Shown piece by piece: positions 1-44,031 of a DNA stretch of 44,031 nucleotides. The stretch covers positions 1 to 44,031 of the forward strand of contig QIGL01000041.1 of NCBI GenBank assembly GCA_003228915.1, in the 5' to 3' direction. The DNA is from Acidiferrobacteraceae bacterium (GTDB taxonomy: Bacteria; Pseudomonadota; Gammaproteobacteria; Acidiferrobacterales; SZUA-150). The translations under genes and the position numbers were made by a program. Under the pieces are notes generated by a model. That model searched no databases and had not been told where the DNA came from. It saw nothing but the letters and a program-made list of their open reading frames with translations. How positions within the stretch are numbered: the first letter of the stretch is position 1; each line of letters begins with the position of its first letter.

Positions 1-2
1 TG

Positions 3-179
3 CTGACAAGTTGTGGTAATAGTTCAAGTAGCGGCCCCGATAATATTCCAGTTGTAGACAACAACATATTTATCGATGTACCCCTGAACCCTGCCCCTAT
101 CTACTACTGGCAAGTCACTGCCGACGATGGCAAAGGCGGCATGACAGGTAGTGATATCTGGAGTTTTACGACAAGCTAG
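3..179 (+). CDS. 3' end of a possible lipoprotein / FN3-like protein (partial)
   Basis: This reading frame is open from the window edge to a TAG at 177-179 and encodes 58 residues. It begins LTSCGNSSSSG, which fits a lipobox (LTSC) followed by a Ser-rich linker. It ends YYWQVTADDGKGG...IWSFTTS, the usual final strands of bacterial fibronectin-III-like or Ig-like modules. If LTSC really is a lipobox, the mature protein would be only about 55 residues, so this may be a truncated remnant or a very small lipoprotein. The start lies outside the window. It converges with ggt, with 26 bases between the stops. Function unknown; the call rests on motif shape only. Confidence 0.45.
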   Translation: MTSCGNSSSSGPDNIPVVDNNIFIDVPLNPAPIYYWQVTADDGKGGMTGSDIWSFTTS

Positions 180-205
180 AACAAATTTTAATTGTTATAC
201 CAGGC

Positions 206-1906
206 TTAGTGTTGCTCGACACTGGCCAGCCCTTCTCCCCGGGGATCGCTGGCCGCCTGGACAATATTTTTTTGTTTAACCCAGCTCACGGCCTGCATAT
301 TGCCATATTTATTTTTACTCGCTTTTAACTTGTGGTCAGCCTTTTGTAATTTTTTTAATTCTTTTTTGCTAAAGGCACCTTTTTCATAAGTCACCTGGGC
401 CGGCAGGTATTGATGATGAAACCTGGGTAACGATACCCAGTCGTTGACGTCTCCCCGCCCTTCGGTAATCTCGAGCATAGCGAGTAACACCATAGAAATA
501 ATTCGACTACCGCCGGGTGTGCCCAGTGCCACAACCAGGTCATCGGATTCAATAAAGGTGGGCGACATACTTGATAACGGGCGCTTGCCGGGGGCGATAG
601 CATTGGCGTGACTCCCCACCAAGCCATAAACATTGGGCGTACCGGGCTTGGCAGAAAAATCATCCATTTCATTATTTAACACAACACCAGTACCCGGCGG
701 CATAAATCCACACCCAAAAGGATAATTAATACTCAAGGTGGCGGCAACGCGATTACCTTGTTGATCGATAATAGAAAAATGACTGGTATCCGTTCCTTTG
801 ATCCTGGGTTTAACAGTACTTTCATTCCCGTGACCGGCAGTAGTCTTATTTATTTCTTTACGTAATTCGTTTGCATACTCTTTTGAGATTAATTTATTGG
901 TATCGACTGTAATAAAATCGGCATCGCCCAGGTAGAGGGCCCGATCACGATAAGCAATACGCATGGCCTCAATTACCATGTGATGCCGTTGCCATTTTGG
1001 TAATTTATTTAACTTGTAGGGTTCCAGTAAATTGAGCGCCTCGATCATGACAATGCCGCCTGAAGACGGCAATGCAGCAGATACCACTTTAAAATTTTTA
1101 TAGGTTGTGGTGACGGGTTGTCTTTCAACAATACGATAATTTTTTAAATCTTTTAACGTCCAGATGCCACCGGTTTTCTGGACCGCGTTTACCATTTGCT
1201 CGGCCAATTTTCCCTGGTAAAATCCTGCCCGACCCGCACGGGCCAGGAGTCGCAAGGTAGTAGCCAGGTCCGGTTGGCGCAAATTGTAACCAAGCCCGGG
1301 CACTTTCCCGTTATCAAGAAAAACCACTGATGCAGCCGGTGACGTTAACAATACTTTACGTCGCATACTGGCCAGGCGCTGGTAATGTTTTGTTATTTTA
1401 ATTCCTTGCTCGGCATAACGAATTGCGGGCGCCAAAGATTGTTTTAAAGTAAGTTTGCCGTAACGCCTGGCGATGTGGTCTAGGGCTGCCGGCACACCGG
1501 GTATGCCCGCTCCTAGCGTGCTATCAAGGGATAATTTTGAAACATAATTTCCTGCTTTATCAAGAAACATGTCATGAGTGGCCGCAGCCGGCGCTGTCTC
1601 CCGGCCATCGATCATTATGTCCAGGCCATTTTTAGCCTGGTGAAGCAACCAGAACCCGCCCCCGCCCAAACCGGAACTCGCTGGCTCAACCACTGCCAGT
1701 GTCGCGGTCACGGCAATGGCGGCATCAAAGGCATTGCCACCCGCGGCAAGTATCTCCTGGCCGGCAAGGGTTGCCAAAGGATGGGCACTTGCGACCGCAG
1801 ATGCAGACGGTGTATCACTCGCATATGCGATATTACCGGAAACAACAAGCAACAATAATAAACAGCTTAGTGCTACTCGATATTTTGATTTTAAAGCGCT
1901 GGTCAT
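206..1906 (-). CDS. ggt: gamma-glutamyltranspeptidase precursor
   Basis: Periplasmic Ntn-hydrolase that transfers or hydrolyses the gamma-glutamyl group of glutathione. The 566-aa product has a typical length for the family. A signal peptide covers about residues 1-29 (hydrophobic LLLLLVV, cleavage after AYA). The N-terminal large-subunit signature is present around residues 49-83 (GQEILAAGGNAFDAAIA ... SSGLGGGGF). The autoprocessing site is GTDTSHFS, making Thr374 the predicted nucleophile and the first residue of the small subunit. PLSSMSPT (443-450) and GTPGGSRI (462-469, oxyanion region) are also intact, so the enzyme looks functional. It stands alone: the next minus-strand gene upstream, the ferredoxin, is 167 bases away. 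The family could also act on other gamma-glutamyl compounds. Confidence 0.95.
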   Translation of the reverse strand: MTSALKSKYRVALSCLLLLLVVSGNIAYASDTPSASAVASAHPLATLAGQEILAAGGNAFDAAIAVTATLAVVEPASSGLGGGGFWLLHQAKNGLDIMIDGRETAPAAATHDMFLDKAGNYVSKLSLDSTLGAGIPGVPAALDHIARRYGKLTLKQSLAPAIRYAEQGIKITKHYQRLASMRRKVLLTSPAASVVFLDNGKVPGLGYNLRQPDLATTLRLLARAGRAGFYQGKLAEQMVNAVQKTGGIWTLKDLKNYRIVERQPVTTTYKNFKVVSAALPSSGGIVMIEALNLLEPYKLNKLPKWQRHHMVIEAMRIAYRDRALYLGDADFITVDTNKLISKEYANELRKEINKTTAGHGNESTVKPRIKGTDTSHFSIIDQQGNRVAATLSINYPFGCGFMPPGTGVVLNNEMDDFSAKPGTPNVYGLVGSHANAIAPGKRPLSSMSPTFIESDDLVVALGTPGGSRIISMVLLAMLEITEGRGDVNDWVSLPRFHHQYLPAQVTYEKGAFSKKELKKLQKADHKLKASKNKYGNMQAVSWVKQKNIVQAASDPRGEGLASVEQH

Positions 1907-2073
1907 AAAAAACCTCGATGTCTGATCAATTTTTTTGAATGATATTACGGTGAACAGTTTTTGTCTGAAGAAAATAAACCATCAGGAATATTTATTTGAA
2001 TAATCAGGCTTTACAGAGTGTGAGGCCAGGTGCAGAAAATATTTTATTTAGGTTGGAATGGATTAAAATAATA

Positions 2074-2331
<258 letters not shown>

Positions 2332-2376
2332 CTACCCTGTCAATTTTCGTAAAATACTAAAGTCCGGGTAGTAATT

Positions 2377-2856
2377 TTAGCTTATTTTTTTCTTGAGCGC
2401 AGCGACTACACGCTTGTCCAGGAAAGGCGCAACTTCGCCTCCATGGTGCGCAATTTCCTTTACCAGTGAGGCTGAAATGAACGCATGTTGTTCGGCAGGC
2501 ACCATGAATACCGTTTCAATATCTGGGGCTATTTGCCGATTCATGCCCGCCATTTGAAATTCGTATTCAAAATCAGAGACCGCCCGAATACCACGAATGA
2601 TGACTGTCGCCCCTTGTTGCTGGACAAAATCTACCAGTAAATTATCAAATCCGACCACTTCTACAACCGGGAATTCTGACAATACCTCTCGCGCCATGGA
2701 TACCCGTTCGTCGAGGTCAAAAAGCGGACGCTTGTCCACGTTTGCTGCAACGGCCACAATCACCCGTTCAAACAGGCGACAGGCACGACGCACAATATCT
2801 GTGTGGCCGTTGGTAACAGGATCAAATGTACCCGGGTACAATGCAGTTACTGGCAT
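2377..2856 (-). CDS. coaD: phosphopantetheine adenylyltransferase
   Basis: Catalyses the penultimate step of coenzyme A synthesis (4'-phosphopantetheine + ATP to dephospho-CoA), in the cytoplasm. The 159-aa length is normal. The N-terminus has the nucleotidyltransferase signature YPGTFDPVTNGH, with the T/HxGH motif at 15-18. IIRGIRAVSDFEYE and the C-terminal FISASLVKEIA motif are both present. It starts 6 bases after the rsmD stop, so the two genes are almost certainly co-transcribed, as in many gammaproteobacteria. Confidence 0.96.
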   Translation of the reverse strand: MPVTALYPGTFDPVTNGHTDIVRRACRLFERVIVAVAANVDKRPLFDLDERVSMAREVLSEFPVVEVVGFDNLLVDFVQQQGATVIIRGIRAVSDFEYEFQMAGMNRQIAPDIETVFMVPAEQHAFISASLVKEIAHHGGEVAPFLDKRVVAALKKKIS

Positions 2857-2862
2857 ATTATT

Positions 2863-3507
2863 TTATCCATTTTTTACAATCTCTTCTGTAGCAATGACTG
2901 CCGACCCATTAAACTTGAGCAAATGATAGCCCACTTCGCCACTGGTCTTGCTCCTGAACAGGGACCAGCCTGCTGGTAAGTCAGGCAACTCGGATTTCGC
3001 CGGTGCCTCAATATATAACAGGCCGCCCGGTTTAAGCCAGACCCGTTCGTTTATTAATGCAAAACAGGTCACGATCAAATTACTCTTGAATGGCGGGTCC
3101 AGAAAAATAATATCAAATTGCTGTACCTGGCCTTGTAAATACTGGTGCGCCGGTTCTTCTAAAACTATCGCATTACTGGCATTTAATAATTTCAAATTTT
3201 CCCTGATTTGATTCACGGCCGTGTGTGAAGATTCAATCAACACAGCTCCACTGGCACCCCGGGACAAAGACTCAAAGCACAGGCTGCCGGTGCCTGCCGA
3301 TAAATCAAGACAGTCGGCCCCCTCGATCCAGGGTTGTAACCAGTTAAATAATGTTTCCCTGATTCGATTGGGTGTTGGTCGCAGTCCCTCGACAACCGGC
3401 ACCGGAAGTTTTCGGCCCCGCCACTGGCCGCCAATAATACGAACCGATCCTGGTAAAGCCCTGGCTGAATTTCCCTGCGCGCTCTTAACTTGGGATTTTC
3501 TTTTCAC
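2863..3507 (-). CDS. rsmD: 16S rRNA (guanine966-N2)-methyltransferase
   Basis: SAM-dependent methyltransferase acting on G966 of 16S rRNA in the 30S subunit. At 214 aa it is slightly longer than usual because of a basic N-terminal tail of about 20 residues. Recognisable motifs are RIIGGQWRGRKL (24-34), RPTPNRIRETLFNWL (43-57), the SAM-binding loop LDLSAGTGSLCFESLSRGA (67-85) and the catalytic DPPF (137-140). The SAM loop is DLSAGTGSL rather than the common DLFAGSGALG, a mild variation. It is followed by coaD after 6 bases and preceded by the M16 pair after 6 bases, which suggests one operon. Confidence 0.95.
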   Translation of the reverse strand: MKRKSQVKSAQGNSARALPGSVRIIGGQWRGRKLPVPVVEGLRPTPNRIRETLFNWLQPWIEGADCLDLSAGTGSLCFESLSRGASGAVLIESSHTAVNQIRENLKLLNASNAIVLEEPAHQYLQGQVQQFDIIFLDPPFKSNLIVTCFALINERVWLKPGGLLYIEAPAKSELPDLPAGWSLFRSKTSGEVGYHLLKFNGSAVIATEEIVKNG

Positions 3508-3513
3508 GTATAA

Positions 3514-4821
3514 TTATTGTTTGCCGCCGACAACAATTGTTACTAATTTATCATCATGAATACGTCGCTTGAACGCATCTTTTACTTTCGCCACAGTAAC
3601 CTCATTAATGCGATCTTTAAAATCATCCAGGTAGGTCAGCGGCAGATTATAAAAACCGATCACGTTCAGGTAACCGGCGATTTTTTTGTTACTGTCAATA
3701 CGCAATGGAAAACCACCCGTTAGGTTCTGTTTTGCTGCGTCCAGTTCTTCCTGTGTTGGGCCGTTTTTTATAAAATCCTTGAGTATACTTCTCAATAATG
3801 AAATCGCCCTGTCACGCTGGTCGTTTCGGGTTTGCATACCAATAAGAAACGGGCCTTCTTTTTGCAATGGCCAAAAGTAACTATAGACACTGTAAGCCAG
3901 TCCTTCTTTTTCCCTGATTGTTTCCGAAAACCGGGAAACAAGACCACCGCCGCCAAGAATATAATTGCCCACATAAAGTGAAAAATAATCCGGATCCTTC
4001 CTGTGCATACCAGGTTGCCCAATCTGGATGTGTGACTGGCTGGAAGGAAACGCCATGAACTGTTCATTCATTTTTGTTGGTAACACTACATCCGGCAAGG
4101 GTGGCGCTTTTTCTCCCGTTGGCAATAAACCGGCAATTTCTTTTGCCAATGATCGTGCCTGCCGATTACCCAAATCCCCAACCATGATCATAACGGCGTT
4201 ACTGCCATTAAAGTAACGCTTGTGAAATTTAGCCAGGTCTGGCCATTGCAGGAGGGTTAAACTTTCTGATGTGCCTACGCCCGGAAAGGCATAAGGATGA
4301 TCGCCGTAAACGGCTTTGAAAAAATTCCACTGGGCCAGTGTGCCCGGTGCTGCCTGCGCCTGTTTCAGACCAGTCAGGGCACGACTCCGCTCCCGTTCAA
4401 AACTCTCGAGCGGGAAAGTGGGTGCCAACATCAGCTTGCTAAACATTGAAGTCACCGGCTCCAGGTATTCGGCACCTGACAAACTTCTTAAAGAAAGTGT
4501 CAACATATCGCGGCTACTGGAGACGCCAAATATCGCTCCCTGATCTTCAAATACGGTCGCGATCTGGTCGGCATCCATACCCGGCGCACCTTCCTCAAGC
4601 ATGCCAGCGACCATCATCGACAAACCGTTTTTACCAGCCGGGTCGCGGGCGCTGCCAGCATCAAAGGTTACGGCAATTTGCACTATGGGCAAGTCATTCG
4701 TTTTGACAAATAATACCCGCGTGCCATTTTTCAGTTTCCATGACTGGATTTCCGGGGAAGCAAGTAGCAGCGGACTCGTAAATACTAAAACCAGTACAAC
4801 AAAATATTTAATTGCGGACAT
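3514..4821 (-). CDS. M16 family peptidase-like protein lacking the zinc motif
   Basis: Exported M16-fold protein of 435 aa with a signal peptide at about 1-22 (hydrophobic stretch ending in LLLAS). The fold is recognisable from the N-terminal WKLKNGTRVLFVKTNDLPIVQIAVTFDAGS and from the central substrate-groove region GGGLVSRFSETIREKEGLAYSVYSY. At the position where active members have HxxEH, this protein reads GLSMMVAGMLEEG, with Met69, Ala72 and Gly73 replacing the ligands. It is therefore expected to be catalytically inactive. It overlaps the upstream active M16 gene by 14 bases. In mitochondrial processing peptidase and several bacterial pairs, one active and one inactive subunit form a heterodimer; the same is inferred here. 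Confidence 0.9.
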   Translation of the reverse strand: MSAIKYFVVLVLVFTSPLLLASPEIQSWKLKNGTRVLFVKTNDLPIVQIAVTFDAGSARDPAGKNGLSMMVAGMLEEGAPGMDADQIATVFEDQGAIFGVSSSRDMLTLSLRSLSGAEYLEPVTSMFSKLMLAPTFPLESFERERSRALTGLKQAQAAPGTLAQWNFFKAVYGDHPYAFPGVGTSESLTLLQWPDLAKFHKRYFNGSNAVMIMVGDLGNRQARSLAKEIAGLLPTGEKAPPLPDVVLPTKMNEQFMAFPSSQSHIQIGQPGMHRKDPDYFSLYVGNYILGGGGLVSRFSETIREKEGLAYSVYSYFWPLQKEGPFLIGMQTRNDQRDRAISLLRSILKDFIKNGPTQEELDAAKQNLTGGFPLRIDSNKKIAGYLNVIGFYNLPLTYLDDFKDRINEVTVAKVKDAFKRRIHDDKLVTIVVGGKQ

Positions 4822-6214
4822 TGGGGCCTCCTGATTGTTTTGGACGTCCCGATGTTATTTTACTGGGTTTGAGCTCGGTTCGTGTCATGTTCTCTTTATA
4901 AAAGTATTTATTTGCGACTTGCCTGACTTGTTCAGCCGTAACTGCCTGAAGATTCTTTACGTAATCATCCAGTAATGTGTGTTTCTGTCCGATTGTTTCC
5001 AGGGTACCAATGCGCATTGCCTGGTAAAAAACTGAATCGCGTGAAAAAATATCTCCTGCCAGCACCTGGGCTTTAACCCTTTTAAGCTCGGCATCAGTAA
5101 CAAGTTCTTTTTTGATCATATCAATTTGATCGTGCATCGCTTTTTCGAGCTCGGTTATTGTTTTTTTGTTTGCCGGGTTGCCGTCAAACAAGAACATGCT
5201 GGGGCCACGAGAATACATGCTGTAACCTGCACTTGCGCTTGCGGCAACCTTGCTACCCCGGATTAAATCCCGGCTAAACCGTGAGCTGTTGCCGCCATCA
5301 AGCACGCCTGCCAGGACACTGAGTGCATATGGCCGCCACTGGTTTTTGCTGCCGTCGATCACCGGTACGTGATAACCAAATATAAGATAGGGAACCTTGG
5401 CCGGTGCCGATACAAAACTGGACCGCATTTTTTTCTGCTCGGGCTCTGGTTCGATTTTTTGCGGTTTGATTTTTACCCGCGGTACTTTGCCATAATATTT
5501 TTTAGCAAGGGCAAAAACTTCTTTCGGGTTAACATCACCCACTACGACAAGCGTGGCATTATTGGGCGCATACCAGCGCTTGTACCAGGCCTCCAGGTCC
5601 TGCACCTTGATTGACTGCAGGTCCTCCATCCAGCCAATGACAGGATTTTTATAGGGATGCACCTGGTAAGCCGTGGCATTAAATTTTTCGTAAGTCAGCG
5701 CCTCGGGTTTGTCATCGGTTCGCAAACGCCGCTCTTCCATGACCACCCGAATTTCTTTTTTTGCCTCATCCTCGTTTATTAACAGATTTTGCATTCTGTC
5801 TGCTTCCAGCTTAAAACTAATCTCGAGCCTCGACTTTTCCAGTTGCTGAAAATAGGCAGTATAATCATCACCGGTGAAAGCGTTCTCGCGACCGCCCTGC
5901 CTGGCAATTATTTTTGAGAACTCACCCATTTTGTAATTTTTTGTACCCTTGAACATCACGTGTTCAAGCACATGGGATATGCCCGTTAATCCTGCCGGCT
6001 CATCGATGGCACCCACCTTGTACCAGATCTGGGCCACCACTACTGGCGCCCGATGATCTTCCCGGACTATGACCTTGAGACCATTATCGAGAGTCTGTTC
6101 GTGGACAATCTTCTCGGAGCAACCAGTTACGGCGGTCACGGTCGTGATGATAAGTGCCATTTTTATGAAACGGCCAAATAAATTTCTCTGATATATCAAA
6201 AAATTGCTTTTCAA
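4808..6214 (-). CDS. M16 family zinc metallopeptidase, predicted lipoprotein
   Basis: Active-type M16 (insulinase/pitrilysin-like) peptidase of 468 aa. The inverted zinc motif HVLEH is at 81-85 (His81, Glu84, His85), and the downstream acidic stretch EDEAKKEIRVVMEERR can supply the third ligand. A basic n-region and hydrophobic segment end in AVTGC, so Cys32 is a likely lipidation site and the enzyme sits in the periplasmic face of a membrane. The start codon is TTG at 6214; an AAGGAAGGA ribosome-binding site lies about 8 bases upstream and supports it. An internal ATG at residue 19 would leave almost no signal n-region. It is co-expressed with the inactive partner by a 14-base overlap and transcribed divergently from ftsY. 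Confidence 0.93.
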   Translation of the reverse strand: MKSNFLIYQRNLFGRFIKMALIITTVTAVTGCSEKIVHEQTLDNGLKVIVREDHRAPVVVAQIWYKVGAIDEPAGLTGISHVLEHVMFKGTKNYKMGEFSKIIARQGGRENAFTGDDYTAYFQQLEKSRLEISFKLEADRMQNLLINEDEAKKEIRVVMEERRLRTDDKPEALTYEKFNATAYQVHPYKNPVIGWMEDLQSIKVQDLEAWYKRWYAPNNATLVVVGDVNPKEVFALAKKYYGKVPRVKIKPQKIEPEPEQKKMRSSFVSAPAKVPYLIFGYHVPVIDGSKNQWRPYALSVLAGVLDGGNSSRFSRDLIRGSKVAASASAGYSMYSRGPSMFLFDGNPANKKTITELEKAMHDQIDMIKKELVTDAELKRVKAQVLAGDIFSRDSVFYQAMRIGTLETIGQKHTLLDDYVKNLQAVTAEQVRQVANKYFYKENMTRTELKPSKITSGRPKQSGGPNVRN

Positions 6215-6343
6215 AATACAATCCTTCCTTTCGTCAAACGAGACACGGATAATAAGCCAAGTCGCACAAAACAGGGCAACAATAACCAGGCGCTAATACT
6301 ATACGAAAAGATACTATATATTGAGTGGAATGTTGAACATCAA

Positions 6344-7264
6344 ATGACCAATACTGTAATGGACACAAAACCCAAGGGTCTGCTGGGCAAATTAGGGCAT
6401 GGGCTGGGGCTGGCGGGCCTGTTATCAGGCAAAAAACCCATCAATGCGGCCTTACTGGATGAACTGGAAACATTATTCCTGACGGCAGATGTTGGTATTG
6501 AGCTTACCCAGGACATTATTGATGCCATTCAACAAGGTGCGTCCAGGAATTCATTGACTGATAGCGCCGCCGTTTACGATTTTATAAAGACCTATTTGCT
6601 GGAATTATTGGCGCCCTGCACCCGGCCCCTGGTCATTGCAAAACAAGCTACCCCATTTGTAATCATGACGGTTGGCGTCAATGGCGTTGGCAAAACTACG
6701 ACCATAGGTAAATTATCTGCCCGGCTGGCACAAGCCGGTCAATCAGTCTTACTTGCAGCGGGTGACACCTTTCGGGCAGCAGCGGTAGAACAATTACAGA
6801 GTTGGGGCAAACGAAATGAAATCCCGGTCATATCACAGCCGATTGGTTCCGATGCCGCTTCGGTAGCCCATGACGCCATGGAGTCTGCCACGGCAAAATC
6901 CATAAACGTTCTAATAATTGACACCGCCGGTCGCCAACATACGAGCACTGATCTCATGCAGGAACTGGTCAAGATTCGCGACGTGATTAGTAAAAAAGAT
7001 GTCACTGCCCCCCACGAGGTATTACTGGTACTCGACGCTGGCACCGGACAAAATGCGTTGACACAACTGACCAGCTTTAAAGAAGCAGTTAATGTCACCG
7101 GCATTATTATCACCAAGCTCGATGGCACGGCTAAAGCTGGTATTGTTCTGGCGATTGCAAAAAAAACCGGCGTACCCATCTGGTTCATTGGGGTCGGTGA
7201 AGGAACAAAAGATTTACGGCCATTTGATGCCGGGGACTATATCGATGCCTTACTGACCAGTTAA
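6344..7264 (+). CDS. ftsY: signal recognition particle receptor
   Basis: SRP receptor GTPase that docks SRP-ribosome complexes at the inner membrane. The 306-aa protein is the NG core only. The N-terminus has a Gly/Leu-rich amphipathic stretch (about 11-28, GLLGKLGHGLGLAGLL) that can target the membrane, but not the long acidic A domain found in E. coli FtsY. GTPase motifs are GVNGVGKTT (111-119), DTFRAAA (141-147), DTAGR (193-197) and TKLDG (257-261). It leads an ftsY-ftsE-ftsX series, as is usual in proteobacteria. No strong Shine-Dalgarno is visible before the ATG at 6344. Confidence 0.96.
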   Translation: MTNTVMDTKPKGLLGKLGHGLGLAGLLSGKKPINAALLDELETLFLTADVGIELTQDIIDAIQQGASRNSLTDSAAVYDFIKTYLLELLAPCTRPLVIAKQATPFVIMTVGVNGVGKTTTIGKLSARLAQAGQSVLLAAGDTFRAAAVEQLQSWGKRNEIPVISQPIGSDAASVAHDAMESATAKSINVLIIDTAGRQHTSTDLMQELVKIRDVISKKDVTAPHEVLLVLDAGTGQNALTQLTSFKEAVNVTGIIITKLDGTAKAGIVLAIAKKTGVPIWFIGVGEGTKDLRPFDAGDYIDALLTS

Positions 7265-7316
7265 GCTGGAAAATTAAAATTCTAATATAATTTAAATAAT
7301 TTAAAAACTTGAAATA

Positions 7317-8003
7317 ATGATTCAACTGGAAAACATTTCAAAACGTTATCCCGGGGGCCACGATGCCTTGAAGGCGGTCACGTTTAATGTTGAGCCGGAA
7401 GAAATGGTTTTTGTCACTGGCCACTCCGGTGCCGGCAAAAGTACCCTGTTTAAATTAATCACACTCATTGAACGCCCGACCCGCGGCATCCTGCAAGTCA
7501 ATAATAAAAACTGCAATAAACTCCCCAACTGGCGTATACCCTATTTTCGTCGTGATATCGGCATTATTTTCCAGGATCACAAGCTACTACTTGATCGCAC
7601 TGTGTTTGATAATGTGGCCCTGCCGCTGGTGGTATCCGGGCTCAACCATCGTGAAATACAACGCCGTGTGCGGGCCTCGCTGGACAAGGTCGGGTTGCTC
7701 AACAAGGAAAAACTTTACCCGCTGACATTGTCTGGCGGTGAGCAGCAACGAGTCGGCATCGCCCGTGCCGTAGTTAACAAACCCCCGTTGATACTTGCAG
7801 ATGAACCCACGGGTAATCTTGATGAAAAACTCTCTGATGAAATTATGGATTTATTTTATGATTTCCATATCCATGGTGTCACCGTCATGATTGCAACCCA
7901 TGACCTGAGACAATTAAAACGATTACGAAAACGGGTAATCCAGCTTGCCGAGGGCCAGCTGGTTTATGATTCTGATAATGACAATGAATACAATACCGAC
8001 TAA
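7317..8003 (+). CDS. ftsE: cell division ABC transporter ATP-binding protein FtsE
   Basis: ATPase subunit of the FtsEX complex, which links the Z ring to periplasmic murein hydrolase activation during division. It is 228 aa with Walker [11 protein letters not shown]-loop FQDHKLL, signature [14 protein letters not shown], Walker [10 protein letters not shown] and the switch His in ATHD. It starts 52 bases after ftsY and is followed by ftsX after 9 bases. The C-terminal tail is acidic and short. Confidence 0.97.
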
Positions 8004-8012
8004 ACCACTGTC

Positions 8013-8927
8013 ATGAAAAATTATTTTTTAAGGCACTTTCAAACACTGTTCTTTTCGCTGGGACAATTATGGTCTACCCCCATTGCCACGTTAATGACGG
8101 TTGCGGTGCTCGCCATTACCCTGGCCCTGCCTGCGGGTCTGTTTATTGTGCTCGAGAATGCCCAACAGGCCAGTGGTGCCATCGAAGACAGCGCCCAGAT
8201 TTCTGTTTTTTTAAAAAAATCTGTCAGTGAATCCAGCGCCAAAAGCATTAGCCAAAACCTGGCACGGCATGCAGACATAGAGCGGACTCGCTATATATCC
8301 GCAAAAGAAGCCCTGGCTGAATTCAAAAAATATTCCGGTTTTGGTGATGCCATCAAGGCCATGAAAAAAAATCCCTTACCGGCCGTCATTATCGTGACAC
8401 CGAAACAAAATGCAGCGAGCCCGGCCTCACTGGCAAATTTGCTGGCAACAATCAAAAAAAATGACCGGGTCGAACTCGCCCAGCTTGATCTCAAGTGGGT
8501 CAAGCGGCTGTCTGCATTCCTGGTACTGGCAAAACGGGGGGTTTGGTTACTGGCCGTGTTGCTTGGACTCGGCGTTGTTTTGACCATTGGTAATACCATC
8601 CGCCTGGCGGTCACCAATCGTCGCAGTGAAATTGAAATCACCAAACTGGTGGGCGGCACCAATGCCTTTATTCGCCGGCCTTTTCTGTATTCCGGGTTAA
8701 TCCAGGGCTTGCTCGGGTCCTTTGGCGCCTGGTTACTGGTTCAGGGCGGGTTGCTGGTAATTGCTGAGCCCATGTCACAGTTGACGAGCCTTTATGCAAG
8801 CCAGCTTCAGATAAGGGGTCTGGACGGCTCACAGACGGGCCTGTTATTACTCATTGGCGCCTCCCTGGGCTGGTTGGGCTCACGGCTGGCAGTGGGTCGT
8901 CATTTACGTGAAATTAACCCCACTTAA
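8013..8927 (+). CDS. ftsX: cell division protein FtsX
   Basis: Integral inner-membrane partner of FtsE, 304 aa. Four membrane segments are visible: one near the N-terminus (about 23-48), then three after residue 170 (about 172-197, 225-250 and 275-295). The large periplasmic loop between the first two is the expected binding site for EnvC-type murein hydrolase activators. The cytoplasmic loop after the second segment carries NTIRLAVTNRRSEIEITKLVGGT, conserved in the family. It is probably translated together with ftsE. The next gene, rpoH, has its own promoter. Confidence 0.95.
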   Translation: MKNYFLRHFQTLFFSLGQLWSTPIATLMTVAVLAITLALPAGLFIVLENAQQASGAIEDSAQISVFLKKSVSESSAKSISQNLARHADIERTRYISAKEALAEFKKYSGFGDAIKAMKKNPLPAVIIVTPKQNAASPASLANLLATIKKNDRVELAQLDLKWVKRLSAFLVLAKRGVWLLAVLLGLGVVLTIGNTIRLAVTNRRSEIEITKLVGGTNAFIRRPFLYSGLIQGLLGSFGAWLLVQGGLLVIAEPMSQLTSLYASQLQIRGLDGSQTGLLLLIGASLGWLGSRLAVGRHLREINPT

Positions 8928-9005
8928 GTTAATTTTGAGGCCACTATAAGGCCGAAATATACTACAATTATCAATTTATTCAATAAGTTATAATATTTTA
9001 ATTGG

Positions 9006-9034
9006 GGAACTCTCGTGCCTATTGGCACTCTAAA
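9006..9034 (+). promoter_or_regulatory. sigma-E-type promoter of rpoH
   Basis: GGAACTC (9006-9012) and TCTAA (9029-9033) are separated by 16 bases. This closely matches the envelope-stress sigma-E consensus (GGAACTT, 16, TCTGA) and has the spacing of the E. coli rpoH P3 promoter. Transcription would start near 9040, giving a leader of about 50 bases. The -10 element lies inside the CIRCE operator. A separate TATAAT (8989-8994) could be the -10 of a second, housekeeping promoter, but I see no good -35 for it. Confidence 0.6.
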
Positions 9035-9048
9035 TGTTTGAGTGCTAA
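9022..9048. promoter_or_regulatory. CIRCE element (HrcA operator) upstream of rpoH
   Basis: TTGGCACTC (9022-9030), a 9-base spacer, then GAGTGCTAA (9040-9048). This is the canonical CIRCE inverted repeat (TTAGCACTC-N9-GAGTGCTAA) with a single mismatch in the left arm and the exact spacer length. CIRCE binds the heat-shock repressor HrcA. It overlaps the -10 region and expected start of the sigma-E-type promoter, so HrcA binding should block rpoH transcription. Confidence 0.85.
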
Positions 9049-9091
9049 AATTGTCTCTATTAGAAGACCCTAATATTGGGAGAGGTGGAAA

Positions 9092-9952
9092 ATGACTAAT
9101 AAATATCCGTTAGCGATCAATTTTCATAATGATGCCGGGCTCGCCAGTTACACCCGGGCGATTAATGCTTTACCCATTTTATCTGCCGCCGAAGAAAAAA
9201 ACCTGGCAACTTTATACCGTGATAATGGTGATCTGAAGGCCGCCCAACAACTGGTTATTTCCCAGTTGCGCTCCGTCATGCGTGTGGCCAAAGGTTTTGC
9301 CGGTTACGGCCTGCCCATGGGTGACCTGGTTCAGGAAGGCAATATCGGCCTGATGAAGGCGGTTAAACATTTTGATCCGGAGCGCGGCGTGCGCCTGGTT
9401 TCATTTGCCATTCACTGGATCAAGGCAGAAATTTATGACTTCGTGCTCAAGAACTGGCGCATTGTCAAAGTCGCCACCACCAAGGCCCAGCGCAAATTAT
9501 TTTTTAACCTGCGCAAGTCACGAAAACATCTTGGCTGGTTAAGCGGACAGGAAGTCTCGGACATGGCAACCAACCTGGATGTCCCGGAAAAAACCGTGCT
9601 GGAAATGGAATCACGATTAACCGGTCGCGACATGGCCTTTGATGCCGACAACCAGGACAACGATGATGAATTCCGCAGCGCACCTGCGGGCTTCATCCAG
9701 GACATGCGTTACAACCCTGAACAACTGGCCATACAAAATGATCAGACCAGCGATCGTAGCAATAAAATATCAGTCGCCTTAAAAGGTCTGGATGAGAGAA
9801 GTCGCGACATTATCAGCAGCCGCTGGTTGTCTGGTAAAAAAGCGACCCTCCATGAACTGGCCGCTAAATACGACATCTCGGCAGAACGCATCAGGCAAAT
9901 TGAAAAAAAGGCACTGGGTAATATGAAAGGGTCTTTGTCATTCGATACTTGA
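9092..9952 (+). CDS. rpoH: RNA polymerase heat-shock sigma factor (sigma-32)
   Basis: Sigma factor for cytoplasmic heat-shock genes, 286 aa. Region 2 contains GDLVQEGNIGLMKAVKHFDPERGVRLVSFA and the aromatic WIKAEIYDFVLKNWRIV. The RpoH box QRKLFFNLR is at 133-141 and distinguishes it from RpoD and RpoS. Region 4 ends with an HTH (ATLHELAAKYDISAERIRQIEKKAL). The Shine-Dalgarno is GGGAGAGG at 9078-9085. The leader can form a small TATTAG/CTAATA hairpin (9058-9063 with 9070-9075) directly before it, which might affect translation. The promoter region carries sigma-E and CIRCE signals. Confidence 0.97.
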   Translation: MTNKYPLAINFHNDAGLASYTRAINALPILSAAEEKNLATLYRDNGDLKAAQQLVISQLRSVMRVAKGFAGYGLPMGDLVQEGNIGLMKAVKHFDPERGVRLVSFAIHWIKAEIYDFVLKNWRIVKVATTKAQRKLFFNLRKSRKHLGWLSGQEVSDMATNLDVPEKTVLEMESRLTGRDMAFDADNQDNDDEFRSAPAGFIQDMRYNPEQLAIQNDQTSDRSNKISVALKGLDERSRDIISSRWLSGKKATLHELAAKYDISAERIRQIEKKALGNMKGSLSFDT

Positions 9953-9984
9953 TAGGACTTTAGTCAGGTTTCGTCATGACGAGC

Positions 9985-10014
9985 AAAAGCCACCCATACG
10001 GGTGGCTTTTTTTT
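9985..10014 (+). terminator. Rho-independent terminator after rpoH
   Basis: An 11-base perfect stem (9985-9995 with 10000-10010, core GCCACCC/GGGTGGC) with a 4-base ATAC loop is followed by a run of eight T. It lies 32 bases after the rpoH stop. Confidence 0.93.
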
Positions 10015-10300
10015 GTGCTCAATACTGATAGCTGCCCCAGTTAAGCCATGCGCAATACTCCTTATTTTGAGTAACATTGATAGTGTTGCAACGACCGGTT
10101 GAGTTCAAGACTGCTAATGTACGAGAAATAAAGCTATATAATTTAGAGGTAGACAGTTAATGTGCAGTATTGATATTTGTCATCAATTACAATTACGTTT
10201 GTATGCTATCTGTAAGCCAAAGTGTGTATAGTCTCTCGGAAAATAGTACTAATAGATTAATACAAATAAATGAATCAGATTTAAGGATGGGAATCTGAAT
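10015..10300. other. AT-rich spacer before the rhombotarget lipoprotein gene
   Basis: No coding region is supported here. The segment is more AT-rich than the rpoH side and includes isolated TATAAT-like hexamers (10137-10142 and TATAGT at 10227-10232) without convincing -35 partners. The promoter of the lipoprotein gene probably lies here but I cannot fix it. Confidence 0.4.
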
Positions 10301-11245
10301 ATGAACAAGATAAAACTCTCCCTCATACTGACATTTGTTATTTCAATTTTAGGATGCGTTAGCCAACAAACAAGAACAAAAAGTAGTGTTGTTGACTATT
10401 TATATCCAGGTGGTTCAGAGGAAATAATTCGACCGTCTGTGCCCACCCTGAAACTACCACTTAAAGTTGGTATCGCTTTTGTCCCGGAACAAGAAATAAC
10501 AAGTCGAGGTCGGAATATATGGACAGGCATTACAGGAAATAGCGCTTCACTTGCAGGAACTACACTTACATCATCAAAAAAATCTAAACTACTTGATAGA
10601 GTAGCAAGCAACTTTAGAAAACTAGAATTCGTGAGTGATATTGAAGTCATTCCTTCTGAATACCTGACAACTAAAGGTGGGTTTTCTAATCTTCAGCAAA
10701 TTCAAACAATGTACGGAATTGATGTGATCGCGTTAGTTTCATATGATCAAGTACAGTTTACTGATGAAGGCTATTTATCACTAACATATTGGACGATTGT
10801 AGGTGCTTATGTTGTATCAGGTGAGAAAAATCAAACAAGTACAATGTTAGATACTGTTGTATATGATATTAAAAGTAAAAAAATGCTTTTTCGAGCACCC
10901 GGAACAAGTGAAGTAAAAGGCAACGCTACACCTATTAATCTTAGTGAGGAACTTAGAGTCGATAGTATTCAGGGCTTTGACCTTGCAGCTGATAAGATGA
11001 CAGAAAATCTAAAAACACAACTTGACAGTTTCAAAGAAAAAATAAAAAGAAATCCAGAGCAGGTTAAAATTGTCCACAGAAAAGGTTATTCGAGTGGTGG
11101 TGGTGGCGCTATCAGCTTGTATGAACTAGCAATATTTTTACTCATTGCAATGGCGTTACTTAAAAAACTAATACAAAGCAGACTGCAAGGCAGTATGAAT
11201 ATAAACACTGTAATGATCAATCAAGAGAAAAACAAACAAGAATGA
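10301..11245 (+). CDS. rhombotarget-type lipoprotein with GlyGly-CTERM tail
   Basis: The 314-aa product has a lipoprotein signal ending in ILGC (Cys19). The middle (KVGIAFVPEQ near 55-64, then an alpha/beta region with a conserved-looking IDVIALVSYDQVQF) resembles the family annotated as rhombotarget lipoprotein. Near the C-terminus a GGGG motif (266-269) is followed by one hydrophobic helix (about 271-287) and basic residues (KK). This is the GlyGly-CTERM layout recognised by rhombosortase proteases. Unusually, about 25 residues follow the tail and overlap the 3' end of cyoE by 78 bases. The gene is clearly more AT-rich than its neighbours, which suggests acquisition. No rhombosortase gene is in the window. 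Function unknown. Confidence 0.75.
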   Translation: MNKIKLSLILTFVISILGCVSQQTRTKSSVVDYLYPGGSEEIIRPSVPTLKLPLKVGIAFVPEQEITSRGRNIWTGITGNSASLAGTTLTSSKKSKLLDRVASNFRKLEFVSDIEVIPSEYLTTKGGFSNLQQIQTMYGIDVIALVSYDQVQFTDEGYLSLTYWTIVGAYVVSGEKNQTSTMLDTVVYDIKSKKMLFRAPGTSEVKGNATPINLSEELRVDSIQGFDLAADKMTENLKTQLDSFKEKIKRNPEQVKIVHRKGYSSGGGGAISLYELAIFLLIAMALLKKLIQSRLQGSMNINTVMINQEKNKQE

Positions 11246-12142
11246 AAGATACTGGATGGAAAAAATAAATGTTTTTCTTGATAACCGGTCGCTGTAATTG
11301 CGGTAGAGTTTCCAGGCATAAATCAGGAATATAATATTTAATATACTGGCACCGATTAAATAAATAATGCCTGCCATTTTTGTGGCGTAAGGCATGGTGG
11401 TGACCGCAGTCAGTAATATTGTATATAAAAGAATATGTAATCTTGTGATACCGGCGCCGTGGGTAACAGGTAACATGGGAATGTCGACCTTGGCGTATTC
11501 CTTCTCGCGGTAAAGCGCCAGCGCCCAGAAGTGTGGTGGCGTCCAGAGAAAAATAATTAAAAATAATAACAAGGCATCGGCAGTGACTTCTCCGGTCACT
11601 GCAGTCCACCCCAGTACCGGTGGGGCGGCACCGGCAGCACCACCAATGACGATATTCTGGGGCGTGGCCCGTTTCAGGAAAAGGGTATAAACAACCGAGT
11701 AACCCATCAGTGCACTAAAGGTCAAAACAGCCGTTAACATATTTGTTTTTAAAACCAGGATCACCATGGCAATAACCGCCAATATTAATGCGAATATCAC
11801 CGCCTCGGTGGTAGTCAACTGGCCTTGTGGTAATGGCCGGTACTGTGTGCGTCCCATGATGGCGTCAGATTTTTGATCAACAATATGGTTAATAGCCGCA
11901 GCAGATCCAGCCGCCAGGCCAATACCGAGGGTTCCCCAGAATAATATCGATAAAGGAATCGCGCCTGATGTCGACAAGAACATGCCGACAACGGCAGTGA
12001 ATACAATCAACATCACCACACGGGGTTTGGTGAGCTCAAGAAATTCCTTCGCCAGGCCCATGAATCGTGGTTTCCGGGCTTTGGCGTCTGTTTTTATGTC
12101 ATCTACTGTGGCTGTTTCTTCTGATTTCATGTGTTTAACCAA
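11168..12142 (-). CDS. cyoE: protoheme IX farnesyltransferase (heme O synthase)
   Basis: Polytopic inner-membrane enzyme (UbiA superfamily, also called CtaB) that adds a farnesyl group to heme B to make heme O, needed for haem-copper oxidases. It is 324 aa with many membrane segments. The prenyl-diphosphate-binding motif is NHIVDQKSDAIMGRTQYRP, and WTPPHFWALAL is the second conserved loop. It overlaps the SCO-like gene by 8 bases. The C-terminus (after FLLIDHY) runs about a dozen residues beyond where the family usually ends and lies inside the convergent lipoprotein gene, consistent with a rearranged 3' end. In related clusters ctaA sits just upstream; here it does not. Confidence 0.95.
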   Translation of the reverse strand: MVKHMKSEETATVDDIKTDAKARKPRFMGLAKEFLELTKPRVVMLIVFTAVVGMFLSTSGAIPLSILFWGTLGIGLAAGSAAAINHIVDQKSDAIMGRTQYRPLPQGQLTTTEAVIFALILAVIAMVILVLKTNMLTAVLTFSALMGYSVVYTLFLKRATPQNIVIGGAAGAAPPVLGWTAVTGEVTADALLLFLIIFLWTPPHFWALALYREKEYAKVDIPMLPVTHGAGITRLHILLYTILLTAVTTMPYATKMAGIIYLIGASILNIIFLIYAWKLYRNYSDRLSRKTFIFSIQYLSFLFVFLLIDHYSVYIHTALQSALY

Positions 12143-12764
12143 TTTGTGACTTACGCAACAATTTCTTCAGGTCTTTGTAAATGTCATTGCCAACAGTTCC
12201 CTGCTCATAATACATCATCAGGTTGCCATGGGGGTCCATCAGGTATATCCGGTGTGAGCCGGGGACATCGTCATTGTCATCTATTTTAAACTGTTCGACC
12301 AATTTTTTTATTTCTTTTTGCGGTGAATTAACCACAATCATTTTCGGATATTCCTTGGCCAGCAATGACCTTAATGCTGGCAAGCCATCATTATCTGTCA
12401 CAATCATATAACGTCGTAATCGTGGTTGATGTTTTGCCTGCAAGGTATGCACTTGCCGCATTTTATACAAGTTGTCTTTGCATGGTTGTTGGCAATTAGC
12501 GGGGCTAACGATAATCATGGCCCATTTATATTTAATATCATCCAGTCCCAGGTTGTTACCGGTAATGGTCTTTAGTGAAAATTCGTCCAGGGGTCGCGCC
12601 GGTACAATTAATGTCCCGTAATTACTGGTCGTGGCTGGTCGCCAGTCACTATTAAACAACCATACCGCGTAAAATAACGGGCCCAGAAATAACACCACCA
12701 GGATAATGATGATTATTTTGTTAATTTTGTTCTTACTTATATTTTCTTTTTCCAGATTTGTCAT
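12135..12764 (-). CDS. SCO-like thioredoxin-fold cytochrome oxidase assembly protein
   Basis: The 209-aa product has one N-terminal membrane anchor (about 16-36), then a periplasmic thioredoxin-like domain. It has a CxxxC pair (Cys91, Cys95 in SPANCQQPC), the spacing used by SCO copper chaperones, and a later His171 in GSHRIYLMDPHGN that could complete a copper site. This matches the small SCO-like protein regularly found between surf1 and ctaA in proteobacterial cox clusters. The likely role is metallation or redox priming of the CuA centre of Cox2. It is not a full SenC/Sco1: similarity is visible only around the motif and the fold. Confidence 0.8.
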   Translation of the reverse strand: MTNLEKENISKNKINKIIIIILVVLFLGPLFYAVWLFNSDWRPATTSNYGTLIVPARPLDEFSLKTITGNNLGLDDIKYKWAMIIVSPANCQQPCKDNLYKMRQVHTLQAKHQPRLRRYMIVTDNDGLPALRSLLAKEYPKMIVVNSPQKEIKKLVEQFKIDDNDDVPGSHRIYLMDPHGNLMMYYEQGTVGNDIYKDLKKLLRKSQIG

Positions 12765-12785
12765 CTCAAAACCTTGTTCAATCGT

Positions 12786-13550
12786 TTACGCATCCGCATC
12801 AGTTTCATTATCTTTTTTATCTTTATTAACATTCTTTTTTTTCTTGAAAGTAGCCAACAGCAACATCACCGTTAAGACCAGTGCCAGCGCAAACCACTGG
12901 AAGGCATAACCATGATGTACTGCAATACCCGCATCCAGTCGTTTCCAGTGCCTGACATATCCACCGGCTTCACTTTCCGGCTCCAGCAGTATCATTGCCG
13001 GTTGTGTTTGCAAACCGGTTAATTTTTGAAAATGATCAATATCCAGTCGCGGCCAGACCGTTTGCCAGGGACTGGCAAATACCGGTAACTCGCCAAGCTG
13101 AAAGCCCCCCTTAACCGGGATCGTGGCAATACCTGTCACTGTTTGCAAACCCTTGGGCGGGTCTACCCTGGGCAAAATTTGCCGCGACTGGCCCAGGAGC
13201 ACCCAACCACGATTCACCAGTATCCGGGTATCACTACCTTTGATAATAATCGGCGTAATAACATGATAACCTGCCCGCCCCTCATGGGTACGATTATCCA
13301 ACAATATCTGGCGGGCGGGATCGTAATAACCACTGGCAGTAACCCGGTAAAAACGTAAATCATCCGCTGCCTGTAATAGACCCGTAACGTTTACGGGGCC
13401 CACGGTTGCCCGGCGGTCGTATTCGTTTTGTAAAATCTGTTTTTCTTCGGCCCGGTTTAATTGCCACACCCCAAGTGAAACCAGGATAGGCAACGCCAGC
13501 GTGGCTGCCAGAATAATACCGAGTGCTGGTTTTAGTTTTTTTAGTGACAT
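12786..13550 (-). CDS. SURF1 family cytochrome oxidase assembly protein
   Basis: Inner-membrane protein of 254 aa with two membrane segments, near 12-28 and 219-238, flanking a periplasmic domain. This is the standard SURF1 topology. Family signatures are LGVWQLNRAEEK near the first helix, ILVNRGWVLLG in the middle and HHGYAFQWFALA at the second helix. SURF1 assists insertion of haem into oxidase subunit I. The Lys/Asp-rich tail (KKKKNVNKDKKDNE) is cytoplasmic. It is followed by the SCO-like gene after 21 bases. Confidence 0.93.
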   Translation of the reverse strand: MSLKKLKPALGIILAATLALPILVSLGVWQLNRAEEKQILQNEYDRRATVGPVNVTGLLQAADDLRFYRVTASGYYDPARQILLDNRTHEGRAGYHVITPIIIKGSDTRILVNRGWVLLGQSRQILPRVDPPKGLQTVTGIATIPVKGGFQLGELPVFASPWQTVWPRLDIDHFQKLTGLQTQPAMILLEPESEAGGYVRHWKRLDAGIAVHHGYAFQWFALALVLTVMLLLATFKKKKNVNKDKKDNETDADA

Positions 13551-13632
13551 GGATACTGGTTATAAAATTCTATTGGGCACAAGCCACACACAGGGTTTAT
13601 AATCACCGTTTTTTGGGAACAATAGATTTATC

Positions 13633-13833
13633 ATGTTAATTAAAGCCGTCGTTATCCTGCTTCTGGTCCTGATTATTGGTAGCCTGTTTTCCGGGTTGCT
13701 GTTTATGTTTAAAGATAAAAGCAATAGCGATCGCATGGTTAAGGCGCTGACGATCCGTATTGGCTTATCGATATTCCTGTTTATATTGTTAATGGCAGGA
13801 TTTTATTTTGGCCTGATTCCAGGACACAGGTAA
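13633..13833 (+). CDS. twin-transmembrane protein, DUF2909 family
   Basis: Small inner-membrane protein of 66 aa with two predicted helices (about 4-27 and 43-62) separated by a basic turn (KDKSNSDRMVKAL). It lies on the opposite strand between surf1 and cox3, the conserved position of the DUF2909 family in gammaproteobacterial oxidase clusters. The role is not established; conservation of context suggests a link to the oxidase. Confidence 0.88.
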   Translation: MLIKAVVILLLVLIIGSLFSGLLFMFKDKSNSDRMVKALTIRIGLSIFLFILLMAGFYFGLIPGHR

Positions 13834-13850
13834 GCTTGTGCCGGAAAGAG

Positions 13851-13881
13851 AAAAGGCGCTGCCCAAACTTCGACAACGCCT
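13851..13881 (-). terminator. Possible terminator of the cox operon
   Basis: Read on the minus strand, AGGCGTTGTC pairs with GGCAGCGCCT (10 bp including two G-U pairs) around an 8-base loop and is followed by TTTTCTC. It lies 55 bases after the cox3 stop. The T-run is short, so termination may be partial, allowing some read-through toward surf1. Confidence 0.5.
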
Positions 13882-13935
13882 CTTAATTTCCCCGCTTAAA
13901 TTTGTACCTGAACTAAAATTAAAGCCAATTCTGGT

Positions 13936-14817
13936 CTAGAACCAATATACGAATATAAATAACCCTAACCAGACGACATCCACAAAGTGCCAATACCAGG
14001 CAACACCTTCAAAACCAAAATGCTGATCAGGTTTAAAATGTCCCTTCATGCTACGAACCAGGATCACGATCAACATGATGGTGCCCATGGTCACATGAAA
14101 TCCGTGAAAGCCTGTCAGCATGTAAAACGTTGCGCCATAAACACCTGCGCTCATGGTCAGGTCCAGCTCAGTCCAGGCGTGGGCATATTCGTAGGCCTGT
14201 AAACTCAGGAATACAATACCCAGCAGGGATGTGATTGCCATCCAGAATACCAGGGAACCACGATTATCTTTTTTCAGTGCCCAGTGAGCAGCGGTTACAG
14301 TAGCGCCTGATGTTAACAAAATGGCGGTATTAATTGCCGGAATGCCCCAGGCACCCATAGGTGAAAACTGACCCGGGCCGGGCTCGGTGCCAGCTGCAAT
14401 TGCTTTCAGGGCATCGGGGCCCGGGCCTGCTGTCGGCCAGAGGCCATCAAATTCCGGCCAGAGCATATCGGTGGCAGCAAGCCACTCGACCGAAAATACT
14501 CGCACATAAAACAAGGCGCCAAAAAAGGCAGCAAAAAACATGACTTCCGAGAATATGAACCAGCCCATGCCCAGGCGGAATGACATGTCGACCTGGTCGT
14601 TATAAATGCCGGCCTCACTTTCAGCGATCACCTGACCAAACCAGCGAAACATGATGTAAACAATAATCGCTCCGCCCACGAGCATCAACCATGGCCCGGG
14701 GGCATAGCCGTTAATTTGTAAAATAAAACCGAGCGCCGTTATGAACAGCCCCGATGACATGATAACTGGCCAGGGACTTGGCTCTGGTAAATAATAACCA
14801 CCATTTGCTGTGGACAT
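13936..14817 (-). CDS. cytochrome c oxidase subunit III
   Basis: Integral subunit of the aa3/caa3 oxidase, 293 aa with seven predicted membrane helices. Typical segments are ESEAGIYNDQVDMSFRLGMGWFIFSEVMFFAAFF, NTAILLTSGATVTAAHWAL and GFHGFHVTMGTIML, with a final WYWHFVDVVWLGLFIFVYWF. It follows ctaG in the cox2-cox1-ctaG-cox3 order. A DUF2909 gene converges on it. Confidence 0.97.
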   Translation of the reverse strand: MSTANGGYYLPEPSPWPVIMSSGLFITALGFILQINGYAPGPWLMLVGGAIIVYIMFRWFGQVIAESEAGIYNDQVDMSFRLGMGWFIFSEVMFFAAFFGALFYVRVFSVEWLAATDMLWPEFDGLWPTAGPGPDALKAIAAGTEPGPGQFSPMGAWGIPAINTAILLTSGATVTAAHWALKKDNRGSLVFWMAITSLLGIVFLSLQAYEYAHAWTELDLTMSAGVYGATFYMLTGFHGFHVTMGTIMLIVILVRSMKGHFKPDQHFGFEGVAWYWHFVDVVWLGLFIFVYWF

Positions 14818-14847
14818 ATGCTTATCCTCTATTTCTAAAGTTACAAT

Positions 14848-15447
14848 TTATTTTGAATTATTCACTACAACCGCTACTGACTGATTTTTTGTTGATCCTG
14901 TATCAGTTTTGGCTGGCTTTATATTTTTAGCACTGTTAAAAAATGTATAGGCCAGTGTAATGGTATCAACCTCTGGCGCCAGTTTACTGTCTACAACAAA
15001 CTGGACCGCCATCTCTTTTTCTTCGCCCGGCTGCAGTACTTGCTGGGTAAAACAAAAACACTCAATTTTCTTAAAGTGATTGGCTGCCTTACTGGGCGCC
15101 ACACTGGGTACTGCCTGACCGGTAATCACTTCGTCTGATATATTCCTGGCCAGGAATTTAACAGTCGTTAATTCTCCGGGGTGAACACTAATTTTTTTTT
15201 GTAAAGCCTTAAACTGCCACGGTAAATTTGTATTTACCATGGTCGTAAATTCAACTTTAACTATCCGATCAAAAATAATTTTCTGATTTTTTGTTTCGCT
15301 AACATCTGCCCGCTGGGTTTTGCCATTGATCCCCGTGACATCACACAACAAGTCATATAAAGGTACCAGCGCATAACCAAAACCAAACATGGCAACTGCA
15401 ACCAGCAGTAAGCGCGTAGCCGTTTTTTTGTTGGTCTGCTCGCTCAC
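14848..15447 (-). CDS. ctaG: cytochrome c oxidase assembly factor CtaG/Cox11
   Basis: Copper chaperone that delivers Cu to the CuB site of oxidase subunit I. It is 199 aa, with one N-terminal membrane helix (about 11-30) and a periplasmic Ig-like domain. The copper-binding CFCF motif is at 130-133 (Cys130, Cys132). Translation starts at a GTG whose last two bases overlap the TGA of the preceding 35-aa gene (GTGA overlap), indicating translational coupling. The C-terminal tail (about 175-199) is a low-complexity extension. Confidence 0.95.
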   Translation of the reverse strand: MSEQTNKKTATRLLLVAVAMFGFGYALVPLYDLLCDVTGINGKTQRADVSETKNQKIIFDRIVKVEFTTMVNTNLPWQFKALQKKISVHPGELTTVKFLARNISDEVITGQAVPSVAPSKAANHFKKIECFCFTQQVLQPGEEKEMAVQFVVDSKLAPEVDTITLAYTFFNSAKNIKPAKTDTGSTKNQSVAVVVNNSK

Positions 15448-15551
15448 GTCCAGTCCTTAAAAAAAGCGGAAATATAGGCTGCCAAGGCAATACTGCCGGC
15501 AATAATGACAGTAATGATGATGCGCTTCTTTTGACTCATTTTGTCAGTCAT
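15444..15551 (-). CDS. cytochrome oxidase small assembly protein (35 aa)
   Basis: Short frame encoding MTDKMSQKKR, then one hydrophobic helix (IIITVIIAGSIALAAYISA) and the tail FFKDWT. Its stop TGA overlaps the GTG start of ctaG. A basic N-terminus plus a single helix at this position between cox1 and ctaG matches the very small membrane proteins seen in other gammaproteobacterial cox operons. An internal ATG at codon 5 is an alternative start. It is easily missed because of its length. Confidence 0.8.
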   Translation of the reverse strand: MTDKMSQKKRIIITVIIAGSIALAAYISAFFKDWT

Positions 15552-15644
15552 ATCAGCTACCTTTTTTACCAAAAATATTTACTAAACAAAAACAATATAA
15601 GTCAGGACGAAATTTTCAAGTCTCGCCGGTCCTTATTAACTTGT

Positions 15645-17201
15645 CTAACTTACCTTCGGTGGTGTTTCAAAGGTGTGGTATGGCGCAGGTGAAGGAACCG
15701 TCCATTCCAGACCTTCTGCCCCTTCCCAAACCTGGTCTGTTGCCTTGGTACCACCCTTAACAGTCTTCCAGACAAGATAGAAGAAAATTAATTGCGAGAA
15801 CACGGCAAGAAAAGCACCATAGGTTGACCACATATTAAATTCTGCAAATTGTAGCGCGTAGTCAGGAATACGTCTTGGCATACCTGCCAGTCCCGAGAAA
15901 TGTTGTGGGAAAAAGGTCAAATTAATACCAATCATGGTTAACCAAAAATGGAGCTTGCCGATACCTTCCGAATACATGTGGCCAGTCCATTTTGGCAACC
16001 AGTAATAAACGGCTGTGAATAGACCCAGCACCGAGCCACCGACAATTACGTAATGAAAATGGGCAACCACGAAATAGGTGTCATGGTACTGGAAGTCTAC
16101 CGGCGTTAACGCCAGCATCAGGCCAGTGACCCCACCCATGGTAAAGGTAAATACCGTGGCAATGGCAAAAAGCATGGGTGTCTCAAAGGTCATGGAACCC
16201 TGCCACATGGTGGCTACCCAGTTAAATACCTTCACGCCTGTTGGTACCGCGATCAGCATGGTGGCATACATGAAAAATAACTCGCCGGCCATGGGCATAC
16301 CAACGGTATACATATGATGGGCCCAAACAATGAATGACAGGAAGGCAATGGCTGCGGTTGCAAATACCATGGAGCTGTAACCAAATAACGGCTTACGAGC
16401 AAAGGTAGGAATTACCTGGGAAATCACACCAAATGCTGGCAACACCAGGATGTAAACCTCGGGATGCCCAAAGAACCAGAATATATGCTGGAACAAGACA
16501 GGGTCACCACCACCGGCCGCATCAAAAAACTGGGTGCCGAAATGACGATCGGTCAGCAACATGGTGACAGCGCCGGCGAATACCGGGATAGAAGCCAACA
16601 GCAAGAATGCAGTAATCAACCAGGTCCAGACAAACAACGGCATTTTCATTAAGTTCATGCCCGGTGCCCGCATATTCAGGATAGTCGCGATAATATTAAT
16701 CGAGCCTAAAATCGAAGATATGCCTAACATATGTACTGTCAGGATCGTGAAATCCATGCCCATACCACCTTGTATGCTCAAGGGCGGGTACAGTGTCCAG
16801 CCAGCAGCAGGGCCACCGCCGGGTACAAACAGCGAGATGATTAATAATGTCGCCGCGGGTGGTAATAACCAGAAGCTCCAGTTATTCAGTCGCGGCAAGG
16901 CCATATCTGGCGCCCCGATCATCATGGGAATCATCCAGTTGGCGAGGCCAACAAATGCCGGCATAATAAAACCAAACACCATGACCAGGGCATGGACCGT
17001 GGTCATCTGGTTGAAAAAATTAGGATCGACCAATTGTAAGCCGGGTTCAAATAACTCGGCCCGAATAACCAGCGACATGAGTGCGCCTATTATTGCCATC
17101 ATAAAAGCAAAGATCAGGTACATGGTACCGATGTCCTTGTGGTTGGTCGTAAACAACCAACGGCTCAGGCCGGTCGGACGATGATGTGCTGCTTCTGACA
17201 T
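15645..17201 (-). CDS. cytochrome c oxidase subunit I
   Basis: Catalytic subunit of a haem-copper oxidase, 518 aa with twelve expected helices. It shows the N-terminal [12 protein letters not shown], the haem a His in [12 protein letters not shown], the active-site [14 protein letters not shown] (His-Tyr crosslink and the Glu that defines the A1 subtype), the CuB pair WAHHMYTVG, and [12 protein letters not shown] with the haem a3 and haem a ligands. It sits 30 bases after cox2. The A1-type D-channel motif implies a proton-pumping, high-capacity aerobic oxidase. Whether it binds haem A or haem O is open because ctaA is not in the cluster. Confidence 0.98.
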
Positions 17202-17231
17202 TTTTTTCTCCTCTTAAACCTTAACCAAATA

Positions 17232-18365
17232 TTAACGAAGTGCCTTCACTTGGGAAGGTTGGATGATATCGCCTGCTTTGTTGCCTAAACCGTTGCGTTC
17301 AAATGTCACAACGGCTGCTAAATCCGCATCACTGAGCTGGCCCTTAAATGCCTGCATCGCAGTACCGGCCTTACCATTCATGACCATATCCAGATGGTCC
17401 TTAACAGGCCCTGTGGCAATCTTGCTGCCAGTAATTGCCGGAAAAGCACCGGGTACACCGGCACCGGTTGCGCCATGACAGGCCTGGCAGGATTTCTCGT
17501 AAACCTTTTTACCTTGCTTCATGAGTGCTGTTTTGGTCCAGACCTTGTTTGAATCAGCAGCGGCCGAAACGGCCTTGTCTTTCTGGAGGCTGACCCACTT
17601 GTTAAAATCTTCCTGGCTGACTGCCTCAACAACGATCGGCATAAAACCATGGTCTTTACCACAGAGTTCTGCGCACTGGCCGCGGTAAATACCAGGCTCA
17701 TCAATTTTGGTCCACATTTCATTGATATATCCTGGTATTGCATCTTTTTTAATAGCTAGCTGGGGTACCCACCAGGCATGAATCACATCATTGGCGGTCA
17801 GTACAAAGCGGATTTTTTTGCCTACGGGCAAAACCAAGTGGTTATCCACCTCAAGCAGGTAATTTTCGCCCTTTTTTTCTTTATTTTCTATCTGGGCACG
17901 GGGCGTAGACAAAGTACTGAAAAAACTAATGTCATGATCCAGGTACTCGTATTGCCATTTCCACTGGTAACCAACAATTTTTACGGTCATTTCTGAACCG
18001 CTGGTATTGTCCATTTTCAACAAGGTGGCGGTTGAAGGAATCGCCATGCTCACCAGGATAATAAAAGGGATAATGGTCCAGATGACTTCTACGGTTGTGC
18101 TTTCATGAAAATTGGCCGCCTTATGTCCCCTGCTCTTGCGGTGGGCAAATATGGAATAAAACATCACTGCAAACACGGCAATAAATATCACTATTACAAT
18201 CTTCAATATCAAGGAATGCAGCTCAAAGACTTCCCGGGCTATTTCTGTCGCTGGCGCCTGGAAATTGAGTGCGTACTCTGCCAAAACCATTCCTGGTAAC
18301 AACATCAAGCCCGTCCCTAAAAACTGGATTGTGCTTTTTATACGCTTAAGACATGTAGTCAACAT
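17232..18365 (-). CDS. cytochrome c oxidase subunit II with fused cytochrome c (caa3 type)
   Basis: The 377-aa subunit has a signal peptide (about 1-29), two membrane helices (about 48-72 and 92-113), a periplasmic cupredoxin domain and a C-terminal class I cytochrome c. CuA ligands are His196 (VIHAWW), Cys231, Cys235, His239 and Met242 (CAELCGKDHGFM). Haem c binds through CQACH (293-297), with Met337 the likely distal ligand. The fusion marks a caa3 oxidase, able to take electrons without a separate soluble cytochrome. It is the first gene of the operon. GGGAG 8-12 bases before the ATG is the ribosome-binding site. Confidence 0.97.
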   Translation of the reverse strand: MLTTCLKRIKSTIQFLGTGLMLLPGMVLAEYALNFQAPATEIAREVFELHSLILKIVIVIFIAVFAVMFYSIFAHRKSRGHKAANFHESTTVEVIWTIIPFIILVSMAIPSTATLLKMDNTSGSEMTVKIVGYQWKWQYEYLDHDISFFSTLSTPRAQIENKEKKGENYLLEVDNHLVLPVGKKIRFVLTANDVIHAWWVPQLAIKKDAIPGYINEMWTKIDEPGIYRGQCAELCGKDHGFMPIVVEAVSQEDFNKWVSLQKDKAVSAAADSNKVWTKTALMKQGKKVYEKSCQACHGATGAGVPGAFPAITGSKIATGPVKDHLDMVMNGKAGTAMQAFKGQLSDADLAAVVTFERNGLGNKAGDIIQPSQVKALR

Positions 18366-18703
18366 CTTCGTCTCCCGTAGGAATTATTATTAAAATGAAA
18401 AAATGAAAAAATTAAAGTAAATATGCTCAAGGCAGCGACAGTCTATTTCAGACTGCCGGCCAGTAAATCTGCACCTGGTCTGACTTCCCGAACTGAGGGA
18501 TTTATTATAATTATCAGTAAGTTAGCGGGGTCTCCTCATAGGCTTTGCCGCAATTTATTCAAACAGTCCATGGACTATTTGCGCATGTCGGTCAAAAGAC
18601 GCCGGCGAAACTATCACACTGATGGTATGGGCTGCAAGAAAATGGGCAACATTTACAGCGTCATAAATGAGATAAATGCGCTTATATATTGACTTATATC
18701 AAT
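18366..18703. other. Spacer between bioD and cox2
   Basis: No gene is supported. It should hold the cox operon promoter on the minus strand, which I cannot locate with confidence. A small hairpin (CAGTCT/AGACTG, 18439-18455) lies about 75 bases before cox2. An FNR-like palindrome lies at the far end, next to the bioD stop. Confidence 0.5.
18689..18702. promoter_or_regulatory. FNR/Anr-like palindrome
   Basis: TTGACTTATATCAA differs from the FNR/Anr consensus TTGAT-N4-ATCAA by one base. It lies 1-2 bases beyond the bioD stop and about 325 bases before cox2. Oxygen control of a terminal oxidase would make sense, but the distance is large and one such match can occur by chance in AT-rich spacer. 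Confidence 0.25.
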
Positions 18704-19420
18704 TCACGAGAGATTTGCTGTTAACAAACCAGATATATCATTGACTTGGCGCGTATAATCTCCTTGATCATTACCGTACTGCTCACGGTAGGGCACTACC
18801 CCCAGGCACGGGGCCGGTATCCTGGTCTTTAAGCTGTCGATATTGGCCATTTCTTCTTTAAACAGAGGATCGATGCTGTTCGCCACCCATCCCACCAGGT
18901 TCGCCCCTTTTTCCTGAACAGATTGAACGGTCAGCAAAGCATGGTTGAGACAGCCCAGGCGCAAACCCACAACCAATATAACTGGCAGGCCCAGCGCCAC
19001 CGCCAAATCCGCCATTGACTCTTTATTATTAATCGGCACCAGCCAGCCGCCAGCCCCTTCAATAACAATTTTATCGGCCACGTCATTCATAACCTGGAAT
19101 TTCTCATGAACCTGGGAAATCGAGATTGTTTGCCCAACTTGTAAAGCAGCCAGGTGCGGGGCAATGGCCGGCTCAAAGGCATAGGGATTAATTGTTTCAT
19201 AAGGCAAGGTCACATTACTGACCGCCATCATTCGCAGGGCATCATCATGCTGCCATTGGCCGTTAACTTGCGTGCAACCACAGGAAACTGGCTTCATACC
19301 AGCAACCTTGCCCCCCTGCTGCACTAATAAATTAATCAGGGCCGTGGTGATGAGGGTTTTACCCACACCCGTATCGGTACCGGTAATAAAAAAACCTTTG
19401 TTCTTCATGCCTTTAACCAT
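18704..19420 (-). CDS. bioD: dethiobiotin synthetase
   Basis: ATP-dependent ring closure of 7,8-diaminopelargonate with CO2 to dethiobiotin. It is 238 aa, with the P-loop GTDTGVGKTLITTAL near the N-terminus, the substrate-binding KPVSCGC and the EGAGGWLVPI motif. It overlaps bioC by 8 bases; an ATG at residue 5 is an alternative start. It is the last gene of the bioF-H-C-D series. Confidence 0.95.
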   Translation of the reverse strand: MVKGMKNKGFFITGTDTGVGKTLITTALINLLVQQGGKVAGMKPVSCGCTQVNGQWQHDDALRMMAVSNVTLPYETINPYAFEPAIAPHLAALQVGQTISISQVHEKFQVMNDVADKIVIEGAGGWLVPINNKESMADLAVALGLPVILVVGLRLGCLNHALLTVQSVQEKGANLVGWVANSIDPLFKEEMANIDSLKTRIPAPCLGVVPYREQYGNDQGDYTRQVNDISGLLTANLS

Positions 19421-20297
19421 GTTTTGGTCGCTGAGGTTCTTGGAAAGTTTCTACGGCAATCACGTCTTTTCCTGCCCCGTTTTTGCCAACAATGCCAGCT
19501 TTGTCAGTTGCTCCCCAGGCCTGGCCATAAACAATTTCATAAGAGGCGGGTATTCGGTTGTCCACGGCCAATTTTTTATAGGCATCGGTAAAACGTGCGA
19601 ACCGATACTTACCGGTTAACCCGGTAAACCTGTTATGCACTGCATTATTGGCACCAATCTGGCGCAAATCTTTTAACATGTCACCAACAGTTTCATAGGT
19701 AAGGGTAAGGGTTTCCTTGTCCATGACCGGCTCTAACAATTTGCTATGTAACAAGTCGTCGCCAATATTATGCATGTCGAGAAAATCATGCACGTGTGGA
19801 TTATCGTCAACGCCGGCCCAGGCCATTCTTAATTCCATTAATGTATCCGGCCCAAAGGTGGTAAACATCAACACACCACCCGGTTTCAGGACGCGGGCAA
19901 ACTCGTTAAAAACACGGGCCTGGTCACACCACTGCAACACCAGGTTAGAAACAATTAAATCAACGCTATTGTTTTTAATCGGGATCCCGTGGGCATCTGC
20001 CGTGCTGTAAGCCGGCCCGCGGCGCAGCCAGCGTCGTTTGCTTTTGGCTTGCACTAACATGGGATGGGCAATATCAAACCCGGCAACAAAAGACTTTGGG
20101 TATTTTTTAGCCAAAAGTTCTGTGCAATAACCGGTGCCACAGCCCACATCCAGAACCACCTGCGGCACTTCTTTTATGTATGCAAGCCGTTCAAGCAAGC
20201 GGTCGGCCACCTCTCTTTGTAATACGGCGGCTTCATCATAGGTATTGGCAGCACTGGCAAAACTGCGGCGTAATTTTTTGGTATTTAATAAATGCAT
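19413..20297 (-). CDS. bioC: malonyl-ACP O-methyltransferase
   Basis: SAM-dependent enzyme that methylates the free carboxyl of malonyl-ACP so that fatty-acid synthesis can build pimeloyl-ACP. It is 294 aa, with SAM motif VLDVGCGTGYCTELLA (from about 48), post-motifs ADAHGIPIKNNSVDLIVSNLVLQWC and RVLKPGGVLMFTTFG. The N-terminal RRSFASAANTYDEAAVLQREVADRL is characteristic of BioC. It pairs functionally with bioH, which later removes the methyl group and lies 21 bases upstream. Confidence 0.95.
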   Translation of the reverse strand: MHLLNTKKLRRSFASAANTYDEAAVLQREVADRLLERLAYIKEVPQVVLDVGCGTGYCTELLAKKYPKSFVAGFDIAHPMLVQAKSKRRWLRRGPAYSTADAHGIPIKNNSVDLIVSNLVLQWCDQARVFNEFARVLKPGGVLMFTTFGPDTLMELRMAWAGVDDNPHVHDFLDMHNIGDDLLHSKLLEPVMDKETLTLTYETVGDMLKDLRQIGANNAVHNRFTGLTGKYRFARFTDAYKKLAVDNRIPASYEIVYGQAWGATDKAGIVGKNGAGKDVIAVETFQEPQRPKHG

Positions 20298-20318
20298 ATT
20301 AATTATTCGCCAATAACA

Positions 20319-21086
20319 TCATTCGTTACAAAACTCGTTTATTGCTTGTGTGCACATTTTTGTATGGGTTAAAAACGGCACATGGCCGGCACCTTTTATT
20401 GCAAACAACCGTGCCTGGGGTAAATGTTGTTCCAGGTAGTTTGCAGCAGTCACAGGCGCCAGTGTATCGCGGTCACCATGAATTAATAATGCCGGTACCT
20501 GTAATTGATTTAATGATTCACGCAAATCTGTTTGCTTCAACACCGTCAACATTTCTGCCAGGGCGCCAATATCAGGCTCGCCATGTTTAAAAAGAAGTAG
20601 TCGCTGGGTTCGGAGTACCTGGCGGGCACTGCTGCTGTCACCCATTTGCAAACTCAGGAATCTGGTTAACGTTTTGCGGTAGTCAGTCTTGAGCATGTTA
20701 CCAAAACCATTGAGGACCTCGGCGGAGGTGGCAAACGGCCAATTCTCATTTTTGGCAAAACAGGGAGAGCCGCCAATAAGAATCATTTTTTTTACCCGGT
20801 CTTTATCATTTAAAGCCAGCGCCATAGTGATTAAGGCACCCAGAGACCAGCCCACCCAAATGGCAGTATCCGGGGTCACGGCTTTTATGGCGGTGATGGC
20901 ATTTTCTAACGTAAAGCCATTGTCCAAAGCTGGGCTACGGCCGAGACCGGGTAAATCAATGATGGTCAGTCGAAAATCTTTAACCAGTTCTGCGGCTAAA
21001 TCTGACCAAATACCCCCATGGGCACCCCAGCCATGAATTAAAACCAGGTCCGGGCCCGCCCCTGTTTGTTCTATATATAGGCTCAT
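20319..21086 (-). CDS. bioH: pimeloyl-ACP methyl ester carboxylesterase
   Basis: Alpha/beta hydrolase that cleaves pimeloyl-ACP methyl ester to end the BioC-protected elongation. It is 255 aa. The oxyanion loop is LIHGWGAHGGIW (16-27), the nucleophile elbow is GWSLG with Ser81, and the acid is in HGDRDTLAP (Asp205 or Asp207). The catalytic His235 is in GAGHVPFLTH. It overlaps bioF by 4 bases (ATGA). Confidence 0.95.
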   Translation of the reverse strand: MSLYIEQTGAGPDLVLIHGWGAHGGIWSDLAAELVKDFRLTIIDLPGLGRSPALDNGFTLENAITAIKAVTPDTAIWVGWSLGALITMALALNDKDRVKKMILIGGSPCFAKNENWPFATSAEVLNGFGNMLKTDYRKTLTRFLSLQMGDSSSARQVLRTQRLLLFKHGEPDIGALAEMLTVLKQTDLRESLNQLQVPALLIHGDRDTLAPVTAANYLEQHLPQARLFAIKGAGHVPFLTHTKMCTQAINEFCNE

Positions 21087-22273
21087 GGTTTACATACAGA
21101 CTCAAGTGCCGTCAACAACTGGTCAATGTCTTGCGGTTCATGGTTGGCGCTGAACGTAATCCGTAACCGGGCACTACCTTCCGGCACTGTCGGCGGCCTG
21201 ATAGCCGTCACCAGCAGACCAGCTTGCCGCAATTTTTGACTGGCTACCACGGCACTGGTGGCCGAACCAAATACCAGGGGCTGAATCGGGGTTTCTGACG
21301 GACCCAGCGCCAGCCCAAGTTGTTCGGCGCCCTGGCGAAATTGGGCAATATGGTCTTTTAACTTGTCACGACGCCATTGTTCCGCGCGGACAATTTTTAG
21401 AGAAGCCAGCAAGGTGGTGGCGATAGCGGGTGGCAAGGCAGTGGTATAGATATAACTGCGACCAAACTGGATCAGGGTTTCGATCATGGTCTCGCTGCCA
21501 GCCACGAACGCACCAAACACACCGAAGGCCTTGCCCAGGGTCGCCATTACCAATGTATTAGCGTTGATTTTCAGGCCGGACGCTGCCAGTGAACCCCTGC
21601 CCCGCTCACCCAAAACACCAATGCCATGGGCATCATCAACCAGTAAGTAAGCACTCGCTTTAGCGGCCAGGCTTGTTAATGTTCTGACATCGGCCTGGTC
21701 CCCATCCATACTGAAAACACCATCAGTCATAATTAGTTTTTTTTGATCAGGGTTGTCTGCCAAAGCCAGCGCCAATTTTTTGGTGTCGTTATGGGGGTAA
21801 CGATGGAGACGGGCAGGTGCCAGACGGGCGCCATCGAGCAACGAAGCATGGTTTAGTTTGTCCTCAAATATCGAGTCATGGCGACCCAGCAAGCTGGCTG
21901 CAATTGCCATATTGGCCATGTAACCGGTTGAAAATAAAAGGGCTCGATCGGTGCCCATGAATTCGGCCAGGGCCAGTTCGAGCTCATGGTGGGCCTGGTG
22001 ATGACCCGTTATTAAATGGGAAGCACCGGCACCGACACCAAATTTTTCAGCACCTTGTTGCCAGGCCTTGATCAGCCTGTCATCACTGGCCAGCCCCAGG
22101 TAATCGTTGCTGCAAAAAGATAACAAGGATTCACCATCGACCTTGACCCGAACCGACTGTCGTCCCTCAACAATTTGTCGTTGCCGGTAAAGTCCTTGCG
22201 ACCGCCTTAGTGCTAAATTCTGCTGAAGGTCTGCCTGGAGCTTTGACTGATGATTTGATTCAAAAACTGACAC
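21083..22273 (-). CDS. bioF: 8-amino-7-oxononanoate synthase
   Basis: PLP enzyme condensing pimeloyl-ACP (or -CoA) with L-alanine. It is 396 aa, with SFCSNDYLGLASD near the N-terminus, GAGASHLITGHHQAHHELE, the cofactor-binding DDAHGIGVLG (213-222) and Lys248 (TLGKAFGVFG) for the Schiff base. It is the first gene of the minus-strand series and diverges from comF. In many gammaproteobacteria bioB occupies this upstream position, but only 150 bases separate bioF from the comF start chosen here. Confidence 0.96.
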   Translation of the reverse strand: MSVFESNHQSKLQADLQQNLALRRSQGLYRQRQIVEGRQSVRVKVDGESLLSFCSNDYLGLASDDRLIKAWQQGAEKFGVGAGASHLITGHHQAHHELELALAEFMGTDRALLFSTGYMANMAIAASLLGRHDSIFEDKLNHASLLDGARLAPARLHRYPHNDTKKLALALADNPDQKKLIMTDGVFSMDGDQADVRTLTSLAAKASAYLLVDDAHGIGVLGERGRGSLAASGLKINANTLVMATLGKAFGVFGAFVAGSETMIETLIQFGRSYIYTTALPPAIATTLLASLKIVRAEQWRRDKLKDHIAQFRQGAEQLGLALGPSETPIQPLVFGSATSAVVASQKLRQAGLLVTAIRPPTVPEGSARLRITFSANHEPQDIDQLLTALESVCKP

Positions 22274-22423
22274 AGATAAAAAATACCCTGATTAAAGCTA
22301 ATTAAAAAATTAAGCAATACTACTTTTGCACAAACCGGTAACCATGACATACACTGGCCTGACCCCATTACAATCAACGGATAGTAAACAATGAACACTA
22401 TCTGTCAACATGAAAGGACTCAT

Positions 22424-23140
22424 ATGGTTGACAATTGGTTAAATATTAGACAATTTTTCAAGATTGGACACTGCTTAAGCTGCTGCCAACCCCTGTCATT
22501 GTTCGAAGATTTTTGTCCGGCTTGTGTTGATTCCCTGCCCTATATGCAATCACATTGCCCGGGTTGTGGTGAAAGCCGACCTGACCAGATAGGCGAGAAT
22601 TTACTCTGCGGCCAGTGCCAACAAACACCTCGACCCTTTGCCAGTGTCCGTGCCCTATTTCATTATCAACGACCCGTTGCCACCTATATTCAACAACTGA
22701 AATACCGCCGTCGCCTTGACCTGGCCAGAACCCTGGGCCTGCTCATGGCCAAACATTTAAAATCGACTGACAAAACCGTAGATTTGATTATGCCCATTCC
22801 ACTGCATCGTTCACGACTGGTTGGCCGTGGTTATAACCAGGCCCTGGAACTGGCCCGCCCCATTGCCAAAAAACTGGCCCTGCCCCTGGATTACAAGTCC
22901 CTGGTGCGAACACGAAAAACGAAATCGCAAACAAAATTGTCAATCGATGCCCGGCGCAAAAACATTCGCCACGCGTTCGCAGTTTTAGGTAACAAGGTGG
23001 CGGGTAAAAAGATCGCCCTTATTGATGATGTTTTTACCACCGGTTTAACGGCGGAAGCGGCGACCCATGCCTTGCGCAAATCCGGGGCGACTTCTGTAGA
23101 ATGTTGGGTCCTGGCGCGGGCTGGTTTAGGTCAGGACTAA
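22424..23140 (+). CDS. comF: ComF family phosphoribosyltransferase-like protein
   Basis: Double-zinc-ribbon plus type I phosphoribosyltransferase fold, related to competence protein ComF/GntX. I chose the ATG at 22424 because AAAGGA lies 5 bases upstream (22413-22418) and gives 238 residues, the family's usual size. An upstream in-frame ATG at 22391 would add 11 residues without a ribosome-binding site. Cys pairs CLSCC, CPAC, CPGCG and CGQCQ form the N-terminal metal sites. LIMPIPLHRSRLVGRGYNQALELA and the PRPP loop ALIDDVFTTGLTAE follow. In other bacteria ComF helps handle incoming single-stranded DNA. It diverges from the biotin genes, a common arrangement. Confidence 0.92.
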   Translation: MVDNWLNIRQFFKIGHCLSCCQPLSLFEDFCPACVDSLPYMQSHCPGCGESRPDQIGENLLCGQCQQTPRPFASVRALFHYQRPVATYIQQLKYRRRLDLARTLGLLMAKHLKSTDKTVDLIMPIPLHRSRLVGRGYNQALELARPIAKKLALPLDYKSLVRTRKTKSQTKLSIDARRKNIRHAFAVLGNKVAGKKIALIDDVFTTGLTAEAATHALRKSGATSVECWVLARAGLGQD

Positions 23141-23170
23141 ACGGGTCTTGGGCCGGTTTTGGATCAGGCA

Positions 23171-23397
23171 CACTACTGTCCCACAAACACGATTATGATG
23201 CACTGAGTACTTAGCATAGATCGTGAAAAGAAGGTATTTGTATCAGTTTAGACATGAAGTTGGGTATTGCGTCCCTTCTCACTTCGGGAGAAGGACAGGA
23301 TGAGGGAATCGAATACAACCGCATGATTTTACCCTTGCCCTCTCCCGGAGGGAGAGGGAATTCTCAGGAAACCTTCGTGGTTTGTGGGACAGTAGTG
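23171..23397. repeat. Small element with 17-bp terminal inverted repeats, copy 1
   Basis: CACTACTGTCCCACAAA (23171-23187) is exactly inverted as TTTGTGGGACAGTAGTG (23381-23397), bounding 227 bases. The interior has no credible gene. It holds two palindromes: CCTTCTC/GAGAAGG (23274-23294) and a 9-bp stem CCCTCTCCC/GGGAGAGGG (23338-23358). The ends match those of the element inside the trmL pseudogene, but the interior does not. This looks like a non-autonomous (MITE-like) element. The whole 397-base comF-trmL spacer contains nothing else I can name. Confidence 0.75.
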
Positions 23398-23537
23398 GGC
23401 TAATACCGGCTTTTTAGTTTCAATGTTATTTATGGTATTTCCCGATGAGTATATTAAGGTCAGGTCTGGGCCTCCCTGGATTAAGTCAGCGCTAACAAGA
23501 TATCTTTTAATCACAAAATTTTTGAGTATAACATTTC

Positions 23538-23999
23538 ATGTTAGACATTGTCCTGTACCAACCCGAAATCCCTCCTAATACAGGCAATATCATCAGACTT
23601 TGCGCCAATACGGGTTATGATTTACACCTGATTAAACCCCTGGGTTTTGATTTAAACGACAAACAATTACGTCGTGCCGGCCTGGATTACCATGAGTTTG
23701 CCAACCTTAACGTCCACGATAATCTGGATAATTATATTCAAGCACGAAAACCTGGCCGCCTTTTGGCGTTTACTACCAAGGCAAAAAACTGTTACACCGA
23801 CATTCAATATCAGCCCGGTGATGCCCTGATTTTTGGCCCGGAAACACGGGGTTTGCCCGCTGAATTTTTGTCTGGTCTGCCTGACCAACAGCGCCTGCGA
23901 TTACCCATGCTGGCTGCTAGCCGCAGCCTGAATCTCTCTAACACGGTGGCCATTGTAGTTTATGAATCCTGGCGCCAGGCAAACTTCAAGGGCAGCTGA
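23538..23999 (+). CDS. trmL: tRNA (cytidine(34)-2'-O)-methyltransferase
   Basis: SPOUT-family methyltransferase that modifies the wobble base of tRNA-Leu isoacceptors. It is 153 aa, the normal size. The N-terminal [20 protein letters not shown], the central FGPETRGLP and the C-terminal knot [23 protein letters not shown] are all intact. It is a single gene with a small element upstream. A damaged paralogous copy lies at 29249-29877. Confidence 0.96.
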
Positions 24000-24267
24000 T
24001 TTGATCCCCGCAGAAAAGTTCAATAGCTCCCGTTTGAGAAGGAATTAAGCGGCCCCAGGCGACGTGAAAACCCATGTCCCGGACTAACTTGTTTAGTCCT
24101 ATAGAATTACTGTTATTCAGAGTCAAACGCAGTTAATTGCAGTGATTCTGGACACTTACTGAGTAACCAGAAAATGTACTATTAGTTACCATTAGTAGTA
24201 TAGTGAACACATGCAGCACTAATCCCGGCTAAAGATAGATGCGCGGGGCGAATGGAGAATTTCAGGC
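24000..24267. other. Spacer with a small hairpin after trmL
   Basis: No gene is seen. GGACTAA/TTAGTCC (24081-24099, 5-base loop) forms a 7-bp hairpin without a T-run. The promoter of the signalling genes presumably lies after it. Confidence 0.4.
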
Positions 24268-24666
24268 ATGGAAGAACTGAAAAAAATCTTATGCGTGGAA
24301 GATGACCCTGACATCCTAACAGTGGTCACCACTGCACTGGTTACAAGTGGCCTGTCGGTACTGGCTTGTAATTCCGGCCAGGAGGCACTTGAAAAAGTTG
24401 TAACGTTTGGGCCAGATCTAATTTTACTGGATGTCCTGATGCCCGGCATGAATGGACCAGCCACGCTAAAGGCGCTACATGAGTTTCCTGAGATAAAAAA
24501 TATTCCGGTAATTTTTATGACCGCGCTGGCTCAGCCACGCGAAATTTCTCATCTAAAGAAAATGGGGGTACTGGATGTTATCGCAAAACCCTTCGATCCG
24601 ATGTCGCTGGCAGATCAGATTGGCGCCATGTGGAGCAAACGTGGTGGCCAGACATTGTCAAAATAA
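24268..24666 (+). CDS. single-domain response regulator (CheY-like)
   Basis: Receiver domain only, 132 aa. The acidic pair is EDDPD (11-15), the phospho-acceptor is Asp55 (LILLDVLMPG), Thr84 is in FMTAL and Lys106 in IAKPFDP. All residues for phosphorylation are present and there is no output domain. It lies 37 bases before the histidine kinase on the same strand and is a probable partner or phosphate sink for it. Confidence 0.93.
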   Translation: MEELKKILCVEDDPDILTVVTTALVTSGLSVLACNSGQEALEKVVTFGPDLILLDVLMPGMNGPATLKALHEFPEIKNIPVIFMTALAQPREISHLKKMGVLDVIAKPFDPMSLADQIGAMWSKRGGQTLSK

Positions 24667-24703
24667 CCACAGTTGACTGGAAACTCATTTTAAATACTCA
24701 GTC

Positions 24704-27103
24704 ATGATCTCGACAGCAAACTTTTATCATTCTCTCAAATATTTTATTAGTCGATACCACAGGCTCCTGAAGATTTCCAGCCTGGGGATTGCAAAAAAAA
24801 TCACTCTATTATCAATTTTGTTTGTGGTGGTCACTGCGAGCGTGGCCGTAGTAATCATTTACAACACCACCAATACTGAATTAATAAAGTATGCACTCAG
24901 GAACTTATCCTACGAGGTGGCTAACAAAGGCGTAGATTTTTCGGATAAGATCACCCGGTTACAAAAAGAGGTGCGTTTCCTTATAGGAACAGCGCCCATC
25001 CAGGGCATGATACAGGTGCACAAGACCAGTAGAAAAAGTCCCACGGGAAAATCCGCTGACCAACAATGGCGTCAACGTCTGGAACTTATTTTCTTATCCC
25101 GCTTGCAAGCCAATCTTAACTATCTCCAAATCCGTTATATCGATGTATTGGGAAAAGAACTTGTCCGAGTAGAACGAAAACAGGGGGAAATATATGTCGT
25201 CCCTACTTCAGGCTTGCAGAATAAATCAGGCCGACCCTATGTAAAAAAAATTATTAAATTACAGAAAGGAGCGGTCTATTTATCAGATATTAATCTCAAT
25301 CGTGAACACGGTCGTATTGTAGAACCTCATGTCGTGGTTTTGCGTGTTGCCACGCCAGTGGTTGACAACAATGACACTGTGATTGGATTTGTAATTATTA
25401 ACGTAGATTTCGGCAAGGAACTTGAACGTATTAAACAACAGTATGCCGGGTATGCAAGATCTCTATATATAGCTGATAGTAAAGGTAGTTACCTGTTGCA
25501 CCCTGTCCCTAATAAGATTTTTAGTAGCGATCTTGGCAGTGGCCACCTTATACAGAAAGAATTTCCCCGTGTTTCGGCACTCTATTCTTCTCACAACAAA
25601 GAGTTAAGTTTAACAGTGTTACCTCAAGGCGCTAACAGTATGGCTACAGCGTTTACTAAAATATTCTACGGGCCAACGAAGCTTGATCAATTCATCGTAA
25701 TCGGACTTGCAGAGCCATATAGCGATATTGTTTTGGCCTGGGGTGCCATGCTGGAAAAGAGCATCATCTGGTCATTGATTTTAATTTTGTTCAGCGGGTT
25801 GTTTGCCTTCAGGTTTTCCGCACTGCTCGTTAAACCATTGGAACAGATTACTCGAAGTGTAAGTGGTTATATGCATGGGGATTTGTCTGGTTCTTTGCCT
25901 GTTTCCCGAAAAGATGAAATTGGCAACCTTGCAAAAGCATTCAGAAATTTAATGAATCGAGTCACAATAAATCAGGTTGAATTATCTGAGTTGAACCTGA
26001 ATCTGGAGAACCTGGTAGAAGAACGTACCAGCAGACTAAAGGAAGCCGAAACCTATCAACGGGCAATTCTGGAAACGGTGGCAGATGCTATAATCACAAT
26101 TGACTCAAATAGTTTTATTCGCACTTTCAATCAAGCTGCCGAGAAAATTTTTGGCTACAAAGCCGCGGAGCTGATCGGACAGAATGTTTCGATTCTATTG
26201 CCAAAACCGGAACAAAAGAAACACGAGGAATATGTTGCAAACTCAAATCTCCAACGGTCCCGTATCATAAATGAAACCCGTGACCTGAAGGGCCGCCATA
26301 AAGACGGCACCATGATTCCATTAGAACTGACAGTGTCACGAATGCAGATGTCGGATGGTCAGTACGGATTTGTGGGTGTTTTGCGTGATATTACCGAGCG
26401 CAAGCGTATCGAGAAACTGAAAAACGAGTTTGTGTCGACCGTAAGCCACGAGCTGAGAACTCCTCTTACCTCCATACACGGAGCACTGCGTTTGCTTGTC
26501 AGTGGTAAACTGGGCGAGCTACCTGAAGAAGCTAAAAACATGTTAGAGATCGCGAATAATAATAGCGAGCGATTGATGCTGTTGATTAACGATATTCTGG
26601 ACATAGAGAAGATCGAATCTCAGCAAATGGTATATAACTTACAGGAGATGGAGGTTATGTCATTCCTGGAAAAGGCTGTAAATGATAATGTTGGTTACAG
26701 TAAGGAACATGGCATTGATTTCAGGATTGTGCAGAGACTTGATGATATCAGGGTATCTGTTGACCCTGATCGACTCATGCAGGTCTTCAGCAACTTATTG
26801 TCTAATGCTGCCAATTATTCACCAAAAGACAGGATAGTTGAGATTGGCCTGACTCGACATAACGGTATGGTGCGTATTTCGGTTACTAACTTCGGGCCTG
26901 AAATTCCAAAGGATTTCCAGCCCAAGCTGTTTGACAAGTTTACCCAGGCAAACAGTGAGGAGGTACGCCGGAAAGGTGGTACCGGTCTGGGACTTTCTAT
27001 TAGCAAGGCACTGGTAGAAGAAATGGGAGGTCGTATCAGCTTCGTTAGCAAGAAAGGAAGCGGAACGACTTTTTATATTGATTTACCAGAAATAACAGGG
27101 TGA
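24704..27103 (+). CDS. sensor histidine kinase (Cache-like sensor, HAMP, PAS, HisKA, HATPase)
   Basis: Membrane sensor kinase of 799 aa. The first helix is at about 31-53 and the second at about 352-374. The roughly 300-residue periplasmic region between them looks like a double Cache domain (LQIRYIDVLGKELVRVER, VGFVIINVD-like strands, SLYIADSKGSYLLHP). A HAMP linker (about 375-428) and a PAS domain (about 450-565, ILETVADAIITIDSNSFIRTFNQAAEKIFGY) follow. The HisKA box is VSTVSHELRTPLTS with His582. The HATPase has NLLSNAANYSP and GGTGLGLSISK. The ligand is unknown. It probably works with the CheY-like protein and possibly with the convergent BldC-like regulator. Confidence 0.93.
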   Translation: MISTANFYHSLKYFISRYHRLLKISSLGIAKKITLLSILFVVVTASVAVVIIYNTTNTELIKYALRNLSYEVANKGVDFSDKITRLQKEVRFLIGTAPIQGMIQVHKTSRKSPTGKSADQQWRQRLELIFLSRLQANLNYLQIRYIDVLGKELVRVERKQGEIYVVPTSGLQNKSGRPYVKKIIKLQKGAVYLSDINLNREHGRIVEPHVVVLRVATPVVDNNDTVIGFVIINVDFGKELERIKQQYAGYARSLYIADSKGSYLLHPVPNKIFSSDLGSGHLIQKEFPRVSALYSSHNKELSLTVLPQGANSMATAFTKIFYGPTKLDQFIVIGLAEPYSDIVLAWGAMLEKSIIWSLILILFSGLFAFRFSALLVKPLEQITRSVSGYMHGDLSGSLPVSRKDEIGNLAKAFRNLMNRVTINQVELSELNLNLENLVEERTSRLKEAETYQRAILETVADAIITIDSNSFIRTFNQAAEKIFGYKAAELIGQNVSILLPKPEQKKHEEYVANSNLQRSRIINETRDLKGRHKDGTMIPLELTVSRMQMSDGQYGFVGVLRDITERKRIEKLKNEFVSTVSHELRTPLTSIHGALRLLVSGKLGELPEEAKNMLEIANNNSERLMLLINDILDIEKIESQQMVYNLQEMEVMSFLEKAVNDNVGYSKEHGIDFRIVQRLDDIRVSVDPDRLMQVFSNLLSNAANYSPKDRIVEIGLTRHNGMVRISVTNFGPEIPKDFQPKLFDKFTQANSEEVRRKGGTGLGLSISKALVEEMGGRISFVSKKGSGTTFYIDLPEITG

Positions 27104-27148
27104 GATGACTTTCCATCTTCAGGAAGATAGATACGCCCAACCTTATAT

Positions 27149-27766
27149 TTATGGCGTTATTTTCGGTATTTTAGGAGTGGAAGCTGCTCGCTCCCTTATG
27201 TGAGCCTCCAATTTTTCGAAAGGTATTGGCTTTCCGTATACCACCACACCATCCGGTAAGCCGCCGCGACTACTAATACTTTCAGGAGATAAGGCAGACA
27301 CAACAAAAATATCCATGTCCTGGTAGTCAGGGTCTTTTTTTAATGCCTTGATCATGTGAAAACCGTCCATGTTCGGCATGTTCAGGTCTACGATCAGAAT
27401 GTCCGGGCGCTGCTGGCCAATACGAATAAGCGCTTCGTAACCATCTTTTGCCAATGTAAGCTGCAAGGGGACATCCCATGTAGATATGGTAATTTGATAG
27501 AGCTTTCTTATGTCGGGCTCATCTTCTGCGACCAATACCCGAAGCACTTCTTTTTCTTCATTGCTTTCTTTTTCTCCCAGTTGTTCCACGAACGCTTTGA
27601 GGACACTGGCCGAAATCCGGCGGTGCCCCCCCGGGGTTTTACGTGCCGAAATTACACCTGCATCTGCCCATAGTTGTATTGTGCGTGGCGTCACTCCAAT
27701 GATGCGCGCAGCCTCTACAGTTGTGTACATTGTTTCAACCCCCTCTTCTAAAGACTTGGCAGTCAT
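27149..27766 (-). CDS. response regulator with N-terminal BldC/MerR-like DNA-binding domain
   Basis: The 205-aa protein has an inverted architecture: DNA-binding domain first, receiver second. Residues 14-62 form a MerR/BldC/excisionase-type winged helix (YTTVEAARIIGVTPRTIQLWADAGVIS, then the GGHRR wing motif at 46-50). The receiver (about 75-195) has EDEPD, phospho-acceptor Asp127 (LIVDLNMP) and Lys179 (YGKPIP). An ATG at residue 13 (27730) has a GAGGGGG ribosome-binding site 8 bases upstream and may be the true start; the longer start at 27766 also has GAGG. It converges on the histidine kinase gene. Direct repeats upstream may be its own operator. Confidence 0.88.
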   Translation of the reverse strand: MTAKSLEEGVETMYTTVEAARIIGVTPRTIQLWADAGVISARKTPGGHRRISASVLKAFVEQLGEKESNEEKEVLRVLVAEDEPDIRKLYQITISTWDVPLQLTLAKDGYEALIRIGQQRPDILIVDLNMPNMDGFHMIKALKKDPDYQDMDIFVVSALSPESISSRGGLPDGVVVYGKPIPFEKLEAHIRERAASTPKIPKITP

Positions 27767-27833
27767 ATCTGTGCCTCTTTGATTTATTCGCGGTTTTCCG
27801 AAATATTGCCTGGAAAATAATCATATTATTTTT

Positions 27834-27851
27834 GTTATTACCGTTATTTCT
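27834..27851 (+). repeat. 9-bp direct repeats, regulator side
   Basis: Two consecutive 9-base units starting with GTTATT (27834 and 27843), preceded by a degenerate unit (27825). They share the 14-base TTATTACCGTTATT with the other end of the spacer, in the same orientation. They lie 68-85 bases before the regulator's longer start. A possible minus-strand -10 TATAAT (27886-27891) would place them just downstream of transcription start, suiting autorepression. Confidence 0.55.
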
Positions 27852-28121
27852 ATAATAGTTTAAATTTTCATTCAATGAAACCGGCATTATATCGCCACGG
27901 AAAAAATAATTATATCTCACTGTTTATTATACTATTTTCTGCAACTAATGGATGACAATTACATTTTAACAAAAAATCATTCTTGTAATTTAAATCCAGC
28001 CTTATGCCAGGCAGTTTTCCCAGATATTGCGTAACATACTGTTAAACATGCAAAATATAGAGCATTGCTAGACAAACCTTGACAGCACATGAAACCTAGC
28101 CATACTTAAATCAATATTTCT
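27852..28121. other. AT-rich divergent spacer
   Basis: Spacer between the regulator (minus) and a lipoprotein gene (plus). No coding region is supported. Its notable contents are the direct repeats at both ends, annotated separately. Confidence 0.5.
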
Positions 28122-28157
28122 GTTATTTCTGTTATTTTATTTATTACCGTTATTACT
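28122..28157 (+). repeat. 9-bp direct repeats, lipoprotein side
   Basis: Four consecutive 9-base units begin at 28122, 28131, 28140 and 28149. Three start with GTTATT and one with TTTATT (approximate consensus GTTATTNCY). The unit pair at 28140-28157 repeats the 14-base TTATTACCGTTATT found at 27835-27848. The array ends 19 bases before the lipoprotein ATG, next to its GAGG ribosome-binding site. This is the head-to-tail arrangement expected for a BldC-like DNA-binding protein. Confidence 0.6.
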
Positions 28158-28176
28158 GCTGACGAGGTATAGAATC

Positions 28177-29019
28177 ATGTTTTTATTCAACAAAACAAGC
28201 AAATTTCCCCTGGGCCTTATCATGGTTTCTTTTTTATTGACGGCTTGCGGTGAGAGTGGGAGTGGATCAGCTCAGCCAGAAGGCGATACTGCTGCCCCGG
28301 CATTGACTCTCGAGCAACAATATACCGCTGAAAGAATTTATCGAAATAAGCGTTTTCCAGTAAATTTTGTATTCCCGAATATCTGGAATACCAGTGCTAA
28401 CGGTATCACCAAACACGCAATGACCACCGATGTTTCGTTGTTCGCCAAGTTGTTGGTAATACCTGTCTTTGAATTGAGTACAGACAACTGGCAGGAAGCA
28501 ATAGCGTGGTCCGAAGAAGCGGCGCAAAAACTTCCTGTTTATTATGGCCTGGTGGATTTGAGTGAGAACAATATGTATTTCGATCTGATTCGCGTGAATC
28601 CCGACCTGCCTGATGTGATTTACCACAGCCTGATTTTCAAGGACTCCTTTATTGATCGCAGCGGCGTAGATCTTGATAATCCAGGCCCCCACATGGGTTA
28701 TATCTCGTTAAATTCTGTTGGAGAGGAAGTTATTGATTCTGTTGTAGAGCATCTTTTTCTCAGCTCTCCCCATAATCAATACGGATATGCCGTTATCGAA
28801 GAGGGGAGCGAAGAGCTTGCTGAAGAATACAGGCATACCATGATAGAGGCTGAACTTGTGTCGGGCTCTGGTTCATGTGACACCATTCGTGTCTTCGAGG
28901 TAACCCATCGTATTAGCAAAATAACGGGTGAAATGACTGGCGAGACCCGGGATTTGTATGAATTCAGGGCGGTTGTGGATGCTGATGGCAACGTAAGGGC
29001 TTGTGCTCGTCGGATCTGA
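28177..29019 (+). CDS. lipoprotein of unknown function
   Basis: The 280-aa product has a lipoprotein signal ending in LLTAC (Cys24), followed by a Gly/Ser-rich linker. The rest is soluble and acidic with no membrane segments. It contains two Cys in the C-terminal part (GSGSCDTIRVFEV and VRACARRI) that could form a disulfide. I recognise no family. The gene is divergent from the BldC-like response regulator and its upstream region carries the 9-bp repeats, so it may be a target of that regulator. The frame, lipobox and ribosome-binding site support it as real. Confidence 0.8.
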   Translation: MFLFNKTSKFPLGLIMVSFLLTACGESGSGSAQPEGDTAAPALTLEQQYTAERIYRNKRFPVNFVFPNIWNTSANGITKHAMTTDVSLFAKLLVIPVFELSTDNWQEAIAWSEEAAQKLPVYYGLVDLSENNMYFDLIRVNPDLPDVIYHSLIFKDSFIDRSGVDLDNPGPHMGYISLNSVGEEVIDSVVEHLFLSSPHNQYGYAVIEEGSEELAEEYRHTMIEAELVSGSGSCDTIRVFEVTHRISKITGEMTGETRDLYEFRAVVDADGNVRACARRI

Positions 29020-29248
29020 AATGAGGACTGAAATTATTAACAAAAGCTGCAATGCACGCTCGTTTCCCGGTCACAAAAATCTGGATGCGAGCGGGCAAGA
29101 TTAGCAAGATCGTGACTATCAGGACCGCTTATAAAACCTGACCAGGCGATAGAGGTTTCAATATTATTTGCAGCGAGCGCGGTCCCCAGGAAACGCAACC
29201 GGGAATAAGCCTGGTACTAGCAACCCCTAAACGGCAAGCCTGGAAGCC
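29020..29248. other. Spacer before the trmL pseudogene
   Basis: No gene, strong hairpin or promoter recognised. The sequence is not similar to the region upstream of the intact trmL. Confidence 0.4.
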
Positions 29249-29877
29249 ATGTCCATCAGACTTTGTACCAATGCAGGTGATGACCTGCATCTGACCAAAC
29301 CCCTGGGGTTTGATTTAAACAACAAACAACTGCGCCGTGCCGGCCTCGATTATCACGAGTTTGCCAAGCTTAATGTCCATGATGATCTGGAAAGTTATAT
29401 TCAATCGCAACAACCCGGCCGTCTCCCACTACTGTCCCACATAATAAATACCAAAGTGCATTGAAAGCCCTTATACCAGCAATGTCATGATGCTGAACGG
29501 TGTGCGGACATGAAATTCTAAAACAGGAAGTGCGTCATACCCGCGAAAGCGGGTACCCAGTAAATAGTTGATTAACTGCTCATTAAAATACCTGGATACC
29601 CGCTTTCGCGGGTATGACGATTTTGTGGGACAGTAGTGGGTCGCCTCCTGGCATTTACCACCAAGGCTAAAACACGTTACACCGACATTCAATATCAGCC
29701 CGGAGACGCCCTGATTTTTGACCCGGAAACACGGGGTTTGCCCGCTGAGTTCTTGTCTGGTTTACCTGACCAATAGCGCCCGCGACTGCCCCTGCTGGCC
29801 GCAGTCTCAATTTGTCCAACACAGTGGCCATTGTAGTTTATGAATCCTGGCGCCAGACAAACTTCAAAGGCATCTGA
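29249..29877 (+). pseudogene. trmL: trmL pseudogene interrupted by a small element
   Basis: Second, decayed copy of trmL. It aligns with the intact gene from the codons for IRLCANTG to the C-terminal [11 protein letters not shown], and lacks about the first 18 codons. It carries four lesions: the N-terminal loss, a 216-base insertion (29425-29640), a nonsense change (CAG to TAG at 29774-29776) and a 7-base deletion in the AASRSL region. Many differences from the intact copy are at third codon positions, so it probably diverged as a working gene before decaying. Confidence 0.88.
29425..29640. repeat. Small element with 17-bp terminal inverted repeats, copy 2
   Basis: CCCACTACTGTCCCACA (29425-29441) is exactly inverted at 29624-29640, bounding 216 bases inserted in the trmL pseudogene. 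Inside is a second inverted repeat of 28 bases per arm (29533-29560 and 29592-29619, one mismatch) with the core ACCCGCGAAAGCGGGT, a type of palindrome common in proteobacterial spacers. No gene inside. It shares its ends, but not its interior, with the element at 23171-23397. Confidence 0.8.
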
Positions 29878-30185
29878 ACTCAGTTAAAATTCATTAATTA
29901 TATCGGTAGATTATAAACAAGATACCTGGTGTTAAATTGCAATATCCTTATCTATTTTATAGATTTTTATTTTTAGCTGGCCTCGATCCAGATCTGGCTA
30001 ATTTAAACTATTAACACATCTTTATTGGTGAATATACCCAAATTTCTCTCGTTATTTTCCAAAAAATTTAACTCAAAAAACCGTGTCAAGCGCAAGACTT
30101 ATCTATAATTTAATTATTATATAAATCAGATAGTTATATGTATATTTTTATGCATTACATTAATTATTTTTTACATCTACAGTGC
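29878..30185. other. AT-rich region upstream of the DUF11 cluster
   Basis: No coding region is supported. The last part holds an IHF-like site (30124-30136) followed by the sigma-54 promoter. A TATAAT at 30104-30109 lacks a good -35. An enhancer site for a sigma-54 activator would be expected here, but I could not identify one. Confidence 0.5.
30124..30136 (+). promoter_or_regulatory. IHF-like binding site
   Basis: AATCAGATAGTTA fits the IHF core consensus WATCAR-N4-TTR at every defined position. It lies about 50 bases before the -24 element of the sigma-54 promoter, a usual place for IHF to bend DNA and bring an activator to the polymerase. Confidence 0.45.
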
Positions 30186-30202
30186 TTGGCACAAACATTG
30201 CA
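30186..30202 (+). promoter_or_regulatory. sigma-54 (RpoN) promoter
   Basis: TTGGCACAAACATTGCA matches the -24/-12 consensus (YTGGCACGRNNNTTGCW) at every defined position except one (A for G after TGGCAC). GG and GC are separated by exactly 10 bases. Predicted start of transcription is near 30213. The first long gene downstream starts at 30551, so the leader would be about 340 bases unless translation begins earlier. No sigma-54 activator gene is in the window. Confidence 0.75.
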
Positions 30203-30550
30203 ACCTATACAAAAGAGTAATGTAGCAATTTTTCAACCATGAGCTAGAGTTTGAACAGTAACTCTTTGAATCTAATAATGAAATATCAAAGTAAACTACA
30301 GAGTTATGGAGTTAAATATCACAACAGGGAATGTTTTTTAATCGGCTACTCGCTGAGGCTTGCCAGTGTCTTCCTGTTCACTATCAATCTGATCAAACGA
30401 AACATCACCACTGGCAGTTATTTTATTAATAAAACTTCTGCTATCGCCACAATCTTTAACTCCACTAACAAATCACACGAACGAGCGGATCCTGTTCACC
30501 CGCCGCTAGATTCCCTTGCAATAAAAATTTACCACAGGATTTTTCACGGA

Positions 30551-33274
30551 ATGAAAAATATAACTAAAAAACAAAAAAGCCTGTCAAGTTACCCGGTTAC
30601 CCACGCCAGGAAACCTGGACAATTCCGGAAACCAGTCGTTTCTCTGCTCCTGGCAACTGGTTTCTGGTTATTTACTACTACCAGTTTTGCCGCCCAAATA
30701 TGCAATACCACCGTTGTGCCCATCCCCGACCTTTCAAGCGGTACCCCGGGCACTGCATCAACCAGCCTGACCTACTCGGTGGGTGATGTCAGCAGCGTCA
30801 TTTACGATGTTGACGTTGATGTTGGTATCACCCACACCTATGTCGGCGACCTGATTGCCGATGTGGTATCACCGGCCGCTTCATCAGTCGAGCTTTTTAA
30901 TCGACCGGGTTACACGGGTACCGGATTCGGTTGTAGCCAGGATAACCTTTCTGTGCTTTTCACAGATGGTTCCGGCAATGGCGTAATTGAAAATGTTTGT
31001 AATCCTTCGGCAGGTCCACCGCCTCCTTACGCCATCAATGGAATTTACGATCCTTCCAGTGTGCTGTCTTTTCTTAACGGCCAACAACCCACAGGTGTAT
31101 GGAATTTAAACGTCAGTGACAACGCCGGCCAGGATACAGGTGATATTACTAATTTTTGCGTCACGGTCACCCACGCCGCTGTTGTTTTCGATAAATGGGT
31201 AAGTAATAACGCCACCTGCTCCGATCAAATCGATGTTTTGAATGCGGCCGTGGGCAGCAACGTTTACTACTGTTACACGGTTGACAATGTCGGTACCGAG
31301 CAGTTTGTTATCAATGCCGGTGCAGCCACTGATGATCAATTGGGTGTTCTCACCGGGCTGGAAGGAACCTATGCGCCAGGTGCTACCGTCACCTCTGTCA
31401 TGGGGCCTTATGTGGCCGGTGGTGCCCAGGTGCCCGGCGGAACAACAGTCAATATTGCCAACATCACGGTCAGAGGTGTTGCCGGAAATTTTGATGCGAC
31501 TCAAACACTGGCCACAAACGAAACTGCGACAGTTAATGTTTTATCCAATCTTGCAACCTCAACCAAAACGGTTGTTGATCAAAATGGTGTTGATCCTGCG
31601 AGAGGTGATGTATTGCGCTATACCATCACGCTCAATGAAACCTCTGGCTTAATCGCCACGGGTGTCAGTGTTACCGATGACATCCCGGTCAACGTCAATA
31701 GCTTTACGATCATCAGTACACCAGGCGGGTCTACGGATTCATCTACCGGTGCCGGTACTGGTGCCAATGGCAATGGTTTTGTTAACGTTACCAATATCAC
31801 TGTGCCGGCCAATGGCAGTGTGACCATTGTGTTCGATGTCACAATTGATGCCACCGCTGCCAATGGCGCGTCCATTAGTAACAGCGCAACCATAACAAAT
31901 CCATCAGGTACTGGTGCAACACCCAGTGCCCCGACACTCATAGTTGTGGTGCCTGGCCCTGCTACAGGCAACAAAACACTGTACTTCTACAGCAACCTGA
32001 ATTTGTCACGGACACCCCCTGTGGCACCCCAGGCTTTGGTTGATATTAACGAGGTGACATCCACCAACTGGACTCAGACGCCGTTAACCCAGGGAGACAT
32101 CATTATCACGCGCGGGGCTGGCACCATTCCCGTATCCCTGTGGCTCCAGGCTACCGGTAATTTATTCTTTATTGCCCGCAATATCACTGTCACCTTAAGT
32201 GTAGTCGGAGCGACAACAATCACTCCCATCGGTTCTGTCAATCGTGTCATTACCCTGGGGGGAACGCCCCAGGAAGAGTTGTTTAGTGTCCCGATCACTA
32301 ACCCGGCAACTGGCGACATTACGATGCTGAGCGGTTCTCAGATTATTGTTACGGTGACCAATAATTCCACAGGTTTTGGTTCGCGGAGAATAGGGGTTAA
32401 TCCTATCGGAGCAACCAGCAACTCACGTGTCGATTTCGACACATCAACAGTGATCAATGTTGATAGTGTCTTGTTCTATGATGCAGCTTATCCAGGCGGC
32501 ACCAGCGTTACCCAGGTAAATGGCGGTAGTGCCGTTTATGTTCGAGCAGTGGTCAGTGATCCCTTTGGCAGTTTTGATATCACCTCGGCCAATATTGATC
32601 TCATTGATTCGGCAACCACCACTGTTGTATCCGGTGCCGCCATGACCCAGGTTGCGGACTCGGGCACCCTGACCAAAATCTACGAATATACCTATGTAGT
32701 CCCGGGAACGGGTCCGGTCGGTATATGGAATGCTCGTGTCACTGCCAATGAGGGCACCGAGGGAACAGTCACTCATACTTTACTGAACACCTTCACCGTG
32801 TTTCTGCCGCCGGATATTGTTATTGCCAAAACAGTCATAACCGAATTCGACCCCATAAATAACACCACTAATCCCAAAGCCATCCCCGGTGCCTGGAAAT
32901 TGTATTCCATTACAACAACCAACCAGGGTTTCGGGGTTGTTGATAACAATTCAATACTGATTACTGATCCAATCCCAACCAACACAGAATTGTTCGTTGG
33001 TGATTTGTCCGGCGGCGGATCGCCGTTGGTTTTTATTGATGGTGCAACCAGTAGTGCCTTGAGTTTTACTTTTGGCGGCCTGGGTAACGGCGCTGATGAT
33101 GTGGGCTTCTCCAATGATGGTGGTGGTACCTGGAATTACACCCCGGTTCCTGATGCCAATGGTTACGACGGCAATGTCACCAATATCCGGATAAATCCAA
33201 AAGGTACCTTTGCTGCCTCGGATGGCGTCAATAACCCTTCATTTGAATTTCGTTTTCGGGTGCAGGTGCAGTGA
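30551..33274 (+). CDS. secreted P-domain / DUF11 repeat protein
   Basis: Exported protein of 907 aa with the start chosen here. A long basic n-region and hydrophobic core end at TTTSFAA (signal peptide about 1-48). About residues 50-207 form a proprotein-convertase P-like jelly-roll (ICNTTVVPIPD, IYDVDVDVGITHTYVGDLIADVVSP, TGVWNLNVSDNAGQDTGDITNFCVTVTH). DUF11-type modules follow at about 333-470 (DVLRYTITLNETSG ... VTDDIPVNV) and 755-907 (IPGAWKLYSITTTNQG ... ITDPIPTNTEL), with Ig-like segments between. The frame is open upstream to a TTG at 30251. I prefer 30551 because the signal peptide follows it and AGGA lies 11 bases upstream. The stop overlaps the next gene. No protease domain or sorting tail is seen. 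Confidence 0.82.
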   Translation: MKNITKKQKSLSSYPVTHARKPGQFRKPVVSLLLATGFWLFTTTSFAAQICNTTVVPIPDLSSGTPGTASTSLTYSVGDVSSVIYDVDVDVGITHTYVGDLIADVVSPAASSVELFNRPGYTGTGFGCSQDNLSVLFTDGSGNGVIENVCNPSAGPPPPYAINGIYDPSSVLSFLNGQQPTGVWNLNVSDNAGQDTGDITNFCVTVTHAAVVFDKWVSNNATCSDQIDVLNAAVGSNVYYCYTVDNVGTEQFVINAGAATDDQLGVLTGLEGTYAPGATVTSVMGPYVAGGAQVPGGTTVNIANITVRGVAGNFDATQTLATNETATVNVLSNLATSTKTVVDQNGVDPARGDVLRYTITLNETSGLIATGVSVTDDIPVNVNSFTIISTPGGSTDSSTGAGTGANGNGFVNVTNITVPANGSVTIVFDVTIDATAANGASISNSATITNPSGTGATPSAPTLIVVVPGPATGNKTLYFYSNLNLSRTPPVAPQALVDINEVTSTNWTQTPLTQGDIIITRGAGTIPVSLWLQATGNLFFIARNITVTLSVVGATTITPIGSVNRVITLGGTPQEELFSVPITNPATGDITMLSGSQIIVTVTNNSTGFGSRRIGVNPIGATSNSRVDFDTSTVINVDSVLFYDAAYPGGTSVTQVNGGSAVYVRAVVSDPFGSFDITSANIDLIDSATTTVVSGAAMTQVADSGTLTKIYEYTYVVPGTGPVGIWNARVTANEGTEGTVTHTLLNTFTVFLPPDIVIAKTVITEFDPINNTTNPKAIPGAWKLYSITTTNQGFGVVDNNSILITDPIPTNTELFVGDLSGGGSPLVFIDGATSSALSFTFGGLGNGADDVGFSNDGGGTWNYTPVPDANGYDGNVTNIRINPKGTFAASDGVNNPSFEFRFRVQVQ

Positions 33275-34278
33275 TGGCCATGAAACGATTTTTATTAAAC
33301 GTATTTTTTCTTGCCGGCTTATTGTTGCCCGCCGCTTCCTGGGCCGTGGGCACCGGCGCCAATACGGTCATTAATAACACGGCCAATATCACTTATGACG
33401 TCGGGACTGTAACTGGTTTAACGGCCAGCGCCTCTGCAACGTTCAGGGTAGATGAAATTATTGCTGCCGCCCATACCTGGCAGGATGCCGGCAATATTAT
33501 TGTGCTGTCACCTGACAGTAACCAGGTATTGAGTTTTTTACTGACCAATGTGGGTAACGGTGTTGAGACCTTTTCATTAAGCGTAAACAACGCGATCGCC
33601 GGCGATAATTTTGATCCCCTCAATGCCCGCATTTACCTGGACAATGGTAACGGAATTTTCGATGGCATACTGGTAGAAACACTTTATGTGCCCGGGGTAA
33701 ATGACCCGGTACTGGATGCCAATGGCACCGACGCCATTGTTTTATTTGTGCTCAACGATATCCCGGCCGCGTTTTTAGCAACCAACACCGGCATTAGCCG
33801 AATCATTGCCTCGTCCACCACACCGGGTGCTGCCGGCAGTCCCGTGGGTACCGTGTTGGCAGGCCAGGGTGATGGCGGTTTGATTGATGCCGTCGTCGGA
33901 ACCACTACCGCTGATGTGAATGCAAATGGTACTTACGAAGTCCAGGCCAACCCGGTTGGCCTGGTCAAAACTGCTGATGTCATTAACGATGGCAGTGCTT
34001 GTACAACGGGTTGCTCACCTATTCCTGGCGCAACCATACGCTACAGCATCCAGGTGAATGTGATAGGCCTTGGCATTGTCGAGAGCCTGACTATTACCGA
34101 TGCCATCCCTGTCAATACAACTTACGTAGCTGGCACCATCACCCTTGATGCCATAACGATGACCGATATTGTCGATGCCGATGCCGGTGATTTTACTGCC
34201 AATACCATCACGATCAACCTGGGTAATGTCAACGCACCGGCAACTCGAACCATTACCTTCGACGTAACAATTAATTAA
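33274..34278 (+). CDS. secreted DUF11 domain protein, paralogue A
   Basis: Exported protein of about 334 aa. The start overlaps the stop of the previous gene (TGATG); GTG at 33271 and ATG at 33280 are alternatives. The signal peptide ends at ASWA. The mature N-terminus (VGTGANTVINNTANITYDVGT) is shared in pattern with paralogue B at 35243. The middle is a beta-rich domain, and the C-terminal 110 residues are a DUF11-type module (IPGATIRYSIQVNVIG ... ITDAIPVNTTYVAGTITLD ... RTITFDVTIN). There is no membrane anchor or sorting signal. It is probably co-translated with the P-domain protein. Confidence 0.82.
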   Translation: MAMKRFLLNVFFLAGLLLPAASWAVGTGANTVINNTANITYDVGTVTGLTASASATFRVDEIIAAAHTWQDAGNIIVLSPDSNQVLSFLLTNVGNGVETFSLSVNNAIAGDNFDPLNARIYLDNGNGIFDGILVETLYVPGVNDPVLDANGTDAIVLFVLNDIPAAFLATNTGISRIIASSTTPGAAGSPVGTVLAGQGDGGLIDAVVGTTTADVNANGTYEVQANPVGLVKTADVINDGSACTTGCSPIPGATIRYSIQVNVIGLGIVESLTITDAIPVNTTYVAGTITLDAITMTDIVDADAGDFTANTITINLGNVNAPATRTITFDVTIN

Positions 34279-34318
34279 GGAAAACAGAGAAATGAAATTA
34301 CTAAAAATGGAGATCAAA

Positions 34319-34825
34319 ATGAAAACTAAAAACATAAAAACTGCTGTTATTACCGGCTTTATCGCAATCTTGACACTCGCTACACCCGTCCAGGTGCAAG
34401 CGGTAAATGGTCATATCGAAATACGAAATGAGGTCAGAAAAGTTGAAATTTTCCTGAATAAAAAAGGGGTCAGGCAACAACGAGAAGTGGAGGCAGTAAA
34501 AGTTACCCCGGGGGACGAATTACTTTACACAATATATTTCAAGAATACGAGTAAAAAAGCGGCCTCCAATATTGTGATCAATAACCCGGTCCCGAAAAAC
34601 ATGATTTATAAAAATGGATCGGCGTTTGGTTCTGGCACTGATATTACTTTTTCGGTTGATGGCGGTAAAACTTTCGCCAAATCTGGAAAATTAAAAGTGA
34701 AATCAAAAAGCGGAACACTGCAACCCGCCACTGCAAAAGATTACACAGATATTCGCTGGGTTTTTAAACCAAAATTAAATCCTGGCGATCAGGGCACCGT
34801 TCAGTTCAGAGCAAACTTAAAATGA
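34319..34825 (+). CDS. secreted single-domain DUF11 protein
   Basis: Small exported protein of about 168 aa. The ATG at 34319 has GGAG 6 bases upstream and directly begins a signal peptide (KTKNIKTAVITGFIAILTLA ... VQA); an ATG at 34292 with AAGGA 11 bases upstream is an alternative. The mature part is Lys-rich and carries one DUF11-type module (VTPGDELLYTIYFKNTSKKAASNIVINNPVPKNMIY) ending TVQFRANLK. It may act as a linking or capping subunit of the cluster's larger proteins (inference). Confidence 0.78.
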   Translation: MKTKNIKTAVITGFIAILTLATPVQVQAVNGHIEIRNEVRKVEIFLNKKGVRQQREVEAVKVTPGDELLYTIYFKNTSKKAASNIVINNPVPKNMIYKNGSAFGSGTDITFSVDGGKTFAKSGKLKVKSKSGTLQPATAKDYTDIRWVFKPKLNPGDQGTVQFRANLK

Positions 34826-34989
34826 AAATAATTTTACATCGTCGGGGTTTTACCAAACACCTGGGTTGTTTTCTGATATTCCCGGTGTTCCCGGTATTTT
34901 CGACGTTTTATTTTTTTAGAAATGAATTTAAAACAATTTATTGGTCAAAAAGTTTTAAGAATTTTGTGCGGCATGCACGAGGAGCAATT

Positions 34990-35217
34990 ATGAGTATTTT
35001 CACAAAACAAATTTTCCACTTAAAAACCCGTGAGGGTCCACCTGAACCAACAGGGCCGCCTCTTGGTACAGGCCCTCCCGGTTGCGGTCCCCCTTCCGGG
35101 GCCGGGCCACCCGGGAAAAATGAATCAGCCACAACGGTGTCGCGACGGACCGAGGTGGTTAAACAAAAGATTTTTATTAAAAAATTAATTTGGATTATTA
35201 ATTTTCAACAAATGTAA
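34990..35217 (+). CDS. small Gly-Pro-Pro-rich protein
   Basis: The ATG at 34990 has GAGGAG 5-6 bases upstream, a strong ribosome-binding site, and gives 75 residues. The N-terminus is MSIFTKQIFHLKTRE. Then come about 27 residues in which GPP recurs roughly every six positions, then a basic tail. There is no signal peptide. The same frame is open further upstream to 34822, but that part looks non-coding. The Gly-Pro-Pro repeat recalls collagen-like or cell-surface linker sequence but is too short to classify. It may be spurious; the ribosome-binding site and position inside the cluster favour a real gene. Confidence 0.4.
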   Translation: MSIFTKQIFHLKTREGPPEPTGPPLGTGPPGCGPPSGAGPPGKNESATTVSRRTEVVKQKIFIKKLIWIINFQQM

Positions 35218-35242
35218 CAGGGAGGTTAATGAGGTATTTATT

Positions 35243-36367
35243 ATGAAATCATTAACTCTAAGCAAGATGTTGGGTTGGTTGCCAGTGATTGCAATACTCT
35301 GGGGGGTGTCGTTCTCGGCACACGCCCTGGGTACTGCGTCCAGTACATCCATCACCAACAGGGCCACCATCAACTACGATGTTGGCACCACTGCCCAAAC
35401 ACCGATTGAGAGTTCTCCTGGAGGGAACACGACGCCCGGTGTGGGTAACGGTACCGATACTGCATTTATAGTGGATAACCGTGTTGATCTGGTACTTGCC
35501 GAAGTTGGTGCAACCTATACTACGGGTGCGCCAGGTGAGGCGGGACTGGTCACAACATTTTCCCTGACCAATGAAGGTAACACGGTGCAGGACTACTCTT
35601 TTGCGGCAGTCAACAACGTGGGTGGTACGTTATTTACCATTCTCGATGATTCAAACGTCACCATCACCGGTATATTTGTCGAAGACGGTACTACGCCTGG
35701 TTATCAGCTAGGACAAGATACTGCAACGTTCGTTGATGAGCTGGCGGCCGATGGTACGCAGACGGTTTATGTTATTGCAACCATCCCGGTGGCCTCGGTG
35801 GATAGCAACTACGCCATTATTGATTTGACGGCAACCACACGAGACGGTGGTGCAGGTGGTCAGGGCGCAGTCACCACGGCAACGGCCGGTGCTGATACCG
35901 CAGGCGTTGACGTAGTGCTTGCCGACGGCTTTGATGATGGTGGTGTTGGTGGCCTCGACGGTGATACCAGTGACGGCGTTAACGATGGTGCCTTTACAGC
36001 CCAGGATGCCTACCTGGTCGCCTCGGCCCTGATAACGGTCACCAAAACCTCGGCAGTTATTAGCGATCCAATCAACCTGGCTGTTAATCCAAAACGGATA
36101 CCAGGTGCGATTGTTCGTTATACCGTGGTGGTTACCAATACAGGCGGCACAGCGGCAGCCAATGTCACGTTGGTTGATGTTATACCTGCCAATACCACCT
36201 ACGTGCCCGCTACCATCACCCTGGGTGGCGCAGCCCAAACCGATGTCGCAGATGCAGATGCCAGTGACTTTAATGCCACCAATGCAAATGCTGTGACGTC
36301 TGTGATAGGCGCACTGGTTGCAACCAGTGGCACCCAGACTGTCACCTTTGACGTGACGGTTAACTAG
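35243..36367 (+). CDS. secreted DUF11 domain protein, paralogue B
   Basis: Exported protein of 374 aa. The signal peptide ends at AHA, and the mature start LGTASSTSITNRATINYDVGTT parallels paralogue A at 33274. The middle is an acidic, Gly/Asp-rich beta region (DGFDDGGVGGLDGDTSDGVNDG) that may bind calcium (inference). The C-terminal DUF11-type module is IPGAIVRYTVVVTNTGGTAAANVTLVDVIPANTTYV ... VTFDVTVN. GGGAGG at 35220-35225 lies 17 bases before the ATG, so the ribosome-binding site is not ideal. It is separated from the giant gene by a 172-base spacer with two hairpins. Confidence 0.82.
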   Translation: MKSLTLSKMLGWLPVIAILWGVSFSAHALGTASSTSITNRATINYDVGTTAQTPIESSPGGNTTPGVGNGTDTAFIVDNRVDLVLAEVGATYTTGAPGEAGLVTTFSLTNEGNTVQDYSFAAVNNVGGTLFTILDDSNVTITGIFVEDGTTPGYQLGQDTATFVDELAADGTQTVYVIATIPVASVDSNYAIIDLTATTRDGGAGGQGAVTTATAGADTAGVDVVLADGFDDGGVGGLDGDTSDGVNDGAFTAQDAYLVASALITVTKTSAVISDPINLAVNPKRIPGAIVRYTVVVTNTGGTAAANVTLVDVIPANTTYVPATITLGGAAQTDVADADASDFNATNANAVTSVIGALVATSGTQTVTFDVTVN

Positions 36368-36412
36368 TAGTCGTACCATGGCATTGTCGACTATTAAACT
36401 GGCCATGGGCGT

Positions 36413-36436
36413 CCTTGTCGGATTTTTCCGACAAGG
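36413..36436 (+). other. Hairpin 1 in the leader of the giant gene
   Basis: A perfect 9-bp stem CCTTGTCGG/CCGACAAGG with a 6-base loop (ATTTTT). No T-run follows. It lies 45 bases after the paralogue B stop. Confidence 0.7.
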
Positions 36437-36488
36437 GTCTGCTCGTGTCCGGGTTAATAGCGAATGTCCTGGTAATTTTATTTTACGT

Positions 36489-36527
36489 GACTGGTTGGTT
36501 GTCATTAGCCAACCAGTCCGTCTTTTT
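36489..36527 (+). terminator. Hairpin 2 with T-run, possible attenuator before the giant gene
   Basis: A perfect 10-bp stem GACTGGTTGG/CCAACCAGTC (36489-36498 with 36509-36518) and a 10-base loop is followed by CGTCTTTTT. It has the shape of a weak intrinsic terminator and ends just ahead of the preferred ATG at 36540, so it may reduce read-through into the giant gene or mask its start. Confidence 0.5.
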
Positions 36528-36539
36528 CCGGGTTTTGTT

Positions 36540-39500
36540 ATGAGAGCCCGGAAACAGACGGCTGTATTCCTGTTAGTGATATTGGCAGTCCTGCAGGTAA
36601 GTGCCGCCTGGGCAGTACCACCCGGCACGGTACTATCTAATAATGCTAATTCTACCTATGGCATCGGTGGTGTACCCGGTTTTACCAGTGGTTCTAATAC
36701 GGTAAATATCACCACCACAATAAATCTTACGCCATCGAACATTAGCTTTTTTCAATATTCACCTTCCGGTGCTGGTGCCAACATAATGGCCTCTCCCAGC
36801 TTTTGTGCCAACGGCGCAGCGACCGGACCTTTTATTCCCCTGGGTAATCCTACCTACCCGGGCCTGGGAATTATTGATGTAACCGTGCCCGTGAACCTGC
36901 TGGCAGCAACACGATTTAACCAGGGTGAACCAATCTTTGTTCGCACTGATGATGCCAATGCCAATATCAATCCGGGGATCCGGGATATATTACGCGTTAC
37001 CGTCACCGTCACCGAGACCGGTGATGCCGAGGTCATTGAAATGACCGAAACCGCAAATAACTCCGGTATTTTTGTTGGTTTCATTCCTTCATCAGGCGTC
37101 GCAGTGGCCCAGTACGATTGTCAGCTAAGTGTCCAGGAAGATAATAATCTTACTGTTACCTATACCGACGAATATGATAATACCGACACCTCAAATGCCC
37201 AGGCCCTGGTTGATCCCTTCGGCATGGTGTTTGATTCAACTAGTGGTAATTTCATTAACGGTGCCACGGTCACCATAATCGATGCCGGTACCGGCTTGCC
37301 AGCCACGGTTTTTGGCGATGATGGTGTCAGTACTTACCCGGCCACCATCACCAGTGGCGGCAGTGCAACCGATAGCGGCGGTACAGTTTATAACTTCCCC
37401 CCTGGCGGTTACCGATTTCCATTAATGTCGCCCGGCACTTATCGAATAACCATTGTACCGCCGACGGGTTACTCGGCACCGTCGGCTGTTACGATCCCGG
37501 TTTTGCAAACATTACCAGGCGCGCCCTTTGCGCTTGATATTAATGCTTCATTTGGCCTGGATTTTATTTTAAATGCCGGCCCGCCACTTAATGTTGATAT
37601 TCCGGCAGACCCCAGCGGCGCATCAACGGGTAATTTGTTTCTCAGTAAAACGGCCTCCAAGAATAGCGCATCTATAGGTGAGTTCGTACGGTATACCCTG
37701 ACCCTGGACAATACAGATTTATTGGTAGCCTCCAGCAATACTGTAATCACAGATGTATTACCGCTGGGTTTTCGCTACCAGGAATCATCAGCGCACTTGA
37801 ATGGCAATGTCATGACCGGGCCATCAATCAGCGCCGATGGACGAACACTAAAATTTAATATTGGCACCCTCGCGGCTGATAGCCGTGCCACCGTCACCTA
37901 CGTGACATCGGTTATCGCCAATGTCGAAAAAGGAAAAGCAGTAAACACTGCCCAGGCAACTAACGTCACTACAATTTTATCAAACCTGGCAACGTCTACT
38001 GTCACGATTAAAGAAGATTTGTTTACCAGTCGCAGCCATGTATTTGGTCGTGTAACCCTGGGTAATTGCAAAATCGATCCGCCCAGCTCCGGGTTTGTCG
38101 ATATGCGCTTACGCAGCGAACTCTTTTCCGGTCGCGTCCGTTATGAATTAACGCTAACCGGTACCACCGTACCGGTAACAAACATGCGTGTCACTGCATC
38201 ATTACCACCCGAGTTGAGCTACATCGTGAACAGCGCGCGCCTGGAAGATGGTATGAAATTAGTACCAATCCAGAAAAACAATACACTGGAATTTTATATC
38301 GGTGATCGCGGCAGTAACTGGAGCCGGACAATTGTTTTTGAAGCCCGGACTCAATCAGACAATGCCGGTACAGCAACAACCGTCGTATACGCAAGGTTTA
38401 ATTCACCTTCAGAAAAAGATTTAGAAATTAAAGCCAGTAATAGCCTGACCAATCGCATGTTTAAACCGGAAGACAAGACCATTATCGCCTTGCCTAATTT
38501 TGATAAATCCAGGACCCAGCTCAACCTGGCCGATCGCACCGAGTTGAATTCATTAATTAAACAACTGCAAGGCAAGATCATCAAACGGGTGAAAATTTCA
38601 GGTCATTCAGATTCAATGATCCTCTCTAATGGCGCACAAAGTGAATACCTGGATAACTATTCATTATCTCTGGAACGCGCAAAATCAGTCGGGACTTACC
38701 TGGACCAGTATTTGAAGATTGATAAAAATAATATTTCGCTACGGGGTTATGGCCCGGATCTACCGGTTGCCGGTAATGAAACCGAAGTCGGACGTCGCGC
38801 CAATAGACGGGTAGAAGTTGAAATCACGACCCTGCAACATAAACCACGATTGAAGTGGGAAATGTTAACAAACGATAGTGAGTTACAACGCACCCGCATT
38901 GAAGGCCCGCTGCAGAAAAAAGGCGACCTGACAATGGGCGAAGACTTGCCAGGCGTTAAAGGTGTGCGCCTGGTCACTGAAAACGGAATTTATGTCACCA
39001 CCGATGACCAGGGCATGTATCACCTGGAAGGTCTGAAACCAGGTACCCACGTATTACAAATCGATACCGCCACCCTGCCCAGCAACCTCGAAGCGGTACT
39101 GTGTGAAGAAAACACACGTTTTGCCGGCAGTGGTTATTCCCAGTTTATCGACTTACAGGGCGGTACCTTGTGGCGGGCAGATTTTTATCTGCGCGAGAAA
39201 GCACCGCTGCAAGATAACGTAAACCTGCGCATGCGCACCCAGCTCAATGAACAGGATGCCGATATTACAATCGACCTTGAAGGGACTCGTTTTATTTATA
39301 ACAAGCTACGATTGCTGGTCATGCTACCAAAAGAACTGGAATACATCCCGGGTAGCAGCCGCCACAACAACATGGCACTTGGTGAGCCCGAGATTACGGA
39401 CGGAGTGCTGGCTTACCGATTAGCGGGTACCGGTAAAGAAACATGGAAGCGTACATTAAAATTAAAAGTCAAAGCCATTGGTGTCCGTAAAGGTGAGATC

Positions 39501-42500
39501 AAAACCAGGGCACTCCTGATGTTTGAGACCCTCGATGGCAAACGCCACAAAACACCCGTGGCCACCAATTCTTTGGTTCATTCCGTGCCGGAAGATCGCA
39601 AGCAACAGTTTACCTTCAGGCCAAAATTTACCTCTGCCCGGGCAAAATTGCGGGTAAGCGACAAGAAATTGCTGAATAAGATTATCGGTCAATTCAAAGG
39701 CATACAGATTAATGCGATTAAAGTAATCGGCCATGCCGATAATCAACCACTGTCCGGGGCAACCAAAAAACGCTTCAAGGATAATATGACCTTGTCTGGT
39801 ATCCGCGCCGCCAGTGTTGCTGATTACATTGGCGAGGTATTACGACTGGATAAATCTCAAATAGAAATCATCGCCATGGGCGCAACCAAACCACTGGTCA
39901 GTAATGATACCGCTGAAGGACGCGCCATCAATCGAAGGGTTGAGTTATTTGTTGATGCAGTCCAGAAAAACAAGGAAGGCGCCTGGAACCCGGCCGGAGA
40001 AAAAAATAAAATTTATTACGTAAAATCAAAATACAAAATCAATAACGGCAACCGTGAAAAAATCCAGGTCATTATCGATAACCTGAAAAAACAAAACCCT
40101 GGACGCATCCGGGTAGTTGGCCATAGCGACAGTAAAGGACTGATCAAGGCCTCTGGCAAAGATCATTTTGATACTAACTACGCCTTGTCCAGAGCACGCG
40201 CCGAAACAGTTGCCGAAATATTGCGCACAGAATTAAAACTGAAACCTGAACAGGTTGTGGTCGACATGAGAGGAGCTTCGCAACCGGTGGCCAGTAATAG
40301 CACAGAATCAGGACGCGACCTGAACCGGCGCGTGGAAATTTTTGTTGAGGCCGAAGAACAAGAACAAACACTGGGCACAAAACCTGACTGGAAACCCGTA
40401 CAAAGTGATTCTGGCCTCCAGTCTGTGAAGGTAAAAGTTAAACGTACTGTTGGGAAGTTTGCCTTGCCCCAGTTACCTGAAACTAAAAAAATTAAACTTT
40501 CCGAGTTCAATGCCAAATGGCTTGCAAACGAAAAACCGGGCTTTGAATGGATATTGCCCCTGGCCAATACAAACCCGGACATCCCGTCGATCAAGGTGGG
40601 CGTCAAGTATGATCCGGCTTACCAGTTGAAACTAACATTGAATGGACGCCCCGTCAGCGGCCTTAACCTGGATTCAGTCCTGAAACGAAAAGATGGAAAA
40701 GTTGCTGTTAATTTATGGGCAGGTGTGAATATTTTCAATGGTGACAATGTGCTCGAGGCAATTTTAACGGATAAATCCGGCAAGGTTGTCAGGCAGATCA
40801 AACACAAAGTTCATTATTCAGGCCCGGCCTCAAAGGTCGAGTATGTTGAAAAATATTCCAGCCTGGCGGCCAACGGTCGTGACCCTGTGGTTATCGCGGT
40901 TCGTTTACGTGACAACGAAGGTTACCCGGTTCGTGCGGGTACAGTTGGCGAATTTATCTTACTACCGCCTTACCAGTTAAAAACAAAAATTGATGATTTA
41001 CGTGTAAATGTATTAACTGGCAAACGAAAAAGAAACAATATTTTTAAAGTATTGGCCGATGGTATTGCCCTGATCCAGATTGAACCCACCACCGATGCCA
41101 ACCAGGTACAGCTGAGATTTCGTTTTAATGATCGTCACGTGGAAAAAATGGGTGTCTGGTTACAGGCCGAGCAACGCGATTGGGTATTGGCAGGTTTGGC
41201 AGAAGGCACTGCGGCCTACAAAACCATTGAAGGTAACATGGAGGCTCTGGATGCCCTCGATGAAAAAGATGGTCTTAACACCGATGGTCGTTTGGCCTTT
41301 TACGCCAAGGGCAGCATTAAAGGCAACTGGTTATTAACCGCTGCCTTTGATTCCAAAAAGAAGGAACGTCCGGCCGATGCTGTTCTGCACGGACTCATTG
41401 ATCCAAATAAATACTACACCCTTTATGGTGATAAAACTGAACGCCGTGCCGATGCGCCCAGTCGTAAAAAGCTTTACATCAAGCTGGAACGACGCCAGTT
41501 TTATGCGTTATTCGGTGATTACAATACCGGGCTAACCGTAACCGAGCTATCGCGATATAACCGTAGCCTGACCGGTCTTAAGTCAGAATTCGGTAACAAG
41601 TATGTTGATTTAAATGTATTCGCTGCCGAGACTGAACAGGCCTTTGTCAAGGATGAAATCCAGGGTGATGGCACCTCAGGACTTTATAATTTGTCACAAC
41701 AAAATATTGTTTTTAACAGCGACAAAATAACCATTGAAACCCGTGACCGGTTTCAAAGCCAGGTGGTCTTAACTTCGCGAGTGTTAACCCGGTTTATTGA
41801 TTACACACTGGACCCGGTCAATGGCACCTTATATTTCAGGGAACCAATTTTTTCCCAGGATGCCAACTTTAATCCAATTTATATTGTTGCCGACTATGAA
41901 GTTGAAAGTAATGGTGACAAGACCATCACGGCTGGTGGTCGTGGTGCGGTTAAATTCCTCGATGAACGTATTGAAGTAGGTGCCACCGCAATCAGTGAAG
42001 GCACAAAAGGTAATGAAGGCCAATTGGCAGGCGCCGATGTCCGGGTTGATATAACACCTGACACCAGGTTAAAAGCTGAAATAGCTACCAGCAAAAAAGA
42101 ATCTGGTACGACTTCCCGTGATGGCGATGCCTGGCTGGCAGAATTGACACATCGAACTAAAAAAGTGGATGGCAAGGTATACATCCGGGAACAGCAAGCA
42201 GGGTTTGGCCTGGGACAACAAAAAGGCAGCGAAACCGGTACCCGCAAGATCGGTCTCGATGTAAATTATCGTCCACACGATAAAATTATCATTCATGGTG
42301 AGGCACGTCGTGATGAAAACCTGACAACGACAGGTATTCGGGATGTCGCCGCAGCCGACGTTACTTTCAGGGAGAAGGCCTACAGCTTGTCCGGTGGTTT
42401 TCGCAGAGCCGAAGATACCACGGCCCTCGGCGAAAAATTCAGCTCTAACTTGCTGACACTTGGTGCATCCCGCGCCTTCATGGGTAACAAGCTTAACCTG

Positions 42501-43658
42501 CGGGCCAACACTGAGCTGGCACTGGATAAAAATAATAATGCCAATCCCGATTATCCGTCAAAATTAATTTTAGGTGGTGACTATCAGATACTGCAAAAAA
42601 CCCGGCTTTTTGTTCAGGAGGAATTTACTTTTGGAGAGTATCAAGATACACAAGCTACCCGGGTTGGCGTAGAAACCCGACCATTTGAACGCACCAGGAT
42701 ACGAACCGACATGACCAATGAAGTCAGTGAGTATGGGCCAAGGACCTATGCCGGGCTTGGTTTGAACCAGGGCTTTAAATTATCGGATCAATGGATGCTG
42801 GATTTTGGCTTTGACCAGCGTAAGACTGTACGCGACCCAGGCAACACACAATTTAATGTCAACGTACCCCCCGCTTCCGGTACGGTGAATAATGATTTCT
42901 ACGCAGTATCAGCGGGCGCGACTTACCGCCAGAAACTCTGGTCTGCCACTGGTCGCCTGGAGTTTCGAGATGCCGAGCAGGATAAAAAATCAAATTTATT
43001 ATTTGGATTCTATCGTGATTACAGTCCTGGTATTGGTTTTGCCACCAAGATCAATATATTCAGAACTGAACAGGTTCTCATTGAAGACGAATCAATCAGT
43101 GGTGAAGCAGAGTTCTCACTGGCCTATCGTCCGATCAAGAGTCGTTGGGCCGTACTTGATAAACTACGATTGTTCTATAGTGGCTTATCAAATACGAGCG
43201 GAACATCCGAGACTGAAAAAATTGTTAACAACCTGAATACAAACTGGCTCATCAACCGCCAGAACCAATTGGCATTTCACTGGGGCATCAAACAGGTTAT
43301 CGACAGTTATGTAGAGGGAGACTACAAGGGCATTACCCAGGCCGCTAGCGCCGAGTACCGTTACGACCTCACATCGAAATGGGACCTGGGCCTGCGCGTC
43401 GGTGCATTATATACGGATAATTATAGACAACATACCGAAACCTGGGGCGTATCGGCGGGTTACAATGTTGCCCGTAACATGTGGTTAACGGTAGGTTACA
43501 ACTTCAATGGTTTCGAAGATAAAGATTTCTCTGGCGCCGGTTACAGCACCAAGGGCACTTATGTTAAATTCCGTTTCAGCTTTGATCAGCTAACCGCACG
43601 TTCAGTCATGGCGTTCTGGGAAACAGATGAAAATATTAACCCAGTGGCTAATAAATAA
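36540..43658 (+). CDS. giant outer-membrane protein: DUF11, three OmpA-type domains and C-terminal beta-barrel
   Basis: About 2,372 aa from the ATG at 36540, which directly begins a signal peptide (MRARKQTAVFLLVILAVLQ ... AWA). The frame is open 54 codons further up, but that part contains the two hairpins. Order of parts: an N-terminal Ig-like region; a DUF11-type module at about 365-490 (SIGEFVRYTLTLDNTD); OmpA-type domain 1 at about 650-763 (GHSDS, LSLERAKSV, NRRVEVEI); an SdrD-B-like segment at about 805-836; OmpA-type domains 2 at about 1027-1141 (GHADN) and 3 at about 1157-1270 (GHSDS, NRRVEIFVE); an Ig-like linker; and from about 1545 to the end a long series of amphipathic strands typical of an outer-membrane barrel. 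All three OmpA-type domains keep the Asp and Arg used to bind diaminopimelate. It is the last gene of the cluster. Confidence 0.85.
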   Translation: MRARKQTAVFLLVILAVLQVSAAWAVPPGTVLSNNANSTYGIGGVPGFTSGSNTVNITTTINLTPSNISFFQYSPSGAGANIMASPSFCANGAATGPFIPLGNPTYPGLGIIDVTVPVNLLAATRFNQGEPIFVRTDDANANINPGIRDILRVTVTVTETGDAEVIEMTETANNSGIFVGFIPSSGVAVAQYDCQLSVQEDNNLTVTYTDEYDNTDTSNAQALVDPFGMVFDSTSGNFINGATVTIIDAGTGLPATVFGDDGVSTYPATITSGGSATDSGGTVYNFPPGGYRFPLMSPGTYRITIVPPTGYSAPSAVTIPVLQTLPGAPFALDINASFGLDFILNAGPPLNVDIPADPSGASTGNLFLSKTASKNSASIGEFVRYTLTLDNTDLLVASSNTVITDVLPLGFRYQESSAHLNGNVMTGPSISADGRTLKFNIGTLAADSRATVTYVTSVIANVEKGKAVNTAQATNVTTILSNLATSTVTIKEDLFTSRSHVFGRVTLGNCKIDPPSSGFVDMRLRSELFSGRVRYELTLTGTTVPVTNMRVTASLPPELSYIVNSARLEDGMKLVPIQKNNTLEFYIGDRGSNWSRTIVFEARTQSDNAGTATTVVYARFNSPSEKDLEIKASNSLTNRMFKPEDKTIIALPNFDKSRTQLNLADRTELNSLIKQLQGKIIKRVKISGHSDSMILSNGAQSEYLDNYSLSLERAKSVGTYLDQYLKIDKNNISLRGYGPDLPVAGNETEVGRRANRRVEVEITTLQHKPRLKWEMLTNDSELQRTRIEGPLQKKGDLTMGEDLPGVKGVRLVTENGIYVTTDDQGMYHLEGLKPGTHVLQIDTATLPSNLEAVLCEENTRFAGSGYSQFIDLQGGTLWRADFYLREKAPLQDNVNLRMRTQLNEQDADITIDLEGTRFIYNKLRLLVMLPKELEYIPGSSRHNNMALGEPEITDGVLAYRLAGTGKETWKRTLKLKVKAIGVRKGEIKTRALLMFETLDGKRHKTPVATNSLVHSVPEDRKQQFTFRPKFTSARAKLRVSDKKLLNKIIGQFKGIQINAIKVIGHADNQPLSGATKKRFKDNMTLSGIRAASVADYIGEVLRLDKSQIEIIAMGATKPLVSNDTAEGRAINRRVELFVDAVQKNKEGAWNPAGEKNKIYYVKSKYKINNGNREKIQVIIDNLKKQNPGRIRVVGHSDSKGLIKASGKDHFDTNYALSRARAETVAEILRTELKLKPEQVVVDMRGASQPVASNSTESGRDLNRRVEIFVEAEEQEQTLGTKPDWKPVQSDSGLQSVKVKVKRTVGKFALPQLPETKKIKLSEFNAKWLANEKPGFEWILPLANTNPDIPSIKVGVKYDPAYQLKLTLNGRPVSGLNLDSVLKRKDGKVAVNLWAGVNIFNGDNVLEAILTDKSGKVVRQIKHKVHYSGPASKVEYVEKYSSLAANGRDPVVIAVRLRDNEGYPVRAGTVGEFILLPPYQLKTKIDDLRVNVLTGKRKRNNIFKVLADGIALIQIEPTTDANQVQLRFRFNDRHVEKMGVWLQAEQRDWVLAGLAEGTAAYKTIEGNMEALDALDEKDGLNTDGRLAFYAKGSIKGNWLLTAAFDSKKKERPADAVLHGLIDPNKYYTLYGDKTERRADAPSRKKLYIKLERRQFYALFGDYNTGLTVTELSRYNRSLTGLKSEFGNKYVDLNVFAAETEQAFVKDEIQGDGTSGLYNLSQQNIVFNSDKITIETRDRFQSQVVLTSRVLTRFIDYTLDPVNGTLYFREPIFSQDANFNPIYIVADYEVESNGDKTITAGGRGAVKFLDERIEVGATAISEGTKGNEGQLAGADVRVDITPDTRLKAEIATSKKESGTTSRDGDAWLAELTHRTKKVDGKVYIREQQAGFGLGQQKGSETGTRKIGLDVNYRPHDKIIIHGEARRDENLTTTGIRDVAAADVTFREKAYSLSGGFRRAEDTTALGEKFSSNLLTLGASRAFMGNKLNLRANTELALDKNNNANPDYPSKLILGGDYQILQKTRLFVQEEFTFGEYQDTQATRVGVETRPFERTRIRTDMTNEVSEYGPRTYAGLGLNQGFKLSDQWMLDFGFDQRKTVRDPGNTQFNVNVPPASGTVNNDFYAVSAGATYRQKLWSATGRLEFRDAEQDKKSNLLFGFYRDYSPGIGFATKINIFRTEQVLIEDESISGEAEFSLAYRPIKSRWAVLDKLRLFYSGLSNTSGTSETEKIVNNLNTNWLINRQNQLAFHWGIKQVIDSYVEGDYKGITQAASAEYRYDLTSKWDLGLRVGALYTDNYRQHTETWGVSAGYNVARNMWLTVGYNFNGFEDKDFSGAGYSTKGTYVKFRFSFDQLTARSVMAFWETDENINPVANK

Positions 43659-43687
43659 ATTGAGTTGCTCGTGAGGTTTAGAATTAA

Positions 43688-43975
43688 TCACGAACTATAT
43701 TCACGAATTATTTCTAAAATCTGGACTTTGTAATATTTATACCAGGTTGACCGGCCCAGTTTTTGTGCTGCCAGGTGCGCGACATCCTGCTTCCATGCTT
43801 TAATTTGTGCCTGGTTCTGCCAGTAAGATATAGCGATCTCCTGCCCTGCTTCTGTAACTGAAATAAATTCAGTACAACCATATTTGCTGATCGCCAGATC
43901 CTGCATTTTTTTAGAAGTTTCAGAATAGGTTTTATCGATATTTTTTAATTGTGCCGTAAAAATGACTGCATACAT
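43688..43975 (-). CDS. antibiotic biosynthesis monooxygenase (ABM) fold protein
   Basis: Small dimeric ferredoxin-like-fold protein of 95 aa from the ATG at 43975 (MYAVIFTAQLKN). An in-frame ATG at 44008 would add 11 residues that do not look like part of the fold. Neither start has a clear ribosome-binding site. The pattern MYAVIF ... GCTEFISVTEAGQEIAISYWQNQAQIKAWKQDVAHLAAQKLGR is typical of the ABM family, where the SYW and W-x-x-D/H region lines the pocket. Members include quinol monooxygenases and haem-degrading enzymes, but many have no known activity. It converges on the giant gene. Confidence 0.85.
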   Translation of the reverse strand: MYAVIFTAQLKNIDKTYSETSKKMQDLAISKYGCTEFISVTEAGQEIAISYWQNQAQIKAWKQDVAHLAAQKLGRSTWYKYYKVQILEIIREYSS

Positions 43976-44031
43976 GATTTTATTAATCCCGGTTAAACTA
44001 CCAGACATGAATGCCCGGATATGATTTGCCA

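Follow-up and report, generated by a model that had tools for sequence, protein, structure and literature searches.

Two arrays of 9-bp direct repeats as predicted operators of a BldC-type response regulator, with repeat units that vary together with the recognition helix across its relatives

Introduction

The closest described system is BldC of Streptomyces, which binds DNA cooperatively and head to tail, with one protomer on each 9-bp direct repeat, and distorts it (PMC5859096); an earlier note on the DNA studied here had pointed to its head-to-tail binding of direct repeats. The BldC repeat reads AATTXXXX(C), and Arg30 of the protein reads a pyrimidine-G step (PMC5859096). In a 2019 paper, BldC sites were called not predictable by bioinformatics (PMC6428758). 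Other systems share some of these traits. The B12-dependent MerR-like regulators CarH and CarA also place MerR-like domains on tandem direct repeats over promoters, which they repress, and differ in having 11-bp repeats, a cobalamin domain and defined oligomers (PMC9304148). Response regulators of the OmpR/PhoB type, such as PhoP and PmrA, recognise direct repeats too (PMC5859096), with a different DNA-binding domain that follows the receiver. Structure 3cnb (Colwellia) comes from a protein that carries the annotation of a MerR-family DNA-binding response regulator; its numbering (65-187) fits a helix-turn-helix (HTH) followed by a receiver, the structure comprises the receiver alone, and we found no reported DNA site for it. 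Excisionases of the Xis/RdfS type carry a related winged helix (4j2n, Z 8.3; 8dgl, Z 7.3) and act in recombination; we know of none with a receiver domain, and we saw no integrase among the open reading frames (ORFs) near the array. Xis itself forms a head-to-tail filament (PMC6428758).

Here we analyse a stretch of 44,031 bases from an Acidiferrobacteraceae bacterium (the window), in which a response regulator gene and a divergent lipoprotein gene are separated by a spacer with two arrays of 9-bp repeats. The HTH of this regulator is N-terminal. The regulator and its relatives resemble BldC (structures 6ama and 6amk) in their winged helix, in a variable number of 9-bp direct repeats and in a unit where an AT tract is followed by a C four bases on; relatives whose Arg30 matches that of BldC carry units like GATTTGGAC, near the AATTCGGAC of BldC. 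BldC is a stand-alone protein of 68 aa with degenerate sites, whereas this family is fused to a receiver and has some near-perfect arrays. Another difference from BldC is that the relatives differ in their helix and the unit changes along with it.

Results

The earlier note had pointed out one 14-base sequence, TTATTACCGTTATT, at both ends of the spacer. A scan of both strands confirms exactly two copies in the window (27835-27848 and 28141-28154), and 100 dinucleotide shuffles of the window contained none. The copies belong to tandem 9-bp units (Table 1) that can be read in one common register across the two arrays. For array 1, the previous count of two units plus a weak one stands; for array 2, the count of four becomes four to five. 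Array 1 lies on the upstream side of the regulator gene, some 60-90 bp from its ATG, and the ATG of the lipoprotein gene follows 16 bp beyond the end of array 2.

Table 1. Features of the regulator/lipoprotein locus (positions in the window).
Feature	Position	Strand	Remarks
Stand-alone receiver protein, 132 aa, upstream of kinase	24268..24666	+	Receiver-domain matches
Membrane sensor histidine kinase, convergent with regulator	24704..27103	+	Pfam sensor-HAMP-PAS-HisKA-HATPase
Response regulator, 205 aa	27149..27766	-	BldC/MerR-type winged HTH and receiver
Array 1	27828-27854	+	Three 9-bp units: ATTTTTGTT ATTACCGTT ATTTCTATA
Putative regulator -10 box	27852..27857	-	TATTAT, read from the sequence; touches array 1
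Putative sigma-70 promoter of lipoprotein gene	28079..28106	+	TTGACA-16-CATACT, 10/12 consensus matches
Array 2	28116-28160	+	Five 9-bp units: ATTTCTGTT ATTTCTGTT ATTTTATTT ATTACCGTT ATTACTGCT
Lipoprotein, 280 aa, divergent, function not assigned	28177..29019	+	Lipobox LLTACG by eye; likely target

When the lag-9 runs of the window are ranked, array 2 comes first (score 19), followed by runs of 14 (at 12797) and 13 (at 7287); array 1 is weak by this score alone (8). A weight matrix derived from array 2 nevertheless identifies array 1 as the best remaining site of the window (22.8 bits, with a maximum of 16.4 outside the spacer), and the matrix of array 1 gives array 2 a score of 23.5, the top site elsewhere than the spacer reaching 13.3. 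A period of 9, taken alone, is no rarity in the AT-rich DNA of the window, where eight lag-9 runs score at least 9 (zero to two runs at lags 7, 8, 10 and 11), and the case for the arrays therefore rests on comparative evidence. The AT-rich lag-9 runs at 12700-12850 and 7287-7314 (scores 11-14) match the array unit poorly. The arrays share the spacer with a 20-nt direct repeat (27790-27809 and 28011-28030, 85% identical), which shows no visible conservation in the sister genome described below.

The regulator has a winged HTH (residues 13-62) and a receiver (residues 77-190), with Pfam E-values of 1e-10 (HTH_17), 5e-9 (MerR) and 7e-16 (Response_reg), and its AlphaFold model has a pLDDT of 91.2. 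Since comparison of the whole-protein fold returned receivers only, the HTH was folded separately for structure comparison. The top match is 6ama, a BldC-DNA complex (Z 9.5, 57 aligned, rmsd 2.1), and the second is 6amk, also a BldC-DNA complex (Z 9.0, 51 aligned, rmsd 1.0); the later matches start at Z 8.3, so that several lie within 1 of 6amk. By sequence, the HTH has three PDB matches in all, two of which are BldC (again 6ama and 6amk). These searches bear out the BldC/MerR-like domain that had been proposed for the regulator, and the modelled HTH is closest in fold to the BldC-type DNA-binding domain. The regulator is not a BldC protein in the strict sense, given its score against the curated NCBIfam model HTH_BldC (39.4 bits, below the cut-off of 77) and its receiver domain. 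Its residue numbers are those of BldC plus 2. In BldC numbering, it keeps T27, W31, T42, G44, H46, R47 and R48, and has Arg for K26, Gln for T29, Leu for R30 and Pro for L43; it thus lacks the base-reading Arg30 and the interface Leu43 of BldC. Across the 102 relatives defined below, W31 is present in 91, G44 in 100, H46 in 99 and R48 in 100, and the phospho-acceptor Asp127 and Lys179 of the receiver are found in all 102. The regulator matched no MerR-type sensor region, the HTH being followed by the receiver, and the Pfam search gave no match to a B12 domain.

A relative of the same genus (L003/L032) has a regulator that is 93% identical, the same two flanking genes and the same spacer layout. 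The two arrays are conserved in this sister genome (28 of 32 bases at 27826-27857 for array 1, 34 of 43 at 28115-28157 for array 2), and so are the lipoprotein -35 and -10 boxes (6/6 bases each), whereas the stretch between the arrays has diverged (127 of 221 bases identical, 57%). The sister spacer is still periodic despite partly different units in array 2 (lag-18 score 18, lag-9 score 8). The direct repeats are thus what the sister conserves, which weighs against an operator in the form of a classical MerR-type palindrome within the spacer. Such a palindrome would be in line with the match of the HTH to MerR profiles as well, and the spacer does hold inverted repeats at 27949-27998 (80% complementary) and 27802-28018 (83%). 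Both are imperfect, however, neither forms a compact element within a promoter, and a receiver comes after the HTH with no MerR-type sensor region matched; on this evidence, a palindromic operator is scarcely credible. A classical MerR identity of the regulator, which would call for a C-terminal coiled coil and a palindromic site between -35 and -10, was rejected on two of these grounds, the receiver after the HTH and the lack of a compact palindrome in the promoter.

The positions of the arrays relative to the putative promoters can be read in Table 1. Array 2 begins 9 bp past the lipoprotein -10 box and would therefore cover the start site and the leader of that gene. On the regulator side, TATTAT is the best sigma-70-like site upstream of the sister gene; in the window it has a weak -35 and is absent from the promoter scan, and the search that picked it in the sister ranked a different site best for the window itself.

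The histidine kinase gene is also a neighbour in the sister (L032), and its product is a candidate for the kinase of the regulator; the 132-aa receiver protein is a possible phosphorelay partner. The lipoprotein has neither Pfam nor NCBIfam matches, and homologues were found in 2 of 59 other genomes searched (71% and 25% identity). The 25% homologue (L286, genome G004) lies directly after an apparent trmL 3' end, as read by eye. A search of G004 for the regulator at E<=1e-20 gave no match, and the homologue is without a clear array (lag-9 score 7, lag-10 score 8). In the window, trmL (23538-23999) and a 71-aa trmL fragment (29249-29464), 79% identical across 57 aa, bracket the block of receiver, kinase, regulator and lipoprotein genes. 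This arrangement, together with the two longer trmL-like ORFs of the sister genome, suggests a duplication around the block. A minus-strand ORF at 29471-29692 encodes SYPRKRVS...TRFRGYD, which we take to be typical of translated proteobacterial intergenic repeats.

A genome scan for further arrays with the 9-base period, as the earlier note had proposed, yielded no convincing target outside the spacer with either a two-unit or a three-unit pattern. In the 2.66-Mb genome of the organism, the three-unit pattern (at most 3 mismatches) has 8 sites, and a reversed-pattern control likewise has 8. Four of the sites, one without mismatches and three with 2, fall inside the array spacer; the four others have 3 mismatches each, and one of these is also in the spacer. 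The two-unit pattern shows a mild genome-wide enrichment (117 sites against 79 in the control). The match at L210 was inspected and is not obviously placed in a promoter.

To compare upstream regions, we collected full-length relatives by searching whole genomes at E<=1e-28, with matches in 29 of the 369 class genomes and 70 of the 398 in a phylum sample, and added extra loci. The resulting 209 loci gave 102 non-identical genes encoding a BldC-type HTH and a receiver; these are the members of a unique set of 103 that have E<1e-25 and cover the HTH, the one left out being a match of L082 (6e-17). A search of the class of genome G447 added no genome with a match. For each gene, we computed the best ungapped self-match at lags 4-20 within 230 bp upstream. 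The 102 upstreams average 10.37 at lag 9, where shuffles average 4.41, and 7.55 at lag 18; the remaining lags have means of 4.37-4.89. The lag-9 means of controls are 4.79 (39 upstreams of neighbouring genes) and 5.01 (100 downstream regions). A CarH-like period of 11 bp was rejected, since lag 11 is at background in the family. Lag-9 scores of at least 8 occur in 60/102 family upstreams and in 10/105 upstreams of unrelated genes (intergenic-like; GC 0.39 against 0.41). The earlier note had named equal frequency in unrelated AT-rich spacers as the outcome that would speak against it; what we found is 10/77 in the controls with GC below 0.45, far from the family value. The period is also seen among members with less than 60% protein identity, where 38/66 upstreams reach 8 at lag 9, compared with a mean of 3.5 (maximum 7) of the same 66 when lags 9 and 18 are set aside.

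Some of these arrays are long, as in L183 (TGCAAGATT, more than 7 units), L005 (ATCGGAAAT, almost five units) and L142 and L141 (GATTTTGTC-like, about 8 units). A lag-9 run of score 8 is absent from 42/102 family upstreams, and none of the three named plasmid-borne relatives examined has a clear array. Members with Trp31 reach a lag-9 score of 8 in 54/91 cases (mean 10.7), those without it in 6/11 (mean 7.5). L033, L188, L196, L197 and L289 lack both Trp31 and a clear array (L289 stands outside the count of 11). An order-level follow-up search added 12 loci, with lag-9 scores of at least 8 in 10 and of 7 in two; each of the sequences read has TGATAA or TGATAC-like units at 9-bp spacing and a Gln-Leu helix. 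As 11 of the 12 come from one genus and are close to earlier members, they serve as a consistency check and not as an independent sample. When about 1.5 kb around the relatives' genes was scanned for a second array, one of the 46 loci tested (L202) had a site that scored above every one of 60 column scrambles. The relatives thus do not as a rule have a separate array close to a neighbouring gene.

These comparisons bear on the idea that the repeats are products of slippage, or low-complexity AT sequence without function. It draws some support from the other lag-9 runs in the AT-rich DNA of the window and from the mild genome-wide enrichment of two-unit matches. Against it stand the shuffles and controls, with a lag-9 signal clearly above that of unrelated genes' upstreams, the match between two arrays that lie 300 bp from each other, their conservation on either side of a diverged stretch, and the retention of period 9 with differing sequences between relatives. 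We consider such an origin most improbable.

Of the 60 arrays, 37 overlap the region from -35 to +18 of the best sigma-70-like site, where random placement gives 23.5 (sd 3.7); this excess is modest, and AT-rich arrays may themselves resemble promoters. The arrays could be operators of the regulator at which binding activates, or has opposite effects on the two promoters, with activation at one and repression at the other. Some relatives do carry their array ahead of the -35 of their best site or on top of it, and not after the -10, and the BldC footprint at whiI runs from -50 to -80 (PMC5859096). In the window, however, the arrays abut or follow a putative -10 box, as in L005 and L006, a placement that suits blocking with respect to these predicted starts. 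Activation is thus an unlikely reading, albeit one with some weight.

The spelling of the unit varies widely between relatives and yet follows the recognition helix. We used the 60 arrays scoring at least 8, reduced to 53 (proteins less than 75% identical) or 42 (less than 60%). In the set of 53, unit similarity is associated with identity at BldC positions 25, 26, 29, 30 and 33 when receiver identity is controlled for (partial r 0.303), a value reached by 0/5000 permutations (maximum 0.189), although these permutation values are not exact probabilities because the genes are related by descent. When single columns are scanned for their prediction of the unit, near-invariant columns being set aside, position 29 comes out on top and position 30 next. 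In the set of 42, mean unit similarity is 0.640 when residues 29-30 are shared and 0.483 otherwise (0/5000 permutations). The difference holds among pairs with 20-38% receiver identity (0.654 in 48 pairs sharing residues 29-30, 0.490 in 535 others).

The classes defined by residues 29-30 have the units TTTATCATT (Gln-Leu), TTTTGCAAT (His-Tyr), TTAATCGWT (Arg-Gln), TTGGACGAT (Lys-Arg) and TTTGTCGNT (Lys-Gly), in a common register that was obtained by fitting an alignment from 40 starts and keeping the best, and that serves for display and not as a test. Most classes share a C-purine step, with A or G after the C. Two Gln-Leu members, the window regulator and L005, deviate from their class by a C-G step (ATTACCGTT and ATTTCCGAT), and residues 29-30 are therefore insufficient alone to fix the unit. 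L205, L207 and L208, which combine Arg30 with Lys29 and Trp31, have units close to that of BldC. The C-purine step corresponds to the pyrimidine-G step read by BldC Arg30 (PMC5859096). Arg occurs at position 26 in 52/102 relatives and is a candidate for reading the C-purine step in members without Arg30.

This covariation is not predicted by an unrelated binder, that is, by a different regulator acting on the arrays next to a regulator gene that is there by chance. The loss of some BldC DNA-contact residues from the window regulator would be compatible with a different binder, but the unit tracks the recognition helix of the adjacent protein and arrays precede 60/102 relatives. This alternative seems very unlikely to us.

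Discussion

The family-wide period, the conservation in the sister and the covariation of helix and unit support the earlier proposal that the arrays are candidate operators of the adjacent regulator. Together they indicate that the repeats are very probably its own operators, which it would bind head to tail as BldC does, under a phosphorylatable receiver. The full reading, in which the arrays are head-to-tail operators, both promoters are blocked and the receiver gates binding, we hold to be likely, with good confidence.

In the mechanism that we propose, several protomers would sit side by side and head to tail, each 9-bp unit being occupied by a single BldC-type winged helix. Such an arrangement of one protomer per repeat would explain a fixed 9-bp period with a variable number of units. 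The wing would lie in the AT-rich part of the unit, and the recognition helix would read the bases around the conserved C-purine step, which would be presented as a pyrimidine-G step on the opposite strand. As array 1 touches the regulator -10 box and array 2 lies just past that of the lipoprotein gene, filled arrays would, in the simplest case, block RNA polymerase at both promoters, with autorepression and repression of the lipoprotein gene as the outcome. Filament assembly would presumably be controlled through phosphorylation of the receiver by a histidine kinase, which may be the one encoded next to the regulator. We infer head-to-tail binding from the published work on BldC, and repression at both promoters from position only. 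Control by phosphorylation and the identity of the kinase are guesses, the role given to the receiver coming from its conserved residues.

Looking beyond this locus, helix positions 26, 29 and 30 might form a readable and possibly programmable code for the unit, and the relatives might represent a widespread class of response regulators that occupy such arrays as head-to-tail filaments, with growth gated by phosphorylation of the receiver; we put this forward tentatively, as an idea with somewhat less than even prospects. In the literature searched, we found no description of the sites of this receiver-fused family or of the covariation of helix and unit. What appears to be new here is the scale, i.e., a response-regulator family with predicted 9-bp operator arrays and helix-linked units.

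For these receiver-fused relatives of BldC, predicted operators can be read from their 9-bp periodicity, whereas the sites of BldC were called unpredictable (PMC6428758). Natural variation ties helix residues to unit bases, and the recognition code of a filament-forming DNA-binding domain, together with its control by phosphorylation, would thus be testable with short oligonucleotides. The arrays also suggest a likely function for response regulators whose records say just 'response regulator' or 'merR'.

Follow-up and report, generated by a model that had tools for sequence, protein, structure and literature searches.

The locus examined here raises the question of why a single protein should carry three OmpA-type domains ahead of an outer-membrane barrel instead of behind it, and what the DUF11 modules interleaved with those domains are for. 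In this study, we addressed that question for a protein encoded by an Acidiferrobacteraceae bacterium on contig QIGL01000041.1, the window being the whole stretch of DNA that was analysed, 44,031 nucleotides in length. Our analyses indicate that this protein is probably the outer-membrane, peptidoglycan-bound anchor of a surface filament of DUF11 (CLIPPER) proteins that would be held together by donor strands and possibly locked by isopeptide bonds.

The open reading frame of the barrel protein is longer than the probable gene, since the methionine that precedes a good signal peptide is Met55 at position 36540, which is also where the first-pass annotation had begun the gene. The features of the protein are as follows.

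36378-43658, plus strand: barrel-protein open reading frame, 2426 aa, likely start 36540 (Met55)
36540..36614, plus strand: signal peptide, residues 55-79, MRARKQ...SAAWA, judged by eye from the sequence
36621..36671, plus strand: putative donor strand, strand-G-like, at the mature N-terminus, PGTVLSNNANSTYGIGG; weak in the window copy (2.8 bits) and stronger in homologues
37221..37511, plus strand: CarboxypepD_reg-like module (PF13620), under the curated cut-off
37590..38030, plus strand: complete DUF11/CLIPPER domain (Pfam) with strand G and its Asn, residues 405-551, colinear with the C-terminal tail of giant DUF11 proteins
38127..38465, plus strand: second, diverged DUF11-like domain, residues 584-696 (our own HMM, E~1e-7)
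38478..38834, plus strand: OmpA-type domain 1, residues 701-819, Asp and Arg kept (Pfam and motif check)
38940..39242, plus strand: SdrD_B/CarboxypepD-like module, residues 855-955, homologous to the end module of giant DUF11 proteins
39606..39962, plus strand: OmpA-type domain 2, residues 1077-1195, Asp and Arg kept (Pfam and motif check)
39999..40355, plus strand: OmpA-type domain 3, residues 1208-1326, Asp and Arg kept (Pfam and motif check)
40545..41147, plus strand: Ig-like region between OmpA-type domain 3 and the barrel, residues ~1390-1590, a beta-sandwich by inspection
41175..43595, plus strand: outer-membrane beta-barrel predicted from sequence evidence, residues ~1600-2406
43554..43583, plus strand: C-terminal beta-signal GTYVKFRFSF, conserved in two alignments (A1 and A2)

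The Pfam scan matched DUF11 at E=1.2e-9, CarboxypepD_reg at 5.7e-6 and SdrD_B at 1.8e-4, the latter two both under their curated cut-offs, and together with our own HMM it bears out the earlier description of OmpA domains interleaved with DUF11 and SdrD-B-like modules. The first part of the Ig-like region was the best-modelled segment in the AlphaFold2 run (blocks of pLDDT 50-80). Matches of the N-terminal region to Pizza proteins were set aside as likely compositional.

For the OmpA domains, PF00691 matches three stretches at E=1.8e-40 with 137.7 bits against a gathering cut-off of 27.2, and the GH[S/A]D motif and the Arg of LSxxRA are present in all three, as had been noted from the sequence. 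The Asp of GHxD and the Arg of LSxxRA in OmpA domains are the contacts to diaminopimelate. Among the OmpA domains of homologues the Asp is kept in 38 of 47 and the Arg in 44 of 47. The three window domains are assigned a putative peptidoglycan-binding role on these residues, and we would expect them to bind the wall. In all fused homologues the OmpA copies, of which there are none to three, are N-terminal of the barrel, and where a barrel protein has none, the upstream DUF11 protein often ends in an OmpA domain, or a gene downstream encodes one. Two such loci have, directly 3' of the OmpA-less barrel gene, a lipoprotein-like gene with two OmpA domains (L099, 15463-16452; L101, 15413-16327), an arrangement that suggests an anchor provided in trans. 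In another set of barrel genes (L067, L068 and L074-L077) the OmpA Asp is replaced by Asn (GHTN) and the donor Asn is also replaced in most, which suggests that tight wall binding and the covalent joint were lost in parallel. The first-pass annotation had presented the domain order as a paradox, and that was overstated: up to three N-terminal OmpA domains are normal in this barrel family, and SlpA is a precedent for a wall-binding domain ahead of a barrel (PMC9388160).

Several lines of evidence indicate that the C-terminal region looks like an outer-membrane barrel, as the first-pass annotation had supposed. The family-averaged hydrophobicity of the ~810 C-terminal residues has 23 alternating amphipathic strand peaks versus 8.4 +/- 2.5 in permutations, the chain ends in the aromatic beta-signal GTYVKFRFSF, and in many sister proteins the chain end falls exactly on that signal. 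In addition, profile comparison shows the region to be homologous (821 columns, prob. 100) to a sister family with members that match barrel families of Pfam, for example OMP_b-brl and BBP2. AlphaFold2 modelling of the barrel region from four sequences gave a pLDDT of 37.5, too low to use as fold evidence, so that we infer the barrel fold from the sequence. Searches of the PDB with profiles of the barrel families (A1 and A2) returned nothing meaningful, and no SprA or usher structure. The barrel family is without a Pfam entry, and the domain order of the window protein has parallels.

The barrel was found in 10 of 60 relatives, the window's own genome included, and in 45 of 299 genomes sampled from the phylum (about 15%), always at the C-terminus and with zero to three OmpA domains ahead of it. 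The nearest named relative is an uncultured Acidiferrobacteraceae MAG (91%), which was the sole match in a single-protein search of genome contigs. The architecture with three OmpA domains recurs in two other genomes at 91% and 51% identity, and therefore the arrangement is not a matter of chance. Plasmid records with the barrel include Acinetobacter, Vibrio, Sinorhizobium, several Rhodobacterales and cyanobacteria, and the homologues are annotated in databases as hypothetical protein, TonB-dependent receptor, OmpA family protein or DUF11 protein. One cyanobacterial homologue lies among large unannotated genes on a plasmid of Synechococcus sp. NIES-970 (L110), demonstrating that the barrel family reaches beyond Pseudomonadota.

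At every barrel locus for which the upstream sequence extends to 2.5 kb or more, a DUF11 gene adjoins the barrel gene, the exception being a barrel-only fragment near a contig end that is without DUF11 (L052). The same adjacency was seen in named records from Acinetobacter, Sinorhizobium and Eleftheria, the neighbour in the last being annotated as SdrD B-like. Among the 60 relatives DUF11 occurs in 10 of 10 barrel genomes versus 6 of 50 others (Fisher 1e-7), and in one of those six (G018) the end of a contig seems to interrupt an operon of layout A. Two layouts were recognised. In layout B a single giant DUF11 array of about 1,500-4,200 aa lies directly 5' of a separate barrel protein gene, and in layout A, that of the window, several small DUF11 proteins are followed by a barrel protein fused to an adhesin C-terminal tail. 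The CpepD_reg-DUF11-SdrD_B stretch of the window protein can be aligned, in the same order of modules, with the tail at the very C-terminus of the giant DUF11 proteins, identifying the window protein as a fusion of that tail with its barrel partner; such a fusion is itself evidence that adhesin and barrel work together. Both layouts occur at separate loci of the same genome in three cases (L048/L055 in G004, L049/L056 in G002 and L060/L098 in G101), so that one cell carries paralogous systems. Positions 24268-27766, which lie upstream of the window's DUF11 operon, hold genes for a response regulator, a sensor histidine kinase and a MerR-HTH/receiver fusion, which are possible regulators of the operon.

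Obligate adjacency to DUF11 genes, the size of the barrel and the separate barrel and adhesin genes of layout B together resemble two-partner secretion, and they raise the possibility, which we entertain only tentatively, that the barrel is chiefly a translocon for the export of the DUF11 proteins, of a two-partner-like or usher-like kind, and that anchoring is secondary. A weak resemblance to SprA, the T9SS translocon (TIGR04189, E=0.01-0.095), would fit with this, but the score in one member was 9.8 bits against a curated cut-off of 200, and the structural searches described above brought up neither SprA nor an usher. Kinship of the barrel to SprA was accordingly set aside as weak, not significant and far under the family cut-off. 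Export by the barrel is compatible with anchoring by the barrel protein and does not exclude it, and our confidence in the two overlaps.

The anchor reading that we prefer depends on the DUF11 proteins encoded ahead of the barrel protein, which are 1007, 335, 177 and 374 aa in length. Below, groove denotes a C-terminal DUF11 domain without its strand G, and donor an N-terminal segment that resembles that strand.

30251..33274 (likely start 30551), plus strand: operon gene 1, P-domain and DUF11, probable tip protein; without donor, ends ...FEFRFRVQVQ after strand F
33271..34278, plus strand: 335-aa subunit; donor VINNTANITY at the mature N-terminus, C-terminal DUF11 stops after strand F
34292..34825, plus strand: 177-aa single-domain DUF11 protein; truncated groove, without donor
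35243..36367, plus strand: 374-aa subunit; donor SITNRATINY, C-terminal DUF11 stops after strand F (...TVTFDVTVN stop)

The last domain of operon gene 1 was weakly detected. A 131-aa open reading frame between the 177- and 374-aa genes (34822-35217) lacks both a domain and a clear signal peptide, contains a Pro/Gly-rich stretch and is probably not a gene. Single-DUF11 proteins of ~155-215 aa, the class of the 177-aa protein, are conserved in most layout-A operons and have a groove and no donor; their catalytic Asp is replaced in 8 of 17, by Asn (7 of 17) or Ala, and they may be caps or chaperones. No Pfam match to a PapD-like chaperone or a FimD-like usher was found in the 27 window proteins scanned, the DUF11 genes and barrel protein included.

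The location of these parts relative to the outer membrane bears on a second explanation, proposed in part by the first-pass annotation, in which the N-terminal domains would all lie in the periplasm, the OmpA domains would bind peptidoglycan, and the DUF11 proteins would polymerise or lie in the periplasm too, as a tether or spacer linking outer membrane to wall. Three intact OmpA domains, the usual periplasmic position of the two ends of a barrel, and the precedent of SlpA/OmpM (PMC9388160; PMC10628300) speak for it. However, members of the family with the same operon lack any OmpA domain, the first gene has a P-domain module that is unexpected in a spacer, and the same barrel family adjoins giants like a published fibrillar adhesin with a C-terminal OmpA anchor (PMC12617251). 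Since the N-terminal DUF11 part is homologous to the tail of an adhesin of that published type, the spacer is a rival that we consider unlikely and not the best reading. The annotation had further argued that, if the OmpA domains bind peptidoglycan, the N-terminal ~1,500 residues must all be periplasmic. The stretch with the OmpA domains should be, as they precede the barrel; for the stretch as a whole it is at most a possibility, the DUF11 part being homologous to the giant adhesin tail. Its suggestion of a link to the small DUF11 proteins has gained in strength, adjacency being universal where it could be tested and the N-terminus of the barrel protein being donor-strand-like.

The DUF11 domains of the small proteins end early, and this supports the anchor reading. 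A DUF11 HMM built solely from the giants has 174 positions, with the consensus ...TVTYTARVN (122) AGATAGGTLTNTATVTY..., and 75 of 106 DUF11 matches in small proteins end at positions 120-124 of the 174, mostly 0-2 residues before the stop codon. DUF11 matches in giants and barrel proteins mostly extend to about 140-165, and in the control set nine of nine DUF11 proteins unlinked to a barrel extend to 154-162. What the small proteins lack is strand G and, on it, the Asn of the isopeptide triad, which in 9IFR consists of Lys, Asp and Asn. The distribution of those residues follows the cut: the truncated domains have the Lys in 58 of 58 aligned, the Asp in 58 of 66 and the Asn in 0 of 66, the giants have them in 159, 174 and 164 of 180, respectively, and all three are present in the DUF11 domains of the barrel proteins. 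A low-confidence AlphaFold2 model of the 374-aa protein has a C-terminal domain of six strands (block pLDDT 76-83, poor elsewhere), the last of which is also the end of the chain, and leaves the N-terminal strand unplaced. Foldseek ranked CLIPPER 9ifr second (E 0.024, prob 1.00), and our DUF11 profile finds 9ifr at 1.4e-19.

The missing strand was found at the other end of the chains. A strand-G sub-HMM from the giants scored at least 5 bits in the N-terminal regions of 28 of 80 small proteins and 12 of 31 barrel proteins, versus 0 of 410 other open reading frames and 1 of 111 shuffles, and a donor detectable by regular expression is present in 19 of 30 barrel proteins against a background of 9 of 410. 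The window's own donor segments score low by themselves (2.5, 1.3 and 2.8 bits with the sub-HMM). In a splice test, each truncated end was joined to every N-terminal segment of its operon partners and all cuts were scored. The median gain was 17.1 bits for the subunits of 300-510 aa (p=4e-37) and 11.4 bits for barrel proteins (p=9e-26), and about 5 bits, the level of 444 control splices, for the tip-size and <=215-aa classes; the window barrel protein spliced to window grooves gains 7-12 bits. Neighbours joined in silico thus restore a complete DUF11 domain, and both halves of a donor-strand pair, an Ig domain without its last strand and an N-terminus carrying one, are present at the level of sequence.

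Donor and groove occur together in 35 of 42 proteins of 300-510 aa, as would be expected if the N-terminal strand completed the C-terminal domain of its own chain by circular permutation and no polymer were formed. Such closure in cis is improbable and was rejected, because it leaves the offset between donors and grooves along the operon unexplained: a groove is present in 28 of 28 genes directly 5' of the barrel gene and in 0 of 30 barrel proteins, which are donor-only, whereas 7 of 8 larger subunits are without donor and most tip-size and all <=215-aa proteins are groove-only, an asymmetry that makes sense solely in trans. Decay of a giant adhesin gene into pieces, which the resemblance of the small proteins concatenated in order to a giant DUF11 protein might evoke, is so strongly disfavoured that we reject it, most of the genes having their own signal peptide and start, the same cut site recurring in dozens of distant genomes, and Lys and Asp being retained.

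Under the anchor reading, the subunits would be DUF11 chains divided between strands F and G of the Ig fold, and the operon in effect a giant DUF11 adhesin cut at its F|G joints. The groove of one protein would be filled by the N-terminal strand-G-like segment of a neighbouring shaft subunit, as in donor-strand complementation. The first operon gene, with a groove and no donor, would supply the tip, the 335- and 374-aa proteins, with both, the shaft, and the barrel protein, with a donor and a complete internal DUF11 domain, the end of the chain at the cell. There the barrel would be embedded in the outer membrane, with the three OmpA domains tying the chain to peptidoglycan. The acceptor carries Lys and Asp and the donor Asn, and for this reason every joint may be covalent, in the manner of a natural split-domain tag/catcher. 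Covalent joints cannot be general, as the donor Asn is replaced in some homologues. Should the N-terminus lie outside and the OmpA domains inside, residues ~80-690 must cross the outer membrane, and this N-terminus or the subunits may do so through the barrel.

Potentially, these operons represent a widespread class of Gram-negative surface filament in which F|G-split DUF11/CLIPPER subunits are joined head-to-tail by donor-strand complementation, locked by inter-chain Lys-Asn isopeptide bonds without chaperone or usher, and end in an outer-membrane barrel protein that its OmpA domains bind to peptidoglycan, with the giant DUF11 adhesin as its single-chain form, a generalisation that we offer as a reasonable possibility and short of a firm conclusion. 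We found no description of a split-DUF11 operon system in the openly accessible literature. If the split-domain joint is real, it would be a new way to build surface fibres that needs no chaperone, usher or sortase, natural tag/catcher pairs would be encoded in every operon, and it would be explained why one barrel family is common to giant adhesins and small-DUF11 operons. DUF11 adhesins gain in this barrel a likely partner and anchor, and an odd single-protein architecture becomes a testable operon-wide system in the sampled phylum, with barrel homologues in cyanobacteria.

Comparison with known systems shows which elements are shared. The likeness to SprA/Sov is limited to a weak match over a short length of the barrel region, in a part that is conserved, and no other T9SS part was seen beside it. 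OmpA/OprF-type porins also combine an OmpA peptidoglycan-binding domain and a barrel in one chain, but their order, barrel first and OmpA last, was not found in the window or in any fused homologue, and the window barrel is unrelated, much larger and accompanied by three OmpA copies. The order of the window is that of SlpA (Deinococcus-Thermus) and OmpM (Negativicutes), in which a peptidoglycan-binding domain precedes a large outer-membrane barrel at the C-terminus; in the SlpA of Deinococcus this barrel is 30-stranded (PMC9388160). In those proteins, however, the N-terminal part is an SLH domain and a coiled coil, whereas the window protein has OmpA and Ig-like modules; the Pfam scan of the window proteins gave no SLH match, and the accessible descriptions of SlpA/OmpM mention no DUF11 partners. 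Chaperone-usher pili and archaeal threads share with our proposal an incomplete Ig-like domain filled by the N-terminal strand of another subunit, and the threads (Saci_0406) combine donor strands with apparent inter-subunit isopeptide bonds (PMC9715654). The subunit domain here is DUF11, with no PapD chaperone or FimD usher recognised, and the thread bond links the N-terminus to an Asn two subunits on, whereas the bond proposed for the window would join Lys and Asn within one split domain. The closest counterpart is B9T28_05395 of Acinetobacter silvestris, a fibrillar adhesin with a CLIPPER (DUF11) stalk and an OmpA-like anchor (PMC12617251, PDB 9IFR), for which the passages searched contain no reference to a barrel partner or inter-chain strand exchange. 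It is a single polypeptide with OmpA at its C-terminus, whereas the window adhesin is split into subunits and has its tail fused to the barrel. The two have in common the DUF11 stalk, the OmpA-like C-terminal part and the isopeptide Lys-Asp-Asn; the layout-B giants are of the same kind, and in the window the combination of DUF11 stalk and OmpA-like anchor is found at the level of the operon and in the fused tail.
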